DNA from: Methanosphaera stadtmanae
Lineage (GTDB): Archaea; Methanobacteriota; Methanobacteria; Methanobacteriales; Methanobacteriaceae
NCBI GenBank assembly: GCA_015062815.1
Contig: SUTP01000010.1
Location: 1-34,333 of the forward strand
Direction of reading: 5' to 3'
DNA length: 34,333 nt
The notes under the pieces are model-generated. The model was not told where the DNA came from. It was given only the letters and a program-made list of their open reading frames with translations, and ran no database searches. Each line of letters starts with the position of its first letter. Within the stretch, counting starts at the first letter, position 1. Made by a program: the position numbers and the translations under genes. Shown here piece after piece: positions 1-34,333 of this stretch.

Positions 1-743
1 TCTTCACAGAAATGAATCCTTTCAAACTATTTAAAATCTTAGAAGATAGTAAAACGGAAGCTCCAGCAAAAGCTGGTAGTATAGCTCCGGCTGATATAGT
101 AGTTCCAGCAGGAGATACATCTTTCCCACCAGGTCCAATTCTTGGTGAATTACAACAAGCAGGGATACCTGCAAAAATAGATAAAGGATCTATTGTTGTA
201 ACTGACGACGCAGTCGTTGTAGAAGAAGGAGAACCTGTTCCTAAAAATGTAGCAGATATACTCACAAAATTAGAAATATATCCAATGGAAGTGGGAATGG
301 ATTTACTAGCAGTTTGCGAAGGAAACACAGTATATACCTCAGATGTACTTGCAATTGATGAAGAAGAAACAAAAACATCACTTGCTACTGCATATCAGAA
401 TGCAATCAATTTATCTGTATTCGCAGGTATATTAAATAGCGAATCTGCTCCATTACTCATACAGAAAGCAGCAAGAGACGCTATGAATTTAGCTATTAAT
501 GCTAATATATTAACTTCTGAAACAACTGATAAAATATTATCTAAAGCATATGCACAAATGTTGGCTGTAGCATCAGAATTATCTGATGAAGCACTTGATG
601 ATGATTTAAGGGAAAAATTATCTTCTACTGCAGTATCAGCAGCACCTGCTGAAGATAATACTGAAGAACCTGAAGAAGAAGAGGAAGAAGAAGAGGAAGA
701 AGAAGTATCTGCAGCAGCAGGTCTTGGAGCTCTCTTTGGATAA
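1..743 (+). CDS. rplP0: Ribosomal protein L10 (P0), stalk base; 5' end missing
   Basis: This is the archaeal L10/P0 protein, which anchors the L12 dimers to 23S rRNA and forms the base of the ribosomal stalk. The reading frame is open back to base 3, so the ATG at 12 is very probably internal and the N-terminal rRNA-binding part lies outside the window; complete archaeal homologues are about 330 residues. The visible part holds the conserved stretch [20 protein letters not shown] and the L12-binding helices ([21 protein letters not shown]). It ends in an acidic run of glutamates and the tail AAGLGALFG. The same tail ends the L12 gene directly downstream, as expected for stalk proteins that recruit translational GTPases. 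Identification is certain; only the start is unseen. Confidence 0.97.
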
Positions 744-772
744 ACTTATAGGTTTCTAGTAAAAAAAACGGA

Positions 773-794
773 AATAATCACGCAAATGATTATT
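773..794 (+). repeat. 8-bp inverted repeat between L10 and L12
   Basis: AATAATCA (773-780) and TGATTATT (787-794) are perfect complements around a 6-base loop, followed by an AT-rich stretch. It lies 30 bases after the L10 stop. It could be a processing or attenuation hairpin that adjusts the L10:L12 ratio, since L12 is needed in excess over L10, or chance in very AT-rich DNA. Confidence 0.4.
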
Positions 795-876
795 ATTTAA
801 AAAATTAAAAAGAATGAAAATTTGTAAATTAATTACAATTGAATATATTATATAAATTAAAAAAAGGTGTATTAAC

Positions 877-1182
877 ATGGAATACGTATACGCAGCATTA
901 TTATTAAACGCAGCAGAAAAAGATATTAACGAAGAAAACGTTGCAGCTATATTATCAGCAGCTGGAATCGATGCAGATGATGCAAGAATAAAAGCTTTAA
1001 TTGCTTCTCTTGAAGATGTAGATATTGAAGAAGCTATTGCAACAGCAGCTGTTTCTGCAGCTCCTGCAGCAGCAGCAGCTCCTGCAGCTGAAGAAGAAGC
1101 TGAAGAAGAAGAAGCTGAAGAGGAAGAAGAAGAAGATAACGCAGCAGCAGCAGCTGCAGGATTAGGTGCACTCTTCGGATAA
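877..1182 (+). CDS. rpl12: Ribosomal protein L12 (P1), acidic stalk protein
   Basis: 101 residues, the normal length for archaeal L12/P1. Residues 1-60 form the helical dimerisation and L10-binding domain ([20 protein letters not shown]). An Ala/Pro-rich hinge follows, then a glutamate-rich run and the C-terminal GLGALFG that contacts elongation factors. The start is fixed by AAAAGGTG eight bases upstream of the ATG. It follows L10 in the same direction, as in other archaea, but across a 133-base gap with a hairpin and AT-rich sequence, so it may also have its own promoter. Confidence 0.97.
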
Positions 1183-1191
1183 GTTCCTTAT

Positions 1192-1225
1192 CCTATTTCT
1201 TTCTTTTTAATCTTTTTTTAATTAA
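1192..1225 (+). terminator. T-rich transcription stop after L12
   Basis: Several runs of T (TTTCTTTCTTTTTAATCTTTTTTT) begin about ten bases after the L12 stop. Archaeal RNA polymerase terminates at such U-tracts without needing a hairpin. The remaining intergenic DNA up to alaS (to 1434) is AT-rich and shows no gene. Confidence 0.5.
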
Positions 1226-1434
1226 TCTCCTTATTTAACTGATTTTTAAAATATTTTTTTATTAAACTAACTCTTATTTTTATTCTAATTTTAACTATTT
1301 ATCATATAATAACTTTTTATATAATAATTTACAAAGATTTATTTATAATGAATAATTATATCATGTTATTTTACATGTTAAATCATTTTATTCAATAAAC
1401 TAAAGAAATTAATGAATTATTAAGTGATCTTTTT

Positions 1435-4149
1435 ATGACTTATGAACTTGAACAACTAGGATATAAAAAACAAATCTGTAGTAAGTGTGGTAACACTTTC
1501 TGGTCAATTCGTCAGAGGGATACTTGTGGAGATGCTCCTTGTGATGAATATGAATTTATAGGTAATCCTGTAACAGATAAACAATATGATCTTATGGGAA
1601 TACAGAAAAAATTTAAAGGTTTTTTTGCAGACAATGGTCATACACCTATTGATAGATATCCAGTCTTAGCAAAAAGATGGAGAAATGATGTATTTTTAGT
1701 AGGTGCAACAATTTATGACTTCCAACCTTGGGTAACATCAGGAATGATGGAACCTCCAGCAAATCCATTAACTATAGCCCAACCATCTATTCGTTTGAAT
1801 GATGTAGATAATGTTGGACGTACTGGTCGTCATATGACTTGTTTTACTATGGGTGCTCATCATGCTTTTAATACTGAAGATAAATCAGTCTATTGGAAAG
1901 ATGATACTCTTAGATACTGTCATGAATTCCTTGTAAGTATTGGAATTAATCCAGAAGAAATTACTTACATAGAATCATGGTGGAAAGGTGGAGGTAATGA
2001 AGGACCTTCATTTGAAATATGTGCTCATGGTGTAGAATTAGCAACACTTGTATTCATTCAATATAAAACAACAAAAGATGGTCTTGAAGAAATACCATTA
2101 AGGATTGTAGATACAGGATATGGTCTTGAAAGAATTGCTTGGGTAAGTCAAGGTACTCCTACAGCATATGATGCAACTTTTGAACCAGTTATAAATCAGT
2201 TAACAGATTTAAGTGGGGTAGAATTAAACACAGAAATTTTATCTGAAAATGCACGTATTGCTGGTATGATGGATATTGAGGATATTTCTGACTTAAAACT
2301 TTTAAGACAAAAAGTAGCTAAAAAATTATCTATTGATCCAGTTGTACTTCAAAAAGAAACACTTCCAATGGAAGCTATTTATATAGTAGCAGATCATACA
2401 CGATGTTTAAGTTTTATGTTAGCAGATGGAATTATACCATCTAATGTAAAAGAAGGATATTTAGCAAGACTTGTACTAAGGCGTACTGTTAAATACATGA
2501 AAGAATTAGATTTACAAGAATCTTTATCTGATGTAATGAAAATGCAGGTTGACTTCTTATCACAGACATACCCTGAAATCAAAGATAACAAAGATCACAT
2601 ATTGAACATTACTGATCTTGAAGAAGAAAGATATCACACAACATTACAAAAAGGAAGAAATCTGGTCAAACGTTCTATTAACACACTTAAAAAAGATAAT
2701 AAAACATCATTCCCTGAAGATATGCTCATAAATTTCTATGATTCTCATGGTATACCACCTGAAACTGTAGAAGAAATATCTAAAGAAGAAGACTTTGATG
2801 CAAATATACCTGATAATTTCTATACTCAAATTGCTGCAGCTCATGAAATCGATGAAGAAGAAGAAACAGAGTTACCTGATGAATTGAATTTCCCTGAAAC
2901 AAAATTAGCTTTCTATGATGATTTAGATAAACGTGAATTCACAGCAAATGTTTTAGGTGTAGTAGACTCAAATAAAATTATTCTCGACCAAACAATTTAT
3001 TATCCTGAAGGTGGAGGTCAACCATCAGATGTGGGTACAATCACAAGAGCTAATGGTCAAACAATAAACGTTGTTTATGCTGAAAAAGTAGATAATATTG
3101 TATTACATCATGTTGCTAAAGATGATATTGCATTACTTGATGGAATTACTGGTGAAGAAATATCTGGTAAAATTGATGCAAAACGTAGGGATGCACTTAC
3201 TTCTAATCATACAGCAACTCACTTGGTCATTGCTTCTGCTCGTGAAGTACTTGGTAAACATATTTGGCAGGCAGGTGCTCAAAAAGGTATTGATAAAACT
3301 AGAATAGATTTATCACATTATAAACGTATTACACGAGAAGAATTACAGGCTATTGAAAGATTAGCAAATCAAAGAGTACAAGAAAATCACAAAGTTAACA
3401 TACAATGGTATACTCGAACTGAAGCTGAACGTAAGTATGGTTTTAAATTATATCAGGGTGGTATAGTACCTGGTAAAAATATAAGAGTAATTGAAATTCC
3501 TGGAGTGGATGTTCAAGCATGTGCTGGTACACATTGTTCCTATACTGGTGATGTTGGTGTAATTAAAATACTTAGAACAGAACGTGTACAAGATGGTGTT
3601 GAAAGGTTAGAATATGCTGTAGCAGATGCTGGAGTGAATAAAATACAAGAAAATGATGATATCCTCAAAAATAGTAGTGATATATTTGGTGTAGATCCAG
3701 ACCAATTACCAAAAACATGTAATAGATTCTTTGAAGAATGGAAGGAACAACAAAAAATCATTAAAAAACTTGAAAAACAATTAGCTCAACTTAAAATTAA
3801 TTCATTATCTGATGAAATTGAAGAAATCAATGGTTTCAAATTAATGACTGATGTAGTTGATGCTAAAGCAGGCCAACTTAGAGAAATAGCTATTAACATG
3901 GTTGAAAAAGATCAAATAGCAGATATAGCTGTAATTATCAATAAAGAAGGTAATATTATAGCTTCAGCAAATGATAATGTTGTTGAAAAAGGTATGAAAA
4001 TGGGAGATGTTGTTAATTTAATTGGTCAGTATTTAGGTGGTAAAGGTGGAGGTAAACCAAACCTCGCCCAAGGTGCTAAAATGACTCAACTTGACAATGT
4101 TGATGAAGCATTTAATGCTCTTAAATACCAAATATCTAATTTAAATTAA
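1435..4149 (+). CDS. alaS: Alanyl-tRNA synthetase, archaeal type
   Basis: Charges tRNA-Ala with alanine and clears mischarged Ser/Gly-tRNA-Ala. The 904 residues match the archaeal form. Its N-terminal cysteine cluster (CSKCGNTFW...CGDAPC) precedes the class II catalytic core, which has the motif 2 region around FTMGAHHAFN and the motif 3 region DTGYGLERIAW. The editing domain carries the two halves of its zinc site, HTATH (near residue 597) and CAGTHC (near residue 697). A coiled coil and the glycine-rich GGKGGGKPNLAQGA of the DHHA1 domain follow. The ATG lies 5-6 bases after AAGTGATC, a partial match to the anti-Shine-Dalgarno. The same window carries its substrate, a tRNA-Ala gene with the G3-U70 identity pair at 24395. 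Confidence 0.98.
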   Translation: MTYELEQLGYKKQICSKCGNTFWSIRQRDTCGDAPCDEYEFIGNPVTDKQYDLMGIQKKFKGFFADNGHTPIDRYPVLAKRWRNDVFLVGATIYDFQPWVTSGMMEPPANPLTIAQPSIRLNDVDNVGRTGRHMTCFTMGAHHAFNTEDKSVYWKDDTLRYCHEFLVSIGINPEEITYIESWWKGGGNEGPSFEICAHGVELATLVFIQYKTTKDGLEEIPLRIVDTGYGLERIAWVSQGTPTAYDATFEPVINQLTDLSGVELNTEILSENARIAGMMDIEDISDLKLLRQKVAKKLSIDPVVLQKETLPMEAIYIVADHTRCLSFMLADGIIPSNVKEGYLARLVLRRTVKYMKELDLQESLSDVMKMQVDFLSQTYPEIKDNKDHILNITDLEEERYHTTLQKGRNLVKRSINTLKKDNKTSFPEDMLINFYDSHGIPPETVEEISKEEDFDANIPDNFYTQIAAAHEIDEEEETELPDELNFPETKLAFYDDLDKREFTANVLGVVDSNKIILDQTIYYPEGGGQPSDVGTITRANGQTINVVYAEKVDNIVLHHVAKDDIALLDGITGEEISGKIDAKRRDALTSNHTATHLVIASAREVLGKHIWQAGAQKGIDKTRIDLSHYKRITREELQAIERLANQRVQENHKVNIQWYTRTEAERKYGFKLYQGGIVPGKNIRVIEIPGVDVQACAGTHCSYTGDVGVIKILRTERVQDGVERLEYAVADAGVNKIQENDDILKNSSDIFGVDPDQLPKTCNRFFEEWKEQQKIIKKLEKQLAQLKINSLSDEIEEINGFKLMTDVVDAKAGQLREIAINMVEKDQIADIAVIINKEGNIIASANDNVVEKGMKMGDVVNLIGQYLGGKGGGKPNLAQGAKMTQLDNVDEAFNALKYQISNLN

Positions 4150-4178
4150 TTTTTTCTTTTTTTACTCTTTTTATTTAT
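4150..4178 (+). terminator. T-rich stop after alaS
   Basis: TTTTTTCTTTTTTTACTCTTTTTATTTAT follows the alaS stop codon directly. This fits archaeal U-tract termination, although the next gene begins only 57 bases after alaS, so read-through is possible. Confidence 0.45.
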
Positions 4179-4206
4179 AGTGTTATATATACTAAGAAGT
4201 GATATA

Positions 4207-5466
4207 ATGACAAAAACAATAGAAGATATTCAACAAAAACTTGATTCAGGAGATGCCGTTGTTTTAACAGCAGAAGAACTAAAAAATAAAATACGTTCTG
4301 GTGATGATATTACTGTTGATGATGTGGATGTAGTTACATGTGGAACTAGTGGAGTAATGTCAGGTACATCTCTTTTATTACATCTTCCTGTAGATAAACC
4401 TGGTAGTTTTAACAGAGCTAAAGAAGTATATCTTAATGGGGTTCCAGCTTATCCTGGACCTTGTCCAAATGAATTATTAGGTACTGTCGATGTAATGGTT
4501 TATGGTACAAATCATAGTGACCATGATGAAAATTATGGTGGAGGATTTTTAATAAAAGATTTATTACAACATAAAGATATTGATGTTATTGTAATAGATA
4601 ATGAAGATAATAAAATATCCACTACAGTAAATATTGATGACATACCTTATGCCAAAATTTTTGGTACAAGAATGGCTTTTAAAAATTATACAGCATTCAC
4701 AAATCCAATTAGTAAAGCTCAAAAAACCATATTTAATGTATCTCCTATGGAAGGACCATATAATTCTTTATCATTTAGTGGTTGTGGGGATATAAATCCA
4801 TTACAAAATGATCCAGAACAAAGAATAATTAAAACAGGAACAAAAGTTTTATTAAATGGTGCTCAAGGACTTATTTTAGGTAATGGTACTCGAAGTTCTG
4901 ATGAAAAACCTAATTTATCCATAATTGCTGATTTAAAAGATATGGATCCACATTATGTTGGTGGTTTTAAAACAGGTATGGGTGCTGAAGTATTTGATTC
5001 TGTTGCTGTACCTATTCCAGTACTTGATGATAATATTCTTGAAAACTTAAAAGTTCTAAATAAGAATATACCTTTAGTTCTTGCTAATATTCAAGGTAGA
5101 CATTTACCTATTTCAACTATAAATTATGCTATGTGGGATAATGCGGATAGTAGGCCGATAGTTAACAATGATTCATGTTTCAAATGTATACCTTGTTTAC
5201 CAGAATTATATTGTCCTGTAAACGCATTCCACAATAGTCAAAATGGTTTAATTGAACTTAATTTAGATGATTGTTTTGGTTGTGGGTATTGTCAAACAGT
5301 TTGTCCTAGAGAAGTACCTTCTATTAACTTAAATAAAGTTAGTTTTGAAGTCGAAGGTAAAACACGTAATATTGAAGTTTCATGTAGACAGTCTGATAAA
5401 TTACGTGCTATAGAAATAGCTACTCAATTAAAAAATGAAATTATTGATGGTTCATTCACTCTTTAA
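4207..5466 (+). CDS. DUF39 / ferredoxin fusion, methanogenesis marker protein 16
   Basis: A member of the DUF39 (homocysteine-biosynthesis, COG1900) family. Relatives of this family help insert sulfide into aspartate semialdehyde to make homocysteine. The N-terminal three quarters is DUF39, with cysteines in VTCGTSGVMSG and FSGCGDINPL as candidate sulfur carriers. The last quarter holds two iron-sulfur motifs, CFKCIPCLPELYCP and the classical CFGCGYCQTVCP. This fused form is the one described as methanogenesis marker 16, found essentially in all methanogens with its exact role unproven. I start it at the ATG at 4207 (419 residues) because AAGTGAT lies just upstream; an in-frame GTG at 4180 has no such site. 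Family confident; function in this organism inferred. Confidence 0.85.
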   Translation: MTKTIEDIQQKLDSGDAVVLTAEELKNKIRSGDDITVDDVDVVTCGTSGVMSGTSLLLHLPVDKPGSFNRAKEVYLNGVPAYPGPCPNELLGTVDVMVYGTNHSDHDENYGGGFLIKDLLQHKDIDVIVIDNEDNKISTTVNIDDIPYAKIFGTRMAFKNYTAFTNPISKAQKTIFNVSPMEGPYNSLSFSGCGDINPLQNDPEQRIIKTGTKVLLNGAQGLILGNGTRSSDEKPNLSIIADLKDMDPHYVGGFKTGMGAEVFDSVAVPIPVLDDNILENLKVLNKNIPLVLANIQGRHLPISTINYAMWDNADSRPIVNNDSCFKCIPCLPELYCPVNAFHNSQNGLIELNLDDCFGCGYCQTVCPREVPSINLNKVSFEVEGKTRNIEVSCRQSDKLRAIEIATQLKNEIIDGSFTL

Positions 5467-5490
5467 TTTCATTATTTTTTTTCTCTATCA
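5467..5490 (+). terminator. T-rich stop after the DUF39 gene
   Basis: TTTCATTATTTTTTTTCTCTATC follows the stop codon of the DUF39 gene and contains T8. It is a likely U-tract terminator and separates this gene from the HAD gene, which has its own TATA-like element. Confidence 0.45.
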
Positions 5491-5517
5491 CACTATTTTT
5501 GTTAAGAATTCACTTTA

Positions 5518-5530
5518 TGTATATATAAAT
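5518..5530 (+). promoter_or_regulatory. TATA box for the HAD phosphatase gene
   Basis: TATGTATATATAAATT contains a strong archaeal TATA element centred near 5525. Archaeal transcription starts about 25 bases downstream, at about 5549-5552, which is practically the ATG at 5553. No Shine-Dalgarno is visible, so the mRNA may be leaderless. Confidence 0.45.
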
Positions 5531-5552
5531 TGAAAAAGATATTATTATACAT

Positions 5553-6233
5553 ATGATAAAAGCAGTATTTTTTGATATGGATGATACGTTATATGATACT
5601 TCTGGTTTTGCAGCTATTGCCAGAAGAGCTGCAGTTAAATCCATGGTTAATAATGGCCTTAAATGTACTGAAAAAGAAGGCTATGAATATTTAATGGACA
5701 TAGTCAAAGAAAAAGGTTCAAATTATGATAAACATTTCAATGTTTTAACAAAAGAAGTTAATGGTACAGACGATCCTTTAATAGTTGTCAGTGGAATTAT
5801 TACTTATCATAATACAAAATTTTCAATGTTTAAATTAGAACCTGAATGTTTTTCTACTTTGTTATATTTAAAAACTCAGGATTATAAAATTGGTTTAATA
5901 ACTAATGGAAAAGAATTAAAGCAATGGGAAAAATTAGTTAGATTAGGATTATATCCTTTCTTTGATCAAGTTATAACAAGTGAATCTGTAAATATTGAAA
6001 AACCAGATCCTGAAATATTTAGAATCGCTATGGCTAGACTCAATGTTTCTAGTGAAACTTCGTTGATGGTTGGAAATAGTTTTGAAACAGATATATTGGG
6101 AGCATGTAAAGCAGGTATCCAAAGTATGATTATTAATTCTAAGTTAACAGAAGAACAAAAAAATATAATTAAAGATAATAAATATCAAGTTACAGAATTG
6201 TCTTCATTAATAGATTTAATGGATATATTATAA
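5553..6233 (+). CDS. HAD-superfamily hydrolase (subfamily IA phosphatase)
   Basis: 226 residues with all four HAD motifs. DMDDTLY at residues 8-14 supplies the nucleophile Asp and the acid/base Asp. LITNGK is motif II, the lysine in IEKPDPEIF is motif III, and VGNSFETDILGA is motif IV, in which the usual GD is GN and the later Asp is kept. The all-helical insert after motif I is the C1 cap typical of phosphoglycolate or sugar-phosphate phosphatases. The substrate cannot be read from sequence; archaeal members are sometimes annotated as glyceraldehyde-3-phosphate phosphatase. No Shine-Dalgarno precedes the ATG. The gene for a small membrane protein follows 23 bases later, probably on the same transcript. 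Confidence 0.85.
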   Translation: MIKAVFFDMDDTLYDTSGFAAIARRAAVKSMVNNGLKCTEKEGYEYLMDIVKEKGSNYDKHFNVLTKEVNGTDDPLIVVSGIITYHNTKFSMFKLEPECFSTLLYLKTQDYKIGLITNGKELKQWEKLVRLGLYPFFDQVITSESVNIEKPDPEIFRIAMARLNVSSETSLMVGNSFETDILGACKAGIQSMIINSKLTEEQKNIIKDNKYQVTELSSLIDLMDIL

Positions 6234-6256
6234 AATGTTAATAAAGGAGGTTAATT

Positions 6257-6433
6257 ATGCCACAATTTGTTTTTTTATATTCAGAAGTTATTCCTACAAT
6301 ACTTTCATTATTAGGAGTTTATTTTATAGGGTCTGGTGTTTTGGACCATAAAAATGAATTTTTAATAGCAGGGGTGGTGCTGTTTATGTTAGCAGTGCTG
6401 GTACCATTTGTTATATTAACGAGTATTATTTAA
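6257..6433 (+). CDS. Small two-helix membrane protein, 58 residues
   Basis: A short gene preceded by a perfect AAAGGAGGT six bases before its ATG. The product starts MPQFVFLYSEVIPTILSLL and has two hydrophobic segments, about residues 11-29 and 35-57, joined by the polar turn LDHKNEF. This is a classic small integral membrane protein. The stop codon overlaps the end of the opposing kinase gene by 8 bases (6426-6433). I recognise no family and assign no function. The strong ribosome site, uninterrupted hydrophobic pattern and tight packing support a real gene. Confidence 0.75.
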   Translation: MPQFVFLYSEVIPTILSLLGVYFIGSGVLDHKNEFLIAGVVLFMLAVLVPFVILTSII

Positions 6434-7325
6434 TTATTTTTTTTAATTCTTTTTCTACAATGTTTCTATTTATTTTCACAGGTCCTTTTGTTTCAAGTTT
6501 ATGGCTAGAAACAATAGATGCGAAGTAAGCAGCTATTCTATTAGAATCAGTATCATATTTTTTTGCAATATAACTGGCAATATATGTATCTCCTAGACCA
6601 GTAAAATCGACTTGTTTTTCAGATTTGATTATTGGTATTTCTACTGAATTATCTTTTGTATATATTACTGATCCGTCTTCACCTTTTGTCATTATTATAG
6701 TTTTTAAATTATATTTTTCTATGATTTCATGTACTTTTGGAGTGCTAATTTCTTTTAAATTAAATGCTATTTTCATTTCATTATCATCTAAAGAAATAAT
6801 ATCAATATATTTTAATAATTTTTTAGGATTTTTTAGCTTATTTTTTTGAATATCATTATTTTTATTAATTTTTCGAAGATATCCTTGTATTACAAGAACA
6901 GTTTCTAAATTATGTTCTTTTATATGTTTTATTAATTCATAAGAAAAGTCATTGGGGGATAATGGTGAAAATATGGCTGTTTTATATTCATTTAAATTAA
7001 TGTTGAATTCTTTAAATTTTTCTAAAGTAATTAAATTATTATACCATTTTGCTTTTTGAGTTCTAACATTATTTTCATCATAAATGTTAATGTATTCCAT
7101 AGTGTTATCAGTTATTATTTTTTTGACATTATTAGTATTTGTAAAATTATCAACTAATTCTAAGTCATTTTTTCCTATAGTAATTATTGAAGTTGTGGGT
7201 ATGTTTAATTGATTTAATGTATTTGTCTGGTAGTATACTGCACCACCAATTTGATTATATTTATCATCTTGTGTAATTATCACATCTTTTGTTACAGGAC
7301 CTATAACAAGTGTTTTATTTTTCAT
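6426..7325 (-). CDS. PfkB/ribokinase-family sugar or nucleoside kinase
   Basis: 299 residues with the PfkB layout. The N-terminal substrate region has the glycine pair (IGGAVYYQTNTL, near residue 28). The C-terminal signature is DFTGLGDTY, whose GxGD holds the catalytic Asp and the anion hole. The family transfers phosphate from ATP to a hydroxymethyl group of sugars, nucleosides or cofactor intermediates, and the substrate here is unknown. It is the last gene of the leftward array, 11 bases after a HisA-like isomerase, and TGGTGA precedes its ATG. The pairing suggests both act on one phosphorylated sugar-like intermediate. Its end overlaps the opposing small membrane-protein gene by 8 bases. 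Confidence 0.85.
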   Translation of the reverse strand: MKNKTLVIGPVTKDVIITQDDKYNQIGGAVYYQTNTLNQLNIPTTSIITIGKNDLELVDNFTNTNNVKKIITDNTMEYINIYDENNVRTQKAKWYNNLITLEKFKEFNINLNEYKTAIFSPLSPNDFSYELIKHIKEHNLETVLVIQGYLRKINKNNDIQKNKLKNPKKLLKYIDIISLDDNEMKIAFNLKEISTPKVHEIIEKYNLKTIIMTKGEDGSVIYTKDNSVEIPIIKSEKQVDFTGLGDTYIASYIAKKYDTDSNRIAAYFASIVSSHKLETKGPVKINRNIVEKELKKIIK

Positions 7326-7336
7326 AGATTCACCAA

Positions 7337-8017
7337 TTATAATTTATATTTAAGGTTTCCTTCATGAAGTATTGTACCAATTAAAAAATTATCAATTCCT
7401 TCTTGTTTGTATTTCTTGATAGCTTCATTTGTAATTCCACCACCTAAAATATGTATTGTATTTGGTGTTTCTTGAATAATTTTTTTAATAATTAAATTTT
7501 CATTTTGTTTTTTGGTACCTACTTGAGAAATATTTAATAAAATAGTGTACTGTGGATTAACATTATTGATTAACTGAATTATGTCATCTAATTTAATGTT
7601 TTTATTTTGTAAAAGTAACTCATTATTTTTTATGTCTACACTAATAACTAACTTTTTATTGTCTATATTTTTAAATATATTTGTAGTCTCTTCAATACTT
7701 TCCATAGTTTCAGTAGCTAATATATGGTAAGCGCAAATATTTTTATTATTAATATCACTTAGATTAGAAATTCCATTATCAAGTAGTACAGGTAAAACAT
7801 TATTTATTTGGGAAATTAATTCTGTATTATCTCCTTTATTTTCAATTTTATCTAAATCAGCAACATAAATTAATTGAGCACCATTGTTTTTTAGATTTTG
7901 AGTAATGCTAATTGGATTATCTCCATATATACTTTTGAGTTTAGTGTATGTATTTCTATTACCCGATTTTCCACTAACACATTGTTTATTCATCAAATCA
8001 ATAACAGGGATAATCAT
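7337..8017 (-). CDS. HisA/HisF-related TIM-barrel protein
   Basis: 226 residues resembling the histidine enzymes HisA/HisF but of the separate archaeal hisA/hisF-related family (TIGR00734 type). The first strand IPVIDLMNKQCVSGKSGN keeps the HisA general acid/base Asp at residue 7, and the second catalytic Asp position is present in VISVDIKNN. Phosphate-binding loops are recognisable as NISQVGTKKQNEN and ILGGGITNEA, and the end FLIGTILHEG is typical. A phosphorylated substrate and an Amadori-type isomerisation are plausible but unproven. The true HisA is not expected here because no other his gene is nearby. The start has AAGTGAT seven bases upstream, inside the end of the DUF3194 gene 4 bases away, so the two are probably translationally coupled. 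Confidence 0.8.
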   Translation of the reverse strand: MIIPVIDLMNKQCVSGKSGNRNTYTKLKSIYGDNPISITQNLKNNGAQLIYVADLDKIENKGDNTELISQINNVLPVLLDNGISNLSDINNKNICAYHILATETMESIEETTNIFKNIDNKKLVISVDIKNNELLLQNKNIKLDDIIQLINNVNPQYTILLNISQVGTKKQNENLIIKKIIQETPNTIHILGGGITNEAIKKYKQEGIDNFLIGTILHEGNLKYKL

Positions 8018-8021
8018 TTAA

Positions 8022-8288
8022 TCACTTATTTCTATTTTCAATATATTTATCAATAGCTTCAATACTTTTATTAACGGAATTTTCAGCTAAATTATCAGGT
8101 AAATCAAAATCAGTATCTAATTTTATTTCAATATCAATATCAAAGCTGTCTTCATGACTATCTAAATTAATTAAAATTTCAATGTCTTCAAAATCTTTTT
8201 TATTAACATGTTTTAATATATTTTTTTTACTTGTTTCATAAGCTAAATTTATAATTTCATCAATTTCTGCATTGCTTAATGGTTCCAT
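8022..8288 (-). CDS. DUF3194 family archaeal protein
   Basis: 88 residues, acidic, with a helical N-terminus (EPLSNAEIDEIINLAYETSK) followed by a beta-rich DIEILINLDSHEDSFDIDIEIKL. This matches the archaeal DUF3194 family, which is regularly encoded beside prefoldin beta in methanogens. No function is known. Context (prefoldin upstream, Pcc1 and Brix before that) hints at a role in protein folding or RNA biology. AAGGAAGAT provides the ribosome site. Confidence 0.75.
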   Translation of the reverse strand: MEPLSNAEIDEIINLAYETSKKNILKHVNKKDFEDIEILINLDSHEDSFDIDIEIKLDTDFDLPDNLAENSVNKSIEAIDKYIENRNK

Positions 8289-8356
8289 AATATAATCTTC
8301 CTTAAAATTAGTAAATATGTTGGGGGTTAAAAATTTAGAAGAAAAAAATCTTCTAT

Positions 8357-8704
8357 TTATTGTTGCATTTGGTTCATAGTAGTTTGAATGCTTGTTTGTA
8401 AATCTTCAAGTCTGGATGTAATACGTTTTTCTTGTTTTTCAATTGTTTTTTTTCTGAGTTCAAGCATTTCAATACTGTCTTTTAAATTTTCTTCAGATTC
8501 TGCTTTAGTTGTTTTAATGAGTAAAGGACCTGATGTTTTATATACATCTTGTTCATCACTTGTTTTTGATAATTCATCTAAAGCTTTTTTTGATTCATTT
8601 ATTTGAATATCTATTGTTTGTTTTTGCATAGCTATTGCTTGTGCTTGTTGTTGAATCTGTTGGAATTGATCTAATTGTTCTTGAACATTTTGTGGTATAT
8701 CCAT
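8357..8704 (-). CDS. pfdB: Prefoldin beta subunit
   Basis: Part of the alpha2-beta4 prefoldin (GimC) chaperone that hands unfolded proteins to the thermosome. 115 residues, the usual length. Two long coiled-coil helices (about residues 3-45 and 75-112) flank a central beta hairpin containing VYKTSGPLLIKTTKAE, the hallmark of the beta subunit. AGGTGAT lies seven bases before the ATG. The alpha subunit is not in this window. An 18-base inverted repeat AGAAGA/TCTTCT (8337-8354) follows the stop codon and may mark partial termination before DUF3194. Confidence 0.95.
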   Translation of the reverse strand: MDIPQNVQEQLDQFQQIQQQAQAIAMQKQTIDIQINESKKALDELSKTSDEQDVYKTSGPLLIKTTKAESEENLKDSIEMLELRKKTIEKQEKRITSRLEDLQTSIQTTMNQMQQ

Positions 8705-8802
8705 ATTATCACCTATTTTTTCTTTTTTTTTAAATAATTAATTAATATAATTTTATACTCTTTTTAAAGTTACAACAATATAATATATCTTATTTATTCA
8801 TA

Positions 8803-9066
8803 TTATATTTTTAATATTTCCATCGATAATTTAATCCACCTAACATAAGAATTAATTGATGCACGTAATGAAACAACATCATCAGAATTAATGTTAATAC
8901 AAATACTATTATCATTTAATGTTATAGTAGTTCTTGATCTATTATTATTTTCTAATTCAATTTCCGGACTAATTGAATTATATATTATTTCAGCATCATG
9001 GGTGGTATCAAAATTAATTTGGAATTCAGTTTCAATTTTTTCAAGTATTTTATTATTTTCCATCAT
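8803..9066 (-). CDS. pcc1: KEOPS complex subunit Pcc1
   Basis: 87 residues, the length of archaeal Pcc1. This small dimerisation subunit of KEOPS/EKC supports formation of t6A in tRNAs. The alternating beta/helix pattern and the C-terminal helix with SLRASINSYVRWIKLSMEIL agree with the Pcc1/CTAG family. The start ATGATG overlaps the stop of the Brix gene by 4 bases (ATGA), with AAGGGAT just upstream, so translation is coupled. Other KEOPS genes (kae1-bud32, cgi121) are not in the window. Confidence 0.85.
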   Translation of the reverse strand: MMENNKILEKIETEFQINFDTTHDAEIIYNSISPEIELENNNRSRTTITLNDNSICININSDDVVSLRASINSYVRWIKLSMEILKI

Positions 9067-9602
9067 AATCCCTTATTATTATCATCATTTAATCCTTTTA
9101 CATAAATGGAATAATTTGTATTTTCACCAGTTTTATCAATAAATTCTATTTTAGCTAGTGAATCTTTTTTATCATCATCTAAAATCACAATATAATTATT
9201 TTTAATCCGTTCATTTACTTTAATTTCTGTAAATAGTTCATTTAAACTTTTTAAATGATTGGTTTTATTAATAAATAGAATTTCTTTTTGATTCACATTG
9301 ATTCTTTTATTTTCTTTAGGTAATGATACATTTATATAAATATTAAATAATGGACTTTTAGAATCTGTATTTATATCATATACATCAATATTACTAGGAT
9401 TACCTTTAGTTTCTGTTAGTACAAGTAATAAACTATCCTTGTATTCTTTACTAAGATTAATCATCTTGTTAAAACTTTGTTTACCTCTATTTAAATAAGG
9501 ACAATCAAAATAATGTTTTAAAAATTGAGCAAACCGTCTAGTATTTTGAGAAGGCTTTCTACTAGTTGTTATAATTAAATTAGTATTTAGTTTAAGTATC
9601 AT
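9063..9602 (-). CDS. Brix-domain ribosome biogenesis protein (Imp4-like)
   Basis: 179 residues corresponding to the single-domain archaeal Brix protein, relative of eukaryotic Imp4/Rpf1, which act in pre-rRNA folding and subunit assembly. The N-terminus LIITTSRKPSQNTRRFAQFL is the conserved start of the Brix fold. Its sequence drifts strongly later, as is usual for the family. It sits between RpoP and Pcc1 in the superoperon, its standard position in Euryarchaeota. The Shine-Dalgarno is weak (AAAGAT). Confidence 0.88.
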   Translation of the reverse strand: MILKLNTNLIITTSRKPSQNTRRFAQFLKHYFDCPYLNRGKQSFNKMINLSKEYKDSLLLVLTETKGNPSNIDVYDINTDSKSPLFNIYINVSLPKENKRINVNQKEILFINKTNHLKSLNELFTEIKVNERIKNNYIVILDDDKKDSLAKIEFIDKTGENTNYSIYVKGLNDDNNKGL

Positions 9603-9691
9603 TTTAATCTTTTACTTTTTTATATTAAAATTAGTTTGGTAAATAATAAAATAGATAAAAAGGGAAAGAACCCTTTGATATTTAAAAATAG

Positions 9692-9823
9692 TTATCGAGC
9701 TTTAATTGTATGTTTAGTAACAGGAACTTCTTTAAATAAAATCCTATATCTGCATTTAGGACATTTTGCTTCTGAGTATTTTTTTATATCTACAGTCTGT
9801 CCACATTTAATGCATTTATACAT
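9692..9823 (-). CDS. rpoP: RNA polymerase subunit P (Rpo12)
   Basis: A 43-residue protein, [20 protein letters not shown] followed by [14 protein letters not shown] and ending IKAR. The two CxxC pairs form the single zinc ribbon of archaeal subunit P, equivalent to eukaryotic Rpb12, and R25-Y26-R27 is the conserved patch after the second pair. The gene begins 2 bases after the L37Ae stop; GGAGG at the end of L37Ae serves as its ribosome site. Confidence 0.95.
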
Positions 9824-9825
9824 AT

Positions 9826-10095
9826 TTAGTTTCCTCCAACTATACGTGTAATATTACGTTTAGCTACTTTGCCCATTGGTGTTTCTGGAATGTAAGCTCC
9901 ACCAGTAAATACATTTCCACATTTTTTACATTTCCAGATACCTGCGTGGGTTCTTTTCACACCAGGTCTATCACATCTAGGACAAATGTGTTTTTTGTGC
10001 ATATTGTCTTCAATATCTTTGACAGTTCTTTTAGCTTTTCTACCATATCTAGCACCAAAACGTCCTGTGGATCCTACTTTACTTTTTCTAGTCAT
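9826..10095 (-). CDS. rpl37ae: Ribosomal protein L37Ae
   Basis: 89 residues, full length. The basic N-terminus ([20 protein letters not shown]) binds rRNA and is followed by a C2C2 zinc ribbon, CPRC...CKKC, near residues 38-60. The start is fixed by GGAAGGTGA seven bases upstream. A gap of 287 bases separates it from rrp42, so it probably starts a transcript of its own carrying rpoP, Brix, pcc1 and the genes beyond. Confidence 0.97.
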
Positions 10096-10382
10096 TTTTT
10101 CACCTTCCGTTAGTTTAATAAAGAAATCATATTACCTTTCATTAGTCTCTAAATGCTTGAAGATAATAATATAATGAGCTTAAATCAATAACAAAAACCT
10201 ATAAAATGTTATTTCATTTATCACTCTTGTTCTTTCATTAAAAGTATCAGCATATAATCTGTACTTCAAATAATTAGTTAAAATAATATTATTTTGGACT
10301 TATACTAATAGATTTTATATTATCTATTATCCTTATAATATAGCTATAGATAATTTATACTTTTTATTCAATATATACTTTA
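10096..10382 (-). promoter_or_regulatory. Intergenic region carrying the promoter of the L37Ae transcript
   Basis: 287 AT-rich bases between rrp42 and L37Ae with no gene on either strand. On the minus strand, AT-rich TATA-like stretches (for example TCATTATATTATTATC near 10160-10175) could start a transcript with a leader of tens of bases. I cannot choose one box with certainty. Confidence 0.35.
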
Positions 10383-11183
10383 TCATAGTTTACTATCAAT
10401 AATATCAAATAATTCTCTACTTTTGTTATATGCTAGATTCATTGCTTTTCTAACTTCATTTACTGACATAACATCTAAACCACATTTTTGTATGGCACAA
10501 ATACTTCCATCTTCTCTAAAACCAATAGATATGCTAGCATCCATAAGTGTTTGTTCGATTTCATTAGGATCAATTAATAGTTCATCATTTATTTTAACAA
10601 TTGTACACAATAAACTCTTATTTTCAATAGGTAGTTTTTTTAAATCATTTTCGTTAATTATAATTTCACCATTAATACTGGTTGCAGAAGGGATTTCAGT
10701 GGTTAATAAAGCACATAATGTAGCAATACAAGCTGAATCCATAATATTACCATCATAATCAAGGATATAAATATCTACATGTAATTTCCAAACTTCACTA
10801 CCTTCAGTAATGCATAATTTTTTTAAGTTAATCAATGGTGATTCTCTGATTGTTCTATCAACTACTCTTGAAATTTCCACAGCAAACTTATTTGGTGGAC
10901 CATATTCAAAATTACGACTAGCTATTGCAAGTAATTCAGCATTTGTGATAAGAATTCCTTCATCTGGTGAATTACTAAAAGGTGGGGCAATTTGTGCTTT
11001 AACTCCTGCAACAACAGTAGTACCCCCTAATGAAACAAGTGCAGAACCTTCAGCTTTACTTATATAATCTGTTTTTATAGTAATGTCTCTATAATCACTA
11101 AACTGTCTATCATCTACTCTAGTGCCTTGATTTAATAAATCAAAAACTTTATCTTTTGAAATTTCTGATATGATATTCACCAT
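10383..11183 (-). CDS. rrp42: Exosome subunit Rrp42 (non-catalytic RNase PH-like)
   Basis: 266 residues, the usual length. Rrp42 pairs with Rrp41 in the hexameric ring of the archaeal exosome, which degrades RNA 3' to 5' using phosphate and can also add A-rich tails. The RNase PH fold is visible: RVDDRQFSDYRDITIKTDYI at the N-terminus, SRVVDRTIRESPLI, and LHVDIYILDYDGNIMDSACIATLCALL. The phosphorolytic residues reside in Rrp41. The start codon follows the Rrp41 stop with no gap, so synthesis of the two partners is coupled. Confidence 0.97.
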   Translation of the reverse strand: MVNIISEISKDKVFDLLNQGTRVDDRQFSDYRDITIKTDYISKAEGSALVSLGGTTVVAGVKAQIAPPFSNSPDEGILITNAELLAIASRNFEYGPPNKFAVEISRVVDRTIRESPLINLKKLCITEGSEVWKLHVDIYILDYDGNIMDSACIATLCALLTTEIPSATSINGEIIINENDLKKLPIENKSLLCTIVKINDELLIDPNEIEQTLMDASISIGFREDGSICAIQKCGLDVMSVNEVRKAMNLAYNKSRELFDIIDSKL

Positions 11184-11879
11184 TTACATCCCACCATATT
11201 TACTTAATAAAGTTTCTTTTTGTAATTTATTAATAAACCTACATCCCTCAAATGCAAGTTTTAAAGCTTCATCAAATTCTTGTGCTGTTAAATGACCATC
11301 CATCTGTAAAAAAGTAATTTCATCGGTTCTTGGCATGATAGCAACAGGCATATCTGCTTCACCTTCTTGATCTTCTTTTTCAGATAAATCAATAACAATA
11401 TTTTCATCAACTTTTCCCACTGCAATAGCACTGATTAAGTCTTTCATAGGTATTTCTGCATCAGCTAAAGCAAGACTTGCTCCAATAATTCCTAAACATC
11501 GAGTTCCACCTTCAGCTTCAAGTACTTCAACAGAAATATCTATTGAACTTCTAGGATATTTTTCAAGAAATATTCCTGGGAGAATGGCTTCTGAAATTAA
11601 TTTAGATATTTCAATAGCTCTTCTATCTTGACCGGGTCTTTTTCTTTCTTTAACTGAAAATGGAGCCATATTATATTTGCATCTTAGAACTGCTCCATCG
11701 GGTTTTGAATGTTTTTTGGAATATAATTCTTTAGGTCCGTAAACTCCTACTAAAATTTTATTGTTACCACATTCAATGTATGCTGATCCATCAGCATTAT
11801 TAAGAATTCCTACTTTCATTTTAATATTTCGGAGAGTATTATATGTTCGTCCATCACTTCTTATGTATTCTTTTGTCAT
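11184..11879 (-). CDS. rrp41: Exosome subunit Rrp41 (catalytic RNase PH-like)
   Basis: 231 residues. This is the catalytic subunit of the exosome ring. The substrate and phosphate-binding arginines lie in KERKRPGQDRRAIEISKLI near residue 78. The conserved EGGTRCLGIIGASLALADA and the active-site segment EADMPVAIMPRTDEITFLQMD near 173 are intact, so activity is expected. GAGGAGAA precedes the ATG. It lies 18 bases after rrp4, the order rrp4-rrp41-rrp42 being standard. Confidence 0.97.
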   Translation of the reverse strand: MTKEYIRSDGRTYNTLRNIKMKVGILNNADGSAYIECGNNKILVGVYGPKELYSKKHSKPDGAVLRCKYNMAPFSVKERKRPGQDRRAIEISKLISEAILPGIFLEKYPRSSIDISVEVLEAEGGTRCLGIIGASLALADAEIPMKDLISAIAVGKVDENIVIDLSEKEDQEGEADMPVAIMPRTDEITFLQMDGHLTAQEFDEALKLAFEGCRFINKLQKETLLSKYGGM

Positions 11880-11897
11880 TTTATTCTCCTCATTTAT

Positions 11898-12560
11898 TTA
11901 GAGATGTAATATTATATTTTGGACTATTTTAACTAAATTGTGCTTAAATGGTTCTTTTTCGATTAACTTTATTATTTCTATTATTTTTTCCACATTTTCT
12001 TTTATACCATTTATCCAAATTAATCCATTTTTAGCTACTATTACATCAGTACACGTGTGTTCTTGTATTAAAGTTATAAGAAATGCATTTTCTTCACTTA
12101 AAAAGTGTACTGTTGGCTGTTTTACTTTAATTATTGTTCCTTGGTTGAATTTACCTAAACCATTAGCACGTAATGTTAATTTTACTCTATTAATTTCATC
12201 AATATTAGTTACTCTTAACAATAACATATCTTGCACGTTAATAATATGTCCAATATTCTGTTCATTTTTGTTGTATAATTCGGAAGTAGGTAAAAAACCT
12301 TCATAATTACTATTTATATCGATAGACCAAGAAGAATAACTACTACGTATCACTTTTCCAATAATTAAATCACCATATTTTGGAGTATATGAATATTTAA
12401 GTGGTATCACACTAACTTCATTACTTTCAAAGTATACTAATCCTGTTATATTGGAATAAATTTTTCCATTTTCTTTAAATGTACCTCTACCTATCTTGTA
12501 TTTATTATCTGTTAAAAGACTTCCTGGTAGAACGATATCTTTATTTTCAACAAATAACAT
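11898..12560 (-). CDS. rrp4: Exosome cap subunit Rrp4 with degenerate KH loop
   Basis: 220 residues. Rrp4 forms part of the cap above the Rrp41/42 ring, binding RNA and favouring A-rich substrates. The N-terminal domain (VLPGSLLTDNKYKIGRGTF) and the S1 domain (YGDLIIGKVIRSSYSSWSIDI, then FLPTSEL) are clear. The C-terminal KH domain is recognised by PTVHF and NGLIWINGIKENVEKI, but the GxxG loop (normally IGKKGSM) reads LSEENAF at 154-160, with acidic residues in place of the glycines and lysines. RNA binding through this KH loop is therefore doubtful. AAAGGTAT is the ribosome site; SBDS ends 15 bases upstream. Confidence 0.93.
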   Translation of the reverse strand: MLFVENKDIVLPGSLLTDNKYKIGRGTFKENGKIYSNITGLVYFESNEVSVIPLKYSYTPKYGDLIIGKVIRSSYSSWSIDINSNYEGFLPTSELYNKNEQNIGHIINVQDMLLLRVTNIDEINRVKLTLRANGLGKFNQGTIIKVKQPTVHFLSEENAFLITLIQEHTCTDVIVAKNGLIWINGIKENVEKIIEIIKLIEKEPFKHNLVKIVQNIILHL

Positions 12561-12575
12561 ATTATACCTTTAGAA

Positions 12576-13271
12576 TTATTTTAATAGTTTGGTTTCTACT
12601 TCACCATGGGTTAATCCACTTAATGCTGTGTAGAATTCATCTTGTAATCCGCCAGGAATTTCAATGATACCAATCCAACTACCATCATTTTCCCATTCTT
12701 CTTTAATTATTTTACCGAATTGGTTGATTGTAGAATAAGCTTTTCCTGCATATACTCCTGGTATTTTCACAGCTACTTCTACTTTTTCAATTCTTATTGG
12801 TATTTTTGTTAAAATAGCTTTAACAGTAGGTTCAATTTGCTCTTCCACAGTTTTCATTGGGTCAATATGAACTTTTGCTTCTTCCATAGCTTTAGCTATA
12901 CGTTTTGGTGGATGAGGTAATTTAGTTTGTGGATTTATAGCCTCTCTTGCAATTTGACTTATAACTTGCTTTGTTTTTTCTTCTTTCATTTTACGTTTTT
13001 GGTTTGCAGTGATTTGGATAGTACCTTTATGAATAATTATGTCTGCAACTTCTAATGCATCAGTTGTTTCGAAAGCTTTCTTCATATTTTCTTCTGAAGC
13101 TTTGTCTGCTTTATGTGCATCTTTAAAAATTTCTTCAACTGCTAATATGTCTGAAATATCTATTTTACCTCCTCTTTTATAATCTGCTGCTAATTCGGGG
13201 TCTACTAATATTTCAAACCTTTCACCATATGTTTCTAAACGTGCAATTACTGCATCGTCAACGTTAACCAT
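12576..13271 (-). CDS. sdo1: SBDS ribosome maturation protein
   Basis: 231 residues, the archaeal homologue of the Shwachman-Bodian-Diamond protein. In eukaryotes it works with an EF-2-like GTPase to release the anti-association factor eIF6 from new large subunits. The three-domain order is visible: the FYSH domain ([20 protein letters not shown]), a helical middle ([20 protein letters not shown]), and a ferredoxin-like end ([19 protein letters not shown]). I start at the ATG at 13271, since AGGTGA lies six bases upstream. The GTG nine bases earlier is part of that Shine-Dalgarno and unlikely to initiate. Confidence 0.95.
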
Positions 13272-13442
13272 TTTTTTCACCTAATTAACAATTTATTATT
13301 TTTCTTATATTCTTTTTATTAATGTATAATATTTTCTTTAAGGTAGATAATAAATTTATATTTTTCAATTTGATTTTTAAAAAAAGTTTTCTTTGAAAAT
13401 ACTCTAAAAATGCTGGTGGAGAATTTAGAATATAAATAATTT

Positions 13443-13456
13443 TTAAAAAAAAAGAG
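13443..13456 (-). terminator. T9 tract after psmA
   Basis: On the minus strand CTCTTTTTTTTTAAAAA follows the psmA stop by about 15 bases. Such a U9 tract is a good archaeal terminator. If it acts fully, the SBDS-exosome genes need a promoter in 13281-13442, which is AT-rich. Confidence 0.5.
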
Positions 13457-13469
13457 TAAGTAGATGATT

Positions 13470-14348
13470 TTATTCATCATCTTTAATTTCTTCATCTGAA
13501 GATTCTTTGGATTCTTCTTCAGCTTTTTTAGCTTCACGTTCAGCTTTTTTTGCTGCTTTTTTAGCTTCTTTTTCTTTAGCTTCTTCTTCAGCTTTTTTTT
13601 CAGCTTCAATTTTTTCTTGTTCTTTACGGTCAATTACTTTTTTGACATAGTTTTGGATTTCATCGTCATTTAGTTTTCTATATTTTTCAGTATCTTTATC
13701 AACAACTGAAATTTCAACACTGTCATCGATAACTTTACCGTCAGTTGCAAGATATAATCCTTCAATTGCAAGATCTATTGCATCTTCTAATGAGATATCT
13801 TCTTCATATTTTTCTTCAAATAAGTCGAATGCTTTATCTCTTCCAAGTCCTATTGCAGTGGCTTTGTATTCTACAAGTGCACCACTTGGGTCGGTTTCGT
13901 ATAATTTAGGTTCTCCATCAGATACTCCTCCGATTATTAGAGATATACCAAATGGTCTTATACCTCCACTTTGGGTGTACATTTGTTCTAAATCTCCAAT
14001 GTATTTGGCAAGACCTGTCACACTTATAGGTTCATGATAATTTAATCGGTTGACTTGTGCTTGTTGTCTAGCAATATCTACTAATCTTCTAGCATCAGCT
14101 ACAAGACCACTTGATGCTGTAGCTATATGTTCATCAATTTTGAATATTTTTTCTACTGAAGATGGTTCGATTAACTTACTTTTTATTTTTTTATCTACAG
14201 CAAGCACTACACCTTCTTTTGATTTAATACCAATTGAGGTTGTTCCTCGTTTAACTGCTTCTCTAGCATATTCTATTTGAAAAAGACGTCCATCTGGGCT
14301 GAATACAGTAAGTGCTCTGTCATAACCTGCGGTTGAAAATTGTTGCAT
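13470..14348 (-). CDS. psmA: Proteasome alpha subunit with long charged C-terminal tail
   Basis: Forms the outer rings of the 20S proteasome, gating access and docking the PAN or Cdc48 ATPase. The alpha-type N-terminus YDRALTVFSPDGRLFQIEYA is complete, followed by the conserved ASSGLVADARRLV and GGIRPFGISLIIGG. The fold ends near residue 240. Residues 241-292 are a very charged Lys/Glu/Ala-rich helix-forming tail ending ESSDEEIKDDE, making the protein about 45 residues longer than the usual 245-250. GAGGTAT precedes the ATG. The gene heads the exosome block, as in other archaea. The beta subunit is not in the window. Confidence 0.96.
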   Translation of the reverse strand: MQQFSTAGYDRALTVFSPDGRLFQIEYAREAVKRGTTSIGIKSKEGVVLAVDKKIKSKLIEPSSVEKIFKIDEHIATASSGLVADARRLVDIARQQAQVNRLNYHEPISVTGLAKYIGDLEQMYTQSGGIRPFGISLIIGGVSDGEPKLYETDPSGALVEYKATAIGLGRDKAFDLFEEKYEEDISLEDAIDLAIEGLYLATDGKVIDDSVEISVVDKDTEKYRKLNDDEIQNYVKKVIDRKEQEKIEAEKKAEEEAKEKEAKKAAKKAEREAKKAEEESKESSDEEIKDDE

Positions 14349-14685
14349 ATTATATACCTCGCTTAATTTATTTAAAGAATTATTGTTATTGTTATATTAA
14401 TCTTTTTTTTATTTTATTGTTGTAAAAATTTACATATATTATTATTACCATTTGTTATTAATATATTTTTATGTGTAATATTATTAAACAAGTTAATTCG
14501 AACTTTTAAAGAAAAATTTTCTTGAATTTTTATATTTCGAGAGTGTTTTCAAGCATGATATTAAATGTGTTAATAACCTTTAACAACTGAAAAGAAGTCT
14601 TAAGAATCAGAACAATCTTTTTGTGAAAACACCCTCATTTTAAAAATAAAAATAATTATGGGGGTGAATTGGTAACTCGACGAAT
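14349..14685. other. 337-base gene-free region between rfbA and psmA
   Basis: No reading frame longer than about 12 codons. It holds the psmA promoter and leader at its left end, a 7+1+7 palindrome AAGAAAAATTTTCTT (14509-14523), and a 98-base inverted-repeat element (14539-14636), described separately. Confidence 0.6.
14539..14636 (-). repeat. 98-base element with 13-base inverted ends (structured RNA or MITE-like remnant)
   Basis: GAGAGTGTTTTCA (14539-14551) and TGAAAACACCCTC (14624-14636) are inverted copies matching at 12 of 13 positions. Read as minus-strand RNA the odd position becomes a G-U pair, giving an unbroken 13-bp helix; as plus-strand RNA it is an A-C mismatch. The enclosed 72 bases include a smaller hairpin, TGTTAA...TTAACA on the minus strand. 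Either a minus-strand structured RNA between rfbA and psmA, or a miniature transposon-type element whose ends are the inverted repeats. I cannot decide from one copy. Confidence 0.5.
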
Positions 14686-15552
14686 TTAATCTTCAACCAA
14701 GTTAAATAGGTACTGTCCATATTTGGTTTTTTTAAGTGATTCAGCTTGTTTTAATAACGTTTCTTTAGTAATATAACCTTTTGCATAAGCTATTTCTTCA
14801 AGACATGCTATATAAAAGCCTTGTCTTTTTTGTATAGTTTCAATGAAATTGGCTGCTTCAAGTAAACCATCATGAGTACCTGTATCTAACCAAGCCATAC
14901 CTCTTCCTAAAAGTTCTACTCTACATTTGCCACGTTTTAAATATTCTTCATTAACAGATGTAATTTCAATTTCGCCTCTATCGGATGGTTTAACACCTTT
15001 TGCAATTTCTATAACATCATTATCATAGAAATATAATCCGGGGACAACATAATTAGATTTTGGATTTTCGGGTTTTTCTTCAATGGATAATACGTTTCCA
15101 TCATCATCGAATTCTACAACACCAAATGATTCGGGATTATTTGTATAATAACCAAATATTACAGCTCCTTTTTTTAGTTGGGTTGATTTTTCAAGTATTT
15201 CTGTAAATCTATGTCCATGGAAAACATTATCCCCTAAAATTAATGCTACATTGTCATCTCCTATAAACTCTTCACCAATTATAAATGCATCAGCCAATCC
15301 TTTAGGTTCTTCTTGTATGGCATATGAGAATGAAAGACCTAATTGACTTCCATCACCTAATAATTCTTGGAATAATGGTAAATCACGAGGTGTTGAAATT
15401 ATTAGTATTTCTTTAATATTTGCTAACATAAGAACAGATAATGGATAATAAATCATTGGTTTATCATATAATGGTAATACCTGTTTAGAGACAACTTTTG
15501 TAATAGGGTATAATCTAGTTCCAGATCCTCCTGCAAGTATAATGCCTTTCAT
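14686..15552 (-). CDS. rfbA: Glucose-1-phosphate thymidylyltransferase
   Basis: 288 residues, full length. Makes dTDP-glucose from dTTP and glucose-1-phosphate, the first step to dTDP-rhamnose and related surface sugars. The nucleotide-binding start [20 protein letters not shown], the catalytic-region lysine in EEKPENPKS, and the [15 protein letters not shown] motif are all present. AAAGGAGA precedes the ATG. The later dTDP-sugar genes (rfbB, rfbC, rfbD) are not adjacent, so it stands alone between purB and the proteasome gene. Such genes often move horizontally, but composition here does not differ visibly from the neighbours. Confidence 0.96.
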
Positions 15553-15633
15553 AGTATTCTTTCTCCTTTATAATTATAATAGGGGATAATTGTTTTTTTT
15601 TATAATTATCCCATTTAAATAAATTTTAAAATC

Positions 15634-16989
15634 TTATTCTGATATCATTTTTTTAGCAGTTTCAATAACATTATCTACAAATTTTTCACTTGAACCAAGG
15701 TATGTATGAGGATCCATAGTTTCATTGATTTCTTCTTGAGTTAAATATTTGGTGATTTCTTCTTGGTTGGATAATATTTCTCTTAATCCACAATCTTGAG
15801 CGTAGGCTTCCATTGCACATGATCTAACTAATGCATATGCACTTTGTCTTCCCATACCCTTTTGTGTAAGGGTTGACATGAATCTTTCTGCCATAATTAA
15901 ACCATTACTTAAATTTAAATTTCTTTCGATATTTTCTTCATGGAATATGAGGTTTCCAAATAATTTTATGGAAAGATTTAAAATATAATCTGTTAATATG
16001 GCTGATTCAGGTAAAATAATTCGTTCACAAGATGAATTTGTTAAATCACGTTCGTGCCATAATGGATTATCTTGTAATGCTGCATTCACGTATGATCTAA
16101 CTACTCTTGAAACTCCACATATTCTTTCACCAGTAATAGGATTTCTTTTATGTGGCATGGTACTACTACCAACTTGTTTTTTAGGATCAAATTTTTCTCC
16201 AACTTCCATAATTTCTGTTCTTTGTAAATTACGTACTTCTAATGCCATTTTTTCAAGAGTACTACAAATATTTGCAAGAGTCATCACATATTCTGCATGA
16301 TTATCTCTTTGAACTACTTGGTTGGATATGTGTACTGGATTTAAACCGAGTTTTTCTGATACTTTAACATGTACTTCAAATCCTAATTCTCCTAAAGCAG
16401 CTGTTGTACCAACAGCTCCTGTCATCATACCAACACATAAATGCTCTTTAGTTAAATCTAATCTGTCTAATTGTCTTAATAGTTCATCAATGTATATAGC
16501 GAATTTCATTCCGTAAGTTGTTGGTAATGCATGTTGGCCATGTGTACGTCCTATTGTAACAGTATTTTTATGTTCACATGCAAGTTTAATTAATATTTCA
16601 ATTAATTTAACTACTTTATCTCTAATTATTTCAATTGATGATTTTAATTGTAATGATTGAGCAGAATCAATGATATCATTACTTGTAGCTCCATAATGCA
16701 CATATTCACCAGCACCATTATCACATACTTCTTCAAGTGCTTTCATTAATGCTGCTATGTCATGGTGGGTAGCACGTTCAATTTCATCTACACGTTCTTG
16801 TTTTACGTATTCTGTAGAAGCTTTTTTACTAATTTCCATAGCGGCAGATACTGGAATTAAATCTAATTCTGCTTCTGCTTTAGCTAAAGCTGCTTCAACA
16901 TTTAACATATTTTGTAATTTGGTTTCTTGTTCCCAGACAGCTTTCATTTCTGGAGTACCATATCTAAATTCTATTGGATGTATTGCCAT
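15634..16989 (-). CDS. purB: Adenylosuccinate lyase
   Basis: Cleaves SAICAR to AICAR and adenylosuccinate to AMP in purine synthesis. 451 residues from the start chosen here. The fumarase/aspartase-superfamily signature GSSTMPHKRNPITGE is present near residue 275, as are TIGRTHGQHALPTTYG (catalytic His) and HYGATSNDIIDSAQ. I prefer the ATG at 16989 (MAIHPIEFRYG) because family members begin there and AATGAT lies just upstream. ATGs at 17004 and 17001 would add four or five residues without a better ribosome site. It lies 81 bases upstream of rfbA on the same strand. Confidence 0.96.
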   Translation of the reverse strand: MAIHPIEFRYGTPEMKAVWEQETKLQNMLNVEAALAKAEAELDLIPVSAAMEISKKASTEYVKQERVDEIERATHHDIAALMKALEEVCDNGAGEYVHYGATSNDIIDSAQSLQLKSSIEIIRDKVVKLIEILIKLACEHKNTVTIGRTHGQHALPTTYGMKFAIYIDELLRQLDRLDLTKEHLCVGMMTGAVGTTAALGELGFEVHVKVSEKLGLNPVHISNQVVQRDNHAEYVMTLANICSTLEKMALEVRNLQRTEIMEVGEKFDPKKQVGSSTMPHKRNPITGERICGVSRVVRSYVNAALQDNPLWHERDLTNSSCERIILPESAILTDYILNLSIKLFGNLIFHEENIERNLNLSNGLIMAERFMSTLTQKGMGRQSAYALVRSCAMEAYAQDCGLREILSNQEEITKYLTQEEINETMDPHTYLGSSEKFVDNVIETAKKMISE

Positions 16990-17189
16990 AGTATCATTCA
17001 TCATTTCATTTAAAAAAAATAATTTTTCAGTATATTTATATATTAGTGTTTTTTATTTTTATTTTTTTAGAAAAATTATTATTATCTTGGATTTTCATGT
17101 CATGATTATAATTTTAAAAAGAGTGTTTTAAACATACTTATTAATAATTAATGTCTTAAATGAAATTTAATTATAGATTTTCTAAAATG

Positions 17190-17209
17190 TACTCTCATGA
17201 AAAAGAGTA
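17190..17209. repeat. Small hairpin in the purB-Pop5 gap
   Basis: TACTCT (17190-17195) and AGAGTA (17204-17209) are complementary around an 8-base loop. On the minus strand the loop starts with TTTT. It lies about 40 bases after the Pop5 stop and could mark the end of the L15e-Pop5 transcript. The rest of 17005-17249 is AT-rich without a gene. Confidence 0.3.
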
Positions 17210-17249
17210 TAGTCAAGTATTAGGGAATATTATATGTTAAAAATAGTAG

Positions 17250-17612
17250 TTAAAGGAGATTATATTTTTTATCTAAGGATTTAATTGTTCCGGAAGTACC
17301 ACAGGTATGGATAACCACACGTTTCTTCTTAAATTGGGAAATGGAACTAAATGCAGTAATAACTTTCTTTTCATATCCACGTCTACATTTAACTATTCCT
17401 TTATATTGGAATCTATTTGGATTTTCAATTTTTTTAATATTAATAAGCCATAAATTTATTTTACTGGATTCTAATTCACCATACGTGTTAATTAATGAAT
17501 TCCAAAGAAGTATAATGATTTCATCTTTATTGATTTCATTTTGACTATACAAATCAAACCCAATATATCTTTTTTTTTCTCTTAATGTAGGTGGTAATAT
17601 TTTTAATTTCAT
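17250..17612 (-). CDS. rnp2: RNase P protein component 2 (Pop5)
   Basis: 120 residues. Pop5 with Rpp30 activates the RNase P RNA that trims the 5' ends of tRNAs. The N-terminus LKILPPTLREKKRYIGFDL and the segment FQYKGIVKCRRGYEKKVITA are characteristic. The C-terminus has VVIHTCGTSGTIKSLDKKY. It directly follows its partner Rpp30 by 26 bases, the usual arrangement. Confidence 0.93.
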   Translation of the reverse strand: MKLKILPPTLREKKRYIGFDLYSQNEINKDEIIILLWNSLINTYGELESSKINLWLINIKKIENPNRFQYKGIVKCRRGYEKKVITAFSSISQFKKKRVVIHTCGTSGTIKSLDKKYNLL

Positions 17613-17638
17613 GATAACTAGCTCACTATAAGTATAAA

Positions 17639-18334
17639 TTAGTTTTTAATAATTCTGACTCCATCTACAATACTTTGTTTACGTATAGTTATATTTTCAA
17701 TAATATCTGTAACATTATCAGAAATATTTTTTTTAGCTTCTTCTTCATTCATGTCCATTAACTTACTTAATAATAATATCTCTTCAGGACTTCTAACATC
17801 ATAAAAAGTAGTACTGCCTGTAGTAATTATAGTTTTAAAATTATATTTTCTTTTAAGCATTAATAATTGATTAATTTGTGATAATATTTTAGATTTATAA
17901 TAACCTCTGTGATGTAGAATACTATTTAAATCAATACTAACAGTTATATTGTTTTCATTAATTAATTTGGCCAGTACATGATTTATCCCACTATTATTTT
18001 GATTTAAATAAGGATGATTTAATATATCAATTTTGGGAGATTCACAAGCGACCCTATTAATTTTAGTATTAGTACCATTGACCATTATAAGATCTACTTT
18101 TTGATAATATTTTTGAATTTTTTTAGATAAAATTTGTGGATTAGTTTCATTTATACGAATTCCATGATATAAGTTAAGATTAGTTGAATCATTTAATTCT
18201 AAAAAGCTACTTTTAATCTTTTCATTATATTCATCAGAATCATAAAAAATACAGGCTCCATTATAATTAAAATCTTCAAGAGTATTAATTATTTCTTCAT
18301 TGGGAGCAATATCAAAATCATAAAAAGCAGTCAT
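17639..18334 (-). CDS. rnp3: RNase P protein component 3 (Rpp30)
   Basis: 231 residues folding as the Rpp30 TIM barrel: AFYDFDIAPNEE at the N-terminus, the middle VDIL-type segment PKIDILNHPYLNQNNSGINH, and ITTGSTTFYDVRSPEEI near 170. The protein forms a heterotetramer with Pop5 on the catalytic domain of the RNase P RNA. AGGTTT lies before the ATG. The sequence is divergent but the motif order is right. Confidence 0.93.
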   Translation of the reverse strand: MTAFYDFDIAPNEEIINTLEDFNYNGACIFYDSDEYNEKIKSSFLELNDSTNLNLYHGIRINETNPQILSKKIQKYYQKVDLIMVNGTNTKINRVACESPKIDILNHPYLNQNNSGINHVLAKLINENNITVSIDLNSILHHRGYYKSKILSQINQLLMLKRKYNFKTIITTGSTTFYDVRSPEEILLLSKLMDMNEEEAKKNISDNVTDIIENITIRKQSIVDGVRIIKN

Positions 18335-18371
18335 ATTTAAACCTAAAGTTTTTATTAAAAAAAAATATTAT

Positions 18372-18800
18372 TTATAAGAAGTTAAAAATTTTATGTGAAA
18401 CTTTTATTGCATTTTCTTTGCTAACTGGAAAACTAGCAATTTTAATTCGAACATGTATGGCATCTCCAGAATAGGTAAGTTTAAGTTTTTCATCAAAAGC
18501 TTCTTGTTTATCAAAACGTAAAAACAAATTACCTTGTTCATCCATACGTCGACTTAATTCATTTTTGATAATTTCTTTATCTTCATATGATAAGTTATCA
18601 TTGAGAAATTGAGCTATATCTCTAGTTGTTCTTTTTTTAGAAATTTTGTCAGATAAAATCAATATATCATTATCAAAATGATCTTTTGTAATTGTTTTTT
18701 CAGGTAAAGAAGTAGGGAAAAGAAAATTAATTGCTTCATTTACTTTTCCTTCATCTTCGGTACCATAGACAAATGTTCTATAACTAATATTATGAATCAT
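18372..18800 (-). CDS. COG1325-type RNA-binding protein (predicted exosome-associated)
   Basis: 142 residues. It begins [20 protein letters not shown], the signature of the archaeal RNA-binding family (COG1325/PF01877) regularly encoded beside L15e and the RNase P proteins. Its role is predicted from context only, probably in RNA processing. The start codon overlaps the L15e stop by one base, and AAGGTTAG at the L15e end serves as ribosome site, so the pair is co-translated. Confidence 0.85.
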   Translation of the reverse strand: MIHNISYRTFVYGTEDEGKVNEAINFLFPTSLPEKTITKDHFDNDILILSDKISKKRTTRDIAQFLNDNLSYEDKEIIKNELSRRMDEQGNLFLRFDKQEAFDEKLKLTYSGDAIHVRIKIASFPVSKENAIKVSHKIFNFL

Positions 18801-19345
18801 TATCTAACCTTTTCAGCACCTTTACCTTTGTGACGTAATCCTCTACCTTTTTTACCTGCACTAGTTAATCCTCTGTGTACACGTCTGGTATGTTGTTTTT
18901 CACATATCCAGTTGATTTTATTATCATGTTGGATTGTAGGGCATTGAGGGTCTACTAGGATTACTTCGTAGTATTTAGCTTTACCATCTTCCCATACCCA
19001 GTATGAGTTTAGTACTTCTAAGTTAGGGTATTTACGTGCAACACGTTCTTCTGCCATTCTTTGAATGGATTTTTCTCCAGCAATTTTATTTACACCCATT
19101 CTTTTTGGATCTCTTCCGTTTTTGAATCTAGGTTTTCTTCTGGATCCTCTTCTTACTCTAACTCTTGCAAGCACATATCCTGTTTTTGCTTTGTAACCTA
19201 AACGACGAGCTCTGTCGATTCTTGTAGGTCTATCAATTCTTATGATTACTGGTTGTCTTCTCCATTTTGGTAATCTTTCTCTCATTAACTCATTTACGTA
19301 TGAGTCACCTGGGTTTTTCCATGCTTCTTTCATATACTTGTACAT
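18800..19345 (-). CDS. rpl15e: Ribosomal protein L15e
   Basis: 181 residues of a basic 50S protein, starting [20 protein letters not shown] and containing the invariant [20 protein letters not shown] and [18 protein letters not shown] segments. I start at the ATG at 19345. An in-frame GTG at 19354 is inside the Shine-Dalgarno GAGGTGT and would be a poor choice. It opens the operon L15e, COG1325 protein, Rpp30, Pop5. Confidence 0.97.
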
Positions 19346-19354
19346 TATATACAC

Positions 19355-19712
19355 CTCATTGTTCAGCTAAAAAGCCACATCCAATTTAAGTTCTAATATA
19401 TTGTATATTAAAGGAGTATCATTGAATAATGGTAAAACCGTTATTCATTTAGATATCTAAATTTATTAATATTCTCCTAAAATATAATAACTAATCTTGA
19501 AATAACTATTCAAAAATTAGTTTTTTATCATCATAATCATTAAATTGGGAATATTAATCCCGATTCTCATATAATACATGTATTAAATAGTTATAATATA
19601 GTACTCTATATTATAATTTTTATACTATCTACTATTTATTTTAAGTATTATAAATAGTTTCTTAAAATCTATTTTTGAAAAAAAAAGTTATGGCGGTTAA
19701 TATATAATTAAA
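19355..19712. other. 358-base gene-free region between ribC and L15e
   Basis: AT-rich, with the L15e promoter region at its left and the ribC terminator at its right. It also holds a stem-loop, GAATAATGG (19424-19432) with CCGTTATTC (19438-19446), 8 of 9 paired around TAAAA. No RNA gene or longer frame is recognisable. Confidence 0.55.
19678..19690 (-). terminator. T9 tract after ribC
   Basis: On the minus strand, AACCGCCATAACTTTTTTTTT ends about 25 bases after the ribC stop. It is a good candidate U-tract terminator for the mch-ribC transcript. Confidence 0.5.
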
Positions 19713-20177
19713 CTAAAGAGCACCTTTATTTTCCCGACCTTCACGTATACCTTTACCAACTTCACGTTTCATTTGATCTGGTTTGAATAACATTTTTACA
19801 AGATTGTCTGCATGTTGTGTTGCACGGTTATAAGCTAATTGTTTAAGATCTTTATCATCATAACCTTCATCTTCATGAACAAATACTTCTAAAATGTGTG
19901 TATTAGTCATTAATTGTGCTTGAATTAAACCAGTACTTGCTTCATGAGCGCAAAGTTTATCTATTTTTTCTCCACCCGGCATTCCAAAAGCCATAACAAT
20001 ATCACATTTTTCTTCTTCAATAAGCTTTTTTGCTGCAACAGGTAAATCTTTAACTCCTGGAACATAACTTTCTATGAATTTTACTCCAGTTACTTGTTGT
20101 TGAATTTGTTCTTTAGCAGCACTTGCCATATCAAATCTTGAAAATGTTGTACTACATAAACCTACTCTTTTAGTCAT
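19713..20177 (-). CDS. ribC: Riboflavin synthase, archaeal type
   Basis: 154 residues. The archaeal enzyme dismutates two 6,7-dimethyl-8-ribityllumazines to riboflavin. It is related to lumazine synthase and unlike the bacterial RibE. The motifs KRVGLCSTTFSRFDMASAAK, FIESYVPGVKDLPVAAKKLI and CDIVMAFGMPGG are diagnostic. Riboflavin feeds FAD, FMN and the deazaflavin F420 of methanogens. It lies 13 bases after mch on the same strand and is probably co-transcribed with it. Confidence 0.95.
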   Translation of the reverse strand: MTKRVGLCSTTFSRFDMASAAKEQIQQQVTGVKFIESYVPGVKDLPVAAKKLIEEEKCDIVMAFGMPGGEKIDKLCAHEASTGLIQAQLMTNTHILEVFVHEDEGYDDKDLKQLAYNRATQHADNLVKMLFKPDQMKREVGKGIREGRENKGAL

Positions 20178-20190
20178 ATTAACACACTAT

Positions 20191-21177
20191 TTATTTATCA
20201 AATCTTACTTCTTTAACTTCAAAAGATTCTTTTAAACGTTTTAAATCAATATATCCTGTATGGAACATTTCACCAGTTACCATATCGTTAACTATAACTT
20301 CAGCTGGTGCAAATACTTCTTTTGGCATTTTATAAAAGTCTTTGCCTGCTTCTTCAAATAGTTCAATGAAACTTTTACCATAACTTTCACAAGCTGAAGA
20401 TGGTAAATTAACAGCTATTTCTTCTAAACTTTCTCCTTCCTCTGGTTCAATATAGTAATAAGTTCTTCCACCAAATATGATAGCATCATTAGTTTTACCC
20501 ATAGCTTTAAGACTATCTGGATCTACTGGAGTAATAGGTGTAATTCCAGCAGCATATGTTATCTTAGTAACATCGAATCCCATAATTTCAAACATTTTAT
20601 AAACACCATTTTCAATAGCTCTACCAGAAATTTGAATAGAACCTACTAGTGAAGATGTAGGTGCTACAAGAATAGATAAATTTTCAGGTAAAACACCACA
20701 TTCTCTAGCAATATAATCTGCAACTTCTTCATTAGGAAGTTCATCAGCTTCAAGAGTTATAACTGCAATATCCGAATCTTCGGTATATTCACAAATTTCA
20801 TAAATTTTATCTTCTTTAAATTTATGGCATTGAGCTGGTCCAGAACCAATTGCATAATAATTATTTATATTAATTTTCCATCCTGCTTTTTGTGATCCTA
20901 ATGTTGATAATGCGGGGAAATCAGTTTTTACTTTAACTGCAGGCATTGCAATAATATCACTCAAATCTCCAGGAATAGAGATACCAACATCAGATATTCC
21001 ACCTAAACATACTTTTGTAAATAATTCTCCACCTTTAATACTACCCTTAGCATTAACACCACAATCAATTACACAAGTTCCATTTTTCAATGTTTTAGTA
21101 ATTAATTTTAATCTGTCTGCTTTCTGAACCATTTCATCAACTATTTTTTTTGCTGCAATGTTCATACTTTCGCTCAT
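20191..21177 (-). CDS. mch: Methenyl-H4MPT cyclohydrolase
   Basis: 328 residues, full length. Interconverts formyl- and methenyl-tetrahydromethanopterin in the C1 pathway. Recognised from the start MSESMNIAAKKIVDEMVQKA, NAKGSIKGGELFTKVCLGG, the segment YAIGSGPAQC, and DAIIFGGRTYYYIE. AAAGGAG precedes the ATG. Methanosphaera-type methanogens grow by reducing methanol with H2 and do not run the full CO2-reducing route, so in such an organism the enzyme would mainly supply C1 units for biosynthesis. That last point is inference from known physiology. Confidence 0.97.
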   Translation of the reverse strand: MSESMNIAAKKIVDEMVQKADRLKLITKTLKNGTCVIDCGVNAKGSIKGGELFTKVCLGGISDVGISIPGDLSDIIAMPAVKVKTDFPALSTLGSQKAGWKININNYYAIGSGPAQCHKFKEDKIYEICEYTEDSDIAVITLEADELPNEEVADYIARECGVLPENLSILVAPTSSLVGSIQISGRAIENGVYKMFEIMGFDVTKITYAAGITPITPVDPDSLKAMGKTNDAIIFGGRTYYYIEPEEGESLEEIAVNLPSSACESYGKSFIELFEEAGKDFYKMPKEVFAPAEVIVNDMVTGEMFHTGYIDLKRLKESFEVKEVRFDK

Positions 21178-21295
21178 GTTTTTTCTCCTTTTATTTTATC
21201 CAAAATTTTTAATCTTATGTTATGATATTTTATTTTATTTATTTTTAGGGTTTTAAATCTATGGTCAATGTTATTTAATTTAATTCAATTTAATT

Positions 21296-21925
21296 TTACC
21301 ATTTACGTAAAATTTCTCTACATTTATCCCAATCGTGTTCATATATATGTAGACTCATAGCATGATGTACCATATTCACTAATTTGGTGTCTGTTTTTTC
21401 AGCAACATAATAACCTACTTCCCGTATACCAAATAGATTTGGAAATGTTGCTCCACCACAATCGTTGGATCTAAAAAAATCTGTCATATACAATTGATTA
21501 TCCCGTACTAAAAAAGCAATTTCTTGTAAACATGGAATTTCGTCACGTTGATTATCAATTACAGGGTCAATTGTTATTGCTATTGCCCGACGTGATTCTC
21601 TACAGTTATTAATTTTTTCAATACATTTTTCAAGTTGATCTACTTCAAAGTACTGCCTTAATCTATTTCCATAAGTATATACAAATCCTTGACTATTATC
21701 AGGGTCTAATAACTCTTGTTTATATTTTTCAAGTCTATCATCATGCCATGGTGAAACTTCAGGTATTGTGTTATCATCAGGATCAGTAATTTCTATAACT
21801 ACATTTTGTAATTCTTTAGTTAATGATCCCCTTTCATCACGTACTTCATGTCCTTCCTGCATTATTTTTTTAACGCAAGTTAACCAGGCTTTAGCTATTG
21901 AATTTGTACGAATAAATTTTGCCAT
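21296..21925 (-). CDS. thyA: Thymidylate synthase, archaeal type
   Basis: 209 residues, the short archaeal form that methylates dUMP. The catalytic cysteine lies in EIPCLQEIAFLV (near residue 131), with SRRAIAITID for phosphate binding and FFRSNDCGGATFPNLFGI for dUMP recognition. Archaeal forms probably use a methanopterin rather than folate C1 donor. The gene starts 1 base after the stop of the MetE-type gene, with GAGGGAATC at that junction, so the two are coupled. It ends 118 bases before mch. Confidence 0.93.
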   Translation of the reverse strand: MAKFIRTNSIAKAWLTCVKKIMQEGHEVRDERGSLTKELQNVVIEITDPDDNTIPEVSPWHDDRLEKYKQELLDPDNSQGFVYTYGNRLRQYFEVDQLEKCIEKINNCRESRRAIAITIDPVIDNQRDEIPCLQEIAFLVRDNQLYMTDFFRSNDCGGATFPNLFGIREVGYYVAEKTDTKLVNMVHHAMSLHIYEHDWDKCREILRKW

Positions 21926-21926
21926 T

Positions 21927-22904
21927 TTAGATTCCCTCTTTTTTAATTTTTTTTAAAATATCCAATTTTTTTTGAGATAAATCTTCACTTAGTCTTCTCA
22001 TACCACAATCAGGTTCTATTATAATATTTTTTTGTTGGGTGATTTTTGTAACTTCTTTAATTATTTTATTTACATTATTCAAATCATCAACGTAATCTAT
22101 TTTAGTATCAATGCAACTAACTATAACTATTTTATCATAATTTTTATCCCATGTTTTTTCTAATAATTTTATATTTTCAGGTGTTCCTGAAAATTCAAAG
22201 TCTAATATATCTACATCAAAACTAACTATTTTTTCCATTATTCCATCTAAATTACCACATACATGTAATGCAACGGGGATATTAACACTATTACTTATTA
22301 TTTCAATACCTTTCTGAGATACTTCAATATCTTCCACTTTTAGAGAAATAAATGGTTCATCAATTTGTATAATACAAGCTCCGGCTTTTTCAAGTTCTTT
22401 TGCTTCATAAGCTAATGCTTTAGCCATATCATAAATTGCATCCTCTCTACTTGTATAAAAGTTATCTATTACAGAACAATGGATAAGTGTAGTAGGTCCT
22501 GTTATTATACCTTTTATTCCTTTTTCTTCATGTGCAAAAATTTTTTCAAGAGAAGCGTGTAATTTAAATTTATTATCTAATTTTTTACTAAGTTTATATG
22601 TAAATTTTAAATCTTTTGTTGTTATGGGATGTGGTGGTGGTGTAATTTTACCTTTAATGTATGCGGTATCATCGATGATTTCAAAACCATTAATGTTTTT
22701 AACGAAAATATTAACCATATTGTTCCTTACTTGTCCATCACAAATAATATCTAAATCTGATTTTACAAAATGGGTAACTGAGTCTATTATAGCTTGTTTA
22801 TATGGATCAAATAATCCTAATGAAAAATATAGTTTATCTTTAATATTTTTAACCTTAGAATACTTAGTAGGATAACTACCAACAATGCTTGTAATAACAT
22901 TCAT
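21927..22904 (-). CDS. metE: MetE-core methionine synthase-type methyltransferase
   Basis: 325 residues matching the C-terminal catalytic half of MetE, the short archaeal form. It starts ITSIVGSYPTK and has ITGPTTLIHCSVIDNF, IIQIDEPFIS, the zinc ligands His and Cys in LHVCG, and the third ligand Cys in EPDCGMRRL. The homologue from Methanothermobacter uses methylcobalamin rather than a folate as donor, so that is the likely activity, though the physiological donor is not settled. The weak ribosome site is GGATTGA. The coupled thyA suggests a small C1-transfer operon. Confidence 0.88.
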   Translation of the reverse strand: MNVITSIVGSYPTKYSKVKNIKDKLYFSLGLFDPYKQAIIDSVTHFVKSDLDIICDGQVRNNMVNIFVKNINGFEIIDDTAYIKGKITPPPHPITTKDLKFTYKLSKKLDNKFKLHASLEKIFAHEEKGIKGIITGPTTLIHCSVIDNFYTSREDAIYDMAKALAYEAKELEKAGACIIQIDEPFISLKVEDIEVSQKGIEIISNSVNIPVALHVCGNLDGIMEKIVSFDVDILDFEFSGTPENIKLLEKTWDKNYDKIVIVSCIDTKIDYVDDLNNVNKIIKEVTKITQQKNIIIEPDCGMRRLSEDLSQKKLDILKKIKKEGI

Positions 22905-23030
22905 TTTTTTTTCAATCCATGTTGACTAAATAATAATTTTATTATATTATATTTTATTCATAATATTTAATGAATTTTTTATATGTGTATAAAATTAATG
23001 TTTTTAAAAATTAGTTTAAAGTATTTTTTT

Positions 23031-23046
23031 AAAAAAAAAGGGGGTT
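23031..23046 (-). terminator. CCCCC-T9 terminator after the membrane protein
   Basis: Minus-strand ACCCCCTTTTTTTTTAAA lies about 10 bases after the stop of the membrane-protein gene. The T9 tract is a good archaeal terminator. Confidence 0.5.
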
Positions 23047-23053
23047 ATAAAAT

Positions 23054-24133
23054 TCAACGTTTCGTTGTAACAACATGAGCCATAATCATAGCACTTAAAA
23101 GTATGTATGCTATCATTGCAGCTCCATTCATTATCCTTGTAATTACAAAGAATCCTAAAATTGTCTGTGCAATAAATGCTGATAATGACCCTGTCAGCAA
23201 CGCCTCCCGTCCTAAATATTTTTTATTTCCACGTTCACGTTGGTCACGATATTTATCTAAAATTTTGAATCCTACAATCATTACGATTATAATCCAAATA
23301 ATTACTAATGCTAATACTAGATAACCAAAGTCGAATCCTACACCAAATATTCCAGGTAAGAAATAATCAATTACATCTTTTTTAGTTACTAATATACCAT
23401 AGAATAATGGATATGGCAATCCAAATGTAGTGATAAGGGTTAATGGTAATGATATATACCCATCACTATTACCCATACTTGAATTTCCCCAATAAGTCGC
23501 ATTAGCTGAATGTCCGAATAAATTAGTATTGTCTATCACTAATTTAAGGCTTGAAAATTGATTACTATTCATACGATCAATTCTTGAAAGTGGACTAATA
23601 ATTTCCATTTGTAAAACATAAGATAATGCTTCCATAACTCCAAAAACCACTAGTAATGCTATGATTAGGAAACCTACTCTTCGAATAGATAGGAATGATG
23701 TTCTATTATATGATTTACCTAAAATAAAGAATCCTACAATTAAACCAAGAATCCACATGATTAAGAAATCACGGTGAACAACTGCTCCAAATAATGTAAT
23801 TCCTATAGTTAATAATATAATCAGAAGCCTTATATTTGATGTTCTAACCTTTTGCGACTCCATCGCGGGTATTGTTGCCCACGCTGTTACTATGGATAAT
23901 ATTGCTATAGCTCCATAGGGGTGTGTAAATTCGTGATGATTTAACATAGGGAGTACAAGACAAATAGCATCAATACCAAATATAAACGTTATCGCGCCAC
24001 CTACAAGTAAGGATACAATGAATACTAAACTTAATCTTAAATTAACTAAGTTAAGAAGTAGCAGTACTCCTACATGAAGTAATATTGCAAATTCTATTAT
24101 TAATTGAAGATGACTTGCAGCTACTATTGACAT
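23054..24133 (-). CDS. Multi-pass membrane protein of unknown function
   Basis: 359 residues, mostly hydrophobic, with about nine or ten membrane helices. The first lies near residues 8-28 (LQLIIEFAILLHVGVLLLL) and the last near 330-353. One soluble loop (about 185-230) between helices contains SRIDRMNSNQFSSLKLVID and SANATYWGNSSMGNSDGY and could face outside. A basic cytoplasmic loop, KILDKYRDQRERGNKKYLGR, precedes the last helices. I recognise no family. GGAGGAT lies before the ATG. The gene is monocistronic, with a T-tract after it. Possible roles include envelope synthesis or transport, with no direct support. Confidence 0.8.
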   Translation of the reverse strand: MSIVAASHLQLIIEFAILLHVGVLLLLNLVNLRLSLVFIVSLLVGGAITFIFGIDAICLVLPMLNHHEFTHPYGAIAILSIVTAWATIPAMESQKVRTSNIRLLIILLTIGITLFGAVVHRDFLIMWILGLIVGFFILGKSYNRTSFLSIRRVGFLIIALLVVFGVMEALSYVLQMEIISPLSRIDRMNSNQFSSLKLVIDNTNLFGHSANATYWGNSSMGNSDGYISLPLTLITTFGLPYPLFYGILVTKKDVIDYFLPGIFGVGFDFGYLVLALVIIWIIIVMIVGFKILDKYRDQRERGNKKYLGREALLTGSLSAFIAQTILGFFVITRIMNGAAMIAYILLSAMIMAHVVTTKR

Positions 24134-24394
24134 ATAATTAATTATCCTCCGTCTAATTACTTCATAAAATTAAATTATAATTTCTAAAAAGTTTGTCTTT
24201 ATATTATATTTAATAATTTATTTTATTAATATTTGTTGAATTTTTTTTAGGGATTTATTTAGAGGATGTTTAGCTTTTATTTTTGGAGGTTGTAATATAG
24301 TAATGATATTGAAAAAAATATATTTAATTCAAAAAAAATCATAAAAATTATATAATATAAAATTAAATCTATTTATAAGAAAAAAAATTTTCAT
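24134..24394 (+). promoter_or_regulatory. Divergent intergenic region; tRNA promoter
   Basis: Very AT-rich DNA between the leftward membrane-protein gene and the rightward tRNA. TTTATAAG (24372-24379) lies 16-23 bases before the tRNA and, with the AT-rich bases before it, is the best TATA candidate. No gene is visible; a 13-codon frame near 24300 is not convincing. Confidence 0.4.
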
Positions 24395-24468
<74 letters not shown>

Positions 24469-24481
24469 TTTACTATTTTAA

Positions 24482-25513
24482 TTAATTATACTCCGAGTAT
24501 GTTTTGTATATTTCGTTTACAACTAATTCTATGAGATTATCTGTTTTTAATTCTATTTTTTCATAATTGTCAGATAATAATTCTTTAGCTATTTTAATTA
24601 CTTCATTTAAATTAGTTGAACGTTTCATTAATCCTTTATTAATATAGTATGTATCAACTGATAGTTGTTTTCCCGGATAACATGATATAACAGGAGTATT
24701 AAGTAATGCTGCTTCTCTATTCATTGTTCCACCAGCACCAATTACTAAATCTACTCTTTTCATTAAACTAAATGTATCTACAGGTGTTTTTATTACCTGT
24801 ACATTATCTATATTTTTAAATATTTCAGCTTGTGTTTTAAATCTAGGAATTACTAATATTTCAGCTTCATCTTTTAATTCATCTATAATAGGACTTAAAA
24901 CTGATTTGGTACAATCACTATCAAGATATGATGCAAGTGAAGGTTCTGGTCTCATTAATATGATTTTATTTTTGTTAATTTTAATATCCAAATCTTCTAA
25001 AATATTTTCATTATATTCAAAGTCTTCTAGATGTGTTACTTCACAAGTACCCTCATATTTTATTATATTGTTGGGATTCATTCCGAATTTAATTGTATTC
25101 CATACATCGAATATTTCAGGAATAATTAATTTATTTGTTAATGGAAGTGTTAATCTATTGGCTGCTGTGGCATGTTCATTATCTAAAATAAATATGTTGG
25201 GAATTCCAAGACCAAAAGCAACTCTTGGCATTTCTATGGAATGTTTAGATATAGCTATGTCAATATTTTGTTTTGATATGAATTTGGACAATTCATAAGC
25301 TCTTTTTGTACTTGATAGTAGTTTTTCTTCAAGTGTAACACCATGATCACCTATAGAAATGTATTCTAATCCAAAAATGTCTAATAAATCATGAATATTG
25401 GAAAAATCTCTTGCTGTTATTAATACTTCATGACCATCATTCTTTAATTTTTTTATTATTCCATTAAAAAATCGTACATGGGGTGAGTTTACAATATCTA
25501 TCCATACTTTCAT
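24482..25513 (-). CDS. DUF354 family glycosyltransferase-like protein
   Basis: 343 residues with the opening MKVWIDIVNSPHVRFFNGII, diagnostic for the archaeal DUF354 family. The fold is GT-B-like. The second half contains ILMRPEPSLASYL and LVIGAGGTMNREAALLNTPVIS, the latter resembling the donor-binding segment of UDP-sugar transferases and epimerases such as MurG and WecB. A role in cell-surface glycan or pseudomurein assembly is plausible but not shown. GGAAGTG precedes the ATG. It lies 49 bases after hypB across T-rich sequence and ends next to the tRNA gene. Confidence 0.85.
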   Translation of the reverse strand: MKVWIDIVNSPHVRFFNGIIKKLKNDGHEVLITARDFSNIHDLLDIFGLEYISIGDHGVTLEEKLLSSTKRAYELSKFISKQNIDIAISKHSIEMPRVAFGLGIPNIFILDNEHATAANRLTLPLTNKLIIPEIFDVWNTIKFGMNPNNIIKYEGTCEVTHLEDFEYNENILEDLDIKINKNKIILMRPEPSLASYLDSDCTKSVLSPIIDELKDEAEILVIPRFKTQAEIFKNIDNVQVIKTPVDTFSLMKRVDLVIGAGGTMNREAALLNTPVISCYPGKQLSVDTYYINKGLMKRSTNLNEVIKIAKELLSDNYEKIELKTDNLIELVVNEIYKTYSEYN

Positions 25514-25562
25514 ACTACACTTCCAAAAAATTAATAAAAAAAGTAAAAAAATTTATTTTATT

Positions 25563-26228
25563 TTATTTTTTTAGTCTGCTTTCTTTGAACTCTTTATATA
25601 GTTCAATAATTTCTGATACACCTTCACCAGTTTTTAAACTACATTTAATAATAGGAATATCTGGATTTATTCTATGAATGTCATTTACCATTTTATCGGC
25701 ATCTGCATTAACTGCTTCAGCTAAATCTACTTTATTTACAATGGCCATATCAGCACCTTTAAAAATCATAGGATGTTTTTCTGCAGTATCATCTCCTTCA
25801 GTTACACTAATGATTACTGTTCTTACATGAGCACCTAATTTAAAATCTGTTGGACAAATTAAATTTCCTACATTTTCAATAAATAAATAGGAGATGTCTT
25901 CTAAAGGTACGTCTGGAAGTGCATGTTCAACTAAATGTGCATCTAAATGACATTCTTTTCCAGTATTTAATCCTTTTACAGGAATATTTTTATCTTCTAT
26001 TCTTTTTGCATCGAATTTACTTAAAATGTCTCCAGCTATTACAGCTATATCTTCATCCATTTCATCGATTAGTTTTTCAAGTAGTGATGTTTTACCGGAT
26101 CCTACTGCACCTACTAAATCAACACTGAATACTCCATTTTCATCTAATTTTTTTCTATTTTCGTAGGCTAATTCATCATTAGCAATTATCATATCTTGTT
26201 CTACTTCAATACTAGCAACATTATGCAT
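25563..26228 (-). CDS. hypB: Hydrogenase nickel-insertion GTPase HypB
   Basis: 221 residues. HypB is a SIMIBI GTPase that passes nickel to [NiFe]-hydrogenase precursors together with HypA. Walker A is [13 protein letters not shown]. The metal-site motif [13 protein letters not shown] has the conserved Cys and His, [11 protein letters not shown] carries the second conserved Cys, and NKVDL gives guanine specificity. The histidine-rich N-terminus of some bacterial HypB is absent. I prefer the ATG at 26228 (MHNVASIE) because AGAGG lies seven to nine bases upstream. An ATG at 26234 adds two residues. It overlaps the end of hypA by a few bases, so the pair is coupled. Confidence 0.97.
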
Positions 26229-26604
26229 TTTCATCCTCTCTTTCTATTTTAATTGTTTTAACATTACATTCTTGGCCTTTTAAAATATTAAGATTTGTTT
26301 GTCCACATTCGGGGCATATAGCTATAGCCATTAAGTGATCCATATGTTCATCTGGTTCAGTTACACCTTTATATTTACATTTAGGACATTCTACTTCGAT
26401 AGGAATCATATTAATTATTATTTCGGCATCTTGCATGATTGTATCTTTACGAGTAACATCCATCATAAATCTTAATTGTTCTGGATTTAACATGGTTAAT
26501 TCTCCAACTTCTAAAATCACTTCTGTTACGGATATAGCTTCATTTTTATTTGCTACATTAAGAATACTTTCCACGATACTTGTTGCCATAGCTAATTCAT
26601 GCAT
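26221..26604 (-). CDS. hypA: Hydrogenase nickel-insertion protein HypA
   Basis: 127 residues. It starts [15 protein letters not shown], where the N-terminal Met-His-Glu binds nickel. The zinc site is two CxxC pairs, CPKC (near residue 73) and CPEC (near 97). The central [21 protein letters not shown] is typical. It delivers Ni to the hydrogenases that supply electrons for methanogenesis. GGAG precedes the start, and it forms an operon with hypB. Confidence 0.97.
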
Positions 26605-26859
26605 CTTTTAAACTCCAATATTAAATTATTTATTTTTATTTTTTTACTTGTTTATATTTATTCATCAATTATAGTTTTAATATTAATTATTAATATACTT
26701 ACAATTAGTATTATTAATTATTATTCTTTTTATTAAATTTATTTAAGTAAACTTATTTTAAAAATGAATGTTATAATTATTACTAAGTTTTAATAAAATT
26801 ATTGAATTATTTAAAGTACTAAATGTACTTGTAATTTATATTAAGGAGAGTAATATTAA

Positions 26860-27735
26860 GTGATAATTGGAGGATCTGCATCCCAAGCATTAGCTGCAGA
26901 AATTGCAAGAGAATTAAATGATAAATTATGTTCTGTTGAAACAAAAAAATTCCCTGATGGAGAACGATATTTCAGAATAAAAGATGAAATACCTAAAGAT
27001 GAGTCTGTAATAATTGTACAGTCAACAGGATATCCTCAAGATGAAAATTTGATGGAAATTTTCTTTATATTAGACATACTTAATGATATGGATATTGAAG
27101 ATATAACTCTTGTTTCACCTTATTTAGGTTACAGTCGTCAAGAACGAAGATTCAAAGAAGTTGAATGCATATCAGCTAAAGCAACAGCTAAGTTAATTCA
27201 AACAATGGGTGTAAAAAGAGTTATTTCTATAAACTTACATGAAGAAAGCATATGTCAATTATATGATATACCTGTAGATAATTTATCAGCAATGCCTACA
27301 ATAGCTGAGTATATATTAAATAATTTTAATGATACAAAACCAGTTATATTAGCACCAGATAAGGGTGCTGAGAATTTTGCTAAAGAAATTGCAGAAATTT
27401 TGGAAACAGATTATGATTACTTAGAAAAAGTACGATTATCACCTGAAAAAGTAGAAACTAAAACTAAATCTATTTCAGTTAAAAATCGTAATGTTGTTAT
27501 AATTGATGATATAATAAGTACGGGTGGAACTATTGTAAATGCAATTGAAATATTAAAAGATCAAGGAGCAATAACAGTAGATGTATTCTGTGTTCACCCA
27601 GTATTAGTAAATGATGCAATTTTAAAAATTAATGCTGCAGGAGCAAATAGTGTACAAGGTACAAATACTTTAAAAAGCGAAGTAGCAAATGTAAGTGTAG
27701 CTACACTCATTGCTGATTATATAAAAAATATTTAA
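26860..27735 (+). CDS. prs: Ribose-phosphate pyrophosphokinase (PRPP synthetase)
   Basis: 291 residues. Makes PRPP from ribose-5-phosphate and ATP for nucleotide, histidine and tryptophan synthesis. The start is a GTG at 26860 preceded by AAGGAGAG. The first residues IIGGSASQALAAEIARELND and the motifs KKFPDGERYFRI, SPYLGYSRQERRFKEVECIS (ATP loop) and VVIIDDIISTGGTI (PRPP-binding loop) are all intact. It is transcribed alone, divergent from hypA and convergent with the RNA helicase, from which only 22 bases separate it. Confidence 0.97.
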   Translation: MIIGGSASQALAAEIARELNDKLCSVETKKFPDGERYFRIKDEIPKDESVIIVQSTGYPQDENLMEIFFILDILNDMDIEDITLVSPYLGYSRQERRFKEVECISAKATAKLIQTMGVKRVISINLHEESICQLYDIPVDNLSAMPTIAEYILNNFNDTKPVILAPDKGAENFAKEIAEILETDYDYLEKVRLSPEKVETKTKSISVKNRNVVIIDDIISTGGTIVNAIEILKDQGAITVDVFCVHPVLVNDAILKINAAGANSVQGTNTLKSEVANVSVATLIADYIKNI

Positions 27736-27739
27736 TTAT

Positions 27740-27757
27740 TAAAAAAAAAGAAGAAGA
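27740..27757 (-). terminator. T9 tract after the DEAD-box helicase
   Basis: Minus-strand CTTCTTCTTTTTTTTTAATAA follows the helicase stop directly, filling the 22-base gap to prs. Likely U-tract terminator; termination of prs would have to occur inside the helicase gene. Confidence 0.45.
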
Positions 27758-29437
27758 TTATTTGTTATAATCTTTTCGATGAGGGTTAAAGTTTTTACTA
27801 GCACGATTATTCTTTTTGAATCGTTTTTTATTTTTTATTCTCTTTTTATTATTTTTATTTTCTTTATCTCTAGGACGTGCAGGTTCTAGGTGTAATCTCT
27901 TATTTTCTATATAGGTATCTGCCATAAATCTATAAAAATCTGATGCATGTTCTTTTGCAATTTCTACAAATGAAAAATTATCAAATATATCTATATTTCC
28001 AACTTGCCTTCCATTAAGACCTGTTTTTTCATAAATCGAATTTAGAATAACTGTTATATTGATTCCTTGTTTTCGACCTAAACTCATGAAAAAACGAACA
28101 AAACCATCATGAGCTTCAGTATTTCCAAATTCTTCTTCATTTGGTTTATTTTCACGCATTATTTCTTTGAGTAATGTAGCAGCGATATCGATGGAAGTAT
28201 AATTTTCTTCAACCAATTTTTCTATAACATATATTTCTTTTGAAATATCTTCGGTTTCAATTTTATTTTTTAATTGATCAATAAAATTATCTTTTTTAAC
28301 TTCATTAACAGTACTTAAAGAAGGAATTGGAGCTTGTTCTATTTTTGTTTTAGCATATCTTTGTATATCTCTTAATTGGTAGATTTCTCGTCCTGAAACA
28401 AAACTATAAGCTTTTCCAGTTTTTCCTGCTCTTCCAGTACGTCCTATACGATGTACGTAGTATTCATTATCATTAGGAATGTCATAATTGAATACGGCTT
28501 CAACTCCACTTACATCGATACCTCGAGCTGCAACATCAGTAGCTACCAATATATCTATATTTCCATTTTTAAACTTATGCATCACTCTATCTCTTTGATT
28601 TTGGGTTAAATCACCATGTAATCCATCAGCTAAATAACCTCTTATTTGTAAATGACTTACAAGTTTGTCTACTTTTCGTTTAGTATTACAAAATACTAAT
28701 GACAATTCAAAATGATTTAAATCTAAAATTCTAGAAAGTAATTCTAGTTTCATATCTTCTTTTACTTCAAAATACTTTTGTTCAACATCAGGAGTTGTTA
28801 ATTCATGATGAGTTATTTTAACAACTTCAGGGTTATTTTGGTATCTTCTTGTTAATTGCATTATTTCTTTAGGTAATGTGGCTGAAAATAATAAGAATTG
28901 TCTTTCATAAGGTATATCTTCTAAAATGTATTCTATATCTTCTCTAAAACCCATATCTAACATTTCATCAGCTTCATCTAATATAACTGTAGAAACTTGA
29001 CTTAAATCAATAGTTTTTCTATCAATATGGTCCATTACTCTTCCAGGAGTTCCTATAATTATTTGTACTCCTTTAGTTAAGGCTTTTATTTGTCTTTCTA
29101 TAGGTTGTCCACCATAAATTGGTATAACATTTATGTTGTGAAGATAAGCTGATAATTTTCTTAGTTCTTCTGCGACTTGTATTGCTAATTCTCTAGTTGG
29201 ACATAGGATAATAGCTTGCAAATTTTTATTTTTACTATTTATGTTTTGTAATAGGGGTATTCCAAATGCAGCTGTTTTACCTGTTCCTGTTTGGGCTTGT
29301 CCTATCACGTCTTTATGTGCTAATATTTTTGGTATGGATAATTTTTGTATAGGTGTAGCTTCTTCAAATCCCATATCCGCTACTGCTTTTTGTATTTCTG
29401 GTGAAATATTCAAGTCTTTAAAATCTGATTGTTCCAT
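27758..29437 (-). CDS. DEAD-box RNA helicase with DbpA-type RNA-binding domain
   Basis: 559 residues from the ATG at 29437, which follows AAGAGGAC; in-frame residues further upstream lack a ribosome site and run through a repeat. The Q motif (FEEATPIQKLSIP), motif I AQTGTGKT, DEAD, SAT, and motif VI HRIGRTGRAGKTG are all present. The C-terminal part contains a DbpA RNA-binding fold (FVRFFMSLGRKQGINITVILN...NIDIFDNFSFVEIA) and a very basic Lys/Arg/Asn tail that adds RNA affinity. This layout is that of bacterial DeaD/CsdA helicases, which act in ribosome assembly and cold adaptation, so ancestral transfer from bacteria is possible. Two dyad repeats at the promoter suggest dedicated regulation. 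Confidence 0.95.
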   Translation of the reverse strand: MEQSDFKDLNISPEIQKAVADMGFEEATPIQKLSIPKILAHKDVIGQAQTGTGKTAAFGIPLLQNINSKNKNLQAIILCPTRELAIQVAEELRKLSAYLHNINVIPIYGGQPIERQIKALTKGVQIIIGTPGRVMDHIDRKTIDLSQVSTVILDEADEMLDMGFREDIEYILEDIPYERQFLLFSATLPKEIMQLTRRYQNNPEVVKITHHELTTPDVEQKYFEVKEDMKLELLSRILDLNHFELSLVFCNTKRKVDKLVSHLQIRGYLADGLHGDLTQNQRDRVMHKFKNGNIDILVATDVAARGIDVSGVEAVFNYDIPNDNEYYVHRIGRTGRAGKTGKAYSFVSGREIYQLRDIQRYAKTKIEQAPIPSLSTVNEVKKDNFIDQLKNKIETEDISKEIYVIEKLVEENYTSIDIAATLLKEIMRENKPNEEEFGNTEAHDGFVRFFMSLGRKQGINITVILNSIYEKTGLNGRQVGNIDIFDNFSFVEIAKEHASDFYRFMADTYIENKRLHLEPARPRDKENKNNKKRIKNKKRFKKNNRASKNFNPHRKDYNK

Positions 29438-29463
29438 AGTATGTCCTCTTTCTATATAATATA

Positions 29464-29500
29464 ATACTGGCGTATTTTTTTTAATTTGATACTGGCGTAT
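29464..29500 (-). promoter_or_regulatory. Two 12-base dyad repeats at the helicase promoter
   Basis: ATACTGGCGTAT occurs at 29464-29475 and exactly again at 29489-29500, a period of 25 bases. Each copy is a dyad, ATAC-N4-GTAT, and GC-rich for this DNA. They flank the AT tract CAAATTAAAAAAA, a TATA candidate, and end 27 bases before the start codon. This looks like a paired operator for a dimeric regulator. Confidence 0.6.
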
Positions 29501-29683
29501 CATTATTTTCATTTTTTCTAAAATATTGGGATATTTTTAATAATAATTTTCATGGTAATATTTCTAATTTTTTTAGTAATTAAAGTTATTGTAATAAGTT
29601 TAAATTCATCGAATAAGGTATAAATTAATTAAAAATAGTTTGTTTAAAAAATTAGATGTGGTTTAAAAATATTTTATAAATTT

Positions 29684-29716
29684 AAAAAAAAATAAGAGAG
29701 TTAATCTTTCTTATTT
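29684..29716 (-). terminator. Hairpin plus T-tract terminator after lonB
   Basis: AAATAAGA (29690-29697) pairs with TCTTATTT (29709-29716) around an 11-base loop; the stem overlaps the lonB stop codon. On the minus strand the right arm runs into T9. This resembles a bacterial-style intrinsic terminator. Confidence 0.5.
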
Positions 29717-31904
29717 AATTTGATTTTGTAGGGTTTGATTTAATCATATCTGATGGATTAGGTATGATTTCTTTTATTTTTTCAATCTTATTTGATTTCA
29801 AATCTTTAATTAACTCTGTTTTCTCAGGACAATCAATTAGAGCATATTCAAGTACTTCGGGGAGTGTATTTACAGGTATAATTTCAATTTGATCTATGTA
29901 TTTTTTATCTATAAGAACATCATCTTGGTTTGATGCAGGTATTAATACCCGTTTCATTCCAGATTCTGCAGCAGCTTCTATTTTATAAGTCACTCCACCT
30001 ACAGGTAACACAGTTCCACGTACACTTAATGAACCTGTTAACGCCATTGTTTGGTCGATAGGTATATCTTCAATAGCTGATATGACTGCAGCTGCCATGG
30101 ATACACTAGCACTGTCTCCTTCTACACCATCATATGATTGTACAAATTGGATATGTATATCATAATTTGATATATCGGTTCCAATACTCTTTTTAATTAT
30201 TGCACCAACGTTTTGAACAGCTTCTTTTGCTATGTCTCCAAGTTTTCCAGCTGCAATAATTTTACCTTCTTCTTTACTTTGAGAAGGTGCAGCTTCTGCA
30301 GCTATAGGTAGTACAATACCGCTTGAGTTACCAATTACTGCTAAACCATTTATACAACCTATTTTTGAACCTTGGTTTGAATAAACACTATATTCTTTTC
30401 TTTGAGATATATATCTATCAGCTATTTGTTGCTCAAGAGTTCTTGATTGTTTTTTAGCTTCAAAGATATGTTCTACAGTAACTATACTTGCATTTTCTTC
30501 TACAGCCACATCTCCAGCAGCTCTTACTAATCCACCAAGATCTCTTAATTTTAAGGTTAAAGAATCTTTTTTACCAGCTCTACGTTGAGCTTCTTTAATA
30601 ACTTCTGCAACTGCTTCTTTTGTGAAAGGAGGTATTCTTCCATCATTTTTGATTTCTTGAGCTACAAATTGACCAAGTTTTTTACGATTTTCTGGAGTAT
30701 CTTTCATAGAATCTTTCATGAAAACTTCATATCCATAACCTCTTATTCTTGATCTTAAAGCAATATGCATGTCTTTTAATACTTCTAAGTTACCTGAGGC
30801 TACTAATACAAAATCACATGGTACGGCATTAGTTCTTACCATAGCACCACTACTTGTATCACTTTGACCAGTAATTTGGTATTGGTGTTCTTGTAATGCA
30901 GTCAATAACTCTTGTTGTGTTTTCATGGTCATTGTACCTATTTCATCAATATATAAAACACCTTTATTTGCTCTGTGAATCATACCACTTTCTACTCTTT
31001 CATGAGCAGGTGTTCCAAGTCCACCTGATTGGTATGGGTCATGTCTTACATCTCCGAGTAAAGCCCCTGCATGTGCTCCTGTAGCATCAATGAATGGTGC
31101 TACTTTTTTATCTGCACTATTAACTAAAAGTTTAGGGCTAGATTGTTGATTTTTAGGTCTCATTTGATATAATGCGAAGAAAACAATTCCTACTGCAATA
31201 ATTGCTGTTAAAAGTTGGTTTGTTGCAAATCCTATAGCCATTATTAGAACAATTAAAGAGATTGTTATTATATTTCTTCTTTCTTCTTGTCCTTTCATTT
31301 GTCTTTTAGAATTTTCAATTACTTTGATTCCTTGACCTGCAGGCATAACTCCTACAAGTGGATTGTTTGGATTTTCTACATTTGGGTATATTAAAATATC
31401 CTGTAAATCTTCTGGAGGTAATAATTCTGCCATTGCTTTAGCAATCATTGACTTACCAATACCAGGTTCTCCAATAAGTAACACGTTTCTACGTTGTTTA
31501 GCTGCTTTTTTAATTGTTTCAACAGCTTCATCTTGACCTATGATTTGGTCAATAAGCATTGGAGGTATGTCTATTTTATCAGTATCAAGATAATCTTCAG
31601 GGTCTATTTCTTCAACGACATGATCTGATAACTCAGTATTATCTTCTTTTGTGTCATCTTTTTCTTCATTATTTTCATTTATGTTGGAATTGGATGGATT
31701 AGTTTCAGTATTATCTATTGTTTTTTCGTTTTCTTCTGGATTGGGGTATGTTTCTTTAGTTTCGTTTGTATCGGGATTTGATGAAGTGGGTGTATTTATA
31801 TTATTTTCATCTTCTATGATAATTTCTTTTTCTTCTGAATCAATGATTATTTCATCATCATCAAGAATAATTTCATCGTTTATCTCATTATTGGATTTTG
31901 TTAT
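29715..31904 (-). CDS. lonB: Membrane-anchored ATP-dependent protease LonB, acidic N-terminal extension
   Basis: The archaeal Lon protease. From the first ATG (31559) come GEPGIGKS (Walker A), a two-helix membrane anchor inserted in the AAA+ domain ([20 protein letters not shown] and the following helix), VLYIDEIGT (Walker B), and a C-terminal protease domain. That domain has the catalytic Ser in GDSASVS and the Lys in [10 protein letters not shown]. The same frame stays open for another 115 codons upstream without any ATG, GTG or TTG, encoding an Asp/Glu/Asn/Thr-rich segment. At its head AAGGAGGG lies seven bases before an AUA codon at 31904, which I propose as the start (729 residues). Starting at 31559 would leave no ribosome site and remove the segment. 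Identity is certain; the start is inferred. Confidence 0.93.
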
Positions 31905-31918
31905 AAATAACCCTCCTT
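31902..31918 (-). promoter_or_regulatory. Shine-Dalgarno and possible AUA start of lonB
   Basis: Minus strand AAGGAGGG (31918-31911), then TTATTT and ATA (31904-31902), in frame with LonB. A stop codon TAG lies upstream at 31937-31935. AT-rich TATA-like sequence at about 31945-31965 would place the RNA start around 31930. Confidence 0.5.
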
Positions 31919-32171
31919 GAGTATGGTTAATTTTCTATTAATTAAGTTTATTTTTATTTATTTTTTTTTAACATTTTTATTAGTTTTATTTTATGTTTTT
32001 CATATGTAATATATCATATACTAATTAAGTAACCTAAGGTATTTAAAATATACTATTGCTAAAATTTACAAATATTTAAGTATATTTTATTATTGTTCAA
32101 ATATTATCAAATAATTATTAATGTAGTATTAACAAATAAATCATTATTAAAAAAATAGGGAAAATGTAAAA

Positions 32172-33683
32172 ATGAAATACATTATGTTTCAAGGAACATC
32201 ATCAAATGCAGGTAAAACATTAACTGTGGCTGCTTTATGTAACATATTATCTAGAAAAGGATACAGAGTAACCCCGTTTAAATCACAAAACATGTCATTA
32301 AACTCATATACAACACGTGATAATGATGAAATGTCTGTTGCTCAAGTAATGCAATCTGAAGCTGCAGGTATTGAGCCAAATTCAGATATGAACCCAATAT
32401 TACTTAAACCTAAAGAAGATTTCACATCACAAGTAATAGTGCGAGGAAAACCTGCAGGTAATATGCGTTTTGATGATTATCAAAATAATTTTAGAGATAA
32501 AGCAATTGAAGCTATTCAAACATCTTTAAATAATTTAAAAGAAGATTTTGACATCATGGTAATTGAGGGGGCAGGTTCTCCTGCAGAAATAAATATGTAT
32601 GATCGTGATTTAGCTAATATGTTAATTGCAAGAATGACTGATGCAGATGTTGTTCTTGTAGCAGATATTGATCAAGGTGGTGTATTTGCATCAATAGTAG
32701 GAACTTACTTTTTAATTCCAGAAGAAGACAGAAAAAGAATAAAAGCTGTAATAATAAATAAATTCCGTGGAAATGCTGATGTTCTAAAATCGGGTATTGA
32801 TAAAATAGAGGAGTTAACTGGAATACCTGTAATTGGAATAGTACCTTTTGATGAAACTTTAAATTTACCTGAAGAAGATTCTGCATCTCTTTCAACTCAT
32901 CAGTTTAGTGAAAATGAAAAAATTAAAATAGGAACATTACGACTTCCAAGAATTTCTAATTTCACAGATATTGATCCTTTAGATTATGAAGAGGATGTTG
33001 GGATTAAATTAGTGAATATTTATGATAAGTATGATGATTTAGATGCATTAGTTATCCCTGGTACTAGAAATACCATAAATGATATTCAAGAACTTAAAAA
33101 ATCAGGAGCTTTTGATTATATTAAAGAAGTAGCTAAAGAAATACCTATATTTGGAATTTGTGGTGGATATCAAATGTTATCTACTAAAATTATTGATGAT
33201 AATTGTTCTGAATCACGTCATGGAACTGTAGAAGGGTTAGGTTTACTAGATATGAAAACAGCCTTTGGAAAAATCGATAAAGTAATAACTCAAAGTGCTG
33301 GAACTATATTAGAAGACAGTCCAATAGGATTCAAAAAAGGAACTTATGTAACAGGTTATGAATTACACGAAGGAATAACATTGTTAGGCAATGGTTTAAA
33401 ACCATTTATTAAAATACAAAAGGGTAATGGTAATGACCAAACACAGAAATTTGATGGTGCTATAAATGGTAATATTTGTGGTACTTATTTCCATGGTATT
33501 TTCCATAATTTTGAGTTTAGACGTAACTTCACAGATCAATTAAGAATAAACAAAGGTTTGGAACCTTTAGGTTTAACTGAAGACACATTTAAAAATTCAA
33601 AAAGAGTAAATTATGATCAATTAGGTGATTTATTCATGAATAATGTGGATATGGACTTCTTTAAAAAATTATTAAAAGAATAA
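32172..33683 (+). CDS. cobQ: Cobyric acid synthase
   Basis: 503 residues, full length. Amidates four side chains of adenosyl-cobyrinic acid a,c-diamide using glutamine and ATP, late in corrinoid synthesis. The N-terminal dethiobiotin-synthetase-like ATPase domain starts MFQGTSSNAGKTLTVAAL (P-loop) and includes PFKSQNMSLNSY and VIEGAGSPAEIN. The glutamine amidotransferase domain has the nucleophile Cys in IFGICGGYQML and the His of YFHGIFHNFEFR. Methanol methyltransferases need corrinoid, so the pathway matters for methylotrophic growth. The ribosome site is weak (TAGGGAAAATG). It stands alone between divergent lonB and the convergent VWA gene. Confidence 0.97.
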   Translation: MKYIMFQGTSSNAGKTLTVAALCNILSRKGYRVTPFKSQNMSLNSYTTRDNDEMSVAQVMQSEAAGIEPNSDMNPILLKPKEDFTSQVIVRGKPAGNMRFDDYQNNFRDKAIEAIQTSLNNLKEDFDIMVIEGAGSPAEINMYDRDLANMLIARMTDADVVLVADIDQGGVFASIVGTYFLIPEEDRKRIKAVIINKFRGNADVLKSGIDKIEELTGIPVIGIVPFDETLNLPEEDSASLSTHQFSENEKIKIGTLRLPRISNFTDIDPLDYEEDVGIKLVNIYDKYDDLDALVIPGTRNTINDIQELKKSGAFDYIKEVAKEIPIFGICGGYQMLSTKIIDDNCSESRHGTVEGLGLLDMKTAFGKIDKVITQSAGTILEDSPIGFKKGTYVTGYELHEGITLLGNGLKPFIKIQKGNGNDQTQKFDGAINGNICGTYFHGIFHNFEFRRNFTDQLRINKGLEPLGLTEDTFKNSKRVNYDQLGDLFMNNVDMDFFKKLLKE

Positions 33684-33699
33684 TTTTTATTTATTTTTT

Positions 33700-34333
33700 T
33701 TATAGTTTGCTTACTACATTTGCGAACTGATTTAGAGTAGCTGTTTCATAAACTTCTGCACCACTATGTTTATATTCTTTAACACAACTTGTTGCTGTTT
33801 TCCATCTAATTTGCTTTTCAGGATTTAATATTATTACTTTTCTAGATTTAACTACTATATTATGTAATAATTGTGCACTTTCTAAAATACCATTTTCACG
33901 TTTACCGTTCCAATCTCTACAATCTGTTAAAATTATAACATCGGTATGGTTATTTAAATCTACCTCATCTAAAATTTCTTTAAATGAATTTGTCATATCT
34001 GATTGTCCATATGCACGTCCACTAAATCTTCTAAGATCCATATTTATTTGAGTAGTATTGGTGTATTCTTTACTTAGAGTATCAGTAACATTATTAATTT
34101 TACTATCAAAAACATAAACAGTAACTTTATCAAATGTTTCATAACAACCATGTATAATTGCAAAAAACCATGAACTTATCCATTGACAAGATCCACTAAT
34201 ATCGCATAAAAATATCTGTTTGGATTTACGTAATTGTGGTTTTTGATGAATCAATTTAATTAAATGACCACCATTTTTAAGATTAGCTCTAATTGTATAA
34301 GGCATATTTATTTTATTTGAACGTTTTCTTTTT
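33700..34333 (-). CDS. CoxE-like VWA-domain protein, N-terminal part cut by window edge
   Basis: The C-terminal part of a von Willebrand factor A domain protein of the CoxE-like group. The metal-binding motif is DISGS (canonical DxSxS) near the ATG-based residue 35, with the later Thr in QSDMTNSF and Asp in ILTDCRDWNG. Before it, MPYTIRANLKNGGHLIKLIH is the conserved lead-in of this family, where the usual protein is about twice as long. The frame is open through the window edge (basic Lys/Arg codons just before the ATG at 34305), so that ATG is probably internal. Homologues often accompany MoxR-type AAA ATPases; the partner, if any, lies beyond the window. Confidence 0.85.
   Translation of the reverse strand, partial: KRKRSNKINMPYTIRANLKNGGHLIKLIHQKPQLRKSKQIFLCDISGSCQWISSWFFAIIHGCYETFDKVTVYVFDSKINNVTDTLSKEYTNTTQINMDLRRFSGRAYGQSDMTNSFKEILDEVDLNNHTDVIILTDCRDWNGKRENGILESAQLLHNIVVKSRKVIILNPEKQIRWKTATSCVKEYKHSGAEVYETATLNQFANVVSKL

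Follow-up and report, generated by a model that had tools for sequence, protein, structure and literature searches.

A conserved GCC[A/C]-loop hairpin as a candidate cis-regulatory RNA element in the leader of a Methanosphaera DEAD-box helicase gene

Two identical 12-mers upstream of a DEAD-box RNA helicase gene of Methanosphaera stadtmanae are very probably two copies of a single RNA hairpin element in the helicase leader. Comparative sequence evidence from the genus suggests that this hairpin is best explained as a gene-specific cis-regulatory element. The full explanation, in which a protein binds the leader hairpin, with the helicase itself as the likeliest binder, and helicase production is thereby put under feedback, is assigned a probability of roughly 0.6. 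In these gut methanogens a single helicase gene is preceded by a minimal hairpin for which the comparative support is strong, and the same gene encodes a candidate reader. To our knowledge, archaea have few cis-regulatory RNA elements on record, and little is known of how the levels of DEAD-box helicases are set.

The helicase gene and its two 12-mers

The helicase gene (P0001, 559 aa) occupies 27758..29437 on the minus strand of the window, that is, the whole 34,333-nucleotide stretch of DNA analysed here. Its product contains DEAD, Helicase_C, DeaD dimerization and DbpA RNA-binding domains. The DbpA-type RNA-binding domain (PF03880, residues 448–518; 27884..28096, minus strand) scores 70.2 bits against a cut-off of 25.6 and is the candidate hairpin reader; its relatives in the PDB are 5b88, 2g0c and 3moj. 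The ribosome-binding site, recognized from sequence as AGAGGAC, lies at 29443..29449 (minus strand). A PRPP synthase gene lies downstream, and lonB lies upstream on the helicase strand. The helicase gene is separated from lonB by a 277-nt intergenic region (29438..29714, minus strand), which should contain both promoter and leader. At its lonB end (29684–29715 of the window, minus strand), AATAAGA..TCTTATT and the T-run behind it resemble a weak terminator, one not listed by a strict terminator scan; if real, it would make the helicase gene a separate transcription unit.

The 12-mer ATACTGGCGTAT is present as two exact copies, at 29464–29475 and 29489–29500, with the 25-bp start-to-start distance that an earlier note on this DNA had given, and the draft genome (1,996,276 bases) contains it only at these two sites. 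On the minus (helicase) strand each copy is ATAC-GCCA-GTAT; the copies read ATACGCCAGTAT at -63 and -38, so that the start codon follows 63 and 38 nt downstream, and they adjoin the ribosome-binding site. The loose dyad ATACNNNNGTAT is present at 67 genome-wide sites vs 55 for a reversed control pattern; this is about background frequency, and the GC-rich GCCA/TGGC centre is therefore the unusual, informative part, much as the earlier note had remarked. A regulon of ATAC-N4-GTAT sites is rejected as background; the exact 12-mer is unique to the helicase leader.

Read on the helicase strand, both copies are predicted to fold. The proximal hairpin, AATAC-GCCA-GTATT (29463..29476, minus strand), has a 5-bp stem and a GCCA loop (29468–29471), with a predicted fold of -2.7 kcal/mol at 37 C and a pairing probability of 0.94. 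The distal hairpin, TGATAC-GCCA-GTATCA (29487..29502, minus strand), has a 6-bp stem around its GCCA loop (29493–29496), a predicted fold of -6.1 kcal/mol at 37 C and a pairing probability of 0.99 within the leader. Only the window's species has the second, tandem copy; the other Methanosphaera that carry the element have one. A third hairpin, AAAATAT-CCCA-ATATTTT, lies upstream of both GCCA hairpins (minus strand, around 29520–29537), some 100 nt ahead of the helicase start, and may be a degenerate copy.

The hairpins are presumably transcribed as part of the helicase mRNA. A 7-species clade conserves an AT-rich, TATA-like block some 100 nt ahead of the hairpin, which is what would be expected if the hairpin were part of the transcript. 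The proposal that the two copies flank the best TATA candidate was not confirmed: the spacer between them (29477–29486) lies outside the five best upstream TATA-like boxes, and such calls are unreliable in DNA as A+T-rich as this.

Conservation and covariation in Methanosphaera

The helicase orthologue is found in all 20 Methanosphaera genomes, the 19 others being 68–84% identical to that of the window, and it is preceded by the hairpin in 16 of the 20, always in the same orientation (sense strand). The conserved element consists of a 5–9-bp stem and a GCC[A/C] loop; its variants include AAUAC-GCCA-GUAUU, AACAC-GCCC-GUGUU, GACAC-GCCC-GUGUC and GAUAAUAU-GCCA-AUAUUAUC, among others. Its distance to the start codon ranges from 38 to 169 nt among species. 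Upstream of the helicase gene, the hairpin is decayed in two genomes (L005 and L019) and absent in two (L021 and L022). The check in relatives that the earlier note suggested thus came out in favour of the element; the opposite outcome named there, a lack of conservation with many unrelated copies, did not occur.

Chance can hardly account for this pattern: 17 hairpins were observed against 0.055 expected from shuffles, with 0 on the reverse strand, and a 400-kb sample of genome G017 yielded 0.0024 such hairpins per 320 nt. A chance repeat, e.g. a small functionless tandem duplication, would agree with the restriction of the second copy to the window's species, but conservation throughout the genus, together with covariation, leaves it a negligible probability. 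A chance origin is refuted for the element itself; the extra copy alone may have arisen in this way.

The stem covaries. In the stem alignment, 88% of cells are paired; shuffles give 79%, and slid controls never exceed 52%. Changes on both sides are seen in 18 cells and in 5 of 8 stem pairs, and the covariation score was reached by 0 of 500 shuffles. The compensatory exchanges are A-U/G-C, U-A/C-G and C-G/U-A. The helicase tree, itself only partly resolved, places the double changes in separate lineages: U-A became C-G in one 7-species clade, C-G became U-A in the L016/L019 clade, and A-U became G-C in L003 and inside the 7-species clade. Pairing also extends to flanking stem bases, G-U wobbles included (L012, L013). 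The loop, by comparison, is fixed: G13 and C14 are invariant and C15 is nearly so, with GCC present everywhere except in one decayed copy. Fixed loop, covarying stem, strict orientation and restriction to one gene together point to an RNA hairpin rather than paired DNA operators; within this set the constant sense orientation is weak and not independent evidence, because the element is inherited.

A DNA operator, on which a dimeric transcription factor would bind the dyad at the promoter, is accordingly improbable on this evidence. The element is indeed a dyad, a promoter position is possible, and joint changes in the two arms would also be expected if the half-sites had co-evolved with a regulator; however, the half-sites that such a factor would read vary while the centre is fixed, and this conserved GCC[A/C] centre is non-palindromic and always on the sense strand. 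Further points against an operator are the outward continuation of pairing with G-U wobbles, the variable distance to the start codon, the single target gene per genome and the lack of a regulator gene among the identified neighbours of the helicase gene. The more specific idea of two dimer sites enclosing the TATA box is not supported, given the single copy elsewhere, the 38–169-nt spacing, the oriented non-palindromic loop and the covarying stem. Because no species but that of the window carries the duplicate, the phasing of two dimers cannot be a conserved function. The earlier note had also mentioned an RNA-level autoregulation signal, and as a reading this fits the covarying stem, the fixed and oriented loop and the single gene well.

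An RNA thermometer or structural attenuator would also be an RNA element, in which the AU-rich stem senses temperature and needs no dedicated protein. Cold regulation is common among DEAD helicases, and predicted stability rises strongly on cooling; the proximal hairpin, for example, reaches -5.7 kcal/mol at 15 C as against -2.7 kcal/mol at 37 C. Conservation of the loop sequence would nevertheless be unneeded for such a device, the stem leaves the ribosome-binding site uncovered, and intact hairpins vary from -2.5 to -9.4 kcal/mol among species; only about one chance in ten is allowed for it. A common helix that would sequester the ribosome-binding site was likewise considered and rejected as inconsistent among species. 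In the clade of L004, L012, L013, L014, L017 and L018, AAGTCCA is kept about 8 nt downstream of the hairpin; in that one clade, and not generally, this sequence would be able to pair either with the ribosome-binding site or with AUGGA. L005 has damage in the hairpin as well as in the AAGUCC downstream of it; its close relative L004 has both intact.

Restriction to one gene and one genus

Searches beyond the helicase leader yielded matches attributed to chance. Over the 20 genomes, AYACGCCMGTRT has 26 matches, 16 at the helicase gene and 10 within coding frames of unrelated genes; as candidates for further genes with the hairpin, these ten exact matches in open coding frames were set aside as chance. 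A covariance model of the hairpin ranks helicase leaders at the top in most Methanosphaera genomes. Its additional hits that were inspected nearly all fall in predicted frames, overlap such frames or have no GCC loop, and they were judged chance, as was an intergenic match in the window's own genome (L111; loop TCTC, 25.7 bits). Among 139 genomes of the family, the model scores only in Methanosphaera, apart from one marginal match outside, and the GCC[A/C] hairpin was not found in the helicase leaders of the other genera examined. Rfam gave no family matching the hairpins, merely two weak sub-threshold matches, neither at the hairpins. As far as sampled, the element appears to be restricted to one gene in one genus.

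The DbpA-type domain has a similar distribution. In the family sample, PF03880 is on the helicase in 10 of 10 Methanosphaera genomes and in 0 of 50 genomes of 16 other genera, and the nearest orthologues in other genera of the family stop near residue 430. Many public relatives spanning this part of the protein (27884–28096) belong to gut and other bacteria; a gain of the domain by Methanosphaera through lateral transfer is possible.

Candidate readers and proposed mechanism

Autogenous leader elements are known for RNA-binding proteins, including ribosomal proteins and RNase E (the rne 5'UTR). The Methanosphaera element would resemble them as a structured 5' leader element at one gene for an RNA-binding protein, and feedback would be the simplest reading; it differs in being archaeal and a very small hairpin, with no sequence relation known.

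Autoregulation by the helicase is the leading candidate mechanism suggested by the distribution of the parts. The presence of the hairpin at one gene only suggests that this gene's own product reads it, and the restriction of both DbpA domain and hairpin to Methanosphaera in the family sample points the same way; counted at genus level, this co-occurrence is in effect one or two evolutionary events. The helicase mRNA would contain the hairpin, with its 5–9-bp stem and GCC[A/C] loop, in its 5' leader, as a tandem pair in the window's species. A protein would bind the loop; the likeliest is the helicase, by means of its DbpA-type RNA-binding domain, and helicase binding would act as negative feedback, either on translation or on the stability of the mRNA. 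Helicase synthesis would then rise when the protein is engaged elsewhere, as in the cold or in ribosome assembly.

The helicase as hairpin reader is a tentative assignment, put at somewhat below even odds. Four Methanosphaera with the domain have no intact hairpin (L021 and L022 are without one, and those of L005 and L019 are decayed), so the domain does not require the hairpin. An evolutionary version, in which the Methanosphaera helicase acquired the DbpA domain and its leader then evolved a GCC[A/C] hairpin read by that domain, giving a genus-specific autogenous loop, is a doubtful proposition at present. If true, it would mean a direct feedback switch from a helicase to its own mRNA in an archaeon and a new loop specificity for a DbpA-type domain. 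A single purified domain and a single short RNA would suffice for a direct test of autoregulation.

Loop reading by a helicase domain is plausible from known systems: the DbpA-type domain of YxiN recognizes the loop UGUUC of 23S hairpin 92, and Hera reads adjacent single-stranded RNA (PMC3695512). The Methanosphaera helicase has a domain of the same family, PF03880, and YxiN reads a hairpin loop; the loops, however, differ (UGUUC in hairpin 92 vs GCC[A/C] in the leader), as do the stems, which is why the specificity would be new. The hairpin 92 region of two Methanosphaera 23S sequences is GCUGUUCGCCCAUUAAAG; mimicry of hairpin 92 by the leader was rejected, as merely CGCCC is common, in one clade and at a different structural place. 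CrhR, a DEAD-box helicase of Synechocystis, autoregulates, partly post-transcriptionally (PMC3485376). Control of a DEAD-box helicase over its own expression is the shared feature, though only a proposed one in the present case, whereas CrhR is cyanobacterial and the portion of that report available to us describes no such hairpin.

The hairpin might instead be read by a different protein, e.g. a TRAM RNA chaperone or an RNase, that sets mRNA stability or translation. In M. maripaludis, the mRNA of the DEAD helicase MMP0457 has a 223-nt 5'UTR bound by TRAM0076, and this mRNA rises on TRAM0076 deletion (PMC6705878). The likeness lies in a long leader, predicted in the present case, on the DEAD helicase mRNA of an archaeon, and in an RNA-binding protein that binds there, proposed in the present case; a constant loop on a changing stem also suggests some loop-specific protein. 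TRAM0076, in what is available of that report, is without clear sequence specificity, but the loop here is fixed and limited to one gene; in the same portion no conserved hairpin is reported for the MMP0457 5'UTR, and its reader protein is a different one (PMC6705878). A reader other than the helicase is unlikely on this balance, with about a quarter of the weight, and the helicase is kept as the candidate.

Other helicase leaders contain structures of their own. In L033, L039 and L067–L071, which belong to other genera of the family, the sequence upstream of the helicase start has a conserved AU-rich structure of a different kind, TTGATTATTT..GCTAATTTT..AAAAT..GC..AAATAATTAA, and in these leaders extra pairing of TTATC with GATAA beside the ribosome-binding site is predicted; the structure, though conserved, showed no double-sided covariation in 5 sequences. 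Among bacterial relatives with the DbpA domain, a Spirosoma hairpin match was discarded as lying inside an N-terminal coding extension, and GAACG-GCCA-CGTTC hairpins, present in some Hymenobacter leaders, were judged unrelated. In Hymenobacter (L190, L191, L192 and L198, also L175 and L181), a conserved leader of about 190 nt precedes the related helicase gene, starting directly behind a promoter-like box, TTTGCA, and including GAACG-GCCA-CGTTC in some species; it may be a further example of a helicase leader element.
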